NCBI RefSeq assembly: GCF_004368405.1
Contig: NZ_SBJH01000107.1
Location: 1 to 53,999 of the forward strand
Origin: Olivibacter sp. XZL3
GTDB taxonomy: Bacteria; Bacteroidota; Bacteroidia; Sphingobacteriales; Sphingobacteriaceae
Length of the DNA: 53,999 bases
Direction: 5' to 3'
Shown here one piece after another: positions 1 through 53,999 of this stretch. Made by a program: the position numbers and the translations under genes. The notes beneath the pieces were generated by a model. It was not told where the DNA came from, searched no databases, and saw only the letters and a program-made list of their open reading frames with translations. Within the stretch, counting starts at the first letter, position 1; the number at the start of each line of letters is the position of its first letter.

Positions 1-22
1 ATAATTAAATCTAACGTTTTTG

Positions 23-388
23 ATGAAAACACTCCTTAAGTTTTTAAAATATCGTGTCCACTTTTTGCTGACGATTTACAGCCGGATTTCCGTAGGAGCT
101 GAGCTTAACAAAGGAGCCGATTTTTATTTGTATAACCTAAATCCTGCAAACCCGAAACAAAAATTTGAGTACCGGCAAATCGATATTTACAACGGTTTGG
201 TTTACGAGCGACTTCTGGGCGAAAATTTTGTTTTAACTGCCAAAACAGGAATGCGTATAGCAATAGGCAGCGGATTTTTTGAGAAAGAAAAATCGTTTGA
301 AGATGCCGAAATAAAAACGAAACCCAAGCCAGCTTTTTATGCCAATGTGGGTTTGTCGTTTAATCCGTTTATTAAAAAGAACAAATGA
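23..388 (+). CDS. C-terminal part of an outer-membrane beta-barrel protein (DUF6268-like)
   Basis: The reading frame encodes about 121 residues with alternating polar and aromatic strands typical of the last strands of a Bacteroidota beta-barrel. The closing stretch (YANVGLSFNPF, then basic residues) resembles the C-terminal end of such proteins. I recall DUF6268-type proteins as the closest family, but this is from memory. An in-frame TAA lies at 2-4, so the frame opens inside the window (ATG at 23, TTG at 20). There is no signal peptide, so the N-terminal strands are either in another frame to the left or lost. Its stop overlaps the next start by 4 bases (ATGA), which suggests translational coupling. 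It may be a pseudogene remnant. Confidence 0.45.
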   Translation: MKTLLKFLKYRVHFLLTIYSRISVGAELNKGADFYLYNLNPANPKQKFEYRQIDIYNGLVYERLLGENFVLTAKTGMRIAIGSGFFEKEKSFEDAEIKTKPKPAFYANVGLSFNPFIKKNK

Positions 389-600
389 AAATGGTTGCAG
401 TTTTTAAAACAGATGTCAAATATCAAAAACAGGCGGAATTTGTGCTGTCAATACTTTTGATAGAATTCCCGGATGCAAAAATTAATTTTGATTTAGACGA
501 CTGCGACAAAATTTTACGTGTCGAAGGCACACACTTTTCACCTGAAGCGGTGCAAGAGTTGATAGAGAACCTAAACCACATTTGTGAGAAGTTGGAATAA
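385..600 (+). CDS. Small conserved protein, heavy-metal-associated-like fold, function unknown
   Basis: This is a 71-residue acidic protein that starts on the ATGA overlap with the upstream gene. Its pattern (a short strand with VAVFKTDV, a helix, the strand AKINFDLDDCDKILRVEG, then a C-terminal helix) fits a small ferredoxin-like alpha-beta fold such as HMA domains. It lacks a CxxC metal site; the only cysteines are in DDCDK and HICEK. I recall similar short proteins in other Bacteroidota, where they are annotated as hypothetical. The overlap suggests co-expression with the outer-membrane gene before it. No function can be assigned. Confidence 0.6.
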   Translation: MKMVAVFKTDVKYQKQAEFVLSILLIEFPDAKINFDLDDCDKILRVEGTHFSPEAVQELIENLNHICEKLE

Positions 601-660
601 ATCAATAAAAAGCAACCCCGAATTCCTAACTAAAAATAGAATAAAAATTACATAAAGTGA

Positions 661-801
661 ATGAGAATGACTGATTTATCCCTGTTAACATGCTTTTTTT
701 TGCTATTGATTATTGCTACGCCTGATGGTGTGCTTGCACAGGTACAAAAGCAAAAAGAGTTTTTCCATATTGAGAAAAAAAGCAATTTTGAAAGGGATTA
801 A
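661..801 (+). pseudogene. Truncated secreted-protein remnant with an intact signal peptide
   Basis: An ATG at 661 opens a 46-codon frame. It begins with a good signal peptide (basic start, a Leu/Ile/Phe-rich core at residues 7-19, then GVLAQ as a likely cleavage site) and ends after about 20 mature residues. Downstream, up to about 930, another frame carries protein-like sequence (IKLFIKLSKQFQKTDTVDQ), so this is probably the start of a longer exported protein disrupted by a frameshift. No family is recognisable. The remaining 930-1286 stretch has stops in all frames and no feature I can support. Confidence 0.3.
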
Positions 802-1286
802 ATTATTCATCAAGCTCAGCAAGCAATTTCAGAAAACCGACACGGTAGATCAGTACAATCCGTTAGTCAGTTTAGATGCCGATTGTAATAGAACCTACAG
901 ATCTATGGTAGCTCATATGGCGGATTAATAATGAGCTTATTTTCTTTAAAACTAAAACGGAAAAGCGTATCACTCCACAGGTAACGCCCTTTATTCGAAA
1001 AAAGAAAAGAACAACCTGATTGTTCATATTTTCTGATCCAAGGTCAAATTCGTCAAGTTCCACAAATGACATTTGACTGCCTAGGGACACAGCTCCAATG
1101 ATCAAATTCTCCACCTGATTCCATCGTCTGGTCTGCTGTCTGAATTTTGTGCTTCAACCGGTTTCATTGTCGACGTCTCGTGCTAAACAGCCAAGATAAG
1201 AAAAAACTTATGGGGTTTGGTCAGTTCAAGCTATTGTAAGAATTAGTGTAAGCGAAATGAAGCACTAGTGGCTTTAATATTCGCCT

Positions 1287-3035
1287 TTAACGGAGATAAA
1301 TTTTTGCCAAATATTCCTGAAGGTCATTGTGCACTTCTTCAAATTTGGAGAATGATTTATCAAACATACCCGCTTTAAGTGGTAGCCAAGACTCTTTTTC
1401 CACCTTAGCTGAAGCTAGAAATTCACTGGTAAGCGTATTTCCATTTCTAAGGGGGCTTCTCCATTTAAACTCTCCATATGGAGCCGAATAAAATCCAAAT
1501 TTCTTGCCAATAAGATAAACGTGATTTAATGCAAGCAAATATTCAAATAGGTCGAACGCTTCAGTAAAATCCGCTGGAGAGTCAAAATATTCTGTAAATA
1601 AATCGGCGATACGCTGGTTGACATATGTACTAATAGGTGTAGAATGCCTCTCTCCAATAAATTCGTTAAACTTTCCTTGTGCGATTAGTGCGCTGTTCAC
1701 TTTTGAGATAAGATATTCCTTCGCCCGGTATCCATCGTAATCAAAGGCTATTTTTGTCCTAAATAATTTGTCGAGTAACGGATAATTTTCGGTTTTTAAT
1801 GCAATAATACCTACGCCATATAGCTGGAGTAATACCGGAAAATAGTACAGATTTCTGGTTTCGTCATAGGATGCAGATATCGGTCGAGGTCGACTTGTTC
1901 TGGTTATAAAATCAGTGATTAATTTATGATGTGTTGGTTTACTCCAATACGTACAGGTCATTAATAATGGCAGTGAATGCAGTGCTGCCGCTGTAAAATT
2001 TTGTAATACTGGGGCCAAATTATCTTTTGACGGATAAAGTGCAGGATCAAAGTGTTCGGCTATTAATTTTTCTAAACTCCTACTTTCGGCCGCCAAAAGA
2101 TCGGATAGTTGGATGAAATATTCAGCTTTAGAGAGGTATTTTTTTGCTCGCGCAGTAGCCATCTCAATGCTGATGACGTTGTTTTCTTCACTTCTTTCTA
2201 GTGCTTCCAGTTTTTCTACAAGTTCTTCAAAGAAGCTGTCGGCACTCCTTATTTTTAAAACGCGCCCTTTCCGAAAGGTCGCGACATCTTGTAGTTCCGA
2301 GCTTTTGTCGCTTATGTGTGTCCAAAAGCTGGAATACCGATAGTTGGCGCTTGCCCTCAACGTGTTTATTAATCCATTATCCCATTTTCCAGACCATCCG
2401 CAGGAAATAATGCCGAAATCATCTAATATGGTGATTATGTACTTCGAAAGGATATCATCGTAGCTTTCTAATTCGTCTTTGGTATTCAAAAATCTACTGT
2501 CCAGATAATCTCCATTGATTTTTATCAACGTAAAAGGGCTGTGTACCAGCGGCGCAGCTCCCGCTATATCGCTTGGATGCCTAATCACCACTGGCTCTAT
2601 TCCCTCATTTCTTAACGAAGTTTCTAATAATCTGTCAAAATTGGTGGTGATCACTACCTTTATATATCCTCTCTTAACTAGTTTGGCAATAGCATCATGG
2701 GCCTTTGTGGGACGCCTTAGTTGAGCTTCATCCTCTTCCTCTGTTGACTCAAAATAGGTGCGTAAGATGTTGAGCCTTTCTGTAGGAGTGGTCGCAAGTT
2801 TTTCCAGCAAATTCGAATAGTCCGGCTCTTCATTATATTTCTGCCTGTACCATTGATCGGGATGATCGCCGCAATCTTCCTTTTCTAAGTGAGCGATTTT
2901 CTTGATTAAATCGATCACAATGTCCCACCCTGTGGGTATTCCGGAATTTCTTGAGATTCCCGAACCCAATAGTAGGGCATATACTCCTTTGTTGGAGTAT
3001 ATTGAGAAGATAAGTAGATTGATGACGCTATCCAT
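1287..3035 (-). CDS. SIR2-family NAD-binding protein, putative antiphage NADase
   Basis: I chose the ATG at 3035, giving 582 residues, because the 19 codons upstream of it have no family-like sequence. The N-terminal ~290 residues show the SIR2 pattern: the nucleotide-binding loop LLLGSGISRNSGIPT (residues 21-35), VVITTNFDRLLE (128-138) with the conserved Asn, and IISCGWSGKWD near residue 215. The usual catalytic HG dipeptide is read here as NG (KINGDYLD, Asn174; the codon is AAT). The C-terminal ~290 residues are helical and carry no named domain. Standalone SIR2 proteins of this build are known in defence systems, where they deplete NAD during phage infection. No partner gene lies beside it. 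Whether it keeps NADase activity is uncertain. Confidence 0.75.
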   Translation of the reverse strand: MDSVINLLIFSIYSNKGVYALLLGSGISRNSGIPTGWDIVIDLIKKIAHLEKEDCGDHPDQWYRQKYNEEPDYSNLLEKLATTPTERLNILRTYFESTEEEDEAQLRRPTKAHDAIAKLVKRGYIKVVITTNFDRLLETSLRNEGIEPVVIRHPSDIAGAAPLVHSPFTLIKINGDYLDSRFLNTKDELESYDDILSKYIITILDDFGIISCGWSGKWDNGLINTLRASANYRYSSFWTHISDKSSELQDVATFRKGRVLKIRSADSFFEELVEKLEALERSEENNVISIEMATARAKKYLSKAEYFIQLSDLLAAESRSLEKLIAEHFDPALYPSKDNLAPVLQNFTAAALHSLPLLMTCTYWSKPTHHKLITDFITRTSRPRPISASYDETRNLYYFPVLLQLYGVGIIALKTENYPLLDKLFRTKIAFDYDGYRAKEYLISKVNSALIAQGKFNEFIGERHSTPISTYVNQRIADLFTEYFDSPADFTEAFDLFEYLLALNHVYLIGKKFGFYSAPYGEFKWRSPLRNGNTLTSEFLASAKVEKESWLPLKAGMFDKSFSKFEEVHNDLQEYLAKIYLR

Positions 3036-3431
3036 TGTTACTAAAATACGAAAATTGTAATAGCTAATGACGTTCAAACTCTTTTTCTCCAAAATAGGTT
3101 GACTTGTTTATACAATGGTATTATTAAAAGCTCGATGGTTAGTTTCAGCAAAAGCCCACAATATTGGTTCACAGGTCTTTTCGTTTTAACAATTTGTTAA
3201 AAGCTGCGTTGGTACTTAAGGAAGTTGACTTTGGCTACAATTATCTGATAATTGGTGGCATTAATATTTTCGCTGGATTCAACTTGTAGCATAAAAGAAT
3301 CCGTCGTTCTGTGGATTCATTGAATAGTAGTACTAGGATAATGTACAAGAATGCTATCGAGTATAGCGCGTTCATCTCAGATTCACTCAAATAGTAGTAT
3401 GGTTCAAGTGTTAGGCCAACAATTAAAGCTG

Positions 3432-4298
3432 TTAAAAAAAACCTAACGCAGTAGATTTCAGGACAAATCCCAAGCGTATCATACTGGTATGTTTCTGATA
3501 GTCTATTAGGCTTTCTCCGTAGCCCTGAAACCACTGTAGCATCAGATGTTGATTTTCATCTTTAAAGGGTCTCCAATTTAACTGCGCTTGCATGGATCCT
3601 TTTTTGTTCCAGCCCTTTCCCTTTTTTGCGGTAATGTCAAATGACCACTTATTGGGCTTTATGCTGTAGTTGACTGAGGCTTCTGCAAAGCCTATATACT
3701 CCATTAAATTGGGGTTTTCATCTTTATAAGACATCGGTAGCCAAAATTTGAGACCCGCTATCCAACGCTCTTGGATTTGAGCTCGTAAAGAAAATGCAAC
3801 GAAATTCCAGCTCCGTGAATATATGGAATCACGGCCATTCGATTCATGCTCTAGAGAAAGGGCGGCATAAACCAACCGATGACCTTTTACAAAAAATGGT
3901 CGTACAAAAGCAATACCGGGATTAAAATTGATCTCATCGAAAGGCTTGGAGTCCCTATATACATCCCAAAATGCCTTTTGGGTATAAGTAAGATAGGGAA
4001 ATAACCCTCCGGGAAGGGATGTCCTTCTCAACCGCTGTTCAAAACTGATCTGATATTTTACGTCTGAATTGTTTTTTGTCGGCTGTTCGTTTAATGGTAT
4101 GCCGGTGATAAAATAATTATCCCGGTGAATTGCAAAACCTGCCTGCTCTTTAATCGCTTGAGATGCAACAAATCCACTGTCGCGCTCGATAAGCTGTGCT
4201 TTTATAATCGCTGGCCGCAGCAAAAAGATAAATATTAAAATGTACCATAAAGGCCATCTTCGGAGAAATTGGGCGTATTCAGTTAAGGTATTTTTCAT
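3432..4298 (-). CDS. pldA: Outer-membrane phospholipase A (OMPLA family)
   Basis: The 288-residue protein starts with a basic N-terminus and a hydrophobic signal segment (WPLWYILIFIFLLRP). It carries the family signature ALSLEHESNGRDS (about residues 145-157), whose His and Ser correspond to the OMPLA catalytic pair, followed by SWNFVAFSL with the usual Asn. The rest is beta-barrel-like, with repeated W/Y-rich strands. OMPLA hydrolyses phospholipids that reach the outer leaflet of the outer membrane. The gene is transcribed away from the broken marR-type gene across a 186-bp divergent region, so the regulator may once have controlled it. The C-terminus (LGFVLKSTALGFF) is a plausible barrel end. 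The symbol is assigned by family only. Confidence 0.8.
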   Translation of the reverse strand: MKNTLTEYAQFLRRWPLWYILIFIFLLRPAIIKAQLIERDSGFVASQAIKEQAGFAIHRDNYFITGIPLNEQPTKNNSDVKYQISFEQRLRRTSLPGGLFPYLTYTQKAFWDVYRDSKPFDEINFNPGIAFVRPFFVKGHRLVYAALSLEHESNGRDSIYSRSWNFVAFSLRAQIQERWIAGLKFWLPMSYKDENPNLMEYIGFAEASVNYSIKPNKWSFDITAKKGKGWNKKGSMQAQLNWRPFKDENQHLMLQWFQGYGESLIDYQKHTSMIRLGFVLKSTALGFF

Positions 4299-4434
4299 TG
4301 TCCTGTTTGATATTGTTAAATAACAGTTTACTATCTTGCCGGGGAGGGCTTGACAGGAAACTGCAATTTTGTTGGTAACGGTATTAAGTGTCAGAAGCCT
4401 TTCATGCTTTTATCTTCAACTTGTGCAAATATAG

Positions 4435-4465
4435 TTTGAATTCTAACAATATTCATCTATATTTA
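4435..4465 (+). promoter_or_regulatory. Bacteroidota-type promoter of the MarR-like gene
   Basis: TTTG at 4435-4438, a 19-base spacer, and TATATTTA at 4458-4465 match the Bacteroidota -33/-7 pattern (TTTG, N19, TAnnTTTG) except for the last base. The ATG at 4485 lies 20 bases downstream. Confidence 0.5.
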
Positions 4466-4475
4466 CATTATTAGA
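4442..4475. promoter_or_regulatory. Imperfect inverted repeat overlapping the promoter, candidate operator
   Basis: TCTAACAAT at 4442-4450 and ATTATTAGA at 4467-4475 are complementary at 8 of 9 positions and bracket the -7 box. This is the usual layout for an autoregulating MarR-family repressor. The assignment to MarR is an inference from position. Confidence 0.35.
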
Positions 4476-4484
4476 TAATGGCTT

Positions 4485-4929
4485 ATGAATTTGATAGAAA
4501 ATATTAATGAAGTATTAGAAAATATGCATATGCTTGGTGTTAACATCAGGAATGCTTTCGCTGCGTCCCTATCCAAGTTAAATGTTGATCTTACCTATGA
4601 AATGGCTGGAATACTGGTGCTTCTATCACGTCATAAAGGTCTGTAAAGGTCTGAATCAACAGCAGATCGCGAATATTACTTCCAGGAACAAAGCGAGCCT
4701 TTCCTCGCTCATTCATAATATGCAGAAGAGGGGACTTGTCACCCGAACGAATGACCAGGCTGACCGCCGAAGTAAAATCGTAGCCCTTACGACGCAGGGA
4801 AATAACTACGCAGCTCTTTTGGAGCCTCTGCTCGAAGACATCTTCAGTACATTGTATAAGGACGTCACGGAGGAAGAAATCGGCTTAATGAATCAGATCA
4901 TTTTAAAGATGAACAGAAGAATAAAATAA
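4485..4929 (+). pseudogene. MarR-family regulator broken by a 10-bp tandem duplication
   Basis: The first frame (4485-4646) encodes the N-terminal dimerisation helices and runs to LLSRHKGL before a TAA. A second frame from about 4650 continues with NQQQIANITSRNKASLSSL, the winged-helix recognition region, and the wing RTNDQADRRSKIVALT, ending at 4929. The break falls exactly at two adjacent copies of TAAAGGTCTG (4634-4643 and 4644-4653). Removing one copy restores an uninterrupted MarR protein of about 144 residues. The downstream part could be re-initiated, but it would lack the N-terminal dimer helices. The neighbours are the divergent phospholipase gene and the downstream hdeD-like gene, its probable former targets. 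Confidence 0.85.
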
Positions 4930-5004
4930 CATTAAACATGTGTTTTTCACTAATTCAAAACAGCATAAACTAGGTAGTATCATTAAAAAATTAACAGGAC
5001 GAAC

Positions 5005-5568
5005 ATGAAAAGCTCAATCGACAAAAATGTAAAGTATTGGTACATACCGTTAATTCTTGGTATTCTATTTCTTGGACTAGGTTTTTTTGCCATCGCTACG
5101 CCGGTCAACACTTTTTTAACGGTAGCCTTCATGTTCAGTGTTGGATTTATCGTTTCGGGTACTGTCGAGATGGCCTACTCTTTGTCGAATAGGAAAACCC
5201 TCCGCAATTGGGGGTGGTATTTCGCTGGTGGAATCATTACATTTCTCTTAGGGCTTCTTTTGAGCATCCGGCTGGATCTTTCTGCAATATTGCTTTCGCT
5301 GTATATAGGATTTTGGCTGTTGTTCCGTTCCATTATGTATGTAATGACATCGGTAGAACTAAGAGATAATGGTTCCAAAAGCTGGGGATGGATCTTTGTT
5401 ATGGGAGTTCTCGGAACAATCTTCTCATTTATACTGCTTTGGAATCCGCTTATTACCGGAGTCGGGTTTGTTTTCTGGATCGGTTTCGGGTTGATTGCTT
5501 TGGGAATTATTAATATCATATTAGGTTTTTCGCTCAGGAAGCTAATAAAGACACAGACGAATTTCTAA
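5005..5568 (+). CDS. HdeD-family (DUF308) membrane protein
   Basis: This 187-residue protein is almost entirely membrane-embedded, with about six hydrophobic segments in three repeated pairs, each pair joined by a short basic loop (SNRKTLRNWGWYF, RDNGSKSWGWIF). The repeated W-G-W motif and the overall length match the HdeD/DUF308 family, which is linked to acid and envelope stress in enterobacteria. Its role in Bacteroidota is not established. It lies 75 bases after the broken marR gene and 65 bases before a DUF1269 protein, so the three probably form a stress-response unit. A decayed paralogue lies at 14231-14391. Confidence 0.8.
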   Translation: MKSSIDKNVKYWYIPLILGILFLGLGFFAIATPVNTFLTVAFMFSVGFIVSGTVEMAYSLSNRKTLRNWGWYFAGGIITFLLGLLLSIRLDLSAILLSLYIGFWLLFRSIMYVMTSVELRDNGSKSWGWIFVMGVLGTIFSFILLWNPLITGVGFVFWIGFGLIALGIINIILGFSLRKLIKTQTNF

Positions 5569-5633
5569 TCGGATAAGCCGCTAATAATGAATGTGCCATC
5601 ATTGACTAAAAAATAATCATTAAATAATATAAA

Positions 5634-6698
5634 ATGGAAAAAATCATCACTGTATTTTTCGACTCGGAAGAGCATGCTTTCAAAGCATCTCAAACGATCA
5701 ACCAACTAGCTGCGGACGGAGACATCAGCATTAACGAATTTTATGTGTTGAGTAAAAATGAAACAGGAGAAGTTACCCTGAAAAATGCCAAGAACGAAGT
5801 TACCTCCTATGCTACATCAGGAGCTTTCGCAGGCGGCTTTTTAGGTTTGTTAGGCGGTCCTCTGGGTGTGCTCTTTGGTGTGACAACCGGTCTGTTTGCC
5901 GGCGGGATAGGGGATCTGATCCGATCGTCAAAGTCGTCACGCTTTTTGGAAAAAGCTTCAGAATCCATTCCTGTAGGAAAAACCGCGATTGTTGCGAATA
6001 TCAATGAATATTGGGAGACTCCGCTCAATACTGTTATACAGCCATACAACGTAGAAATTAAAAGATTGAATGTTAATGAGGAAGTGGAAAAATTTATTAT
6101 AAGGCAGCAAAGAGAACTGAATGAGGAAATTCAGGAAATCAGCAGTAAACTCGAAAAGGCTACGGAAGAAGAAAAAGAAAAACTAAATGCCCGGCTTTCC
6201 ACCTTAAAAACGCAGCGTAATGAGCTTAAAGAAGAAGTCAAGAAAAATGCAGTAGAACAAAAGGGGAAGATTGCCACATGGTTTGGTAATATGAAAACAA
6301 AGTTTTCCAATTGGAAAGACGATGTAGCTGATCAGTTCGACGAGGAAAAAGAAGACCTTATTGACGATTATGAAGATATCAAAGAAGATTATCAGGAACT
6401 TTCGAAGAAAATTAAAACTTCTTTAAGTCTGTTGAATTATGGTACCGAAGAATCTTTCAAAAAATCAGTCGATCATATCAGAAAAAAAATATCGGAATTA
6501 GATGAAGATATAAGTGGTCTGGAGAAAGAGATTAACAAGCTTTCGGCAAATAGCAAAGAAAGATGGCAGACTAGGTTGACCGGCCTCAAAGAAAAAAGAA
6601 ATAACCTGATTGCAAAAGCAAAGCTAGAATTTGAAAAGCATAAGGAAAAACTTCAGAGCTGGATCGACGAAACAGAAGGTGAGCTTAAAAACTATTAA
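5634..6698 (+). CDS. DUF1269-type glycine-zipper protein with long coiled-coil tail
   Basis: Residues 1-60 form a small alpha-beta domain (IITVFFDSEEHAFKASQTI). Residues 61-90 are a glycine-zipper membrane hairpin (GAFAGGFLGLLGGPLGVLFG). A second small domain follows to about residue 145. This is the DUF1269 arrangement seen in general-stress membrane proteins. From about residue 150 to the end at 354 the sequence is almost pure charged coiled coil (long E/K/R heptads with W-F-G-N breaks). DUF1269 proteins are usually about 160-200 residues, so the tail roughly doubles the length. It may tether the membrane domain to a cytoplasmic or periplasmic partner. Function is unknown; the gene sits in a probable unit with the HdeD-like gene. 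Confidence 0.7.
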   Translation: MEKIITVFFDSEEHAFKASQTINQLAADGDISINEFYVLSKNETGEVTLKNAKNEVTSYATSGAFAGGFLGLLGGPLGVLFGVTTGLFAGGIGDLIRSSKSSRFLEKASESIPVGKTAIVANINEYWETPLNTVIQPYNVEIKRLNVNEEVEKFIIRQQRELNEEIQEISSKLEKATEEEKEKLNARLSTLKTQRNELKEEVKKNAVEQKGKIATWFGNMKTKFSNWKDDVADQFDEEKEDLIDDYEDIKEDYQELSKKIKTSLSLLNYGTEESFKKSVDHIRKKISELDEDISGLEKEINKLSANSKERWQTRLTGLKEKRNNLIAKAKLEFEKHKEKLQSWIDETEGELKNY

Positions 6699-6982
6699 AC
6701 TATAGGGTAATGGAAAGGAATTAACAGGGCAGTATTTATCTATGCATTAAATGGGCATAATTAATTCAGTAAGACAAGTAATCGGTGAGACGAGATGAAA
6801 AAACAACCGCAACAAGAATCTGATTACTGGTGTAGACATTCAATAATTTCTGGATACTATCGAAAAAAGACAGCAATATCTGGAGTATATGCTAACCGGA
6901 TCAGGCAATATATTACCTACATGGGAATATAATCTCCAGAGCGATGATTACTTCTGTTATATCTTCATTTAAAAACTTTGAA

Positions 6983-7726
6983 ATGACAAAACTTAGTAAA
7001 AAAATAGCACTTATTACAGGCGGAGCCCGTGGCATGGGTAGTCAACATGTTAGGCGTTTTATAGAAGAAGGGGCGAAAGTTTATTTTACAGACATTCTTT
7101 CCGAAGAAGGTGAGAAACTCGCTGCAGGCCTAGGGCCAAACGCCATCTTCATCACCCACGATGTAAGCTCGGAAGATGAATGGAAAAAAGTAATCGGCAT
7201 TATCGAAAAAAACGAAGAAAAGTTAGATGTTTTAGTCAATAATGCAGGAATAGTAATGGCTAGTCCTATCAGTGAAACGAGTCTTGATGTTTATAAAAAA
7301 GTTATTGGTGTAAACCAAATATCGGTATTCTTGGGTATGAAGTACGCGCTGCCTTTACTGAAGAAATCCGGAAATGCATCCATAATCAACATTTCATCTA
7401 TAGCGGGTTTGGCTGGATCAAAAGGAAATGCGGCCTATAGCAGCAGTAAATACGCCGTTCGGGGATTGACTCAAACAGCGGCATTGGAATTTGCGCCCTT
7501 TCATATCCGTGTAAATTCCGTACACCCCGGTGTTGTGGCTACACCTATGATTGAACAGGAAGACTCCCAAGAACTGGTTGAAGCTTTGTCAAAAGCGATC
7601 CCTTTGGGTAAAATCGGCCAGCCTGACGACCTGACCAGTATAGTACTGCTTTTAGCATCGGATGATAGTGCATTTTGTACAGCAAGCGAATTCGTAGTTG
7701 ATGGAGGGTCCTTAGCGGGTTTTTAA
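6983..7726 (+). CDS. Short-chain dehydrogenase/reductase (classical SDR)
   Basis: I prefer the ATG at 6983 over the one at 6944 because the protein then begins MTKLSKKIALITGGARGMG, as usual for the family. This gives 247 residues. The NAD(P)-binding motif is TGGARGMG, the structural motif NNAG follows at about residue 84, and the catalytic Ser (INISSIAG) and YSSSK pair are in place. The C-terminus has the conserved VDGG. An Asp at the end of the second strand (VYFTDIL) suggests NAD preference. Closest annotations would be 3-oxoacyl-reductase-like or hydroxysteroid-dehydrogenase-like. The substrate cannot be told. It lies 284 bases after the DUF1269 gene. The 6699-6982 gap shows nothing else convincing. 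Confidence 0.85.
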   Translation: MTKLSKKIALITGGARGMGSQHVRRFIEEGAKVYFTDILSEEGEKLAAGLGPNAIFITHDVSSEDEWKKVIGIIEKNEEKLDVLVNNAGIVMASPISETSLDVYKKVIGVNQISVFLGMKYALPLLKKSGNASIINISSIAGLAGSKGNAAYSSSKYAVRGLTQTAALEFAPFHIRVNSVHPGVVATPMIEQEDSQELVEALSKAIPLGKIGQPDDLTSIVLLLASDDSAFCTASEFVVDGGSLAGF

Positions 7727-7850
7727 TAACAACTCACGATAGATTTCAGGCTTATTGAGTTAGTCTTTTTTGGAAGTGTGAGTTTTTTCTCCATACAGTA
7801 AGTTGCTTGCGATCAGCTTTTGAAGTTATAGATTGTCGGGCGGTATTACT

Positions 7851-9614
7851 ATGGTTTCACTTTATAAACAATTTAGGTTGCTGGATTTTGAAAATAGTAC
7901 CAACGAGCATCTAACTGATCATAAACTGATCATTTATCAATTGTTTGTTAGATTATTCGGTAATACGACAGAAATGTGCAAGCATAACGGGAGCTTGGAA
8001 GAAAATGGATGTGGAAAGTTTAATGACATCAGTGTTAAGGCACTGAATGGGATTAAGAAACTGGGTGTCTCCCATATCTGGTATATGGGTGTTATTGAAC
8101 ATGCTACGACAACAGATTACAGCGCCTTTGATCTGCCTGCTGATGATCCGAATATCGTGAAAGGGCGAGCAGGTTCGCCCTATGCGGTAAGAAATTATTA
8201 CAACGTAGACCCGGATCTGGCAGTTTCTGTTGATCAGCGCTTTGAGGAGTTTAAAGCATTAATTGAACGCACACATGCGCAGGGCTTGAAAGTTGTGCTG
8301 GATTTCGTTCCAAATCACGTCTCACGCAACTATTCGGGGAAGGAAGCTCCGAGTGGTATCGTTGCGATCGGAGCCGAAGACAATACGTCGAAGTCATTCA
8401 GTCCGACGAACGACTTCTATTATGTGACAGGCGAGGCATTCCGTTCTCCGCTCTTGAAATCAGATGGGAATGATCGCCAAGAAGGGCCTGTGTTTGAGGA
8501 AATACCAGCAAAAGCTACGGGGAATGATGTTTTTGTCGCGAATCCAGGCTTGCACGACTGGTTTGATACGGTAAAGCTTAATTATGGCGTGGACTATCTG
8601 GGCGGCCGGAAATTATATGATGACCCGATTCCTCCCCTTTGGTATAAAATGTACGATGTTTTACAGTACTGGGCGGCTAATGGAGTGGACGCTTTTCGTT
8701 GTGATATGGTTGAAATGGTTCCATTGGCCTTTTGGGGATGGGTGATTCCAAAATTGAAAGAGCATTACCCGGAGTTGATCTTCATAGCAGAAATTTATAA
8801 TCCAACGGTATACAGGGCATATATTGAAGAGGGCAATTTTGATTATTTGTATGATAAGGTAGGGCTGTACGACAGCTTGCGGAGATTGATCGAAGATCAT
8901 CATGATGCTCATGTTGACGATATTACGAAAGTATGGAAACACCAATGTAACGGTTTTTCAAAGCATATGTTGCGATTTCTTGAAAACCACGATGAGCAGC
9001 GTATTGCCTCGCGTTTTTTCGCCGGAAACCCGTGGTTTGCGAAAGCTGCCATGGTGATTGCAACGACCTTTTCTTCGGGACCGGTGATGCTCTATTTTGG
9101 GCAAGAAATCGATGAACCGGCAGCTGGCGCTACCGGTTATAGCAATGATGATGGGCGGACAACGATATATGACTATACTGCCGTCCCCAACCATCAACGC
9201 TGGATGAATGGCGGTGCTTTCGATGGGGCCGGGCTGGATGAAAATGAGAAAGCATTGAGAAAGTTTTATAACCGGTTGCTTTGGATAGCGCGCGATCAGG
9301 AGGCCGTTCTACAGGGCGCTTTCTTTGAGCTGCTGCAAGGAAATAGCTGGTCGGAAGGCTTTAATGGAAAGACGTATGCTTTTTTGCGGTACACGCAAAG
9401 GGAGCGTTTGCTGATTGTGGCGAATTTTGAGCGTAGAAATAAACAGGTGCGCGTTTTTTTGCCGGATGAGGTGCTGAATTACTTCGGGCTTGATAAGCAT
9501 GAAGGACTTGAGCTGAGAGACCTGCTCTCTGAAAAAAATATTTATACGTCAAGGTTGGGCGATGGGATCGCCATGCAGGTGGTTTCTACTGATGCATTTA
9601 TACTGAAGTTTTAA
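7851..9614 (+). CDS. GH13 alpha-amylase-family glycosidase
   Basis: I chose ATG 7851 over the TTG at 7833, giving 587 residues. The four GH13 regions are visible: VVLDFVPNHV, DAFRCDMVEM containing the nucleophile Asp, IFIAEIYNP containing the acid/base Glu, and FLENHDEQR containing the third Asp. A C-terminal beta domain starts near residue 500 (LLIVANFERRNKQVRV). There is no signal peptide, so the enzyme is cytoplasmic. It probably acts on glycogen or malto-oligosaccharides, hydrolysing or transferring alpha-1,4-glucan units. It is followed after 34 bases by glycogen phosphorylase in the same direction, which supports an intracellular glucan role. The exact GH13 subfamily cannot be decided from reading alone. 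Confidence 0.85.
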   Translation: MVSLYKQFRLLDFENSTNEHLTDHKLIIYQLFVRLFGNTTEMCKHNGSLEENGCGKFNDISVKALNGIKKLGVSHIWYMGVIEHATTTDYSAFDLPADDPNIVKGRAGSPYAVRNYYNVDPDLAVSVDQRFEEFKALIERTHAQGLKVVLDFVPNHVSRNYSGKEAPSGIVAIGAEDNTSKSFSPTNDFYYVTGEAFRSPLLKSDGNDRQEGPVFEEIPAKATGNDVFVANPGLHDWFDTVKLNYGVDYLGGRKLYDDPIPPLWYKMYDVLQYWAANGVDAFRCDMVEMVPLAFWGWVIPKLKEHYPELIFIAEIYNPTVYRAYIEEGNFDYLYDKVGLYDSLRRLIEDHHDAHVDDITKVWKHQCNGFSKHMLRFLENHDEQRIASRFFAGNPWFAKAAMVIATTFSSGPVMLYFGQEIDEPAAGATGYSNDDGRTTIYDYTAVPNHQRWMNGGAFDGAGLDENEKALRKFYNRLLWIARDQEAVLQGAFFELLQGNSWSEGFNGKTYAFLRYTQRERLLIVANFERRNKQVRVFLPDEVLNYFGLDKHEGLELRDLLSEKNIYTSRLGDGIAMQVVSTDAFILKF

Positions 9615-9648
9615 CACAATTTTTAATGAACTATAAAAATGTAATTAA

Positions 9649-12198
9649 ATGGCAAAAATGAAGTTACCCGTTATGGATATCTCATTAGCACTGTCCGCAC
9701 AGAAAATGCCAACTGTTAAAAGCCTCGCGAAGCTGGCCCTCGATCTGCAATGGTCGTGGAACCACCATGCCGATGAAATCTGGAAGGGAATGGATCCTGT
9801 ATTATGGGACAAAACACATAACCCATGGCTCATGTTGCAATCTCTTTCTGTAGAGCCACTGAAGGCCCGGAGGAAAGATATAGAATTTTGGAATCACGCA
9901 CAGCAGCTTGCAACAGAAGCTATTAAGCGGAATACGTATACGACATGGTTTGAATCCGCACACAAGAACTCTGCACTGGATTGCATAGCGTATTTTAGCA
10001 TGGAATACATGCTCACGGAATCACTTCCGATCTATGTAGGTGGCCTCGGCAATGTTGCTGGTGATCAGTTAAAGGCTGCAAATGATCTGGGTGTTCCGGT
10101 GGTAGCTGTAGGCTTACTTTATCAACAGGGCTATTTCCGTCAGGAGCTGGGACTAGATGGGCGTCAGCTGGTGTTAAAACCTTCAAATGACTCCAGCCAG
10201 TTACCCGTAGTTCCTGTGAGAAAGGAGAACGGGGAATGGCTGCGTATAAAATTGAATTTTCCGAATGATGAGCTTTGGATAAGGGTTTGGCAGGCACAGG
10301 TAGGCCATTCGCGGCTGTTTTTGCTGGATACAAACGATCCGGCCAATTCGCCCATCCTTCGAAGTATTACCGGCGAAATCTATGGGGGAGGAATGGACTT
10401 GCGCATACAGCAGGAAATCGTTTTGGGAATCGGGGGATACCGCGTTTTAAAGGAGCTGGATATCCATCCACAGGTTTGTCACATGAATGAGGGGCATGCC
10501 GCATTTCTTGTACTGGAACGCGCGCGAGAATTCATGAGCAGTAAAAAGTGTTCCTTTGAAGAAGCGCTCTATGCGACAAGGGCAGGGAACTTATTTACAA
10601 CGCACACTGCGGTGTCAGCTGGCTTTGATTATTATTCATCTGATCTCCTGAAACTATTTTTGGGAGAATATGTCGAGCAGGAGCTGCAAACGGATTTATC
10701 GACTATTGAGAATTTGGGAAAAGTCAATCCGGATAATCCAAATGAGACCTTCGGTATGGCCTATCTGGCAATGCGTGGTTGCGGTGCTGTAAACGCGGTG
10801 AGCCGTTTACATAGCGATGTCAGTAAGAATTTATTTGCTCCTTTGTTTCCAAGATTACCGAAAAATGAAATTCCGATCGGATATGTCACCAATGGCATTC
10901 ATCTGCCAACCTGGACAGGTAGACCGGCCAAGGTGAGCTGGGAAAAAAATGTAGGTAAGAGCAATCTGGGATCCGGAGGGTCCGATGATCTGTCGAAGGT
11001 GTCAAAGATTTCGGCAGCCGACCTGTGGAATTTAAGAAACATACAGCGCGCGGACCTGGTGAGAGCGATACGCACGCATGCCCCTAAGCAATTTTATCTC
11101 ATAGATAAAATAAAGCAGCAGAATTTAAAGCCCGAAGAGTTTTTTGATCCAGACGTATTTACACTCGGCTTCGCCCGGCGTTTTGTTCCGTATAAACGTA
11201 ACAGTTTGCTATTGTATAACGAACAACGCTTACTGAATATACTGAGAAATCATAACGCACCGATCCAGATTGTTGTGGCGGGGAAAGCGCCACCCTTTGA
11301 TGGGGGCGGGAACGATATGATTAAGCACTGGATCGATTTTATTCGTGCCCATGATTTGGAAACAAAGGTGATTTTTTTAAGCGATTATGATATCGCATTA
11401 GCCCAACTGATGGTGAGCGGGGTAGACGTCTGGCTGAATACACCCAGACGGCCGTGGGAAGCCTGCGGTACCTCCGGGATGAAAATACTGGCAAATGGCG
11501 GACTTAATATTTCGGTGCTCGATGGCTGGTGGGCGGAAGCTTATGAGCCGGCTTATGGATGGTCTATAGGAAACGGATTGGAGTCGTCGGATAACGATCA
11601 TACTGATTATGTCGAAGCACATGAATTGTACGACCTTTTGGAAGAGGAAATCTTACCGCTGTTCTACAAAAGAGATAAAAGGGGCACTCCTTTGGAATGG
11701 GTAAAAAAAATTAAAGCAAGCATGACCGATCTTACCTACCGGTTTTCTGCTACCAGAACGGTCAAAGAATACACCGAGAGATTCTATCTGCCACTAACGA
11801 AAAATTATTTAACACGCGCTTCAAAAACGGCGGAAACACTGCGGGCAGAGTGTTTGCTGATTAAAAAGTTAAAAGCAGACTGGGGGAGTATTTCCATCGG
11901 CCACGTACAATCAAGATTTGAGGATGGTCACCTGACGTTCTCGGCATCGATCCTGCTGGGTGAGGTGGCGCCATATTTAATAAGTGTAGAGATATACGCT
12001 GATAAAGCAAATGGTTTCGATGAAGAGTGCCGCGAAATGTTATTGTCCGAAGTGGATAGTGCCTCTTCTACTGCGAGTTTTTCTTTGCGATTCTCTTCAG
12101 AAAGACCGCTTAGCGACTACACGCTTAGAGTTGTCCCAAGTGAAAAAATAGTATTGCCGAATAAACTGGAAGTGTCGTTAATTACCTGGAACGATTAA
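9649..12198 (+). CDS. glgP: Alpha-glucan (glycogen) phosphorylase, GlgP/MalP type
   Basis: The 849-residue protein begins with a phosphorylase-specific helical region (LAKLALDLQWSWNHHADEIW). It contains IAYFSMEYMLTESLPIYVGG near residue 105 and the PLP-binding segment EACGTSGMKILANGG near residue 605, where Lys forms the Schiff base. This is the short alpha-glucan phosphorylase family (DUF3417 N-terminus), somewhat longer here because of a C-terminal beta-rich extension of about 120 residues. It releases glucose-1-phosphate from alpha-1,4-glucans using phosphate. It is co-directional with the GH13 gene and ends at a bidirectional terminator facing atpG. Confidence 0.92.
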   Translation: MAKMKLPVMDISLALSAQKMPTVKSLAKLALDLQWSWNHHADEIWKGMDPVLWDKTHNPWLMLQSLSVEPLKARRKDIEFWNHAQQLATEAIKRNTYTTWFESAHKNSALDCIAYFSMEYMLTESLPIYVGGLGNVAGDQLKAANDLGVPVVAVGLLYQQGYFRQELGLDGRQLVLKPSNDSSQLPVVPVRKENGEWLRIKLNFPNDELWIRVWQAQVGHSRLFLLDTNDPANSPILRSITGEIYGGGMDLRIQQEIVLGIGGYRVLKELDIHPQVCHMNEGHAAFLVLERAREFMSSKKCSFEEALYATRAGNLFTTHTAVSAGFDYYSSDLLKLFLGEYVEQELQTDLSTIENLGKVNPDNPNETFGMAYLAMRGCGAVNAVSRLHSDVSKNLFAPLFPRLPKNEIPIGYVTNGIHLPTWTGRPAKVSWEKNVGKSNLGSGGSDDLSKVSKISAADLWNLRNIQRADLVRAIRTHAPKQFYLIDKIKQQNLKPEEFFDPDVFTLGFARRFVPYKRNSLLLYNEQRLLNILRNHNAPIQIVVAGKAPPFDGGGNDMIKHWIDFIRAHDLETKVIFLSDYDIALAQLMVSGVDVWLNTPRRPWEACGTSGMKILANGGLNISVLDGWWAEAYEPAYGWSIGNGLESSDNDHTDYVEAHELYDLLEEEILPLFYKRDKRGTPLEWVKKIKASMTDLTYRFSATRTVKEYTERFYLPLTKNYLTRASKTAETLRAECLLIKKLKADWGSISIGHVQSRFEDGHLTFSASILLGEVAPYLISVEIYADKANGFDEECREMLLSEVDSASSTASFSLRFSSERPLSDYTLRVVPSEKIVLPNKLEVSLITWND

Positions 12199-12231
12199 AT
12201 GCACGGTTCTTACGGAGCGAACATTTTATTG

Positions 12232-12313
12232 GCTTATGCTACAGCTTGTGAGTGATACCTGTTCTTTCTTAAAAAATTAAGAAAGGACAGGTATTCAAAC
12301 TTCTGGCATAAGC
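12232..12313. terminator. Bidirectional hairpin terminator between convergent genes
   Basis: The inner stem is ATACCTGTTCTTTCTT (12255-12270) paired with 12279-12294, with one G-U pair and an 8-base loop. An outer perfect 8-bp stem, GCTTATGC (12232-12239) with GCATAAGC (12306-12313), encloses it. It lies between the convergent glgP and atpG genes. Confidence 0.75.
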
Positions 12314-12330
12314 TCGCTGGTCTTGATTGC

Positions 12331-13227
12331 CTAACCGCGGGATAAAGCTTCTGCACCGCCAACAATTTCCATTATTTCATTTGTAATAGCTGATTGACGT
12401 GCCCTGTTATATGAAAGTGTTAATGACTTTATCAATTCTCCGGCATTTTCGGTCGCTTTATCCATGGCTGTCATGCGTGCTCCATGCTCGGAAGCATGTG
12501 AGTCTGCTAATACTTTGTGCAACTGGAGTTTGATAGATTTAGGGATCAGCGTTTCAAATAGCTTCTCCTTTGATGGCTCCATAATGTAGTCATATGGCAT
12601 GTCATCATTATCGACGGGTTCAGTGAAGCTATCGGTGATTAATAAAGGCAGTAATTGTTCTGTTTTTAGAAACTGAACGGCTGCATTTTTAAATTCATTA
12701 TATACAATCTCCACCCTGTCAAAGTGCGCCCGCAAAAAGCCATCCATGATAAATTCAGCAAGTTTGGAAGTATTCTCAAAGTTTAAGTCGGTAAACAGAT
12801 CAACAAAATCATCTATTAATGGATACCCATTCTTTTTGTAAGAATCACGACCTTTTTTGCCAATAGGAACTATTTTCAAATTACCTTTTCTGTGCTGCTC
12901 CATATATTTTCCGGAAATAGTTAAGTTCGCTTCCTTAATTACATTCGCATTAAATGCGCCGGCGAGGCCCCTGTTAGAGGTAACCACAATTAACAAAATA
13001 TTCTTTGGCGTCCGGGCTACCATAAATGGCGAGGATCCCTTTCCTTTTAGGGATGTAGATAAATGCGCCACTATCTCCTTCATTTTTTCGGCATAGGGCT
13101 TTAATTGGTTAATCGTTTTTGTCGCCTGAATCAGTTTTACGGTCGAAACCATCTTCATCGCTTTGGTTATCTGCTGTGTAGATTTTACTGAGGCAATACG
13201 ATTTCTTATTTCTTTTAGATTAGCCAT
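12331..13227 (-). CDS. atpG: ATP synthase F1 gamma subunit
   Basis: This 298-residue protein has the family N-terminus (LKEIRNRIASVKSTQQITKAM) and the C-terminal signature (ENAGELIKSLTLSYNRARQ followed by ITNEIMEIVGGAEAL), which form the rotating coiled-coil shaft of F1. The internal SNRGLAGAFN motif is present. After KMVS the usual AAKLRRAQ is replaced by TVKLIQATK, which is more divergent than most housekeeping copies. The gene normally follows atpA. Here no atpA or other atp gene is found on either side, and the 1 kb upstream is empty. It is either the detached only copy or a diverged extra copy. Confidence 0.9.
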   Translation of the reverse strand: MANLKEIRNRIASVKSTQQITKAMKMVSTVKLIQATKTINQLKPYAEKMKEIVAHLSTSLKGKGSSPFMVARTPKNILLIVVTSNRGLAGAFNANVIKEANLTISGKYMEQHRKGNLKIVPIGKKGRDSYKKNGYPLIDDFVDLFTDLNFENTSKLAEFIMDGFLRAHFDRVEIVYNEFKNAAVQFLKTEQLLPLLITDSFTEPVDNDDMPYDYIMEPSKEKLFETLIPKSIKLQLHKVLADSHASEHGARMTAMDKATENAGELIKSLTLSYNRARQSAITNEIMEIVGGAEALSRG

Positions 13228-14230
13228 ATATTTTGAAGTTATAATGTGTGTTCCCAGTATATAAGTAAGGATTCAGAAATCTGATTGAAAATAGATATGC
13301 ATGTATATTTAATATATCAAGAATTTACATTATAATGTGCTTTTATAACTCTTAAAGGCTTTTCAACCAACGCTTTTAGTCTGCCTTATCCGGCATGTCA
13401 TGCGGCGAGGCTTGAAGAACAATCTCAAAGAAAGCTTGGATACCCGATCTTTTACATCCGTCATATTAATTGATTTCCAACTGCCGATATCGAGGAATGT
13501 ACTCTCAATCATTCAATTTCCTTCCGAACACCTTTTATTTTCCGGGCAAATTTGGCCAATACGAACGATAAAAGGGAGAAGGATAACGTATAGCAAAAAG
13601 CTAAGTTAATCTCAGGAGTTGGTAAATTCATGTCAGTAAAGCTTTAATTTACAGTATCTGTATAAATTCGCGATGCCAAATATTGTCAGCAATAAGGGGA
13701 GCATTCCCGAATAAATTCTCAATCTTCGATGTGTTTACTTTTTTATCATTAAAGAAAGAGCCGAAGTCATTAAAGACCCTTCATTAATGAATAGTGCTAA
13801 TTTTTTACGTTAAATATTTTATTTCTTTTAGCGGTGTCTGATCGCATCAATCGGACCGCAATACGAAAATAGTTAAAAAAGGTTAGGATTCAAACTTATT
13901 TCTTCTTAACAGAAACCGTATTAGTCTCGTCTTCATGCTTCATTGCCAAGGAAGGAGATACTATTGGCTAATATCATCCTGATTAGGTAGTCACGTTGGC
14001 CGATCCTTTTCTTTAATTGTCGAAGAAATCATTAACGCGGGAGATCGTTAATCAGATGTGCTGGCGGTCTCTGAGTACTGTATATCACAAGGAAATACCG
14101 CTTTTGTTATAAGATCGACAAAGCATTTAACCGGTTAAGTAGAAATGATATTATATGGTTAGATTTCTAACTATTTTCTCTATATTTACGCATGAAGGAA
14201 AGGTCTGAAGGACTTGGGCGGACGCCCGTT
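13228..14230. other. Intergenic region with no supportable gene
   Basis: About 1 kb of AT-rich sequence has stops in all frames. I find no atpA remnant, RNA gene or clear repeat. The right end grades into the hdeD remnant. Confidence 0.5.
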
Positions 14231-14391
14231 TTTTGCCTCCTGGAAATCTCTTTCTCTTTCGTGATCTTGTGGAACCCGTTTCTATTAGAGCTCGTTTCGC
14301 GGTATGGATCGTTTTCGGACTTATCCCGGGAATCATCAATATTGTTATAGCCTTGTCTGTTAGAAAGGTGAAAGGGAGGACGGAACAGTAA
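14231..14391 (+). pseudogene. C-terminal remnant of a second HdeD-family gene
   Basis: Frame one reads EISFSFVILWNP, matching FSFILLWNP in the intact HdeD-like protein at 5005-5568. After a frame change near 14285-14290 the sequence reads FAVWIVFGLIPGIINIVIAL and ends RKVKGRTEQ at a TAA (14389-14391). The intact gene reads FVFWIGFGLIALGIINIILG at the same place. The N-terminal two thirds are gone. It sits 28 bases before a frameshifted SDR, echoing the order hdeD then SDR in the intact block at 5-7.7 kb. Confidence 0.75.
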
Positions 14392-14419
14392 TTAACGGGT
14401 AATTGTTTTTAATATATAT

Positions 14420-15239
14420 ATGTCGACCATGAAAAAAGTAATTGCAATAACAGGATTAGGGGGTATCGGCCTGGCCTGCGCTAGAAGGATTGGCGTGGGG
14501 TTTAAAATGGTACTGGGGGATTCCAACAAGGGTCAGTTGAAAAAAGTGGCCAGAGACTTGACCAAGGCTGGATACGATGTAACGCCGGTACTACTGGATA
14601 TTTGCAGCAAAGAATCAGTGGACACTTTTGTTAACGTCGCTGCCTGGGAGGGTGAACTTGCTGCGGTAGTCCATACGGCGGGCATCTCGCCTACGATGGG
14701 AAATGCTGCACAGATCATGGAAATCAACCTGATCGGTACAGCGAGGCTTATGGAAGCATTTGAACCACATGTCTCCTGGGGAACCACAGGTATATTCATT
14801 TCGAGTAACTCCGCCTATTTGGGTCGCCCGTTGACTGGGGGATGAGCAGCGGTCTGTAACAACGTTATCTGCTGTTGACCTGGAAAACGATGTGAAGAAT
14901 TGGTCCGTATCTACTGCTCGTGAGGCCTACGTCGTATCCAAGCTCGCTAATCATCTGCAAGTGGTCGCGGCCGCTCCGCGTTGGGGTAAGAAGGGCGCTC
15001 GAATTCTCTCAATAAGCCCAGGAATCATAAGCACTCCAATGAGTATAAGGGAACAAGAAGTTTCTCGTGAAATGGCATTCATGCTTCATAACACTCCTGT
15101 AGGGCGTATAGGTAATCCAGAAGACATTGCCGCAATGGTAGAATTCCTAATGGGACCTGGAGCTGGATTTATTACGGGAACGGATATTCTAGTAGACGGT
15201 GGTGTGACCGCTTTCCTGAAAACAGTCAAAAGGGAATAA
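14420..15239 (+). pseudogene. SDR-family oxidoreductase with a single-base frameshift
   Basis: The first frame (14420-14845) encodes the Rossmann start (VIAITGLGGIGLACARR), HTAGISP and FISSNSAYLGRPLTG. The second frame (to 15239) encodes STAREAYVVSKLANHLQ, SISPGIISTPM and the C-terminal TDILVDGG. The break coincides with a run of five G at 14837-14841. With four G the frame runs on as GDEQRSVTTLSAVDLEND into the second part, giving a complete protein of about 273 residues. The interval is 820 bases, one more than a multiple of three. The Tyr/Lys of the YxxxK motif are in the second part, so neither fragment can be active. A sequencing error in the G run is possible. Confidence 0.85.
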
Positions 15240-15581
15240 CAATTCGACCACTTTTTCGGCCGGAAATCCGAGAAACAAAATTGCTTTATATCGAATTTGC
15301 TTGAAAGCGTGTTTCGCCTCTTATTTTGCTTTTCTGGTTGAGATTAAAAAATCCACTAAACTTTTAATTAAGGTTCCGAAACCCATAAACCTATTGCAGT
15401 AAGAATTTGGTCGACAGTCATAGTTATAAAACTAAAAAATTATAGAGGTTCTTAGCAAACAATATATTATCAATTCGTCACATCATAACAACCTATAAAA
15501 TGTAGTAGGTAAATCTATATAATCTAAAGACTTTGCCTCAGTATGAACATTTACCTGTAAAGTTGGCTGTTAAATTCAACG
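15240..15581. other. Intergenic region, nothing recognised
   Basis: This is about 340 bases of AT-rich spacer between the convergent SDR remnant and the HD-domain gene. I see no hairpin with a T-tract, no RNA gene and no open frame of note. Confidence 0.5.
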
Positions 15582-16424
15582 CTACAGCGCCCGTATTTTC
15601 AGTCTTGCCGATGCCTCTTCGGCATTGAAGGAACCGAAACCAGAAAAGCGCTTGATAGCCGAAAGGGCTCCGTTGGTAAGGTTATGCCCGCGCAGGGTAT
15701 CTAACACCTCATCATCACTGCCCATTAGGTCTTGCTCACGGATGATATTCCAATACAGTGCGTGCTCCAGCAGTTCTGCTAGGCGGTGGTTGGCAAACAG
15801 GTGTCCCGGTTTGCGAAAATATTCCTTGTTCAGCGCTTTAAAGCGCTCTCTGAACCAGTCCATTGGTACTTGGTCTTTACAGGTAATACGCCCATCCGTT
15901 ATGGTAAGCTCATTTATAAACCAGCGAATTTCATTTAGCTCCATTAATCCGGCAGCGTGGGAATCACGAAGGGTATAATCTATACGGTCAGCGCAGAGGT
16001 AGGGGTAGGGCTGCTCGAGTAAGGGGTATTGCTTATGGAAGAGGTCTTCGGTACGGTAGCCATATTCCAACAGGATAGCCGGAATCACAGAGCTTTGTAC
16101 GACATCCTCAAAAATATGTTCATGGTAGTCCTCTCCCCTTCGGTTGAATACATAGTCGGCCACGTGCGAAAAGGCCGTGTGCGATACATCATGCAATAGG
16201 GCGGCAATCTGTTCTTCGATGCCTCCCCCCATCTGCTGCACAAGATACAAGACGCCTATGGAATGTTCGTAGCGGGTATGGGCAATGGATGGGTCGACCA
16301 AAAAGATGGCGCCTCCCTGATGAATACCCTTAAGCCTTTGTATAGGAGCCGATTCAATCAGTGCTTCAATAACCGGGACTGTTTCAAACTTGCCGTATAG
16401 GGCGTCGTGTAGTATCATGTGCAA
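15582..16424 (-). CDS. HD-domain phosphohydrolase
   Basis: This 280-residue protein shows the metal-binding HD pattern: TRYEHSIG (first His), LLHDVSHTAFSHVAD (the HD dipeptide and a following His), and CADRIDYTLRD with a downstream Asp. The layout, with an N-terminal MILHDALYGKFE and an APIQRLKGIHQGG segment, matches dGTPase/SAMHD-like HD proteins. These hydrolyse nucleotides, often dNTPs, in the cytoplasm. The gene stands alone on the minus strand. M1 and M3 are both possible starts. The specific substrate is not predictable. Confidence 0.85.
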   Translation of the reverse strand: MHMILHDALYGKFETVPVIEALIESAPIQRLKGIHQGGAIFLVDPSIAHTRYEHSIGVLYLVQQMGGGIEEQIAALLHDVSHTAFSHVADYVFNRRGEDYHEHIFEDVVQSSVIPAILLEYGYRTEDLFHKQYPLLEQPYPYLCADRIDYTLRDSHAAGLMELNEIRWFINELTITDGRITCKDQVPMDWFRERFKALNKEYFRKPGHLFANHRLAELLEHALYWNIIREQDLMGSDDEVLDTLRGHNLTNGALSAIKRFSGFGSFNAEEASARLKIRAL

Positions 16425-16513
16425 TTAAATATCGAGGGTAAAATAAGCCTTAAATAGGTTTGCCGGCCATATGGAAATAGAAAATACGGTGTGGGTTTTC
16501 CCACAAATAATCC

Positions 16514-16945
16514 TCAGCAGGGGATTTGAAACCCCGACAATTTTGCGTTGTACGCTGTTGAAATTTCCCAACCATAGCGCAAATATATGCTAATAAATTT
16601 AGTATTTAAAGCATTGTTAAAAAGTATTGTGATTCCGGGCTCCTCCCTCGATTGCGCTCCTTTGGGACGCTTCGCCTGATGAAGCAAGAGGCAGTCTCGT
16701 TCCTCGACAGCCACTTCGCGATGCTCTTTAATGACTATTCTTCTCGTAGCTCCTTTATGCCCTATTAGGTTAGCCCAACCGAGGCTTGCAATATCTTTAA
16801 AAGCCCTTTTTACCATCATAGATAAAAGGGCTTTTGGTGATTCTTCCCTCGCTACCCTTGTGGGCATAAAGTGCAACGTTTCTGAGAGTGGCATAGCTTT
16901 TGTATATAAAGCAGCAGGTCTAGGTTGGTTAGAAGAGTCCGGCAA
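16514..16945 (-). CDS. Unassigned open frame of 143 codons, doubtful
   Basis: The frame is open and basic with no known domain and no signal peptide. It overlaps a large nested inverted repeat (16753-16871), so its openness may come from repeat sequence rather than coding selection. The composition (many Arg, Lys and Ala with irregular hydrophobic spacing) does not look like a folded protein. I list it only because nothing else explains this interval. Confidence 0.2.
   Translation of the reverse strand: MPDSSNQPRPAALYTKAMPLSETLHFMPTRVAREESPKALLSMMVKRAFKDIASLGWANLIGHKGATRRIVIKEHREVAVEERDCLLLHQAKRPKGAQSREEPGITILFNNALNTKFISIYLRYGWEISTAYNAKLSGFQIPC
16753..16871. repeat. Nested inverted repeat with two sets of perfect arms
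   Basis: The outer arms are CTTTATGCCC (16753-16762) and GGGCATAAAG (16862-16871). The inner arms are AAAAGCCCTTTT (16799-16810) and AAAAGGGCTTTT (16824-16835) with a 13-base loop. Both pairs are perfect. The inner hairpin ends in T4 on either strand and could act as a weak terminator. Confidence 0.55.
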
Positions 16946-17028
16946 TCCAAAATGTCCGGGCTTTTCATTTTAACGCTCAACCTGTATGAGGCTTCAGAAT
17001 GTGCGGCGCCCGTAATTTATTTTTTACC

Positions 17029-17250
17029 ATGCAAGAAGGAGTTGTTAAATTCATCAATGAAACCAAGGATTTCGGACTCATCACACCCATTGGCGGGGAC
17101 AAAATTTTCTCAGAACAGTCCATATTGCAGTTGATTTCCCATAGTGAAACCGATATGTTCGATAAAGTTCGTAATAATCCTCTTCATTTCGTTGTTTATT
17201 TAAATACGACCTCCTTTGCCATTAAAATTCGAGACTTTAAGTTTTTCTAA
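17029..17250 (+). CDS. Diverged cold-shock-domain protein
   Basis: I use the ATG at 17029 because the family begins there (MQEGVVKFINETKDFGLITP). The 73-residue protein follows the CspA pattern through the first two strands and the Gly-rich turn, and IFSEQSIL lines up with the IFVHxSAL strand. The RNA-binding motifs have changed: KGFGFI reads KDFGLI, and the His of the second motif is replaced (IFSEQS). The C-terminal half (NNPLHFVVYLNTTSFAIKIRDF) still alternates like the last strands. It is probably a cytoplasmic nucleic-acid-binding protein with altered affinity, or a gene under weak selection. Confidence 0.6.
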   Translation: MQEGVVKFINETKDFGLITPIGGDKIFSEQSILQLISHSETDMFDKVRNNPLHFVVYLNTTSFAIKIRDFKFF

Positions 17251-17584
17251 GCCCTTGTAGGTATACCTAATGACCATTTCTAAGCTAAGTTTTGTACAAT
17301 CCCACGTCCATCAAGCCGGAGCCCTTCGGCTCGGTGGGGATTGTCAGTGGCTCTTCGTGAGGACGAGTTCGTTCTCGGTATTAAATAGTGAGCTGATAAT
17401 CTCGTTGAAAGTATACCCCGGCAGGAATTATGGAGCCGGGGTAATAATCCGGTATACGGAGATCCATACAAGGTAAATCGCTCAGGGGACCAAAATCTCC
17501 ACCGATTTTCAGCTGTTTGAGAATAAAAGTTTCCGGTAGGAGTTCCGCAGGAGAAAATCGGATGCAGACGTAGCAGAAATAAGT
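17251..17584. other. Intergenic region with two inverted repeats
   Basis: Two structures stand out. One is a two-part hairpin at 17296-17344. The other is a 9-bp perfect inverted repeat, CCGATTTTC (17502-17510) with GAAAATCGG (17553-17561). No gene is recognisable. Confidence 0.4.
17296..17344. other. Compact two-stem hairpin, possible structured RNA
   Basis: ACAATCCCAC (17296-17305) pairs with GTGGGGATTGT (17334-17344) with a single bulged base. It encloses a second stem, GAGCC (17319-17323) with GGCTC (17328-17332), closed by a CTTC loop. There is no T-tract, so it is not an ordinary terminator. Confidence 0.35.
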
Positions 17585-18124
17585 TTATCCGCCAGAAGGC
17601 CGGAAGACCTTGACGATTTTCTCGTTATGGGAGATGTGAGGTCCTCCCAGTAACTCAATACAATATGGAATGGCCGGAAACACAGCCCTAAGGCAGGTAA
17701 GGATGGAAGACGGCTTTCCGGGTAAGTTCACAATCAACGAATTGTTGCGGATGCCTGCAGTTTGACGTGAAAGGATCGCAGTGGGGACCTTTCTAAGACT
17801 GATTTTGCGCATGAGCTCCCCAAACCCGGGGAGCATTTTATTACAGACACTTTCCGTGGCTTCAGGGGTTACATCGCGCAGTGAAGGGCCTGTGCCTCCG
17901 GTGGTCACGACGAGGCAACATCCTTCCTTGTCAATAAGCTGAATCAGATTTTTTTCTATCAAAACCTGTTCATCAGGAACAATACGGTACACTTGTGACC
18001 ACTCCTGAACAATAAAGCTGCGAAGCGCACGGATGATTTCTTTACCGGAGATGTCGTTATAGACTCCGTTGCTGGCCCTGTCGGAAACGGTAATGATACC
18101 GATTTTTATTGTCTTTTCTTTCAT
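17585..18124 (-). CDS. mogA: Molybdopterin adenylyltransferase MogA/MoaB family
   Basis: The 179-residue protein has the family core: IGIITVSDRASNGVYNDISG at the start, VVTTGGTGPSLRDVTPEAT around residue 80, and IVNLPGKPSSI near residue 130. This corresponds to the molybdopterin- and ATP-binding site. MogA activates molybdopterin by adenylation before molybdenum insertion. None of the other molybdenum-cofactor genes are in this window, so it appears as an isolated gene. It has no signal peptide. The gene starts 57 bases left of 18180 with AT-rich sequence upstream. Confidence 0.88.
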   Translation of the reverse strand: MKEKTIKIGIITVSDRASNGVYNDISGKEIIRALRSFIVQEWSQVYRIVPDEQVLIEKNLIQLIDKEGCCLVVTTGGTGPSLRDVTPEATESVCNKMLPGFGELMRKISLRKVPTAILSRQTAGIRNNSLIVNLPGKPSSILTCLRAVFPAIPYCIELLGGPHISHNEKIVKVFRPSGG

Positions 18125-18390
18125 ATATAAGCTTTTTAATTTTTACCTCTGATTACATTGATCTGCTGTCCATATAGGGGTGATGGTCGACTCAAAAGTA
18201 TTAGACAGACATAGAGACAAAAAATACAATAAGATTTTATTTTTTGGGACATGCAGTTATGTGCATTTATTACAACAAAGATGCTTTTATATTTCTGCAA
18301 ATACAATGACGTTTGCGATTTTCATTTTATTAATGGGAATATTATATACGGAACACTTCTTTTCAATAAATTATTGCGATTTTGTTTCTT

Positions 18391-18612
18391 CTAGGGCAAA
18401 CCGAGTGGCGCGGGCTCATGCATGCCGTCCTTTAGCGGCCCGTAAGTTGTAAGCCGCGCGTTTGGATAGACAAGGGCTGTCTCCAGCTTGAAGTAACTCC
18501 ATTTTTTCAATGTAATGAGAAAGCCGCCGCAATTATAGTGCTGAGAACTGGCATCCTCACTTCCTTTTGATATGCGTTTCACCCCTAATTCTGCCCCACA
18601 ACAGGCAAGCAC
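18391..18612 (-). CDS. Unassigned open frame of 73 codons, doubtful
   Basis: The frame reads CCGAELGVKRISKGSEDAS and ends in PLKDGMHEPAPLGLP. I have the impression of having seen similar short frames near Bacteroidota conjugative transposons, but cannot support this from the sequence. There is no domain, no clear start signal and no partner. The surrounding 18125-18996 interval is otherwise without a supportable gene. Confidence 0.2.
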   Translation of the reverse strand: MLACCGAELGVKRISKGSEDASSQHYNCGGFLITLKKWSYFKLETALVYPNARLTTYGPLKDGMHEPAPLGLP

Positions 18613-18996
18613 CTCATTCGCATAACTTCATCACTCACGATGGTGAAAATCCCGCTTATACAGCAGAAAACCTAAGGAGCAGGTTTAGAGATATGGCACT
18701 GTAACGATCCTGAACGATCAGGCAGTGAGTGCAGCGAAAGAAGCAAACGGTTTTTCAATTTGACACAAAAAGATGAAGATTATACTGCTTAGAAACTAAT
18801 TTTGCTATATCCGTTACGAAGATAGAGTTTTTCCTTGGCGATTTTGGCTTCTTACATTTAAAGGAGCGTCAAAGTTCTTTTACAGAGGACGAATATGTAC
18901 CGTATTTCAAAGCCTCATTACGGAGGAGAGGGGAAGACCTCAAATGCACAAATTGGAGATATTGGGGACAACCAGACGATAATTTCCATATTTTAG

Positions 18997-19376
18997 TGCA
19001 GACGACATCACAGAACATACTGTTTTATTGAAGCAGCCTGGTCAAGAATTACCGGATACCGAATTTGAAATAGAGAGATATGTTTTACTCAATATGCTGT
19101 TTGAAACCGTAAAGAACGACGTAGACTTTATCTTCAATAACAGCATTACATCGCTATATGAAGAGGCGGATCATATAGAAGTCGCCTTTAAAGACGGCTT
19201 TAAAAATTGATATGAACTGGTATTCGGGTGCGATGGGATACATTCAGCGGTACGAAAAATCTGGTTTGGGCACGAAACTGAATATCTGCATTTTTTGGGA
19301 CTATACTTTTCCATCGCCGTCGTAAACAAATTTAAGGCACCTTTATTTATCAAGATCTTCACCTCAATTATTGGAT
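18997..19376 (+). pseudogene. Remnant of a FAD-dependent monooxygenase (TetX-like)
   Basis: One frame reads from about 18997 through TEFEIERYVLLNMLFETV, a helix typical of this flavoprotein family, then KNDVDFIFNNSIT. An in-frame TGA (19208-19210) follows AFKDGFKN, and the same frame continues YELVFGCDGIHSAVRKIWFG, which contains the second FAD motif (GCDGxxSxVR). It stops at 19376. The N-terminal dinucleotide-binding part (GxGxxG) and the C-terminal third are absent. Intact relatives hydroxylate aromatic or antibiotic substrates using NADPH and FAD. The nonsense codon and both truncations make this a dead fragment. Confidence 0.7.
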
Positions 19377-19435
19377 AGAGGAGTATGATAAAGTGTTTAG
19401 AGAGTTATGGCATTCCTAGTCCTGAATCCGATAAA

Positions 19436-19475
19436 AAACCGTTCTATTTTATCAATTCTTAAAATAGAACGGTTT
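19436..19475. terminator. Perfect 16-bp hairpin, probable bidirectional terminator
   Basis: AAACCGTTCTATTTTA (19436-19451) pairs perfectly with 19460-19475 across an 8-base loop. On the minus strand the stem is followed by a run of T, since six A precede it on the plus strand. Confidence 0.6.
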
Positions 19476-19530
19476 AAATAAAAAAGTAACTGAAAGGGAA
19501 GAATTCAAACATTCGACAACAATCCCGATT

Positions 19531-19671
19531 TCATTTTTCGAATCCATTCTCCATACTGCCTAAAGCCGCAATTTTCTTCAAACTGTCTATGAGGTCATTC
19601 AATAATATTCCTGCTGGGAGTACGAAATCACTTACCGTAAGTCCAACGTATGTTGAGCTTGCGGTTTTTTT
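19531..19671 (-). repeat. Copy A of a diverged repeat carrying an LKKIAxLG-coding end
   Basis: On the minus strand this stretch ends in a frame reading LLNDLIDSLKKIAALGSMEN and a stop at 19531. A related sequence lies at 22553-22690 (LLSNEFLTDLKKIAFLGANE). Both begin at a plus-strand hairpin with a T-tract, here 19635-19647 paired with 19652-19664 and followed by T7. It could be the decayed tail of a shared gene or a small mobile or regulatory repeat. Confidence 0.4.
19635..19671 (+). terminator. Rho-independent terminator-like hairpin
   Basis: CCGTAAGTCCAAC (19635-19647) pairs with GTTGAGCTTGCGG (19652-19664), 10 of 13 as Watson-Crick pairs with the remainder mostly G-U. Seven T follow. Confidence 0.5.
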
Positions 19672-19838
19672 ATTATGACTTAATTCAGTCCACTCAACTT
19701 GCTATCAAATTTTTTGTCATTGGGCTTAAGTAACATCTACTAATAGCAATTAGGCTACTTGTAACTGATCTGGCCACTTATAGTAGTCGAATCAAAAATA
19801 ATTTAACCTTTGTGAATGTCCGTTCTGCAAAGGGTCGA

Positions 19839-20219
19839 TTATTGTTCAAGGGGTGTGACATTTTCCGCATAATGGTTTAATATTACCCTTTTTAACTGTT
19901 CCTGATGTTCATCGCCCCAAAGGTCGATACTATGGATCATTGGGATCAATGTTTTACCAAAGTCAGTGAGGTCATACTCCACCTTTGGCGGCATAACCGG
20001 GTAAATCGTACGGGTTACTAATTCATGATCTCCCAACTCTTTCAGCTGAATATTCAAGACCCTCCTGGAAACATCCGGGATCTGACGCTGTAATTCGCTG
20101 GGGCGTTTATGTCCCTCATAAATGAACCATAATAACCTTATTTTCCATTTTCCATAAAGTACCTCTCCAACCAGGTCAAGCCCGCAATTCAGATGAGGTA
20201 AGGTCTTTCTTTCGTACAT
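19839..20219 (-). CDS. HxlR-family winged-helix transcriptional regulator
   Basis: I use the ATG at 20219 (MYERKTLPHLNCGLDLVGEV), which matches the family start, giving 126 residues. The HxlR fold is clear: YGKWKIRLLWFIYEG helix, RPSELQRQIPDVSRRVLNIQL recognition region, then the wing ending VEYDLTDFGKTLIPM. The Cys in LNCGLDL is conserved in many HxlR proteins that sense electrophiles. It is divergent from two SDR genes and an NTF2-like gene, which are its likely targets. A 16-bp perfect palindrome lies in the shared promoter region. Confidence 0.88.
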   Translation of the reverse strand: MYERKTLPHLNCGLDLVGEVLYGKWKIRLLWFIYEGHKRPSELQRQIPDVSRRVLNIQLKELGDHELVTRTIYPVMPPKVEYDLTDFGKTLIPMIHSIDLWGDEHQEQLKRVILNHYAENVTPLEQ

Positions 20220-20304
20220 ATTACAAATATAGGGCATTACTTTCCGCAAACAATACGGATAAATTTATCCCTATATGAATCGCTAACCCGTAATTGTAAG
20301 TTAG

Positions 20305-20320
20305 TCTCATACTTATGAGA
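20305..20320. promoter_or_regulatory. Perfect palindrome, candidate HxlR operator
   Basis: TCTCATACTTATGAGA is a 7-2-7 perfect palindrome located 45 bases before the SDR start and 85 bases before the HxlR start. The assignment to HxlR is an inference from position. Confidence 0.5.
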
Positions 20321-20364
20321 TTTGCAATGAAATAGGATTACAATAGAAATTAATACTAAAAGAA

Positions 20365-21192
20365 ATGAAATCAACCATTTTAATTACCGGTGCTTCATCG
20401 GGTATCGGATTGGCAACAGCCAGGCATTTTTCAGAAAAGGGATGGAACGTTGTGGCAACCATGCGCCGCCCGGAGAATCAGGATAATCTGAAGGATAATG
20501 ATCATATGCTGGTGCTGCCGCTGGATGTGGAGAAGCCCGAAACCTTTGATGAAGTCATCGCAACGTCGATCGCGAAATTCGGAAAAATTGATGTGTTGCT
20601 CAATAACGCTGGCTATGGCCAGCACGGGCTTTTCGAAGCAACCCCTGCCGAACAGATCCAGCGCCAGTTCTCCGTTAACTTTTTCGGTGCCGTGGAACTG
20701 ACCAGAGCGATACTGCCCCATTTCCGCAAACAGCAGAGCGGAACGATTGTGACCGTATCTTCCGGCGTAGGCAGGGTGACCGTTCCACTGGTTTCTGTGT
20801 ATGCCGCTTCCAAATTTGCAGCAGAGGGGTTCTTCGAATCACTATCATTTGAACTTTCTTCACAGAATATCAAAGTAAAGCTGATCGAGCCCGGCACCAT
20901 AAGCACCAATTTTGAAGATACGACCAGGCAGAATTATGCAGGTGGGCATGACATCGGGGATTACAGTGCATATCTTGAAAAGATCGATGCCGTATTCAAG
21001 GGAATCTATAATAACAGTGCATCAGCTTCCGCAGAAGACGTTGCCGCGGTAATCTATGAAGCTGCTACAGATAACAGCGTTAAACTTCGCTATGTCGTGG
21101 GAGATGATCTCAAACCATTATTCGACATTCGTAACGGCGGTGCCCCTGACGAGACCTATATGCAGGTGATGCGCGAAACCTTTGGCGGATAA
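20365..21192 (+). CDS. Short-chain dehydrogenase/reductase
   Basis: The 275-residue protein begins with the NADP-binding motif ITGASSGIGLA, keeps NNAGYG near residue 90, and has the catalytic set VTVSSGVGR with YAASK about 13 residues on. The RRP segment after the second strand (VVATMRRPEN) indicates NADPH preference. The C-terminal region (EPGTISTNFEDT, VVGDDLKP) is typical of extended classical SDRs annotated as oxidoreductases in Bacteroidota. It leads a unit transcribed away from the HxlR gene, 22 bases before a second SDR. The substrate is unknown; an electrophile or quinone detoxification role would fit the regulator. Confidence 0.87.
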   Translation: MKSTILITGASSGIGLATARHFSEKGWNVVATMRRPENQDNLKDNDHMLVLPLDVEKPETFDEVIATSIAKFGKIDVLLNNAGYGQHGLFEATPAEQIQRQFSVNFFGAVELTRAILPHFRKQQSGTIVTVSSGVGRVTVPLVSVYAASKFAAEGFFESLSFELSSQNIKVKLIEPGTISTNFEDTTRQNYAGGHDIGDYSAYLEKIDAVFKGIYNNSASASAEDVAAVIYEAATDNSVKLRYVVGDDLKPLFDIRNGGAPDETYMQVMRETFGG

Positions 21193-21214
21193 ACAACAAT
21201 CATAATAACAGAGC

Positions 21215-22008
21215 ATGAGCAACAATTTAGATTATCAGAATGAACTATTCGGCAAGGTTGCACTCGTAACGGGCGGTACAAAAGGAACCGGAAGGGCAAT
21301 TGCCGAGCGTTTGAAAAATGCAGGTGCAAAAGTGATCATTACGGCAAGAAACCCGCCGGAATCTCCCGATAGCGACCTGCATTTTGTAGCTGCCGACCTG
21401 AGTAGACCAGACGGTGCAGAAATCTCTTTGCGGAAGCAGTTGGAAAATTCGGTGGTGTGGATATTCTCGTGAACAACATGGGCGGTTCTGAAACGCCGGG
21501 CGGCGGATTTGCGGCACTTAGCAATAGCGACTGGGAAGAAACGATCCAAACCAATCTTTTAGCACCCGTACGTCTTGACAAGGCATTTTTACCCCGGATG
21601 CTCAAAAATAAAAGTGGGGTTATTATTCATATCGCTTCCATCCAGGCTAAGTTGCCGTTGCATGATTCTACCTTGCCTTATGCGGCGGCTAAAGCAGGGC
21701 TGATTAATTACAGTAAGGGTCTTTCGAAGGAAGTTTCATCGAAAGGCGTACGTGTACTAACCGTTTCTCCGGGCTGGATCATGACTGAGGCATCGGGTCG
21801 GATGATGGAACGGATAGCGGAAAGCTCTAATATCTCTGTCGAAGCGGCTACCCAAAGCGTAATGGATGCCCTGGGAGGTATTCCTTATGGCAGGCCGGCC
21901 CGGCCTGAAGAAGTGGCAGAACTGGTGGGCTTCCTGGCTTCACCAAGGGCCAGCTATCTCACCGGAACCGAATTTGTGATAGACGGAGGCACCATACCAA
22001 CTGTTTAA
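21215..22008 (+). pseudogene. Second SDR of the operon, broken by a one-base deletion
   Basis: The first frame carries GKVALVTGGTKGTGRAIAER and runs to EISLRKQLEN before a stop. The second frame begins upstream of VDILVNNMGGSETPGGGFA and continues through HIASIQAKL, YAAAKAGLINYSKG and the C-terminal GTEFVIDGG. Adding one T at TCTTTGCGG (about 21424-21432) lets the reading run on as ISFAEAVGKFGGVDILVNN. The interval of 794 bases is one short of a multiple of three. Cofactor and catalytic halves are on different frames, so no active product is expected unless the indel is a sequencing error. Confidence 0.85.
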
Positions 22009-22028
22009 TACACTTAAATAAAAATACC

Positions 22029-22352
22029 ATGAATTTACAACCAGTATTACTGAGCTTGGTTGAAGCGCAGAACAACCACGACAGCAAAGCCTATGCGGAA
22101 TGTTTCACAGACACGGCGATTGCACATGACGAGGGCAAAACCTACAAGGGCAAAGAAGAGATTAGGCAGTGGATAGAAAAAGCAAACAGGGAATACAATG
22201 CGGTAATGAAGCCGCTTGATTATTCAGAAAGCGAGGCGGAAAATTTATTGACGGCAGAAGTCTCCGGCGATTTTCCGGGAAGCCCTGCCATCCTTAAGTA
22301 TCACATCAGGATGGAAAACGTCTTGATAAGCTCATTGCGTATAACGGGATGA
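22029..22352 (+). CDS. NTF2-like / SnoaL-type small protein
   Basis: This is a 107-residue protein. The N-terminal helix LLSLVEAQNNHDSKAYAECF, followed by FTDTAIAHDEGKTYKGKEEI and a C-terminal series of strands ending in SSLRITG, is the cone-shaped SnoaL/NTF2 fold. These domains bind small hydrophobic ligands and can act as isomerases or cyclases. No catalytic residue can be assigned with confidence. It follows the broken SDR by 20 bases, so it is the third gene of the HxlR-linked unit. Confidence 0.8.
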   Translation: MNLQPVLLSLVEAQNNHDSKAYAECFTDTAIAHDEGKTYKGKEEIRQWIEKANREYNAVMKPLDYSESEAENLLTAEVSGDFPGSPAILKYHIRMENVLISSLRITG

Positions 22353-22552
22353 TGATAAAAGTTTGCAAAATCGTAATGGATAAGATTCATTGCTCAGCTT
22401 GCAGTGAAGATTAGCCAAAAGTACCTTAAATGGATACCGCATCCATTTAGGATACCTTGGTTCCCTGAATTTAAGCCTTGGATGAGTGGAAAAGATTCAG
22501 TTAATTAGTCAAAAATTCCAACCCAATTTGACAATAATCCGGCCTTGTTATT

Positions 22553-22690
22553 TTAATCCCGCTCATTAGCTCCTAAAAAGGCGATTTTCTTTAAATCTGT
22601 TAAAAATTCATTTGACAATAATCCTGTTTGGAGTACAGTTGAAAGATAGCCTGCTAAAGGTATTAACCGGACTTTGAACACCTCAAAGTC
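22553..22690 (-). repeat. Copy B of the diverged LKKIAxLG-coding repeat
   Basis: The minus-strand frame reads LIPLAGYLSTVLQTGLLSN, then EFLTDLKKIAFLGANERD, and a TAA at 22553. It aligns with copy A at 19531-19671 through LL-N-L--LKKIA-LG. As in copy A, the plus-strand side is bounded by a hairpin and T-tract. Confidence 0.4.
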
Positions 22691-22701
22691 CGGTTTTTTT
22701 T
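22665..22701 (+). terminator. Strong Rho-independent terminator
   Basis: AACCGGACTTTGA (22665-22677) pairs perfectly with TCAAAGTCCGGTT (22683-22695) over a 5-base loop and is followed by a run of T. It ends transcription of the SDR/NTF2 unit. Confidence 0.8.
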
Positions 22702-23030
22702 ATTAAATCACCGTTCTCCCATATTTTAAGTGTGTTGAAAATATTCCTGCCTAACCCATTTGGTACAAAGGGGGATGATCGGGGAATTTTGAACCATCTT
22801 TTTACAAATTTAGGTAGCTTCGTGATTTATTAACGGTACTCAGAGAATCAAATCCCATTTCACCATCCCTTGATTCGACTTTGACGATAAATATTCCAAA
22901 AACAGGAGAGGGGATACATTAATTTAAAATGGAAACCCCACAGGATCTGGGATTTCCATCTTATTCGATGTTTTAAGGTGTGTGATGCATAGACATCGTT
23001 TCCATAACTTACAGCTATGGAAAGGCTAAG
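22702..23030. other. Intergenic region, nothing recognised
   Basis: About 330 bases lie between the terminator and the end of the ABC-permease pseudogene. I see no open frame, no hairpin with T-tract and no RNA gene. Confidence 0.5.
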
Positions 23031-25400
23031 TTATTCCGATCTTAAAGACTTCACAGGGTTCACCAGCGCGGCCTTCACGGACTGAAAACTCACCGTCATA
23101 AAGGCGATAACCACGGCCAGCAGCCCGACCAGAGCGAACATCCACCACCTGAGCTCGATCCGGTAAGCGAAATCCTGCAGCCAGCTGTTCATGGCTTACC
23201 AGGCGATAGGGACGGCAATCACAGTTGCTATCAAAACCAGCTTGATAAAGTCTTTGGACAACAGGGTAATCACGCCGGAAACTGAGGCACCCAAAACCTT
23301 ACGGATACCGATCTCTTTGGTGCGCTTCTGCACAGCATAGGTTGTCAAACCAAATAGCCCTAAAGTGGCGATGATGATAGAAAGAACAGAAAAAACAGTA
23401 AATAATTTCCCCATCCGCCGCTCGGTCACGTATAGCATGGATAAATCTTCATTTACAAAGCCATAGGAGAAAGGATAATCGCCGTAGATACTCCCAAAAA
23501 CTTCTTTTATCTGTTCAACTACGTGGGGAACGTTATCCGACGAGGTGCGCATGACCAGATATCCGCCGACAAAATTATTTCTTATTAGCAGCGGTTCGAT
23601 GGGCTGCTGTATGGGTTTGAAGTTGAAATCTTTTACTACGCCTATGATAGTCCCTTCACTTTCATTCATAATAATCTTTTTGCCAATGGCCACCGCCATT
23701 GGCATGCCCATTGATTTTAATGCAGTTTCGTTTACGACATAGCTGCTGTCATCGGCTTTAAAGTCGTCTGAGAAAAAACGGCCAGCAATGAGTTGCATGC
23801 CGAAGGTTTTTATGAAGTTTTCATCGGTTCTCAGCCGGGAAGCCATCACTTGTTTCTGCGGATCCATACCGGGCCATTGCAGGGGTGCTCCGGTAGTTAG
23901 GTAAGTGGGCAGATGGTCGGCGATCGTGTAATCACCAAGGTCAGGGTGTTGGCTCAGCATGGCATTCAATACATCTTTATTGTCTTTCAGATCGCCTACC
24001 TGCGGCATTTGCACATATAAAAGGTTATCCTTGTCAAAACCGATATTCCTGTTTTTTATAAATTGAAGCTGCAGGTATACAACCAGCGTGCTTATCATTA
24101 AAATAACCGATATAGCAAATTGGAGCACGATCAGTCCGTTTATGTAAGATCTTTTCCCGTTGGCAGAAGCCTGTACACCCTTTAGCGTTTTTTGTATTTC
24201 GAAAGACGATAAAATAAAAGCTGGATAGCTGCCGGAAATCACACCGACGACAACCGCAGTTCCAAGCAGCGCAGCCACCGTTTTCATATCCAGCAAGTGA
24301 AGGGAAATGGATTTAGATGCCAGCTGGTTAAAGACCGGAAGCAGTAAGACCATCAGCGTAACTGCTACCGCCAGCGAAATAAAACAAAGCATCACTGATT
24401 CGCTCATGAACTGGAAAATAAGCTGGCGCTTTTGTGCCCCCACGGTTTTACGCATTCCTACTTCTTTTGCCCGCTGGGATGAGATCGCCGTGGACAGGTT
24501 CATAAAATTGATACAGGCAATCAGTAAAATGAAGACGGCCACAAGCGAAAAGATAGTTACCTGCCTGCTATTTCCCTGTCCACCGACATCCAGCATGAAA
24601 TTCGAACGGAGGTGAATATCGGTAAGCGCTTGTATGGATAGGGAAGAGTGGGTGCCGGATTGATCACTTTTATTTTTTATGGCGTTGATTTGCCGTTCCA
24701 TTGCATTAATTGCATCGGGGGTAGCTTTGAAATTATCATCAAGCCGGAAATAAACATAAGCCGCATAATTGTCCCATACTCCCGCATTCCCCATTCTGTC
24801 ATATAGCTTGGTAGACAACAAGAGGTCAAACTGCAGGTGCGAGTTGGAAGGGATATTCCTCAAAACGCCTGTTACCGTCAGCGAGGTTCCGGTTATGTCG
24901 TTATCAATATAAATTGTTTTCCCCATCGCGGCTTCCGCACTTCTGAAGTATTTTTTGGCGGTTGCTTCCGTCAGTACCACAGCTTCAGGCGAGGAAAGCG
25001 CTACAGACAGATTACCTTCTAGCAGCGGATAACTGAATATTTTCAGAAAGTTCGTGTCCGCACAATAGATATTTTTTTCATTAAATTTTTCAGTTCCTGC
25101 CGTGATCATTTTGTGCAGGGGGATGAGCCTTGTAGCCTTTTCAATTGCGGGTATTTCAGCGTCAATGGCTGCCGCGAGTGGCGGCGGCGTTACAGCCGCT
25201 TCAACGTCCGACAGCTTGGCGGTGATCCTGTATATCTTATCTGCGTTTGCATTGAACCTGTCGTAGCTTAGTTCATCTTGCACCCATAAAAAAATGAACA
25301 TGCTGCAGGCCAAGCCGATGGCAAGTCCGAGAATATTCAGGCCGGTAAATAATTTATTTAGTCCCAAACGTTTTTTTGAAGATCCCAATATTGCCTCGCA
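23031..25400 (-). pseudogene. FtsX/MacB-type ABC transporter permease with nonsense codon and lost N-terminus
   Basis: The protein shows a first transmembrane helix (ILGLAIGLACSMFIFLWV), a periplasmic MacB-like domain, three helices around residues 290-400 including RAKEVGMRKTVGAQKRQL, a second periplasmic domain, and three last helices with KRTKEIGIRKVLGASV. An in-frame TAA at 23196-23198 follows VIAVPIAW. The same frame continues AMNSWLQDFAYRIELRWWMF through the final helix to a stop at 23031, so a Tyr codon has probably become TAA. At the other end the usual first ~15 residues are replaced at about 25400 by sequence belonging to a dnaE fragment. Such permeases act in peptide or lipoprotein export or antibiotic efflux. 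Both ends are damaged. Confidence 0.8.
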
Positions 25401-25402
25401 GT

Positions 25403-26737
25403 TACGGAGCGCCAATACGATTGGCTGTTTTTATATTGAAAGTCCTGCCATGCGGCAGCTCCTTACCAAATTGCGCTGCGAGGATTATCTGACGCTGGTA
25501 GCCGCCTCTTCCATTATCCGTCCAGGAGTGGCCAGCAGCGGGATGATGGCCGAATACATCAGGCGGCGTCATGATCCGCAGAGCGTGACCTACCTGCACC
25601 CGGTATTCCGGCAGGAGCTTGAAGAGACTTATGGGGTAATGGTGTATCAGGAGGACGTAATGAAGATAGCCAATGCCTATGGGGGGGGGTGGATATGGCC
25701 GATGCGGATGTGCTGCGCAGGATGATGAGCGGCAAGTACCGTAGTAAAGAGCATCTCGTTGAGATCGAATCCAAGTTTTTTGATAACTGCAAGCGGAAGG
25801 GGTATGTTTTGCGGGCTATAGTTTCAACAAGGCACACAGTGCCAGTTTTGCGGTGGAGAGTTACCAGAGCCTGTACCTCAAGACCTATTATCCCAAAGAG
25901 TTTATGGTGGCCGTGCTGAACAACTACGGTGGCTTTTATAACCGTAAGGTGTATGTGAATGAGGCCAGGCTGGCCGGAGCAAAAGTGAACCTGCCCTGCG
26001 TGAACCAAAGCTTGTTCAATGCCACGATCTGTGGCGATGACATCTTTTTGGGTTTTGATTGTTTGCAGAACCTGGAGGGAACGCTGGCGCAGCTGATTCC
26101 GCAGGAAAGACACCTCAATGGCGACTACACCGGTCTGGAGAATTTCGCAGTGCGCACGGGCGCCTCACTGGAACAATTGATTATCCTGATCCGTATAGGG
26201 GCCATGCGTTTTACGGGCACAGGCAAGAAGGAGCTCTTATGGGAGGTACATATGTTGTTGGGAACGGATAAAAAACGCAAAAACGGCCCTGCCTTGTTTG
26301 AGGGGATGAGCCGTAAACCTGTACTGCCCAAACTGGAAAGCTCGGTGATCGAAGACCTATACGATGAAATGGAATTCATAGGTTTTCCTGTTTCGGGCAA
26401 TCTTTTTGATCTGGCGCGATCGGGATACCGTGGCGATGCGCTGGCCGCCGATCTATTAAGCAGGGAAGGGCAGACGGTACGGATGGTGGGCGACTTGGTG
26501 ACCGAGAAGCATGTGAAGACCCGGCGGGGGGAGCTGATGAAGTTCGGTACCTTTCTGGATGAAAAGGGGTTGTTTTTCGATACGGTGCACTTTCCGCCCA
26601 GTTTGCAAAAATACCCGCTTCAGGGCAATGGCCTTTACCTGCTGGAGGGCAGGGTGGTGGTCGATTTTGGTTGTCCGTCTTTAGAGATAAGCAAATGCGG
26701 CAAGATGCCGCTGAAACCCGATCCAAGGAGTGAGTAA
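25403..26737 (+). pseudogene. 3' part of an error-prone DnaE-type DNA polymerase (DnaE2/ImuC-like), frameshifted
   Basis: The sequence starts abruptly at SANTIGCFYIESPAMRQLL and runs through TLVAASSIIRPGVASSGMM, then GVMVYQEDVMKIA, all recognisable C-family polymerase segments. At a run of nine G (25681-25689) the frame must shift to continue as VDMADADVLRRMMSGKYR. A second break near 25810 loses roughly 15 residues before FAGYSFNKAHSASFAVESY resumes. The remainder (to LKPDPRSE, stop 26735-26737) is intact and includes the C-terminal OB-like region. The polymerase N-terminus and PHP domain are absent, removed by the junction with the ABC permease. The downstream exonuclease start overlaps its stop. 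Confidence 0.85.
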
Positions 26738-26920
26738 GACAAAAAGCAAGCATACTGAATACGCCATCGTGGAATATTGAGACCACGGGAGGGAATGCCA
26801 CCAGTAGCCGCATTACGGAAATTGCTATATGCATTCATAACGGCAGGGAAGTAACCCGACGCTACGCTACAGACCTAAATATGGACTTGTACTGTATGAA
26901 GATCAGGCAGGCTATAAAAT
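26730..26920 (+). pseudogene. Internally deleted copy of the DEDDh/GIY-YIG nuclease gene
   Basis: The first ~140 bases nearly duplicate the start of the intact gene at 30920 (a GTG overlapping the dnaE stop, TEYAIV, then the region coding for ASSRITEIAICIHNGREV), with an indel after GCCATCGTGGA. At about 26866-26876 the copy jumps to sequence matching 31785-31828 of the intact gene (KYGLVLYEDQAGYK) and then diverges. About 720 bases of the middle are thus missing. It is clearly non-functional. It identifies the dnaE fragment upstream as part of the same operon type as the second copy 4 kb away. Confidence 0.85.
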
Positions 26921-27165
26921 GTCAAGTCTAGCCCTGCTTCATTTTCGATTGTACAATTTTGCCTATTGAATACTGCGCAGTTGTTGTTCAAGAAAGTGGT
27001 CCTTTTCTTATATTTCGAAAGTGGGCACAAAGCGAAATCGGATGTTAAGGGAACTGTTTCAGTCAGCGGGGAATGTTGCATATACTTCGCTGCGACAGAG
27101 TAAAGCATAAATTATCGTAACTAAATACGTTTTGAAAAGTCCAACTTAGAAACTCAGTTCCTTTT

Positions 27166-28161
27166 ATGGATAAGCTATGTTCCATTTTATTTGCATTAGT
27201 ATTGCTATTAATAGGCATGCCCTTTTACGTATTCTGTCAAAATAAACTACATATTCTACACAACAATCCCCTCGAAAGCAATCTGGACTCTGCAGTACAT
27301 CAGGCTTCTACAGTCTATATGTCAGATTCCAACGCCGTAGGCCTATCGATAGCCATTTATGAAAATGGAAAAAATTATATTTATAGCTACGGAGAATTCG
27401 AAAAGGGTACAGGGATGCTGATCAGCGAAGATAGGATATTTAATCTTGGTTCTTTAGCCAAAACATTCGTTGGATTAATGTTGGCAGAAGCAGTAATAGA
27501 AAAGAAAGTAAATCTAGATGATGACATTCGCCAATATCTTCCAGGTAAATACCCCAATCTTGAATACAAGGGGCATCCGGTAAAATTAAAAGATATAGCG
27601 AATCACACATCGGCTCTTCCCAAATCATCAAGGACGTTTCCGAAAATAACTTTAGATAGTCTTGACAACCTTCCGCTTGCTGCACAGTTTGATTTTTACG
27701 ACCGATATAATCAGGACAGCCTATTAAAAGATATGCATAACTTTCAATTGGATACAATCCCCGGATCCAAATACGACTACAATAATAATGCTATGACCAT
27801 TTTAATTTTATTGCTTGAACGTATTTTTGAAAAGCCTTATGAAAATTTGGTAACTGCTTATCTCAAAGGCAATCTCAAACTTTATGATACTAAGACAAAA
27901 ATTCAGAAAAATGAACTCGATCGTTTTCTTTTAGGGTATAAGAGCTCATATGAACCTGTTCGGTGGCTCGATCATGTCGATCGTGCAAAAAAAGAAATCA
28001 ATACGATTTATTTCTATCCCGGAGGGCCGAGCATGAATTCAACCATGAACGACATGTTAAAGTATGTTATTGCCAACGTACGTGAAATCGATCCAGCAAT
28101 CAAACTCGCGCACGAACCAACATTTACGAGATTTGATAGTACAGGCATCGGCCTTGGTTGA
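27166..28161 (+). pseudogene. Serine beta-lactamase-family hydrolase, C-terminally truncated
   Basis: An N-terminal signal peptide (LFALVLLLIGMPFYVFC) is followed by the class C beta-lactamase/penicillin-binding fold. The SxxK motif is present as NLGSLAKTF (about residues 93-101), and the YxN motif as YDYNNNAM (about 205). The reading ends at GIGLG with TGA where the family normally continues with a Trp and later the HTG/KTG box. No continuation is visible in any frame downstream. Of the usual ~400-500 residues, 331 remain and the third active-site motif is missing, so activity is unlikely. In related Bacteroidota such proteins are periplasmic peptidases or esterases. Confidence 0.7.
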
Positions 28162-28290
28162 AGTTGTTGTATTAAGGTTGGCCTTATCTCCTCAATTAAA
28201 ATCTTGATTATTAAAATAGTTAGTTGTGTACTCTACACTCTTCGACCCATTTAATGTCCCTATATTTGGTATGAGCTTTAAAAATGTGTC

Positions 28291-28563
28291 TTGGAAAATG
28301 AGTTTTCTTCTAAAGAAGAGGAACTGTTGTTTTTCAAGCACATTAAACCGGTTTTTTCCGCGCAGCTTATACTGGCGATAAAAGCACAGAAGCTTCATAT
28401 GGATATGCCGACTTGGTCTGATGAGTTCAAGAAGAGTTTCCTTGAATTACGCTTAAAAAAAATTAATGCTTTTTTTGAATCAAATCAGCTGATGTTTTCT
28501 TTCGTACCATGCGGAGTTTTCTTCTTTCTTTTGTCAGCCATAGCGAACAATTCTATTTTTTAG
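28291..28563 (+). pseudogene. RteC-like fragment of a conjugative-transposon regulator
   Basis: The segment ENEFSSKEEELLFFKHIKPV, followed by FSAQLILAIKAQKLHMDMP, matches the pattern I know for RteC proteins (E-E-E-x-x-F-F-K-x-I-K-P), which control excision of CTnDOT-type elements. The start appears to be a non-ATG codon and the C-terminal part, from about LMFSFVPCGVFFFLL onward, no longer looks like RteC. It is probably an internal relic that marks a lost conjugative transposon. The assignment is from memory and moderate. Confidence 0.45.
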
Positions 28564-28571
28564 TAACTTTG
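28564..28571 (+). promoter_or_regulatory. TAnnTTTG -7 box of the antitoxin-toxin pair
   Basis: TAACTTTG matches the Bacteroidota -7 consensus exactly and lies 27 bases before the antitoxin ATG. No TTTG is found at the expected -33 distance. Confidence 0.4.
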
Positions 28572-28597
28572 GGGTAGTATCATTAAGATGTGCAGAT

Positions 28598-28792
28598 ATG
28601 GAAATCACGATAAAAATAGATAAGCGAAGCAAGCAGGCAAAAGTATTCTATGAATACCTTAAAACACTTCCTTTTGTGGAGCTTGAAGAACCTCGTTACA
28701 ATAAAGATACTGAAAAGGCAATAAAAGAGGCTAAATTGGGCAAGGCGACCAAAACCACCCTTGAAGATTTTAGAAAAGAACTTTATTCGTAA
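28598..28792 (+). CDS. Antitoxin of a YafQ/RelE-type toxin-antitoxin pair
   Basis: This is a 64-residue protein with a short N-terminal strand (MEITIKIDKRSKQAKVFYEY) and a charged helical C-terminus. It directly precedes a YafQ-like toxin, with a one-base overlap (TAATG). The size, charge and order fit a RelB/DinJ-type antitoxin that binds the toxin through its C-terminal half and DNA through its N-terminal half. No standard ribbon-helix-helix signature is obvious, so the assignment leans on gene order. Confidence 0.65.
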   Translation: MEITIKIDKRSKQAKVFYEYLKTLPFVELEEPRYNKDTEKAIKEAKLGKATKTTLEDFRKELYS

Positions 28793-29064
28793 TGTATCAG
28801 CTTGAACAGACAGGAAAGTTCAAAAAAGATATTAAACTCGCAAAAAAGCGTGGTTTGGATATGCGACTTCTTGATGAAGTCGTTACCCAATTGGTTGAAA
28901 AAGGCTCACTCCCACCAAAGAACAAACCGCACAAGTTGACTGGTAATTAAAAAGGGTTTTGGGAATGCCATATCCAACCCGATTGGTTGTTAGTTTGGGA
29001 ACAGGACGACACCATACGTCTTATTACCTTAACAAGAACAGGAACACACAGCGACTTATTTTAA
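28792..29064 (+). pseudogene. YafQ-family mRNA interferase toxin with a nonsense codon
   Basis: Ignoring one stop, the frame encodes 90 codons: YQLEQTGKFKKDIKLAKKRG, PKNKPHKLTGN, stop, KGFWECHIQPDWLLVWEQ, and the end LTRTGTHSDLF. This follows E. coli YafQ closely in length and motifs, including the catalytic His in RTGTHSDLF. The TAA at 28948-28950 stands where relatives have Tyr, Trp or Ser before KG. The truncated product of 52 residues lacks the catalytic end, so the toxin is dead unless the stop is suppressed. The antitoxin before it is intact. Confidence 0.82.
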
Positions 29065-29187
29065 GCCTCACTTTGGTTGTCTAAAAAGAACCCCCTAATT
29101 TTAAAGAATGATTCGCTGTGGCTGTCCAGGTGGACACGCTGACGGTAGTTGCGGGCTGTAATAGCTTTGATGCTTAGGGCTCCAGCC

Positions 29188-29613
29188 TCAGATCGCATTG
29201 ATCAATCGCAGCGTATTCGTGTCCTGCGCACCTCTATAAAACCTATCCAAAACATCTTGGAATACAGGATCTGTTTCCGAAAGGGCAGCAAACAGCGTCA
29301 TGGAAGATTTTAGTTTGAGGTCGTCCGGTGTTCCCATCACTTCGGTAGGGTCGTCGGTTTCGAGTTTAAGCAATTCGCCGGAAATGAGCAGTAATCTTTT
29401 ACCTAAAACAGGATGGGCAAGGTAGTCAATGGCCTCTTGGCGATCTCTAATGGCATAAAATCTTGCCATATCACTGAATCCGAGTCCCTGAATCTGCGGG
29501 AAGACATACCACATCCAATGGCTGCGCTTTTTACCATTTCTGATTTCCTGCAACGCTGTTGGAAAATCATTTTGCTGCGCCTTTAAAAAACGTTCAAGTT
29601 TGTCCTGTTTCAT
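29188..29613 (-). CDS. DUF1810 family protein
   Basis: The 141-residue protein has the DUF1810 hallmarks: LERFLKAQQNDFPTALQEIR at the N-terminus, KRSHWMWYVFPQIQGLG with the strongly conserved WMW-Y-FPQ, then FYAIRDRQEAIDYLAHPVLG. It is a soluble helical protein of about the usual family length. Its biochemical function is not known. It is probably transcribed with the short frame just upstream, or alone. No decay signs are seen, which is unusual for this stretch. Confidence 0.9.
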   Translation of the reverse strand: MKQDKLERFLKAQQNDFPTALQEIRNGKKRSHWMWYVFPQIQGLGFSDMARFYAIRDRQEAIDYLAHPVLGKRLLLISGELLKLETDDPTEVMGTPDDLKLKSSMTLFAALSETDPVFQDVLDRFYRGAQDTNTLRLINAI

Positions 29614-29635
29614 CTTTTGCTAAATAGTAAAATTT

Positions 29636-29767
29636 TCAATTACATCGTTCAGAAATAATACGAACCAGCTTATGCCGCCATTTCAGCATGAGCATAAGGG
29701 CTCTTGCCTCTGCCATGGTGGCGAAGCTAATCTTTCCCGTTGCTGTACATTTTTTTAGATCTGCCAT
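29636..29767 (-). CDS. Short unassigned protein, 43 residues, doubtful
   Basis: From the ATG at 29767 the frame reads MADLKKCTATGKISFATMAE and ends with a basic stretch (KWRHKLVRIISERCN). The spacing of the two Cys and the C-terminal basic residues recall tiny zinc-binding proteins, but there is only one CxxxG pair. It could be a decayed or genuine small gene upstream of the DUF1810 gene. Confidence 0.3.
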   Translation of the reverse strand: MADLKKCTATGKISFATMAEARALMLMLKWRHKLVRIISERCN

Positions 29768-30001
29768 TTTCACGTATTGAATTTTGAAAAATAAGGCGCA
29801 GACAGGCCAACTAATTTCCAAGATTGAGGTAGACGCAGGCGCAACGTGAATTTAACAAAAAACACAGAGACAAAAGAGGATTTGCAGATCGAAGCATAGA
29901 TTAAAAAAGAAATTATTGCTATACTTGTAAACACGATCTCCATCGCCGACACCATCCATAATCCTAAAAAATTCCTAGAACATTTTAATAGCGAGAAGCA
30001 C

Positions 30002-30553
30002 ATGAAACAAAATTTTTATGTCATAACCGGTGGACCGGGAGTGGGTAAGACCGGTGTGATCGATGCACTGAAGTCCCAAGGTTTTTTAACCGTGCCGGAG
30101 GATGCCCGACCGATCATCCGGGAGCAGCTGGCTACGGGAGGAGACGGACTTCCGTGGAGAAACAAGGAGCGGTATGCAAGGCTGATGCTCAAAGCTTCTT
30201 TAAAAAGTTATGATGAAATGTGTAAAACCGATACCTCAAATCCGGTTTTTTTTGACCGCGGAATTTTAGATACCATCTGCTACATGACCATGGAGCAGAT
30301 CCCGATATCGAAACCGGTTATTGATCACGTCAATTCACGTCCCTACCATAAACACGTCTTTATCCTTCCGCCATGGAAAGAAATCTACGGCACAGACCGG
30401 GAGCGTAAGCAGTCTTGGGAGGATGCGGAACTCACCTTTGAGGCAATGAGGGAGACCTATCTCCGGTTCGGGTATCAGGTCATCGAGGTGCCCAGGGGCG
30501 GTATTGCCGATAGGGTGCAATTTATTACGAACCATTTAGCCGATCCGATCTAG
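30002..30553 (+). CDS. AAA_28-type P-loop ATPase/kinase
   Basis: The 183-residue protein begins with a strand and a Walker A motif (VITGGPGVGKTGVIDAL, residues 7-23). It has FFDRGILDTICYM near residue 80 as a Walker B-like segment and a C-terminal pattern ending EVPRGGIADRVQFI. This matches the AAA_28 family of small nucleotide-binding proteins related to NadR-type kinases, which probably phosphorylate a small molecule. The substrate is not known. The gene is complete and stands alone between the DUF1810 gene and the mutasome remnant. Confidence 0.8.
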   Translation: MKQNFYVITGGPGVGKTGVIDALKSQGFLTVPEDARPIIREQLATGGDGLPWRNKERYARLMLKASLKSYDEMCKTDTSNPVFFDRGILDTICYMTMEQIPISKPVIDHVNSRPYHKHVFILPPWKEIYGTDRERKQSWEDAELTFEAMRETYLRFGYQVIEVPRGGIADRVQFITNHLADPI

Positions 30554-30652
30554 GTCTACCTGGCCCTGTGTTTAATAAGATATGTTTTGGATGCAGTTGT
30601 TTTTTCTCTGCTCTCCTCCAGTCCGTGATGTGTTTTTTAGCTGTTTATTTTG

Positions 30653-30700
30653 CTGATAAAATTAGTATAATCTACCTTTGTTTTTACTGATAAAGTTAGT
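30653..30700 (+). promoter_or_regulatory. Direct repeats upstream of dinB remnant, candidate SOS operator
   Basis: CTGATAAAATTAGT (30653-30666) and CTGATAAAGTTAGT (30687-30700) differ at one base, are 34 bases apart and lie just before the dinB-like ATG at 30712. Paired sites ahead of a mutasome operon suggest a damage-responsive repressor. Confidence 0.45.
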
Positions 30701-30711
30701 TTGTATTGGAG

Positions 30712-30927
30712 ATGGAAAACAGGCATATCGTTCATTGCGACCTCGATACGTTCTTTGTATCGGTAGAGCGCTTGCAGCATAGTGCCCTGGTAGGGTGTCC
30801 CGTGCTCATTGGCGGCAGTGGTGATCGGGGTGTGGTGGCCAGCTGCAGTTAGGAGGCGCGCCGTACCGTTACCGAGATTATCGAGGAGTCTATACCGCCG
30901 CTTAAACCCGATCCAAGGAGTGAGTAA
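30712..30927 (+). pseudogene. In-frame fusion of dinB 5' end and dnaE 3' end
   Basis: The start MENRHIVHCDLDTFFVSVER with PVLIGGSGDRGVVASCS is the N-terminus of a Y-family DNA polymerase (Pol IV type), including the catalytic DLDTFF. Its frame meets TAG at 30850-30852, where relatives have Tyr (CSYEAR), and then EARR. Without interruption it continues to PPLKPDPRSE and a TAA at 30925-30927, the same C-terminus as the dnaE fragment at 26737. Everything between, roughly the rest of dinB and nearly all of dnaE, is deleted. The stop overlaps the exonuclease start by 8 bases. Confidence 0.85.
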
Positions 30928-32299
30928 GAAAAAGAAAAATACCGAATACGCCATCGTGGATATAGAAACCACGGGAGGGAATGCCGCCAGTAGCCGCATT
31001 ACGGAAATTGCTATATGCATCCATAACGGCAGGGAAGTAACCCGACGCTACGAAACACTGATCAATCCGGAAAGGGATATTCCGCCATCCATTGTCAGTC
31101 TTACCGGAATCACCAATGAAATGGTGGAGGATGCTCCTCCCTTTCCATGCATCGCCGATGAAGTATACGAGCTCTTGAAAGATAGGGTCTTTGTGGCCCA
31201 TAATGTCAATTTCGACTATTCTTTTGTCCGGCACGAGTTGGAAGAGGTAGGTATTGAATGGACAGCGAAAAAGCTCTGTACGGTAAGGATGGCGCGCCGG
31301 ATAAGGCCGGGACTGCCCTCCTATAGTTTGGGCAAGCTCTGCGCCAGCCTCGGCATCCCCCTCAGTAACCGTCACCGGGCCGGCGGGGATGCGGAAGCCA
31401 CTGCCATTTTATTTTCACGATTGCTGGAGTGGGACGAAGGTCAGGCTGTACCCGATATGCTCAAACACTGCTCCAAGGAACAGCAGCTTCCGCCAAACCT
31501 GCCACGGGAGCAGTATGAATCGCTTCCTGAGCGCAACGGGGTGTATTATTTTCACAATCAGGCGGGCAAGGTTGTCTATGTGGGCAAGGCGCGCAATATC
31601 AAAAAAAGAGTGGCGCAGCACTTTACGGGGCACAATATCAACCCGCAGCGTCAGCATTTTATGCGGCATATCTATTCGATTTCTTATGAAATATGCGCTA
31701 CGGAGCTGATGGCCCTTTTATTGGAGTGCATGGAGATCAAGCGGCACTGGCCGCCTTTCAACCGTGCGCTGAAACGTTTTGAACCCAAATATGGGCTCGT
31801 ATTGTATGAAGATCAGGCAGGCTATAAACGTTTGGCCGTTGGGCGCTTGGACAAGCGCGACAAGTGCGTACAGGTATGTAACCGGGAGTATGAAAGTGTT
31901 GTCCTGCTAAAAGAACTGATGTTCAGGTTTGCATTGGACCAGCGTCTATGCTCCTTTGGGCAGGTGCGCGAAAATTATTTTGGTGCGGTTCATCCTTCAC
32001 AGGACACTATGCCAGAAAAGGAGGCGCACAATGTATTGGTCGATCAGGCTTTGGCTTATTTGGCCCAGGAAAAGAAAAGCTTTGCGATCCTGGATAAGGG
32101 AAGGGAGCCGGGGGAGAAGAGCTGTATCTGGGTAGAGCGGGGGAATCTTTATGCCATGGGTTATATCTCACAGGACACGCAAATTAACACATTGGAAGAA
32201 ATGAAAGATAGTCTCAAAAGGTGTTATGCCAACCATTATATGATGCAGTTGATCTACGATTATGCAAATCGTTACCCCAATAAGATATTGGAGGTTTAA
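30920..32299 (+). CDS. DEDDh exonuclease fused to a GIY-YIG (UvrC/Cho-like) nuclease domain
   Basis: I choose GTG 30920 (overlapping the dnaE stop, preceded by AAGGAG), giving 459 residues. Residues 1-175 are a DnaQ-like DEDDh exonuclease: AIVDIETTGG, HNVNFDYSFV and HRAGGDAEAT supply the four acidic residues and the His. Residues about 200-290 are a GIY-YIG endonuclease: RNGVYYFHNQ, VVYVGKARNIKKRV. The rest resembles the Cho/UvrC-N partner region. The combination is found in Bacteroidota and other bacteria as a DNA polymerase III epsilon-like protein, and here it was the third gene of a dinB-dnaE-exo operon. It probably proofreads or nicks DNA in damage repair. It appears intact although its partners are broken. 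Confidence 0.85.
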   Translation: MSKKKKNTEYAIVDIETTGGNAASSRITEIAICIHNGREVTRRYETLINPERDIPPSIVSLTGITNEMVEDAPPFPCIADEVYELLKDRVFVAHNVNFDYSFVRHELEEVGIEWTAKKLCTVRMARRIRPGLPSYSLGKLCASLGIPLSNRHRAGGDAEATAILFSRLLEWDEGQAVPDMLKHCSKEQQLPPNLPREQYESLPERNGVYYFHNQAGKVVYVGKARNIKKRVAQHFTGHNINPQRQHFMRHIYSISYEICATELMALLLECMEIKRHWPPFNRALKRFEPKYGLVLYEDQAGYKRLAVGRLDKRDKCVQVCNREYESVVLLKELMFRFALDQRLCSFGQVRENYFGAVHPSQDTMPEKEAHNVLVDQALAYLAQEKKSFAILDKGREPGEKSCIWVERGNLYAMGYISQDTQINTLEEMKDSLKRCYANHYMMQLIYDYANRYPNKILEV

Positions 32300-32321
32300 G
32301 TCTTGAAGATTGTCGGTTAAA

Positions 32322-32585
32322 TTAACCATATTCTCCGGTTTGGAGGGAATTGAGCTCTACATCAGGAAACCAGGATTTCGGTTTTGCGAGGTAACCATCA
32401 GCAATGAGCGTTTGGATTTTCTCACCTACTATCAGTTTTTCGTAAATTTGATGCATGGGTGTTTCCGCATTGGAACTTAAGGGAGTTGCCGTGACACCGA
32501 TGATATGTGCGCGCACGGAAATTCGTCTAAAAGCTTATTGAAGGAATTGTGGTGCGCTTTGTCGATAATCAGTAAGCCCTTATAT
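32322..32585 (-). pseudogene. Fragment of an SF2 DEAD/DEAH helicase
   Basis: Reading the minus strand from about 32585, one frame gives LLIIDKAHHNSFNKLLDEFP. After a one-base shift at CCGTGCGCG it continues RAHIIGVTATPLSSNAETP, then IYEKLIVGEKIQTLIADGYL, to 32322. These are motif II (DEAH, here DKAH) and motif III (TATP) of a superfamily-2 helicase, followed by the linker to the second RecA domain. Everything else is missing. It lies tail-to-tail with the nuclease gene and is a dead scrap, perhaps from a restriction or transposon module. Confidence 0.75.
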
Positions 32586-32591
32586 CAACAA

Positions 32592-32684
32592 AACGGATAA
32601 TACTATCAATACGGCACGCCACGTGTTTTGTATCGCTATATGGAATTTGTTGTGTCTAAAATATGTTTTATAGTATTATCTGTT
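32592..32684. repeat. Inverted repeat with 15-base arms and 63-base centre
   Basis: AACGGATAATACTAT (32592-32606) and ATAGTATTATCTGTT (32670-32684) are complementary at 14 of 15 bases. It sits between the helicase scrap and the MNT-HEPN remnant. It may be a regulatory site, an invertible segment or the relic of a small mobile element. Confidence 0.4.
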
Positions 32685-32736
32685 ATACATATAAGCGTCT
32701 GTTTCGACGAAATGGAAAAAATACTATCTTTACCTT

Positions 32737-33547
32737 ATGAACACAAGGCTATCGCACTTACCTGAACAAAAGCAACAAGAGATAGCTGAGATACTGGAAA
32801 TCATAAAGGAAGAAGTTAAGCCTGAGAAGGTCATACTTTTTGGTAGCCATGCGGGGAATAAGTGGGTAGAAGATGAGTATATAGAAGATGGTATTACGTT
32901 CAGCTATATCATTGATTATGATTTTCTTGTTGTGATCAAAAAGGGGGAAGGGCAGGAGAAAGAACATGCGATAATCAGTCATATTGAAAACCGAACCAAC
33001 CATATTAAAAATGCGGTAAGCCCTGTTGTTCATGATATTGATTACATCAACGAGGGCTTGCGCTTTGGGCATTAACCCCTGCAGAGGAGAAGCAGAAAGC
33101 CCAGGGATATTTTGATATTTGGTTTCCTCAAGGAAGTGAATTTCTCGACGGTGCTAGTTTCCACAAGTCGAAAGAGCATTTAAGAGTTGGCGCGTTTACG
33201 TTGCACCAAGCAGCCGAATGTTTCTATGACCGTTTTGTTAGTTTTTACGGGTTACAAACCTAAAACGCATAATCTTCAAAAATTAAGGAATTATGCCAAA
33301 CTTATTTCGATCGATCTGTATACCATTTTTCGTACACCACCTTCTGACGAAAGGGAGTTCATTTATTTGATTTGTTAAAACGGAGTTACATTGATGCTCG
33401 TTATAGTTAGATTACCATATTACTGCTGAAAAGTTACAAGCGCTTATTGATAAGGTAACTAGAATGCAGACTATTGTGGAGAGGATCTGTAAGGAGAAAA
33501 TTGATAGTTTTGAATTGGAGGAATTTAAGTCGTTTTTATGGAGTTAA
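32737..33547 (+). pseudogene. MNT-HEPN fusion (nucleotidyltransferase plus HEPN), multiply frameshifted
   Basis: The first frame (to 33075) is an MNT nucleotidyltransferase: LPEQKQQEIAEILEIIKEE, VILFGSHAGNKW and IIDYDFLVVIKK with the acidic pair. It then breaks. HEPN-domain pieces follow in other frames: AEEKQKAQGYFDIWFPQGSE, AFTLHQAAECFYDRF, VFTGYKPKTHNLQKLRNYA, DLLKRSYIDARYS, then IVERICKEKIDSFELEEFK, ending at 33547. Such fusions are the single-chain form of MNT/HEPN toxin-antitoxin modules. Several indels and a missing stretch between the domains make it inactive. Its last codons overlap the start of the following nuclease gene by 10 bases. Confidence 0.8.
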
Positions 33548-34548
33548 CTAGCCAACAGGAATATAGAAATCTTGTACAGCAGATATCCGTTAGATACGAA
33601 GAGGGGCGAAAGCAAGCCGCTCAGTTTGTAAATACGCGGTTATTAGAGGCTTATTGGGAGGTTGGTCGTTATATTATAGAATTTGAACAGGAAGGAGCAA
33701 ACCGAGCAAAGTATGGTAAAGCATTATTAGAGCACTTGGCTTCTGATCTAACGTTACGCCATGGCAAGGGGTTTAGTAGATCGAACCTGAATTACATGAG
33801 GCTGGTTTATCGTTATTATCCAATTTGTGAGGAACTTCCTCACAAATTGAGTTGGACTCATTTATGTGAGTTAGTCAAGATAGATGATCCCTTAGAACGT
33901 TCTTTTTATGAAAAGCAAGCTATTCTCGAAAATTGGAGTACTACTGAACTAAAACGTCAAAAGAAATCTTCTCTCTTTCTCCATTTAGCTGCATCGAAGG
34001 ACAAGCAAGGGATTTTGCAATTAGCCAAGCAAGGCCAATCCATAACCAAACCCGACGATATTATCCGAGATCCTTATGTGCTGGATTTTCTAAAAATACC
34101 GGAGCCTCATCATTATACAGAGTCCGAATTAGAGAACCGGATCATTGAACATCTACAGCATTTCTTATTGGAATTAGGAAAAGGCTTTGCTTTTATCGGC
34201 AGACAATATCGTATTACTTTGGGAAACCGACACCATTATGTCGACTTGGTATTCTATCACCGTATCCTGAAATGTTTCGTGCTGATCGACTTGAAAAGGG
34301 AAGAAGCCGGATATGAAGACGTTGGTCAAATGAATATGTACTTGGGTTATTTTGAAAATGAAGAGAATACTACAGGGGATAATCCGCCGATAGGTATCGT
34401 ATTGGCAAGAGAAAAAGACGATTTGTTAATTCAATATGCTATGCATAACGTTTCATCTCAATTGTTTGTGAGCAAATATCAATTATACTTACCCAATAAG
34501 GAAGAGCTACGTGCTGTTATAGAAGAGACTTTAAGGGAAGAAGAATAG
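33538..34548 (+). CDS. YhcG/DUF1016 family PDDEXK nuclease
   Basis: The 336-residue protein has the two-part DUF1016 layout. The N-terminal helical domain (residues 1-150) contains RLLEAYWEVGRYIIEFEQEG and GKGFSRSNLNYMRLVYRYYP. The C-terminal PD-(D/E)xK domain has ELENRIIEHLQHFLLELGKG, a YRITLGNRHHYVDLVFYH strand with the Asp, and FVLIDLKREE with the Lys. Family members are predicted nucleases linked to mobile elements and defence islands. The gene is intact and its start overlaps the end of the broken MNT-HEPN gene. Its natural target is not known. Confidence 0.88.
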   Translation: MELTSQQEYRNLVQQISVRYEEGRKQAAQFVNTRLLEAYWEVGRYIIEFEQEGANRAKYGKALLEHLASDLTLRHGKGFSRSNLNYMRLVYRYYPICEELPHKLSWTHLCELVKIDDPLERSFYEKQAILENWSTTELKRQKKSSLFLHLAASKDKQGILQLAKQGQSITKPDDIIRDPYVLDFLKIPEPHHYTESELENRIIEHLQHFLLELGKGFAFIGRQYRITLGNRHHYVDLVFYHRILKCFVLIDLKREEAGYEDVGQMNMYLGYFENEENTTGDNPPIGIVLAREKDDLLIQYAMHNVSSQLFVSKYQLYLPNKEELRAVIEETLREEE

Positions 34549-34558
34549 AAAGGCGTAA

Positions 34559-34758
34559 TTTAAGAATCTAATTTACTAAAATCCAAAAGATCATTTGATG
34601 TTACTTCTGGTGCATTAGCTATTTGCCATGACATATTAAATAAATTTAGTGGACGCTATTATGTCGATTTTAGTTTTATCGTTCCTTCAACGACACATCA
34701 AAGTTACAGGTTCTTCTGTGTAGAAGATATCAAAAAGTTAAAACGAAATCTAAAATAA
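34559..34758 (+). pseudogene. Short coding-like remnant, unassigned
   Basis: A frame without ATG reads DVTSGALAICHDILNKFSG, then YYVDFSFIVPSTTHQSYRFF, and a Lys-rich end before TAA at 34756-34758. It looks like protein but matches no family I know, and it abuts the antitoxin gene at 34761 in convergent orientation. Confidence 0.2.
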
Positions 34759-34760
34759 AA

Positions 34761-35036
34761 CTATAAAGCACGATCCTGTGGCACAGATATGATCGGTGCG
34801 CCCAGCACGGCTTCCATTTTGGCCAAAGTTTTCAACGTGATATTATGCGTGCCTTTAAGCCATTTGTTTATTTCGGATGGTTTTTTATCCATCTTTTCGG
34901 CCAAATCTTTTTGCGTGTATCCTTTCTGTTTCAGCAACTCATGGATACGAACAATAATATCCGCGTATTGCCTGACAAAAATCCGGGTTTCTTCCGGAGT
35001 TTCTTTTAATATCTCTTGTGTTACCTTACTTCTCAT
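34761..35036 (-). CDS. HTH-type antitoxin (HigA-like) of a type II pair
   Basis: I prefer the ATG at 35036, giving 91 residues. The C-terminal half is an XRE-type helix-turn-helix: QKGYTQKDLAEKMDKKPSEI followed by NKWLKGTHNITLKTLAKMEA. The N-terminal half is helical (EETRIFVRQYADIIVRIHEL), as in HigA antitoxins that wrap the toxin. The truncated toxin-like gene ends 3 bases before it on the same strand (35039), the HigB-then-HigA order. The antitoxin looks intact and may act as an orphan repressor. Confidence 0.75.
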   Translation of the reverse strand: MRSKVTQEILKETPEETRIFVRQYADIIVRIHELLKQKGYTQKDLAEKMDKKPSEINKWLKGTHNITLKTLAKMEAVLGAPIISVPQDRAL

Positions 35037-35038
35037 GT

Positions 35039-35200
35039 CTATAAAAAAATCTCGCAATCGCCATTATAGTAGCTTATTAATTTTTTAAAGAACCTATCAG
35101 TCTCCGTGTCCGACGAACCATCCCACCTTACGGTGTAAAATGTACAACGGGAAGCTTCATCATCCCAGAGCTCCAATACAAAGTTATTCACTTTTAAGTT
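35039..35200 (-). pseudogene. Truncated HigB-like toxin
   Basis: From about 35200 the minus strand reads NNFVLELWDDEASRCTFYTV, RWDGSSDTETDRFFKKLISY and then YNGDCEIFL before a TAG (35039-35041). I recall the WDDEaxxxTFYTVRxD pattern and the ETDRFF helix as common to a RelE/HigB-like toxin family of about 100-120 residues. Here the reading stops after about 50, so the active-site half is lost. No ATG precedes it; GTG 35191 is the only start in frame. Confidence 0.5.
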
Positions 35201-35232
35201 AATTTCAAAATAGCTTAGTTTGTTTAGTTTAC

Positions 35233-35649
35233 TTATTCGTCATTGGTCTTATCCAACAGCTTCATGATCCTCTCATTCATGGCAATCACGTTTTCCACTA
35301 ATTTGGTGATAAGTTTAGTCTGCTCCTCATTTGTTGTTTGAAAACTACTATTTTCCTGAATTGCGATAGGAGAATTGGGAGAATTGCTGTTTTCTACTAC
35401 ATGACCGGAATTGGATGCTACCAATTGCAAAGGATCAACCTGTAAAAATTCCGAAACTCTTTGAATCAGCTCAATGGTAATTTTACTTTCCCCACGTTCG
35501 TATTTGGTATAGGCTGCTTCAGACAATCCCAGATAATCAGCTACTTCCAATGCTTTCTTTTCCCGAAATTTACGGAAACGGGCTAAATTACGGCCTATGG
35601 TTTTATTTTCTAATACAGTAAAGTGATTGTCTTCGTTTGGTTCTGTCAT
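35233..35649 (-). CDS. XRE-family DNA-binding protein
   Basis: The 138-residue protein has a clear XRE helix-turn-helix: NLARFRKFREKKALEVADYL, LGLSEAAYTKYERGESKITI, and the following helix ELIQRVSEFLQVDP. The C-terminal ~50 residues are polar (Asn/Ser/Gln-rich), with a final helix that may promote oligomers. This type of regulator is frequent at the edges of conjugative transposons and prophages. Its own gene is unbroken. It faces a large intergenic region with an RNA-like structure at 35848-35958, which it could regulate. Confidence 0.85.
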   Translation of the reverse strand: MTEPNEDNHFTVLENKTIGRNLARFRKFREKKALEVADYLGLSEAAYTKYERGESKITIELIQRVSEFLQVDPLQLVASNSGHVVENSNSPNSPIAIQENSSFQTTNEEQTKLITKLVENVIAMNERIMKLLDKTNDE

Positions 35650-36256
35650 CAGTCAATGCTTCGGTTAAGTAAAACAACTATTTCTTAGTGTAAAACTACT
35701 AAAAATTATAGCAAAGGTGAAATAATTTGCAGAAATTCGTGGTTATTACTGATAAACAATGTCAATTAACATTGAATGAATAAAAAGTTTACTTGATTTA
35801 GTAAATTTGCAGAATTTCTGAGAATTTGGAGTTCTGCTTCGAGTCTTGTTCTGGAAACTAGCACTTTCAAAGGTCACAAGATGAGGGGTGAGAAACCCAT
35901 GTTATAAGCATGGGGTTCCCTTCTTATGCGTGACCAGGGTGTGCTAGCCCTCCAGAACCATAGGTTGGGGCCCTGTGCTGATAGCATTAAGCATTAACTT
36001 CTTCCGAAAGACTCGTTAAATAAATAGCGAGCAAATGAACAACCAAACCAAAAACCAAAAGCTTAACCCTGTCTCTTTGTTAAGAGAACCAGCTTGCGAT
36101 GCACTTATTTATAAGTGTAGTGTTTCCAAAAAGCAGTTATTTAAGGTTCTGATTTGTGCGCCCGAATAAGGGTTGTTGAGATTTCTCCATTCCACTGCGT
36201 TCCAGTCGAAATGACGGCGTAGTAATTCCAATTTATTTCTCAACCAAATCTATAAA
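35650..36256. other. Intergenic region with structured element and a short frame
   Basis: Apart from the rod-like structure at 35848-35958, this contains only a 44-codon frame (36035-36169, starting MNNQTKNQKLNPVSLLRE) with no known family. No reverse transcriptase or other retron component is present. Confidence 0.4.
35848..35958 (+). ncRNA. Rod-like hairpin of about 111 bases, candidate structured RNA
   Basis: Four nested helices pair in order. GTTCTGGA (35848-35855) pairs with TCCAGAAC (35951-35958). CTAGCAC (35858-35864) pairs with GTGCTAG (35941-35947). GGTCAC (35872-35877) pairs with GTGACC (35930-35935). GAAACCCATG (35892-35901) pairs with CATGGGGTTC (35909-35918). All are perfect except the last, and small internal loops separate them. 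The terminal loop is seven bases (TTATAAG). The length and rod shape recall regulatory RNAs such as 6S RNA or a retron msd, but neither is supported here. The strand is uncertain because the structure is symmetrical. Confidence 0.55.
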
Positions 36257-36414
36257 ATGAACGATCAATACGTAAGGGGAGAGGTACGGCCTGACGGCTT
36301 GCCGTCAGAAATCAGCTACCGGCTATCAGCTTACTCCCGTCATCATCATAAAAAACAATTAAAAAACGCTTTTTCAAAGCCTTCCCGGCGGCAGAAAAAT
36401 CAACAAGATCAGGC

Positions 36415-36663
36415 TTGGCTACCTTCGGCAAGTATTCCACTATTGTATGGCAATGGTTCGCTATTTCTTCGGGAACTGTTCGAGACTTGTTCGGGTCGGC
36501 TTCGACAACGCTTCGGGTCGGCTTCGACTCGTTCCCGAAGACTTCCCGAAGCGCACCCGAAGAACAGTCGAAGAAATGTCGAAGAAAGTTATACGCAAAT
36601 GCAGCTAATTCCGGAAAAACCGGCGAAGCTTGGTGGAAGGTTTCCCGAAGACCTGTCAACTAA
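36415..36663. repeat. Irregular TTCGGG/CCCGAA-rich repeat region
   Basis: Short motifs such as GTCGGCTTCGAC, TTCGGGAAC and CCCGAAGAC recur in both orientations, so all frames on both strands stay open. In one frame they give LRxxFG-type peptide repeats. I treat this as low-complexity DNA rather than a gene. Confidence 0.5.
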
Positions 36664-36794
36664 AAGCAGCAAAAATATTCCGCACAGTAAATCGACTTTA
36701 ATGCTTTTTACTTTTCCTTGCTGCACTTAAAACGTACTACTTATAACTTACAACTCAAAAGGGCTTTCGCTCTTCCTCTATTTTTATTCAAATG

Positions 36795-37239
36795 CAAAAA
36801 GCTTAGTTTTATATTCCTGGAACTCCCTAATTTTGTAAAGCCGGACGAGGAGATCAGGACGGATATGGATCGTCGGTTCTGGATATTGAAGAACCTAAGT
36901 AAGGCGGACAAGATATCGGCGTTTATGAACAAACGGATTTTCCAGCGGATCTTTAAGATAGCCGAAGTATCGAATCTAAGCAAGGAGGAATTTATGGCTT
37001 ACGAAGCAAGTTTACAGGATAAATGGATATGGGACAGTGCCATGTCTATGGCAGAGAAAAAGGCTGCTGAAAAAGCAGCAAAGGATGTCACTGAAAAAGA
37101 GCGTGCCAAGGCAGAACAGGAGAAATACAATATGCAGTTAACATCTGCCCGTTCCTTAAAAGGGATCGGTGTATTGACAAATGAGCAGATTGCCAAAAGT
37201 TTGAAACTCCCATTGGAAGTAGTAAAAAAATTGAAATAA
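36795..37239 (+). pseudogene. C-terminal part of an Rpn-family recombination-promoting nuclease
   Basis: From about 36795 the frame reads KLSFIFLELPNFVKPDEEIR, then FWILKNLSKADKISAFMNKR, and a coiled Lys/Ala/Glu-rich tail (EKKAAEKAAKDVTEKERAK) ending in a small HTH-like helix (LKGIGVLTNEQIAKSLKLPL). This is the C-terminal half of Rpn/PD-(D/E)xK transposase-like proteins common in Bacteroidota. The catalytic N-terminal ~170 residues are missing and the sequence to the left is unrelated repeat DNA. It is a truncated mobile-element relic. Confidence 0.8.
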
Positions 37240-37496
37240 AAGTACGAAAAAGTAGTGGATTAAATAGGTGGGTATTGAGTACTTACTTGGATTTGTTGAC
37301 GCAAAATCTGCAATACACAAAAAACAGATTTAGCCGATATGCACTAATCCACTGGTTGATATCCTTTCGACAGACCTAAAACAAGCAACAGTTAATTGAC
37401 CAATATAATGATGCTTTGAACAAAGTAAAATTGATATTCTGAACAAAATCTTCTTGATAAAGTTGATCTACCTTTGGTTCTATAAAATAAAAAAAA

Positions 37497-38492
37497 ATGG
37501 AACAAAACAATTATCAGGGAGCTTTGCAGAAACCAATAGGTTCGGGCTTCAATGCACTTTCAACTTCAGAAGAAGTAATTAAAGGAATTGATCTTTCGGG
37601 AAAAGTCGCCATTGTAACAGGCGGCAGTACGGGTATCGGATTGGAAACAGTAAGAACACTTGCAGATTCAGGCGCAACCGTAATAGTTCCTGCAAGAGAT
37701 GTGAAAAAAGCAGAAAAAAACCTACAGTCGATTGCCAATGTAGAGATAGAGACCATGGACCTCATGGAGCCTGCTTCTATTGACAGGTTCGCTGAAACGT
37801 TTTTAATGTCGGGAAGGCCTCTTCATTTGCTTATAAACAATGCGGGAATCATGTGGGTTCCGTTGCGGCGAGACGGCCGGGGTTTTGAATCGCAACTTGC
37901 TACTAATTATTTATCACAGTTTCAGCTTACCTCCAGATTATGGCCTGCCCTTAAAAAGGCTAATGGCGCCAGGGTTGTTAATGTGTCTTCCCAGGGGCAT
38001 CAGTTTGCGCCTTTCAATTTTGATGACCCTAATTTTATAAACCGGGAATATGAAACGCTACAGGGATATGGGCAATCAAAAACAGCGGTTAACTTATTTT
38101 CTCTCGAATTGGACAATCGGGCCAAGGCATTTCATGTAAGAGCCTATTCTTTGAACCCAGGCTCCATTGGAGGGACCGAACTGGCTAGAGAGGCCCCTTT
38201 GGAACTATTTCAGCAGATGGGTTTTTGCGACGCTGAGGGCAATATCTTGCCGGAAGTGGCGGCATCCCTAAAAACCATTCCGCAGGGAGCGGCAACAACC
38301 GTTTGGTGTGCAACAAGCCCCCTGCTCAATGATATAGGAGGAGTGTATTGCAATGATGTAGATATCGCTGAACTGGCGTATGGAGATGCCTTTTCCAGTG
38401 GAGTGAAACCGTATTCACTTGACGAATCCAGTGCAAAACGCCTGTGGACATTAAGTGAAGAAATGACAGGCATAGCCTTTAATGTAGAATAA
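37497..38492 (+). CDS. Short-chain dehydrogenase/reductase, retinol-dehydrogenase-like
   Basis: The 331-residue protein has an N-terminal extension of about 35 residues, then the cofactor motif VAIVTGGSTGIGLETVR, VIVPARDVKKAE with an Arg favouring NADP, LLINNAGIMW, VVNVSSQGHQ for the catalytic Ser, and YGQSKTAVNL for the Tyr/Lys pair. The length and the C-terminal PQGAATTVWCATSP segment resemble retinol- or light-dependent protochlorophyllide-reductase-like SDRs. The substrate is unknown. It is followed after 19 bases by a gene of unknown function and a truncated SDR. Confidence 0.85.
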   Translation: MEQNNYQGALQKPIGSGFNALSTSEEVIKGIDLSGKVAIVTGGSTGIGLETVRTLADSGATVIVPARDVKKAEKNLQSIANVEIETMDLMEPASIDRFAETFLMSGRPLHLLINNAGIMWVPLRRDGRGFESQLATNYLSQFQLTSRLWPALKKANGARVVNVSSQGHQFAPFNFDDPNFINREYETLQGYGQSKTAVNLFSLELDNRAKAFHVRAYSLNPGSIGGTELAREAPLELFQQMGFCDAEGNILPEVAASLKTIPQGAATTVWCATSPLLNDIGGVYCNDVDIAELAYGDAFSSGVKPYSLDESSAKRLWTLSEEMTGIAFNVE

Positions 38493-38511
38493 CCTTAAAA
38501 AAACGATTGAG

Positions 38512-39120
38512 ATGGACAATACCACAGTCACTAATGCAAAGCGCTCTTTGCACAATACGTTAACAAACCTTGGAGTTATGAATATCACATGGAGCTTTAG
38601 TGATAAGATCCAGGCTGAACTAAGGCCAAAATTACATGATGCTGTAAAAATTGCGATCGCCCGGTTTAACAACGACAGCAACAGCCTGCATCTTCAGCAA
38701 AAAGAGGATAGCGACTCCAATTGCCTGAAAATTGAGTTTTCGAAAGGAAAGTTCGTAGACAAAAGGCGCAAAAATATCGCTTACGCAATTAACTTTTTTG
38801 GAATGCTCATAGCTCCTGTTGTGGGCTTCATGGCCGGAGTTCCGGGAGTTTTGCTTTTCAACTACTTTCCCAGGAACATGGTGAGTTCCAGCCTATGGCT
38901 TTCTTCAGAACAGACCGGTTTCAAAAAATACAAAAGGATAAATGTCTGGACTTGGGTACTGTTTGCCAACGCCAAGCAAAAGGAGGATAAGCTAGTCACT
39001 GATTTTTCAGACCGGCTCTATAATGTGCTTAAGAGGGTAGAATTGCAGCAATGGAACCGGCTCTTGCTGGAAAATGCAGCTAAGCCTGTTGAGATAGGTG
39101 GTTTACAATCGATCCAATAA
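38512..39120 (+). CDS. Unknown protein with a central hydrophobic hairpin
   Basis: The 202-residue protein has a charged N-terminal half (NITWSFSDKIQAELRPKL), one or two membrane segments around residues 88-115 (AYAINFFGMLIAPVVGFMAG, VPGVLLFNYF), and a helical C-terminus. I do not recognise the family. It lies 19 bases after the intact SDR and 5 bases before a truncated SDR, so it may be part of that unit. A role in membrane homeostasis would be speculation. Confidence 0.55.
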   Translation: MDNTTVTNAKRSLHNTLTNLGVMNITWSFSDKIQAELRPKLHDAVKIAIARFNNDSNSLHLQQKEDSDSNCLKIEFSKGKFVDKRRKNIAYAINFFGMLIAPVVGFMAGVPGVLLFNYFPRNMVSSSLWLSSEQTGFKKYKRINVWTWVLFANAKQKEDKLVTDFSDRLYNVLKRVELQQWNRLLLENAAKPVEIGGLQSIQ

Positions 39121-39125
39121 ATAGA

Positions 39126-39302
39126 ATGGCAAATTTTGAAAAGAAAGTGGCCCTTATTACGGGTGGCAACAGCGGTATAGGTTATGCTGCAGCAAAAGAG
39201 CTAATAGAAAAAGGGGCAACCGTTATCATAACGGGAAGACGTGAAGAAGCGGTTGAAAAAGCTGCCGGTGAACTTGAGCGCTTAGCGCTCGCTCTCCATT
39301 AG
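39126..39302 (+). pseudogene. Truncated SDR, first 58 codons only
   Basis: MANFEKKVALITGGNSGIGY and ELIEKGATVIITGRREEAVE form the start of a classical NADP-dependent SDR. The frame then enters a palindromic GAGCGC/GCGCTC stretch and stops at TAG 39300-39302. The rest of the gene is missing and the AraC regulator begins 53 bases later. The break is probably a deletion joining the SDR start to the promoter of the next gene. Confidence 0.8.
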
Positions 39303-39355
39303 TAGGTAATTATAAAATCTCTTTGATATTTGTAACTTTATATCATAAAAGGAAT

Positions 39356-40177
39356 ATGGACTTTCAATTAAAATACATAACGCCGGACATTAAGCTTTCC
39401 TGCTATGAAGATAAGCTGTTTAAATCAGAGAACGTCTTTGAACACCATATGCTGGTATGGTTCATTTCAGGTGAAACAAAAATAATTCAGGCGGATGAAA
39501 GCTATATATTCAGAAAAGGAGATATCTTTCTTATCCCGAGGAACCAGTTGGCTACGATCATCAATTACCCTAAAGACGGACTTCCGCATCAGTCGGTTGT
39601 GATGCACTTGTGTACCGATAGGCTTAGGAAGTTTTACGCTAAACTCGATATAAAGCCTAAGATAATTCCCTCACACAAAATACGGAGTTTCGATAAACAT
39701 CCCTTATTGGAAAGCTGCCTTGCTTCATTGATTCCTTATTTTAATATGCAGGAAGCTTTCCCTGAAGAGATCGCGTCCTTAAAAATTACCGAAGCCATCA
39801 GTATTTTAAGGACGACAGACAAAGGCATTGACAGCATTTTAGCCAACTTTGAAGAGCCTTATAAAATTGATTTGTCAAGTTTTATGGAAAAAAACTTTAT
39901 GTTCAATATGCCTTTGGAAAAGTTCGCTTATTTAACAGGGCGCAGTATCGCCACATTCAACAGGGACTTTAGAAAAGCATTTAACATTACGCCACAGAGA
40001 TGGCTTACAAGAAAGCGATTAGAATTGGCCAATTATCAGCTTTCTGAAAAAAGGAAGAAGCCTGTTGAAGTGTGCTACGAGACCGGGTTTGAAAACTTAT
40101 CGCATTTTTCGTATGCTTTCAAAAAGCATTTTGGTTATTCGCCAAGTGCATTTCAGGTAGAAAATGGTAGAAGTTAA
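39356..40177 (+). CDS. AraC-family transcriptional regulator
   Basis: From ATG 39356 the protein has 273 residues. The N-terminal ~160 residues form a cupin-like sensor domain (HHMLVWFISGETKIIQADES, IFRKGDIFLIPRNQL). The C-terminal ~100 residues hold the double HTH: FNMPLEKFAYLTGRSIATFN with FRKAFNITPQRWL, and KPVEVCYETGFENLSHFSYA followed by FKKHFGYSPSAF. The ligand is unknown. The local context of SDR fragments suggests it once controlled them. Confidence 0.87.
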   Translation: MDFQLKYITPDIKLSCYEDKLFKSENVFEHHMLVWFISGETKIIQADESYIFRKGDIFLIPRNQLATIINYPKDGLPHQSVVMHLCTDRLRKFYAKLDIKPKIIPSHKIRSFDKHPLLESCLASLIPYFNMQEAFPEEIASLKITEAISILRTTDKGIDSILANFEEPYKIDLSSFMEKNFMFNMPLEKFAYLTGRSIATFNRDFRKAFNITPQRWLTRKRLELANYQLSEKRKKPVEVCYETGFENLSHFSYAFKKHFGYSPSAFQVENGRS

Positions 40178-40186
40178 ACATCACCC

Positions 40187-40325
40187 GCTTAAACTTAATA
40201 TTGTTGTTTAAGCCATTATCGATGCTGTTCTGCCATATAAGGGGCGACAGTTCCGTACCGTATTTGCCCAGCTTCTCGCCGTAAAACTTACAGGCCCATC
40301 GAGCTGTTTATCTTGTATAAGGTAA
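40187..40325 (-). pseudogene. Coding-like remnant on the minus strand, unassigned
   Basis: The minus strand reads ACKFYGEKLGKYGTELSPLI, then WQNSIDNGLNNNIKFKRVMF with no stop. It looks like a protein fragment without start or end and I cannot name its family. It lies between the AraC gene and the MscS-type gene. Confidence 0.3.
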
Positions 40326-40400
40326 AGACACATGAAGATAGCATTTATTGAGACACCGCCACACCATAGCTACTTTAAAAAGCGAGATATTCTTTTTCTA

Positions 40401-42671
40401 ATGTGGAAGCAGCTAAGTTGGCTTCCATTTCTATTTCTGCTGTGGCCCGAAGCGAAGGCTGTTCAGGATTCTATTCCAGCGAGCAGAACCGATATCGAAC
40501 GCGTGGTTGTTCATCGGGGCGACTCCATTAATCAACGGTATAAGACTTTACGTACCGGTGCTTTGCAAACCATAGAGGTGCGCAAACTTATGGATGAACT
40601 TGCCCGTGTTAACCAAGAAAACGCTGCGATAGCATCGCTTTTAGATAGCGTAAAGACCGCAGAGCCGTCTGACACGCTGTTTCATATCGCGCAGGCGCAT
40701 CAAGCGTTGGTAAAACGTCTGGAAGGGCTGCGGAATACCATTGGCGTGTATCAGCAAAGCTTGGCCAGCACAACGGCAGATCTGAAGCAGCTCGAACAAG
40801 ACAGCTTTTTTAACAGTTTAAATCGGGAGGAGGCCTCTTCTGCATTAGCAGTATTTCATCAATTGCAGTCACAGATCGGCCGTACCGCGGCGGAGTCTCA
40901 GCAAAAATTAGACTCATTGCAGTTTTTAGCCAACCAATCGGATACGGTATGGAACGCAGCAAACAACCTTCAGGCGGAGCTTGCCGGTGTTAAACAGCAG
41001 TATACAAGCGCAAAAAGAAAAAACAACGCCCAGTTTATCTGGGCTGCCCCAAAGGATATCAGTCCAACACGTGTGATGGGCAGCTTAAGCAATCGATATC
41101 AGGAAACCGATGCAATTAAACATTACGTATTGCAGACAGAGTGGTCGGGACGGATATTTTTGATTCTGCTTAGTGTAGGCTTTTTTTGCTGGATTTACAG
41201 GACGGGGAAAATTTTATGGGAGAGGCAGCTTCCCGGCAATGCGCCGCAGCAACCTTATAAACCTTTTAAAGACATGCTGCGAGCCGGCATTTTTTTATTG
41301 ACCTTATTGCCGCTGTTTTCTTCTATTATTCCAAGTTTATTGATACAGGTTACACAGCCGATTATTTTTTTGTTGTTTATACCGCTCGTGAGAAACAGGT
41401 TTACTAAAATACAATGGCGGTATGGAACTTCTTTGCTGGTGTTTTATTTGTTGGTGATATTAGCAAACTCCATCGTCAATGAAGGCCTTGTTTTCCGTTT
41501 AATTTCGTTATCCCTCAATGTATTGGCTTTGTTCTTTGGAAGTCGACTGGAAAAGGGGATAAGGCTTGCTTTTATCTTCATCAACCTACTTGCTTTGTTT
41601 TTAAACGTGTTGGGATTTGTGGAATATTCAAGGTACTGTAGCATAGCCGGGGCGGTAGGCCTGTTGCAGTTTTTTTCGTTAAGGGGGTTTTCGAGGATGA
41701 TCAGGCAAGCCTTTGTTCAACAATTTAATAAGAGTCGACTAACTAAGGGATTATTCAGCCGGTTTAATCAGGCGAAGACCCTGAGAATGTTGGGTCGACT
41801 GCTGAAGTTGTTCTGTTTGGTATTGATCGTCATTGTTTTTGCCATCAATCTGCATGTTCTTCAGCCTGTGCAAGAGGTTTTGAGTCGTTTTTTTAGAGCA
41901 AACCATTCGCTTGGAAGTATCACCTTCACCTACGGCAATCTCCTAAGCTGCGTGCTGGTTATCGGTGCTGCCAATTGGCTGCAAAAGAATCTTGCACTTT
42001 TTTTTATGGGATCTCCAACCAGTTATGAAAAAGTGGTCGAAGAACCCCAAACTTTACTTCCCTTGTTTCGACTCATTATTGTTGTTCTGGGCTTCTTTTT
42101 TGGTATCAGTGCTTTAGGAATCGGTTTGGATAAGTTAACCGTTATTATCGGTGCGCTCAGTGTGGGAATTGGCCTGGGCTTACAGAATATCTTCAACAAT
42201 TTCGTCTCGGGCGTGATCCTCGTTTTTGAGAAACCCTTCCGTATAGGCGACTATATTGAGTTGGCGGACAGGAAAGGGAAAGTACAGCAAATCGGTATCC
42301 GATCAAGCACTTTACTGACGCAGGAAGGCGCCGAAGTTATTATTCCGAACGGAGATTTGCTCTCCGGACGTTTGGTAAACTGGACATTGAGTAAGTCGTA
42401 CAGTAAAACCAGCATTAGCTTAAAAGTAGGCAGGCCGGTGGATATGGAAAAGGTCAAGACCATCATTTTGGAAGAAGTACATCGTATTGAATACACCATG
42501 AAGGAAATGGATGTGACCATCCGCTATCAGGATCTGTCGGCAGATGCCATTACCATTTGGGTAGATTGCTGGATCATTAATATCTATAATGAGCGTATTT
42601 TTAGAAGTCAGTTACTTGAAAATTTAGATAAACGCGCGTCTGCGGAAGGCATAACTTTGGCCAGCGGCTAG
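40401..42671 (+). CDS. MscS/MscK-type mechanosensitive ion channel
   Basis: I prefer ATG 40401 over 40332, because a signal peptide begins there (MWKQLSWLPFLFLLWPEAKA). This gives 756 residues. A periplasmic coiled-coil region (about 40-245) is followed by about ten membrane helices and the MscS core near residue 580: GALSVGIGLGLQNIFNNFVS lining the pore, then VFEKPFRIGDYIELADRKGK and the IPNGDLLSGRLVNWTLS beta domain. The gene is transcribed alone. Such channels release solutes on hypo-osmotic shock from the inner membrane, and the periplasmic part resembles MscK/MscM-type proteins. Confidence 0.88.
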   Translation: MWKQLSWLPFLFLLWPEAKAVQDSIPASRTDIERVVVHRGDSINQRYKTLRTGALQTIEVRKLMDELARVNQENAAIASLLDSVKTAEPSDTLFHIAQAHQALVKRLEGLRNTIGVYQQSLASTTADLKQLEQDSFFNSLNREEASSALAVFHQLQSQIGRTAAESQQKLDSLQFLANQSDTVWNAANNLQAELAGVKQQYTSAKRKNNAQFIWAAPKDISPTRVMGSLSNRYQETDAIKHYVLQTEWSGRIFLILLSVGFFCWIYRTGKILWERQLPGNAPQQPYKPFKDMLRAGIFLLTLLPLFSSIIPSLLIQVTQPIIFLLFIPLVRNRFTKIQWRYGTSLLVFYLLVILANSIVNEGLVFRLISLSLNVLALFFGSRLEKGIRLAFIFINLLALFLNVLGFVEYSRYCSIAGAVGLLQFFSLRGFSRMIRQAFVQQFNKSRLTKGLFSRFNQAKTLRMLGRLLKLFCLVLIVIVFAINLHVLQPVQEVLSRFFRANHSLGSITFTYGNLLSCVLVIGAANWLQKNLALFFMGSPTSYEKVVEEPQTLLPLFRLIIVVLGFFFGISALGIGLDKLTVIIGALSVGIGLGLQNIFNNFVSGVILVFEKPFRIGDYIELADRKGKVQQIGIRSSTLLTQEGAEVIIPNGDLLSGRLVNWTLSKSYSKTSISLKVGRPVDMEKVKTIILEEVHRIEYTMKEMDVTIRYQDLSADAITIWVDCWIINIYNERIFRSQLLENLDKRASAEGITLASG

Positions 42672-42696
42672 TTCGACTCGGATAGCTTTTGTCCTT

Positions 42697-43239
42697 CTAC
42701 ATCGTTGAACTGTTATCTCCCACAAGCATCGATATGATGCCTTCATTCCCTTGTATCAGCGCATAATCTAAAGCGGTTTTTCCCAATCGGTCTTTTATGT
42801 CTGCGGGGATGCCATGTTTCAATAGCAGATCCACCAGATCCTGGTGGCCAAAAGTTGCCGCGAAGTGCAGTGCGGTAGCGCCGTTGAGGTTTTGCTGTTG
42901 TACAGCAGCTCCGTGTGTAAGTAGCAAGTTAGCGATAGGGGTATAGCCTTTGAAGCAAACGCCCATCAGTGCCGTATTTCCGGCTGCATCTGTCAAATCG
43001 ATACGGGCGCCCTTTGCGATGAGATAGGCGGATGTCTCGTAAGCGCCGTTATAGCAGGCCAATATGAGGGGAGAAAAGCCTTTATGGTTTACCGTATCGA
43101 TGTTAACAGGCGCTTCAAAGAGTTTTTTGATAGCTGCCAGGTCGTTGTTCCGGGCGGCATCGAAGATGTCGGTCTGCCCGAATGCCATAAAAGCGACAAA
43201 ATTGAGAACGGCCGATAATAAGAAGGTTTTGTTCTGCAT
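42697..43239 (-). CDS. Secreted ankyrin-repeat protein
   Basis: This 180-residue protein has a signal peptide (FLLSAVLNFVAFMAFGQ) and four ankyrin repeats: DIFDAARNNDLAAIKKLF, KGFSPLILACYNGAYETSAY, AGNTALMGVCFKGYTPIANL and NGATALHFAATFGHQDLVDL, with a final partial repeat GKTALDYALIQGNEGI. It is expected in the periplasm, like the catalase gene just upstream. In Pseudomonas a catalase gene is paired with an ankyrin gene (katB-ankB), where the ankyrin protein protects or supports the catalase. The same order here suggests that role, though the fold is generic. Confidence 0.88.
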   Translation of the reverse strand: MQNKTFLLSAVLNFVAFMAFGQTDIFDAARNNDLAAIKKLFEAPVNIDTVNHKGFSPLILACYNGAYETSAYLIAKGARIDLTDAAGNTALMGVCFKGYTPIANLLLTHGAAVQQQNLNGATALHFAATFGHQDLVDLLLKHGIPADIKDRLGKTALDYALIQGNEGIISMLVGDNSSTM

Positions 43240-43250
43240 AAAGTTTTTGT

Positions 43251-43288
43251 AAAAAAGGATCCCGAGCCGTTTTAGCCGGTCGGGATTC
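43251..43288 (-). terminator. Terminator between catalase and ankyrin genes
   Basis: On the minus strand the stem ATCCCGA-CCG pairs with CGG-TCGGGAT (43259-43286), followed by T6 at 43251-43256. It would lower expression of the ankyrin gene relative to the catalase gene. Confidence 0.6.
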
Positions 43289-43297
43289 CCGTTGGTA

Positions 43298-44809
43298 TTA
43301 TTCCATAAAGGCTGATTCTACTTCTTCTCTGGTTAAGTTGAGCTCCTTCGCTAATGCAATACCGTAATTTCTGTCGGCCATATAAAAATAACCTACCATT
43401 TTGTTAACAGCATGCTTGTTTTTTACAGACTTTAAATCGGCGCTGAGGTTTTTTACGAGGTTAACTTTCTCTTGTTCAGTTAAGGCTCGGTAGAATTCGC
43501 CCGCTTGTTTAAAGTCGTTCGCTTTGGTGATCTTTTGTTGTACCGTTTTTGCCTCAGCAACGGCAGAGCTACTGTATTTGTAAGCGGCATTGTCTTCATA
43601 TCCCGAGTGACTCGGCTGATAGTTAACATCCCCATTGGTCGACTTATTGGCATGCTGCCCATGTTGGTAATTATTATGCACTTCCACCTTTGGTGCATTA
43701 ACAGGCAACTGTTGGAAGTTAATGCCTAAGCGATAACGTTGCGTATCAAAGTAAGAAAAGAGACGCCCTTGAAGCAATTTATCCTCGGAAGGTTCAACAC
43801 CGGGAATCAAGGTGCCTGGGGAAAAGGCGGCTTGTTCCACTTCCTGGAAATAGTCGACCGCGTTTTTATTTAAAGTCATCGTTCCAACCTTAATCCGTTC
43901 AATTTTGTCCGCTGGCCAGTCCTGCGTCGCATCGAGGGGGTTGAAATCGAAAGAGTCTAGATCTTCCGGGCGGATAATTTGTACATATAAATCCCAGCTA
44001 GGAAATTTTCCGTCAAGTATGCTTTGGTATAGATCGATCGTTGCATGTTGAAAATCCATCCCCTGTACTTGGCCGGCCTGTTCCGCTGTCAGGTTCTCTT
44101 CGCCTTGATTGCTTTTCCAAAAATATTTGACATAGCTAACTTTCCCTTGGTCGTTCACCCATTTAAAGGCGTGTACACTGGAACCGTTCATTTGCCGATA
44201 ATTTTTCGGCGTGCCGTAATCGGAATATAAGCGGGAAAGGGTTAAGGTCGCTTCCGGTATATGACTGAAAAAGTCGAATACCCGGCTCGGGTCTTGTTTA
44301 TTGGTTACCGGTGAAGGCTTGAACGCATGCACCATGTCGGGGAACTTAATGGCGTCTCTAATGAAAAAGGTAGGAAAATTGTTGCCTACGATGTCATAGT
44401 TTCCTTCCGTTGTATAGAATTTGACGGCAAAACCCCGGGGATCTCGAAGTGTTTCGGGCGATCCTGTTCCATGGACGACTGTTGAAAAGCGAACAAAAAC
44501 CGGTGTTTTGAGATTGACTTCTGAGAACACTTTCGCTTTGGTGTACTCAGAAAAGGATGCCGATGTTACAAACTCACCATAAGCTCCGGCTCCGCGGGCG
44601 TGCACAACGCGCTCCGGAATACGCTCACGGTCGAAGGCGGCAAGCTTTTCAATCAATACAATGTCTTCCAATAATACCTGGCCGTTCTGACCAATGGTTT
44701 TAGAGTTTTGGTTGTCCCCAACGGGAGCTCCCGTGTTAGTCGTTAGCTGTTGAGCTACGGCCGTTTGCGCTAAGAAAAGTACGGCAAATAATAGTTTACG
44801 TGTCTGCAT
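43298..44809 (-). CDS. Catalase, exported, small-subunit type
   Basis: From ATG 44809 the protein has 503 residues. The 20-residue signal peptide (MQTRKLLFAVLFLAQTAVAQ) sends it to the periplasm. Haem catalase residues are visible: the distal His70 in RVVHARGAGAYGEF, Asn143 in GNNFPTFFIRDA, and the proximal Tyr in LFSYFDTQRYRLG. Haem contact segments VRFSTVVHGTGSPET and DPRGFAVKFYT are intact. The length fits clade 3 catalases. It detoxifies hydrogen peroxide in the periplasm. The 44 codons upstream in frame are not part of the family. Confidence 0.93.
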   Translation of the reverse strand: MQTRKLLFAVLFLAQTAVAQQLTTNTGAPVGDNQNSKTIGQNGQVLLEDIVLIEKLAAFDRERIPERVVHARGAGAYGEFVTSASFSEYTKAKVFSEVNLKTPVFVRFSTVVHGTGSPETLRDPRGFAVKFYTTEGNYDIVGNNFPTFFIRDAIKFPDMVHAFKPSPVTNKQDPSRVFDFFSHIPEATLTLSRLYSDYGTPKNYRQMNGSSVHAFKWVNDQGKVSYVKYFWKSNQGEENLTAEQAGQVQGMDFQHATIDLYQSILDGKFPSWDLYVQIIRPEDLDSFDFNPLDATQDWPADKIERIKVGTMTLNKNAVDYFQEVEQAAFSPGTLIPGVEPSEDKLLQGRLFSYFDTQRYRLGINFQQLPVNAPKVEVHNNYQHGQHANKSTNGDVNYQPSHSGYEDNAAYKYSSSAVAEAKTVQQKITKANDFKQAGEFYRALTEQEKVNLVKNLSADLKSVKNKHAVNKMVGYFYMADRNYGIALAKELNLTREEVESAFME

Positions 44810-44954
44810 ATTTGTATTTTTTCTGCAAATATGGACCGCTATACAGCCGAAAGCAAATCGAAAAAGTTGATCTGAATATAAGGATATTCTATTTCTACAC
44901 TTAGACAACAGGTGCCGAGCGGCTTCGATTTTAGTCGTCAACCTTTCTTGGTGA

Positions 44955-45869
44955 TCAGGTTGTCGAGTCCTTCATAACCAGTCGCCCTTTTGCTGATTGT
45001 TCGTGCTTTTTGTTCTTTTTTTTCTCTTCTTTATTGATCTCGTATTGGATGTCTCTTAACTTATTATTTGTGGCAGTTGACGCTATAACAGGATTTGCAA
45101 GGGGTAGCCGCTCGGGTTCGCTTCCTTTATCTGACATGTCTTCTGTAGCGTGGAAAGCGCTCAAAATGCCGGAGGCACTGTATTTGGGTTCGATAGCCGA
45201 CTTGAAGTCCGCTAACCAACCTGCTTGATAGTAATGTAACGACAGGATCGCAAAAATAACAGAGCCTGCCGGCAGATTTTTCTTGGATTCCCACTTTATT
45301 GTTTCTCCCTGGCGGTCTATCCTGAACTCTTGTGAGTCAATAGCCTGATAGTACTCTTCTTTGAAATTGAAAGCAATTGTGGAGATCCTTATGCCCACAA
45401 CAGACCTTCTTTTGGTTGAAAAGTAAGCAAAATCCTTATAGGGATCATCGATGCGAAGTTCAAAGGAAAGATCGCCTCGATCATCTATCTTACAGGAGGG
45501 CTGCTTTTTTAATACCTTCTCAAAAGGCGCATCTAAATTGAATTGAAAACCGTGGAGATGTTGCAGATCGACATTGTGTAAGTCTCTATTGCCGATCGTT
45601 TGCTCCGAGTAATGCAAGCAGTTTCGGATTGCACTGGTCAACCGATTGTACATACGTCCATCGGAGGCATCTATTAATGTATTGATGACTCTTCGTATCA
45701 ATGCCGCTTGTGTGCTCGCTAAACCGAATTCATGCTTCGTTAACGTGGTCGCCAACGTCTGCTTGAACGGACGCGGTGCGCTTTGGATAATTTGTTTGCC
45801 CCGACTTGAGCGGTATACGTAGGAAGCTACTTTTCCATGAATGTGTCCTTTTTTGTCGTTTATTGCCAT
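44955..45869 (-). CDS. Conserved hypothetical protein of unknown function
   Basis: The 304-residue protein begins MAINDKKGHIHGKVASYVYR, a stretch I recall from other Sphingobacteriaceae hypothetical proteins. It continues with SRGKQIIQSAPRPFKQTLAT and LASTQAALIRRVINTLIDAS, a middle beta-rich part (FQFNLDAPFEKVLKKQPSCK, FELRIDDPYKDFAYFSTKR), and a highly charged C-terminus (NKEEKKKNKKHEQSAKGRL). There is no signal peptide and no known domain. The N-terminal part resembles phage or tail-like proteins only in composition, so no function is given. It is transcribed alone, 146 bases from the catalase start. Confidence 0.6.
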   Translation of the reverse strand: MAINDKKGHIHGKVASYVYRSSRGKQIIQSAPRPFKQTLATTLTKHEFGLASTQAALIRRVINTLIDASDGRMYNRLTSAIRNCLHYSEQTIGNRDLHNVDLQHLHGFQFNLDAPFEKVLKKQPSCKIDDRGDLSFELRIDDPYKDFAYFSTKRRSVVGIRISTIAFNFKEEYYQAIDSQEFRIDRQGETIKWESKKNLPAGSVIFAILSLHYYQAGWLADFKSAIEPKYSASGILSAFHATEDMSDKGSEPERLPLANPVIASTATNNKLRDIQYEINKEEKKKNKKHEQSAKGRLVMKDSTT

Positions 45870-46171
45870 TGCGTTTAGTTTTGTTTAGACCAGCTGGGAA
45901 CCAATTTAATACCAAGTTAACAGTTTCTAAGTAGTTATCCTAATATTAAACTGTATTAAGTCCGTATTTATATATAAATAACGGATTCATAGCGGACTTA
46001 TAACGGACTCACTACGGAGTCATTGTTAAGTTGATCCCTTTTTGGTTTCTTGTTGGCTCCCGGCTGTCGTTTTAATGTGGTAAGTATGTTTGCGTTTTAA
46101 TAGTATGGTTAATAGAAGCTAATTTTACTGATTGCAGAAGGCGGGGCTGTTTTATCGAAAGTAGAAGACAA

Positions 46172-46200
46172 AAAAAAACCTCACTTTGGGGAAGTGAGGT
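46172..46200 (-). terminator. Hairpin with T8 on the minus strand
   Basis: ACCTCACTT (46178-46186) pairs perfectly with AAGTGAGGT (46192-46200) over a 5-base loop. On the minus strand it is followed by a run of T at 46171-46178. A 24-codon frame (46224-46298) ends 24 bases before it on the same strand. Confidence 0.6.
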
Positions 46201-46223
46201 AAAACTACTGTTTTTTAATCAAC

Positions 46224-46298
46224 CTAACCTAATGTGTAAAATGAAAGTAAGCGCCTTTTGATATAAAAACTGATACGAAGTAAAGCCTTTTTTTTCAT
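46224..46298 (-). CDS. Putative leader peptide of 24 residues
   Basis: On the minus strand ATG (46298) opens MKKKALLRISFYIKRRLLSF and ends YTLG-TAG. It is basic and rich in Leu, Phe and Tyr, and it directly precedes a terminator hairpin. This could be attenuation, or chance inside the relic of a SusC/TonB-type leader read on the plus strand. Confidence 0.3.
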   Translation of the reverse strand: MKKKALLRISFYIKRRLLSFYTLG

Positions 46299-46743
46299 GA
46301 TAAAGAAAACTTTACACAGAAAGGTGTTTTCCTTACACTAAAAGGTTTTTTTGCCGTACGAAAGGTCTTTTTATAGTCTTTTTTTTCGGTGAAGCCCTTT
46401 AATGGTTAAATAGGCAAACTGGTATTTGTATGTTAAGCTGGAAACTCCCGTGGAGGATCATCGTTGATCGTTTTTTCTTTCACTGAGCTTTTCTTTTGCG
46501 CATTGTTATGGTTTGGCAGAAAAGTTGTAGGTTAAGGTCAGTCCCGTGTTAGGATCAGAAAGTCCTGGCAATTACTTCCTGTTTATAGATTAATATAAGT
46601 GTGCTGTAAGCAGGTCGAAACGGCGGCCGTTTTGCTATGCTGACAGGTGAGCGGCACAAAAGAAAAGGTTGTAAGAGGGCTGGTAAAAAAGGGTAGCGTC
46701 TTGAAGTATTCGGTCGATACTTTTTAGTTTTACGGTAGTAATT

Positions 46744-47319
46744 ATGAAGAATCAAAAAACAAAAACAGAACTGTTAATCATAGCCTGTTCTGCAGGCGGA
46801 ATGCTGCTTTTGATTGATTTGTTGGCTAATTTGAAGGGCGATGTAGGCTTCGCTGTACTGGTGATCGTCCACAGGAATGATAAATACCAAAGCTCCCTCG
46901 AGCAAATGGCGCAGATGAAATGTAAACTACGGGTGAAATCGGCCGAAGAGAAAGAAGTAATTCAGCCAGGGGTCGTGTACTTTGCTCCGGCGGGTTATCA
47001 TGTGTTGATAGAAAGGAACAGAACCGTTTCTCTAGACGCTTCCGAACCCGTTCATTACTGTAGGCCATCGATCGATGTGAGCATGCAAAGTGCAGCCGAA
47101 GTGTATGGTAGCGGGGTGATAGCAATTTTACTCTCGGGCGCTAATAGAGACGGAGCCGACGGGATGCGCGCTGTGTATAAGTATGGAGGTATAACGCTGG
47201 TGCAGAATCCGGCCGATGCTGAGATCGACATGATGCCGCGGGCGGCTATTGAAACCAAGGCGGTGGTGTCCATTCTTTCGGACGAACAGCTGAAGCAATA
47301 CTGTCGTGAGCTCGATTGA
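46744..47319 (+). CDS. Standalone CheB-type methylesterase
   Basis: The 191-residue protein contains only the CheB catalytic domain: IIACSAGGM with the catalytic Ser16, VLVIVHRND with His43, and LSGANRDGADGM with Asp136. The N-terminal receiver domain of chemotaxis CheB is absent. CheB removes methyl groups from receptor glutamates. Alone, without cheR or receptors in the window, it probably belongs to a non-motility signalling pathway, as found in other Bacteroidota. It lies 117 bases before the tRNA gene. Confidence 0.9.
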   Translation: MKNQKTKTELLIIACSAGGMLLLIDLLANLKGDVGFAVLVIVHRNDKYQSSLEQMAQMKCKLRVKSAEEKEVIQPGVVYFAPAGYHVLIERNRTVSLDASEPVHYCRPSIDVSMQSAAEVYGSGVIAILLSGANRDGADGMRAVYKYGGITLVQNPADAEIDMMPRAAIETKAVVSILSDEQLKQYCRELD

Positions 47320-47380
47320 ACAAATTAATCGTCCTGTTATCAAGCTATTAGCGTTTTTTCATGAATTTCTTTAAAAAATA

Positions 47381-47412
47381 TTTGGAGGGAATGCCTTAAT
47401 GTATTAGTTTTG
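47381..47412 (+). promoter_or_regulatory. Promoter of tRNA-Leu
   Basis: TTTG at 47381-47384 and TAGTTTTG at 47405-47412 match the Bacteroidota -33/-7 boxes with a 20-base spacer. The tRNA starts 24 bases further on. Confidence 0.65.
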
Positions 47413-47436
47413 CAGTCCAAAATAACACTAAGTACT

Positions 47437-47518
47437 GCGGAAGTGGCGTAATTGGTAGCCGCACCAGACTTAGGATCTGGCGCCGAGAGGCGTGGGGGTT
47501 CGAGTCCCTTCTTCCGCA
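47437..47518 (+). tRNA. tRNA-Leu (anticodon UAG)
   Basis: The acceptor stem GCGGAAG pairs with CTTCCGC. The anticodon arm CCAGA-CTTAGGA-TCTGG carries TAG in the loop (Leu, CUA codons). The variable arm is long, as expected for Leu (GCGCCGAGAGGCGT), and the T-arm is GGGGGTTCGAGTCCC. CCA is not encoded. Confidence 0.93.
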
Positions 47519-47522
47519 CTTG

Positions 47523-47554
47523 ATTCCTCCCGACAATATCGGGAGGAATTTTTG
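47523..47554 (+). terminator. Terminator after tRNA-Leu
   Basis: ATTCCTCCCGA (47523-47533) pairs perfectly with TCGGGAGGAAT (47539-47549) and is followed by TTTTTG. Confidence 0.75.
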
Positions 47555-47579
47555 TATTAAGCATATTAAAACGCAACTA

Positions 47580-48923
47580 ATGAACATTTCACAGGAGAAA
47601 GTAGACGACCTGAATGCAGTTATCAATGTAGAAATTACCCCTGCAGATTACACTGAACGTGTCAACAAAGCAATAAAAGAACAAGCCAAGAAAGCAAAGC
47701 TTCCAGGGTTCCGTCCAGGTATGGTGCCTGCTTCGCACATTAAAAAGACTTACGGTAAAGCGATTCTTTTTGATGAAATCAACCGGCTTGTGAGTGACAG
47801 CTTAAATACCTATCTTACGGAAAATAAGATTGAAGTGCTTGGTCAACCGCTTCCTAAAGAAGAGATGGAATCGTCTTATAACTGGGATTTTAACGACGAA
47901 TTTAAATTTCAATACGAGATTGGCTTGGCGCCTGCTTTCGATGTTCCGTTCAGCGAAAAAGATAAGGTGACCCAATATGATATTAAAGTAGATGATGAGA
48001 CCCTCGCATCCCGTATAAAAAATCTTCGTAAGAGCTATGGTAAAATGACAAATCCTGAAGTGTCCGAAGATGGGGATGTTTTATACAGCACATTAACCCA
48101 ATTAAATGCCGACGGAAGTGTTTTAGAAGGCGGTATATCCAATACAGCTTCTGTGCGCACCGACCTGGTAGACGATAAGGAAATCAAAAAATCTTTAATC
48201 GGACTTAAAAAGGACGATGAAGTAGAAATAGATCTTAAAAAGGCTTTCAAAGACGAAACGATCGCACGGATCTTGAATATAAGCGACGAAGAAGCGGCAG
48301 CTTTGACAGATAGCACATTTAAGTTGGCGGTAAAGAACGTGAATCGTTTAGAAGAGGCGGATTTAAATCAAGAGCTTTTTGATAAGCTTTTTGGTAAAGA
48401 CGAGGTGAAAACGGAAGAAGAGTTTAGAGCACGTGTTACTTCGGAAGTAGAGTCGATGCTCGTTCAAAATTCTGACCAGCGTTTGCAACAAGACCTTTAT
48501 AATTTGGGAATGGAAAAAGTGAATGTACAATTTCCCGACGAATTCCTGAAAAAATGGTTAAAAGCGACCAATGAAAAATTGACCGACGAGGAGCTTGCAG
48601 AGGGATACGATGATTTTGTGAAGAATTTGAAGTGGACCTTGATTGAAAACAAAATTATTACAGAGAACAAGCTGGAGATAAAATACGAGGAAGTATTCCA
48701 ACTTGCGAAGGAACGGATCGCTGCGCAATTTAAAATGTACAGCCCAGAGCCTATCAATGAGGAACAACTCGCTCAATATACGGTTCAATTTCTTCAAGAT
48801 AAAGAGCAGGCAAACAGACTCTTTGAAGAAGTGAAAGCCTTAAAGGTTTTCGATTTCTTGAAAGGGGTGGTAAAGCTTAACAAAAAGGAAATAGACTACA
48901 ATAAGTTTTTAGAACTGAAATAG
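47580..48923 (+). CDS. tig: Trigger factor, ribosome-associated folding chaperone
   Basis: Start at ATG 47580 gives 447 residues. The N-terminal ribosome-binding domain carries AKLPGFRPGMVPASHIKKTY, the trigger-factor signature loop. The middle domain corresponds to the PPIase-like segment but is reduced in Bacteroidota. The C-terminal helical chaperone part runs from about residue 270 (NQELFDKLFGKDEVKTEEEF) to the end. It binds nascent chains at the ribosome exit. The order tig-clpP-clpX is the classical one and continues downstream. Confidence 0.94.
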   Translation: MNISQEKVDDLNAVINVEITPADYTERVNKAIKEQAKKAKLPGFRPGMVPASHIKKTYGKAILFDEINRLVSDSLNTYLTENKIEVLGQPLPKEEMESSYNWDFNDEFKFQYEIGLAPAFDVPFSEKDKVTQYDIKVDDETLASRIKNLRKSYGKMTNPEVSEDGDVLYSTLTQLNADGSVLEGGISNTASVRTDLVDDKEIKKSLIGLKKDDEVEIDLKKAFKDETIARILNISDEEAAALTDSTFKLAVKNVNRLEEADLNQELFDKLFGKDEVKTEEEFRARVTSEVESMLVQNSDQRLQQDLYNLGMEKVNVQFPDEFLKKWLKATNEKLTDEELAEGYDDFVKNLKWTLIENKIITENKLEIKYEEVFQLAKERIAAQFKMYSPEPINEEQLAQYTVQFLQDKEQANRLFEEVKALKVFDFLKGVVKLNKKEIDYNKFLELK

Positions 48924-48942
48924 CTTTTTTTTGATTTTTTTT

Positions 48943-48974
48943 AGCCATCCGCTTTTCAGCGGGTGGCTTTTTGT
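48943..48974 (+). terminator. Terminator after tig
   Basis: AGCCATCCGC (48943-48952) pairs with GCGGGTGGCT (48959-48968), one G-U, followed by a run of T. It separates tig from clpPX. Confidence 0.75.
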
Positions 48975-49176
48975 TTTCTTATGACGTCAGTTTATACGCT
49001 GTCAGTTTTTTAGGACTTTATGCGGCATTCTGTCAGGTGTTTTAAGGCCTTTGTCCTTAGAGGCGGACTTGGCGCATTCTTTGATGAAGTGAAAGTAAAA
49101 AAAATATTCACTCAAAGCTATCATTAGAGATTTTAGAATTAATCTTATATATTAGCTAAAGCAAAAGGCAAATATC

Positions 49177-49872
49177 ATGAGTATAGATAAAAACGAATTT
49201 AGAAAATACGCTATTAAGCATCACGGTATAGGAAGTCAACATGTAGATGGTTTTATCAACAGAGTTGAGCAGCAGATGCCTGTTTCGCTTACCCCTTACA
49301 TCATCGAGGAACGCCAGTTAAATGTCGCACAGATGGACGTTTTTTCGCGTTTGATGATGGATAGAATCATCTTTTTAGGAGACGCCGTAACGGATCAGGT
49401 AGCTAATATCATACAGGCGCAGTTGTTATTTTTGCAATCAGCGGATGCCCATAGAGACATACAGATCTATATTAATTCGCCCGGCGGAAGCGTTTATGCC
49501 GGTTTAGGTATTTACGATACCATGCAATATATCTCGCCGGATGTGGCTACCATTTGTACCGGTATGGCAGCTTCCATGGGAGCCGTATTATTAGTTGCCG
49601 GCGCCAAAGGCAAAAGAGCCGCATTAAAACATTCCCGGGTAATGATCCATCAGCCTTCCGGTGGAGCACAGGGAGTGGCCGCCGATATGGAGATCAATCT
49701 GCGTGAAATGCTTAAGCTTAAAAAAGAACTCTATCAAATAATTGCTGATCATTCCGGGAAGCCGTACGACTGGGTAGAAAAAGCATCCGACCGTGATTTC
49801 TGGATGACTTCCGGTGAAGCGAAGGAAAACGGCATGATTGATGAAGTGTTACTAGGAAAGAAAGATAAATAA
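49177..49872 (+). CDS. clpP: ATP-dependent Clp protease proteolytic subunit
   Basis: The 231-residue protein shows the ClpP core: [33 protein letters not shown] with catalytic Ser133, and [15 protein letters not shown] with His158. The Asp of the triad falls near residue 207 in KASDRDFWM. An N-terminal segment of about 35 residues precedes the conserved core. It forms the degradation chamber in which substrates unfolded by ClpX are cut, in the cytoplasm. It is followed by clpX after a single base, consistent with an operon. Confidence 0.95.
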
Positions 49873-49873
49873 C

Positions 49874-51118
49874 ATGGCAAAGAACCCAAGAGAAGTTACT
49901 TGTTCGTTCTGTGGTTTACGTAAATCCGAAACTTTAATGCTCATTGCAGGCAATGATGCGCATATTTGCGACCGTTGCGTTGCCCAGGCCAACGAGATTT
50001 TAGCGGAAGAGCTTACCTTACGTAAAAACAAGAGCGTACAGGCAGCGTTGAAGTTGCTCAAGCCTGCTGAGATAAAGTCTCATCTTGACCAATATGTAAT
50101 CGGACAGGATGATGCGAAGAAAGTGCTGTCGGTCGCGGTTTACAACCATTACAAACGATTGAATCAAAAGGTTGAAAAGGACGAGATTGAGATTGAAAAA
50201 TCCAATATCATTATGGTTGGTGAAACGGGAACCGGTAAGACACTTCTTGCTAAAACCATTGCTAAAGTGTTGAATGTACCGTTCTGTATCTGCGACGCTA
50301 CAGTACTAACCGAAGCAGGTTACGTGGGGGAAGATGTGGAAAGTATTCTTACCCGACTTCTTCAGGCGGCCGATTACGATGTGGCATCAGCGGAGCGCGG
50401 GATCATATACATCGATGAAATCGATAAGATCGCGCGTAAAAGCGATAATCCTTCCATCACCAGGGACGTCTCCGGAGAAGGGGTACAGCAGGCCTTATTG
50501 AAGATATTAGAAGGAACGGTGGTGAATGTACCGCCTCAAGGTGGACGAAAACATCCCGATCAAAAGATGATCGCTGTCAATACGAGCAACATTTTATTCA
50601 TCTGCGGCGGTGCTTTCGACGGAATACAGAAGAAGATTGCTAATCGTATGCGCACGCAGACAGTGGGCTATAAGATGAATAGCGAGCATGCCGAGGTGGA
50701 TCTCAACAACCTTTATAAGTACATCACGCCACAGGACCTGAAAGCCTTTGGATTGATTCCGGAGCTTATAGGACGTTTGCCGGTTATAACTTATTTAAAT
50801 CCATTGGATCGAGACGCTTTATTGAATATCCTGACGAAACCCAAGAATGCCTTGGTTAAGCAATATAAGAAGCTGTTCGATTACGAGCATATTGATCTAC
50901 AGTTCGATCCGGAGGTCTTTGAGTTTATTGTCGATAAAGCCAATGAATTTAAATTGGGCGCCCGGGGGCTAAGAGCAATATGCGAAGCGATTATGCTTGA
51001 CGCGATGTTTGAGATACCGTCCCACGACAAAGATGAAGGCGGCGAGCTGTTCATTAACCTCGATTACGCCAAACAGAAGTTCGAAAAATCAGATTTAAAG
51101 AAGCTGCATGTAGCTTAA
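49874..51118 (+). CDS. clpX: ATP-dependent Clp protease ATP-binding subunit ClpX
   Basis: The 414-residue protein has an N-terminal C4 zinc-binding domain (CSFCGLRKS and HICDRC, residues 10-35), then the AAA+ core with Walker [17 protein letters not shown], Walker [14 protein letters not shown], an ERGIIYIDE context and the sensor [14 protein letters not shown]. The C-terminal region ends [14 protein letters not shown]. It unfolds substrates and feeds them to ClpP. It follows clpP with one base between them and ends at a terminator. Confidence 0.96.
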
Positions 51119-51120
51119 AC

Positions 51121-51151
51121 AAAATCCTCCGCACAAAACGGGGGATTTTTT
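51121..51151 (+). terminator. Terminator after clpX
   Basis: AATCCTCCG (51123-51131) pairs with CGGGGGATT (51139-51147) with one G-U pair, followed by T6. Confidence 0.75.
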
Positions 51152-51178
51152 GTATATTGTGAGGAGAGGTGTAAGGGA

Positions 51179-51315
51179 TAAGGTTAAATGGTATAGGGTG
51201 TAGGGTGTAGGGAGCCTATAGCCGGGTAAGGCTAAATGGTATAAGGTGTAGGGTGTAGGGAGCCTATAGCCGTGTAAGGGGATATGGCATAAGGTGTAGG
51301 GTGTAAGGCTTAGGG
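51179..51315. repeat. 48-bp tandem repeat, nearly three copies
   Basis: Unit starts are at 51179, 51227 and 51275. Each begins TAAGG and contains TGGTATARGGTGTAGG and GGGAGCCTATAGCC. The third copy is degenerate. Because 48 is a multiple of three, one minus-strand frame remains open and shows a 16-residue repeat, but I take this as an artefact. Confidence 0.75.
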
Positions 51316-51355
51316 CACTGGCAACGGGCAACTAACAACGAATAACAAACAAGGG
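51310..51355. repeat. Dispersed repeat arm, inverted relative to copies at 53742-53885
   Basis: The sequence TTAGGGCACTGGCAACGGGC through ATAACAAACAAGGG is the reverse complement, with a deletion, of the repeats right of the cystathionine synthase gene. The copies flank 51394-53689 in opposite orientation. Confidence 0.6.
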
Positions 51356-51393
51356 AAGGCTATGTGCTAAGGTTATACCTAAAAATATAAACT

Positions 51394-52212
51394 ATGGCAA
51401 AAACAGTAAAAGAAGTTGAATCACCGGTAAAATCCGGATTAAAAAATAAAGAAGATATTGTAAAAAACTGGTTGCCCCGATACACTGGGCGTCCTCTTAA
51501 TGAATTCGGCGAATACATCTTATTGACGAATTTTTCCAACTATTTGAAATTGTTCTCCGAGTGGCATGACAACGCGCCGATTTACGGTTTAGATAAACCC
51601 ATGCAAAGCGTGACGGCAGCGGGTATCACCATTATAAACTTTGGGATGGGAAGCCCCGTAGCAGCTACTGTTATGGATTTATTGTCGGCCATACAACCGC
51701 GGGCCGCTTTATTTTTGGGAAAAGCAGGTGGCTTGAAAAAGAAAAATAGTATAGGCGACCTGATCCTGCCGATAGCCGCCATTAGGGGAGAAGGAACCTC
51801 GAACGATTACTTACCACCCGAAGTGCCTGCATTACCTGCTTTTGCGCTTCAAAAGGCGATATCTACGACGATCCGTGATAACAGCTTGGACTATTGGACG
51901 GGAACGGTATATACCACAAACAGACGCGTATGGGAGCATGATAAGGATTTCAAAAAATACTTAAAAACTTTACGCGCGATGGCTGTAGATATGGAGACAG
52001 CAACCATCTTTACGGTAGGCTTTGCTAATAAGATACCGACCGGTGCGCTATTGTTGGTGTCGGATCAACCGATGATCCCTGAGGGGGTAAAAACGCAGGA
52101 AAGCGATTCTTCCGTAACCGCCAATTATGTGGAAATGCATTTAAAGATCGGTATCGATTCATTAAAGCAATTAATTAATAATGGGCTGACTGTCAAGCAT
52201 TTGAAGTTTTAG
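51394..52212 (+). CDS. amn: AMP nucleosidase
   Basis: The 272-residue protein has the short Bacteroidota-type AMP nucleosidase form, without the long N-terminal domain of the E. coli enzyme. Conserved parts are NWLPRYTGRPLNEFGEYILL at the N-terminus, INFGMGSPVAATVMDLLSAI, LGKAGGLKKKNSIGDLILPI, and AVDMETATIFTVGFANKIPT, which holds the Glu-containing nucleoside pocket typical of the nucleoside-phosphorylase fold. It splits AMP to adenine and ribose-5-phosphate and helps balance the adenylate pool. It stands alone between repeats. Confidence 0.88.
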   Translation: MAKTVKEVESPVKSGLKNKEDIVKNWLPRYTGRPLNEFGEYILLTNFSNYLKLFSEWHDNAPIYGLDKPMQSVTAAGITIINFGMGSPVAATVMDLLSAIQPRAALFLGKAGGLKKKNSIGDLILPIAAIRGEGTSNDYLPPEVPALPAFALQKAISTTIRDNSLDYWTGTVYTTNRRVWEHDKDFKKYLKTLRAMAVDMETATIFTVGFANKIPTGALLLVSDQPMIPEGVKTQESDSSVTANYVEMHLKIGIDSLKQLINNGLTVKHLKF

Positions 52213-52327
52213 CTTGCTGGTTGCGATCCGCTATCGGCGGTTGGTATTAGTCCGATTGCTGCAGGCCGATTTCCGTTAGCTGTTGTAAATTGCTATGTTT
52301 GTGTATAATCTATTAAACTTGTAGAGA

Positions 52328-53689
52328 ATGTGGTACAATAATATTTTGGAAACCATTGGTAATACACCGCTGGTGAGGTTGAATAAGCTGACGAAGGATA
52401 TAAAGGCAACCATACTTGCAAAGGTGGAAACGACGAATCCGGGCAATTCGATTAAGGACCGTATGGCGATCAAGATGATAGAAGATGCGGAGCGTGCCGG
52501 TTTACTTAAACCTGGGGGGACGATCATCGAAGGAACTTCGGGGAATACAGGGATGGGCTTGGCCATTGCGGCAGTAATCAAGGGCTATAAATGCGTTTTT
52601 ACAACGACGGACAAGCAATCGAAAGAAAAAATTGACGCTTTGCGCGCGTTTGGTGCCGAAGTTATTGTATGTCCAACCAACGTAGAACCAGAAGATCCGC
52701 GTTCCTATTATTCGGTGTCGAGTCGGCTCGAGCGGGAAATTCCCAACGCTTGGAAACCTAATCAATACGATAACTTATCAAATAGCCAGGCGCATTACGA
52801 GCAAACCGGCCCTGAAATATGGGAGCAAACAGAAGGCAAGATCACGCACCTATTGGTAGGAGTGGGGACGGGCGGAACCATCAGTGGTGCGGGAAAGTAC
52901 TTAAAAGAAAAGAATCCAAATATTAAGGTTTGGGGAATTGACACCTATGGCTCTGTATTTAAAAAGTACAAAGAGACTGGCGTCTTTGACAAAAACGAGA
53001 TTTATCCTTACATCACCGAAGGGATTGGAGAGGATTTTCTACCTAAAAATGTAGATTTCGGCGTAATCGATCATTTCGAAAAGGTCACCGATAAGGACGC
53101 CGCCTTGATGACACGGGAGATTGCCCGGCAGGAGGGTATTTTTGTGGGTAATTCCGCAGGCGCAGCAATTGCCGGATTAATGCAGTTAAAGGATAGCTTG
53201 CAGGATGGAGATTTGATGGTGATTATTTTTCATGATCATGGCTCCCGTTATATGGGGAAAATGTTTAATGAAGACTGGCTGCGCGAACGCGGTTTTCTTA
53301 AAGACGAAAAGCTCACAGCAGAACGCATTCTCAGAAAAAGAGGGCGGCAGGAAATCGTAACGGTGGACGGCGAGCAATCAGTCATCGAAACCTTTAATAC
53401 CATGAAAACACTTAATATATCGCAAATTCCCATAACACAACAGGGAATGGTTGTGGGTAAAGTGACGGAATCGGATATATTAAATGCCTTATTGGAAAAT
53501 CCGGTTGTTAAATCAGGCAAGGTAGAGCAGATTATGACTGCACCTTTTCCTTTTGTCGATTTAAATACGTCGATCGATCGCCTTTCCTCGCTTATTAATA
53601 AAGACAACAATGCGGTATTGGTAGAGGATGCCGATGGAAAACTGGAGATAATTACGCAATACGATATTATTAACGCCATTTCGGCGTGA
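52328..53689 (+). CDS. cbs: Cystathionine beta-synthase with CBS-domain pair
   Basis: The 453-residue protein has a PLP-dependent synthase core (residues 1-320): NPGNSIKDRMAIKMI holds the Schiff-base Lys, EGTSGNTGMGLAIAA the Asn/Ser loop, and LVGVGTGGTISGAGKYLKEK the phosphate-binding loop. The end of the core is IFVGNSAGAAIAGLM. Residues 330-453 form a pair of CBS domains (TFNTMKTLNISQIPITQQG, VESDILNALLENP-like segment, IDRLSSLINKDNNAVLVEDA). It condenses serine and homocysteine to cystathionine; the CBS pair probably senses adenylates or AdoMet. O-acetylserine-type activity cannot be excluded. Confidence 0.9.
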   Translation: MWYNNILETIGNTPLVRLNKLTKDIKATILAKVETTNPGNSIKDRMAIKMIEDAERAGLLKPGGTIIEGTSGNTGMGLAIAAVIKGYKCVFTTTDKQSKEKIDALRAFGAEVIVCPTNVEPEDPRSYYSVSSRLEREIPNAWKPNQYDNLSNSQAHYEQTGPEIWEQTEGKITHLLVGVGTGGTISGAGKYLKEKNPNIKVWGIDTYGSVFKKYKETGVFDKNEIYPYITEGIGEDFLPKNVDFGVIDHFEKVTDKDAALMTREIARQEGIFVGNSAGAAIAGLMQLKDSLQDGDLMVIIFHDHGSRYMGKMFNEDWLRERGFLKDEKLTAERILRKRGRQEIVTVDGEQSVIETFNTMKTLNISQIPITQQGMVVGKVTESDILNALLENPVVKSGKVEQIMTAPFPFVDLNTSIDRLSSLINKDNNAVLVEDADGKLEIITQYDIINAISA

Positions 53690-53741
53690 TGAAGGTATAA
53701 GGCAGGGAGGCATAAGGTTTAAGGACCGTATACGTGCTGTA

Positions 53742-53885
53742 GGCCTTTGTTTGTTATTCGTTGCCTGTTGTCAGTTGCCCGTTGTCGGTGCCCCTAAGCC
53801 CCTATATCTTATACCCTCCAGCTCTAGGCCCTTGTTTGTTATTCGTTGCCCGTTGTCAGTTGCCCGTTGTCAGTGCCCCTAAGCC
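53742..53885. repeat. Two direct copies of a dispersed intergenic repeat
   Basis: Copies of about 60 bases start near 53742 and 53826. Each contains TTGTTTGTTATTCGTTGCC, GTTGTCAGTTGCCCGTTGTC and GTGCCCCTAAGCC. They match the inverted arm at 51310-51355. Confidence 0.65.
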
Positions 53886-53925
53886 TTACATCTTATGTAG
53901 GCATTAGGCTATAAGCGTTATGTCA

Positions 53926-53999
53926 TGTCCTAAAAAAAGTAGACACTTTTATTGTTGTTGATTAAGATGTTGGAATGTGGGAAACTCCAGAGGAGTTTT
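53926..53999 (-). mobile_element. End of an IS3-family insertion sequence, cut by the window edge
   Basis: The terminal sequence TGTCCTAAAAAAAGTAGACA (53926-53945) resembles an IS3-family end. Just inside it the minus strand encodes the last residues of a transposase, so the element extends to the right beyond the window. Confidence 0.65.
53949..53999 (-). CDS. C-terminal 16 residues of an IS3-family transposase (partial)
   Basis: The minus-strand frame reads KTPLEFPTFQHLNQQQ and ends with TAA at 53949-53951. KTPxEF is the usual end of the IS3-family OrfB integrase-like transposase (Y-K-T-P-x-E-F). The rest lies outside the window. Confidence 0.65.
   Translation of the reverse strand, partial: KTPLEFPTFQHLNQQQ

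What the first reader, a model, noticed from the sequence alone, without database searches (positions are those of the whole stretch)
35848..35958. Unexplained 111-base rod-like RNA candidate
Four helices of 6 to 10 bp with small internal loops form one long hairpin, with arms ending in GTTCTGGA/TCCAGAAC. It lies in a 600-base gap beside an XRE regulator. No reverse transcriptase, CRISPR, tRNA or known RNA class explains it.
Basis: seen in the sequence. Interest (0 to 1): 0.62.

Follow-up and report, generated by a model that had tools for sequence, protein, structure and literature searches.

The report
Orphan leader RNA of SusCD operons
The hairpin is part of a roughly 200-base RNA leader, present in many bacteria of one family, that ends at the start codon of a tiny gene ahead of nutrient-uptake operons and looks like an undescribed RNA switch.

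Summary
The hairpin is real (-53.6 kcal/mol, z -7.0), but it is one piece of a ~199-nt leader, window 35839-36037, that ends at the AUG of a short ORF (36035-36169). Homologous short ORFs led to a structured RNA family upstream of SusC/SusD operons: 39 of 40 copies with long context have SusC- and SusD-sized genes downstream. A covariance model built without the window finds it at full length (E=1.1e-5); a sequence-only model finds nothing. The model hits 132 of 301 genomes of the family; its only 3 hits in 198 genomes sampled from the class lie in that family. Rfam has no match to the RNA. Two mutually exclusive folds both covary; one puts a hairpin against the short ORF's start codon. Most likely a bistable cis-leader gating a stall-prone leader peptide: 33 of 34 model-selected leaders run into a short ORF with proline second to last. 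The RNA family and operon link are shown; switching, stalling and signal are inferred. The window copy is an orphan without the operon; the same genome holds three more full-length copies next to SusC/SusD-sized genes.

The parts
35233..35649 (-). divergent Cro/C1-type (XRE) HTH regulator gene, 138 aa
   Evidence: PF01381 E 6.3e-10
35757..35774 (.). 18-bp inverted repeat upstream of P1, possible operator
   Evidence: p 0.067 against shuffles, so not significant by itself
35802..35809 (+). P1, -7-type box TAAATTTG
   Evidence: no TTTG at the -33 spacing in the window copy, although 17 of 33 relatives have one
35839..36037 (+). whole leader RNA as matched by covariance model R1 (positions 1-222 of 222), ending at the short ORF's start codon
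   Evidence: 37.1 bits, E 1.1e-5, model built without the window; found again in the whole-genome search, E 2.7e-4
35841..35847 (+). strand a1 (GAGTCTT)
   Evidence: pairs with a5 in the MFE, 7 bp
35848..35958 (+). the reported rod hairpin
35896..35901 (+). strand A (CCCATG), pairs with B in fold 1
   Evidence: placed by reading the sequence
35908..35920 (+). strand B (GCATGGGGTTCCC), shared by both folds
   Evidence: placed by reading the sequence
35971..35978 (+). strand C (CCCTGTGC), can pair with B in fold 2
   Evidence: 10 of the B:C pairs form when the 5' half is removed
36008..36014 (+). strand a5 (AAGACTC)
36012..36031 (+). alternative hairpin CTCG...CGAG next to the start codon
36035..36169 (+). 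short ORF, 44 aa, ending KKQLFKVLICAPE-stop
   Evidence: aligned with the 18-aa Olivibacter sitiensis peptide
36257..36730 (+). truncated start of the former first operon gene, 157 aa ORF
   Evidence: BLASTP E 2.0e-6 to the N-terminal part of a first gene in L092, over a repetitive stretch
36718..37239 (+). PDDEXK_2 (Rpn-type) C-terminal fragment where the operon body would be
   Evidence: PF12784 E 1.1e-11, profile positions 143-225 only

Best explanation
A cis-acting, bistable leader RNA. Transcription starts at P1 beside the divergent HTH regulator gene and the leader runs directly into a short ORF. In fold 1 strand a1 pairs with a5 and A pairs with B (the rod), so no small hairpin forms at the start codon. 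In fold 2 B pairs with the downstream strand C, a1 is free, and a5 forms a hairpin against the start codon. Switching would turn leader-peptide translation up or down. The peptide's conserved proline just before its last residue suggests that ribosomes pause near the stop codon and so gate the operon behind it (SusC, SusD, usually a thioredoxin-like protein) by attenuation or coupling. SHOWN: the RNA family, covariation of both folds, selection on the peptide, the operon association. INFERRED: switching in cells, stalling, the signal, control of P1 by the HTH protein. The window copy keeps regulator, leader and peptide gene but has lost the operon.
For: Fold 1: 83.7% of cells paired against 73.0% shuffled and 35.7-43.5% slid; 173 double changes against 69.4. 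Fold 2: 77.9% against 68.4% and 33.9-45.8%; 103 against 47.4. RNAalifold: 23 pairs, 16 with compensatory changes. Structure model finds the window, the sequence-only model does not. G-U cells exceed A-C cells 117:51 and 77:39. The two start-codon states differ by a median of 2.3 kcal/mol, 25 of 33 within 5. Full-length MFEs choose a1:a5 in 19 and the start-codon hairpin in 13 of 33; with the 5' half cut off 28 of 33 form the hairpin. 33 of 34 model-selected leaders lead into a short ORF with proline second to last, 23 of 24 among those not collected by the peptide. 39 of 40 copies have SusC- and SusD-sized genes behind them.
Against: Folds were drawn from one member (L048), so the slid controls favour them. 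RNAalifold does not itself predict A:B or B:C. For fold 2, pairs with double change are 18 against 15.6 shuffled (63 of 500 reach it). The start-codon hairpin alone has more A-C than G-U cells (11:6), and distinct position types are only 36:24 and 29:20. With the 5' half cut, B:C (8 or more pairs by alignment columns) forms in 16 of 33. The alignment holds 33 of 51 candidates, and R1 matched 1 of the 17 dropped loci tested. L044 has the peptide but no evident rod. No expression, stalling or ligand data.
Confidence: 0.55

Rival explanations
1. A constitutive structured 5' UTR: the rod only protects the mRNA or is cut by RNase III, and the short ORF merely feeds translation of the next gene. No switch.
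For: The rod dominates the folding energy, and in 14 of 33 leaders no alternative with 4 or more hairpin pairs or 5 or more a1:a5 pairs was required to keep the rod.
Against: Covariation extends to B:C and to the start-codon hairpin, and the two states are nearly equal in energy in 25 of 33.
Confidence: 0.2
2. A transcription attenuator: leader-peptide translation decides between an intrinsic terminator and read-through before the operon.
For: Terminator-like hairpins with G/C-rich stems and T runs between short ORF and next gene in L003, L026, L027, L041, L081; 13 of 49 loci reach -6 kcal/mol.
Against: 7 of 49 shuffled spacers also reach it, so it is not general; none was reported for the window.
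Confidence: 0.12
3. A free trans-acting small RNA.
For: The rod is compact and very stable.
Against: The model's last positions are the short ORF's start codon in all R1 matches that run 1-222, and copies sit at the head of operons.
Confidence: 0.05
4. A DNA-level element: operator, cruciform or transposon end.
For: Long palindromes lie over P1 in a few loci (5 of 37 at p 0.05 or less), and an Rpn-type fragment and a REP-like repeat are near.
Against: G-U exceeds A-C among cells; own-genome BLASTN finds no second copy of the rod; relatives keep structure without sequence.
Confidence: 0.05
5. The short ORF is a signalling peptide read by the divergent HTH protein, and the RNA only times its synthesis.
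For: Divergent HTH-like gene next to a short peptide gene.
Against: The peptide's C-terminus is kept while the upstream proteins differ greatly (mean column identity 13%).
Confidence: 0.05

Closest known systems
CruR uORF of the Bordetella pertussis bfrG operon (PMC9426467, abstract read)
   Same: A small upstream ORF heads an operon with a TonB-dependent transporter gene; a C-terminal proline motif arrests translation and decides the fate of downstream genes.
   Different: CruR is a DUF2946 protein with a CXXC copper sensor and RAPP motif, works through Rho; here the peptides are short, end in P-[EDVP]-stop, and a ~200-nt covarying RNA precedes them.
Bacteroidota NSP-stop and NAP-stop uORFs upstream of secA/secDF (PMC10987492, passages read)
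   Different: They precede secA/secDF and end in proline; ours precede SusC/SusD operons and have one more residue after the proline. Homology not tested.
Downstream-peptide RNA, RF01704 (table row in PMC2864571; link to glutamine sensing recalled)
   Same: A structured RNA placed directly before a short ORF.
   Different: Cyanobacterial/marine; no cmscan match here.
Pedo-repair RF01715, Bacteroid-trp RF01692, 6S-flavo RF01685 (table rows in PMC2864571)
   Same: Structured RNAs of Pedobacter or Bacteroidetes.
   Different: No match by cmscan to the window or the loci scanned.

Membership tests
Leader RNA family defined here (model R1) | full-length match to a covariance model built from other members | tested here: met
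   window 35839-36037, 1-222/222, E 1.1e-5
Leader RNA family defined here (model R1) | short ORF at the RNA's 3' end with proline second to last | tested here: met
   window peptide ends ...ICAPE
Leader RNA family defined here (model R1) | SusC/SusD operon downstream | tested here: not met
   tblastn of TlpA, SusC and SusD of L081 against the window: nothing better than E 1.1; hence called an orphan copy
Retron ncRNA | adjacent reverse transcriptase | tested here: not met
   six neighbouring proteins within 30.8-37.2 kb scanned by Pfam, no reverse transcriptase; other ORFs not scanned
Known Rfam families incl. 6S-flavo, Pedo-repair, Downstream-peptide | covariance-model match | tested here: not met
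Translation arrest peptide | conserved C-terminus with proline near the stop | tested here: met
   33 of 34 R1-selected leaders
Translation arrest peptide | ribosome stalling | not testable with these tools
   needs toeprinting or ribosome profiling
Riboswitch | two exclusive folds with covariation | tested here: met
   with the caveats given
Riboswitch | direct ligand binding | not testable with these tools
   needs in-line probing with candidate ligands

The most novel reading that the evidence does not exclude
A new class of ligand- or protein-sensing RNA switch that acts through a leader peptide, giving Sphingobacteriaceae a two-layer sensor (RNA fold, then nascent-chain pause) for each SusC/SusD uptake operon, with several differently tuned copies per genome.
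Probability: 0.22. Interest if true: 0.9.

Novelty: new variant of a known kind. Interest (0 to 1): 0.72.

Why it matters
SusC/SusD systems are the main outer-membrane nutrient importers of Bacteroidota (general knowledge). A covarying RNA of about 200 nt, found in 132 of 301 genomes of one family and not in Rfam 15, stands at the head of such operons with a conserved short peptide. That makes post-transcriptional control of these operons directly testable and offers a candidate RNA family. It also shows how an isolated unexplained hairpin can be resolved by following the tiny ORF beside it.

Tried and rejected
DNA similarity: BLASTN in the own genome, 100 relatives, plasmids and phages gave no relative of the rod itself. 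Of two weak short hits one lay in an unrelated coding stretch (L004) and the other opened the case (L003). A pattern search in 399 family genomes gave one further hit, in a place without the layout (L009); viral contigs gave none. Relatives of the window's XRE protein sit by other genes and carry no R1 match (L016, L017, L018). A second promoter at the rod apex (TAnnTTTG, 33 loci): 0 of 33 have a TTTG at the -33 spacing, so it stays unexplained. An intrinsic terminator before the operon: 13 of 49 against 7 of 49 shuffled, not general. Palindromic operators over P1: 5 of 37 at p 0.05 or less, too few for a general claim. Eight paper searches listed no paper that I recognised as describing this RNA or peptide; only listings were seen apart from the three papers named, and only open-licence papers are held.

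Circularity noted: the 50 short ORFs were picked with the pattern N-[LIV]-I-[SCTA]-A-P-[EVKD], so identity of those residues proves nothing; the informative facts are the free third codon positions and the peptides behind R1-selected leaders.

Rows dropped: of 50 short ORFs plus the window, 18 were left out of alignment A3 because the 5' GAGTCT layout was not recognised: L020, L021, L022, L025, L026, L027, L038, the L040 copy at 1518, L041, L043, L044, L045, L054, L070, L071, L073, L074, L093. L055, L057 and L058 were judged chance hits; L059 and L060 have the rod and a peptide ending LIKSPV but fail the pattern and were left out.

Full report
Observation. The 111-nt hairpin at 35848-35958 is in the sequence and far beyond chance (z -7.02). 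Of 10,778 segments of that length in the window, one folds to -53.6 kcal/mol or lower. Rfam finds only a tRNA in the window.

First lead. BLASTN found no relative of the rod, but a 33-nt block downstream (36026-36058) recurs at 97% in a same-genus genome. Reading that place showed the same layout: a divergent HTH gene, an unrelated-looking rod, then the block. The genome is Olivibacter sitiensis DSM 17696. The block is the start of a short ORF, 44 aa in the window and 18 aa there, with matching ends KKQLFKVLICAPE and KKQFLRNLISAPE.

The peptide family. The 18-aa peptide matched 7 of 100 relatives at E<=1, some by chance. A profile of eight peptides hit 157 of 301 family genomes at E<=0.5, many probably by chance. 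From fetched loci, 50 short ORFs fitting a pattern were kept. Their third codon positions vary freely (for example A: GCC 27, GCT 13, GCA 5, GCG 5; P: CCC 33, CCT 8, CCG 6, CCA 3) while the first two hold; 35 of 50 stop with TAG. Because the pattern fixed the residues, the unbiased test is the peptide behind leaders found by the RNA model: 33 of 34 have proline second to last, and 23 of the 24 not collected by the peptide, window included, do. Ends seen include APE, PPD, NPE, NPV, KPE and IPP.

The operon. Of 40 copies with long context (L063 carries two), 39 have a SusC-sized and 39 a SusD-sized ORF downstream, 32 an ORF with a thioredoxin-type motif, and 39 a minus-strand ORF upstream; L072 is the exception for SusC/SusD. 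Pfam confirms thioredoxin-like, TonB plug and SusD proteins in two copies of the window's own genome, L081 and L110, and MauE in L081. Of 38 upstream minus-strand proteins, the window's among them, 17 match HTH_3 at E<=0.05, so a divergent HTH gene is common but not shown for all.

The RNA. Aligned leaders share 5' GAGTCT, long complementary arms, and 3' AGACTC followed by a small hairpin and the ATG. Fold 1 (a1:a5 plus the rod): 83.7% of cells paired, 73.0% shuffled, 35.7-43.5% slid; 173 double changes against 69.4. Fold 2 (B:C, helix Z, hairpin at the start codon): 77.9% against 68.4% and 33.9-45.8%; 103 against 47.4, although the number of pairs with a double change, 18, is reached by 63 of 500 shuffles. 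RNAalifold gives 23 pairs, 16 with compensatory changes, covering a1:a5 and the rod's helices X and Y but not A:B or B:C. B pairs with A in fold 1 and with C in fold 2, and a5 with a1 or inside the start-codon hairpin, so the folds exclude each other. G-U cells outnumber A-C cells 117:51 and 77:39, as a plus-strand RNA predicts; by distinct position types 36:24 and 29:20; the start-codon hairpin alone goes the other way, 6:11. The two start-codon states differ by a median of 2.3 kcal/mol, 25 of 33 within 5. These counts rest on 33 of 51 candidates and on folds drawn from one member.

Independent test. Model R1 was built from 29 leaders without the window, L081, L003 and L053. Over 26 held sources it found the window element at 35839-36037 (E 1.1e-5), L003, L081, L053 and L070; 1 of 17 dropped short-ORF loci and 0 of 5 sources without the short ORF matched at E<=0.01. 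A sequence-only model from the same alignment found nothing at E<=10. In the whole own genome R1 finds five places at E<=1: C97 (125.6 bits), C91 (114.3), C82 (45.4), the window (37.1, E 2.7e-4) and a 96-nt form on C110 (28.4, E 0.017). In the family 132 of 301 genomes and 12 of 25 genera match at E<=1e-3, with up to 6 copies a genome; in 198 genomes sampled from the class the 3 hits are all in the same family; both larger searches used stricter filters. Rfam: none at gathering in 20 loci; in 8 loci at E<=1 one sub-threshold match, away from the RNA.

The window copy. Reading the sequence against the family gives a1 35841-35847, A 35896-35901, B 35908-35920, C 35971-35978, a5 36008-36014, start codon 36035-36037. 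Its MFE uses a1:a5 (7 bp); with the 5' half removed, the start-codon hairpin (6 pairs) and 10 B:C pairs form. P1 is at 35802 and lacks a -33 TTTG. Downstream, 36257-36730 resembles the N-terminal part of first operon genes (best BLASTP 2.0e-6, over a repetitive stretch), and its first residues look like those of the SusC gene of L110 by eye. Then a PDDEXK_2 fragment follows. TlpA, SusC and SusD of L081 have no match in the window better than E 1.1. The other three full-length copies of the genome have SusC- and SusD-sized genes.

Promoter and regulator. TAnnTTTG boxes lie at -310..-250 in 33 loci, and 17 of 33 have a TTTG 18-22 nt upstream; shifted controls give 3-18%, apart from one shift that meets the box itself. 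Palindromes over P1 are striking in L003, L027, L042 and L052 but reach p<=0.05 in only 5 of 37. Control by the HTH protein is therefore an inference.

Mechanism and rank. CruR, an upstream ORF ahead of a TonB-dependent transporter gene that acts through a C-terminal RAPP motif and Rho (PMC9426467, abstract read), and Bacteroidota NSP/NAP-stop upstream ORFs (PMC10987492, passages read) show that such peptides can gate genes. Here a covarying, probably bistable RNA stands in front of the peptide. The kind, a cis-leader with a leader peptide, is known; this RNA family, its link to SusC/SusD operons and its double gate were not seen in the listings.

Noticed in passing
rod apex of related leaders, about -165..-130 from the short ORF's ATG (e.g. 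L048, L061): A TAnnTTTG box sits in the apical loop in 33 loci, without a -33 TTTG in any of the 33; the window copy lacks it. Meaning unknown.
   Followed up: partly
L003, L026, L027, L041, L081 between short ORF and next gene: Terminator-like hairpins rich in GGGGCCCC or GGGCGCCC followed by T runs.
   Followed up: partly
L110 4419 onward, L028 5068 onward, window 36257 onward: The first gene of these operons, SusC or thioredoxin-like, carries a long extension before what looks like its signal peptide.
   Followed up: no
L108 270-365 (G000:C110) and L063 9940-10031, minus strand: Short forms of about 92-96 nt match both ends of R1 but lack most of the rod.
   Followed up: no
L102, L135, L139, L141 and other leaders found only by R1: Peptides end in KNPE, KNPV, RNPE or similar rather than APE, so only the proline-plus-one-residue end is general.
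   Followed up: partly
window 1287-3092 (-) and 33538-34548 (+): A SIR2-like protein and a YhcG/DUF1016 nuclease-like protein, both of kinds seen in defence loci (the defence link is recalled).
   Followed up: no
window about 36185-36226; L003 about 1604-1642: A REP-like GAGATTTCTC...GAAATGACG repeat follows the short ORF in both; 41 nt at 80%.
   Followed up: no
L016 and L017, divergent side of the XRE relatives: The closest relatives of the window's XRE protein have their own shared hairpin (CTGTATGACAGTT ... CCGGCGG) that R1 does not match.
   Followed up: no
window 31289 (-), 111 nt: The strongest 111-nt fold of the window (-55.2 kcal/mol) lies here, inside a coding region.
   Followed up: no
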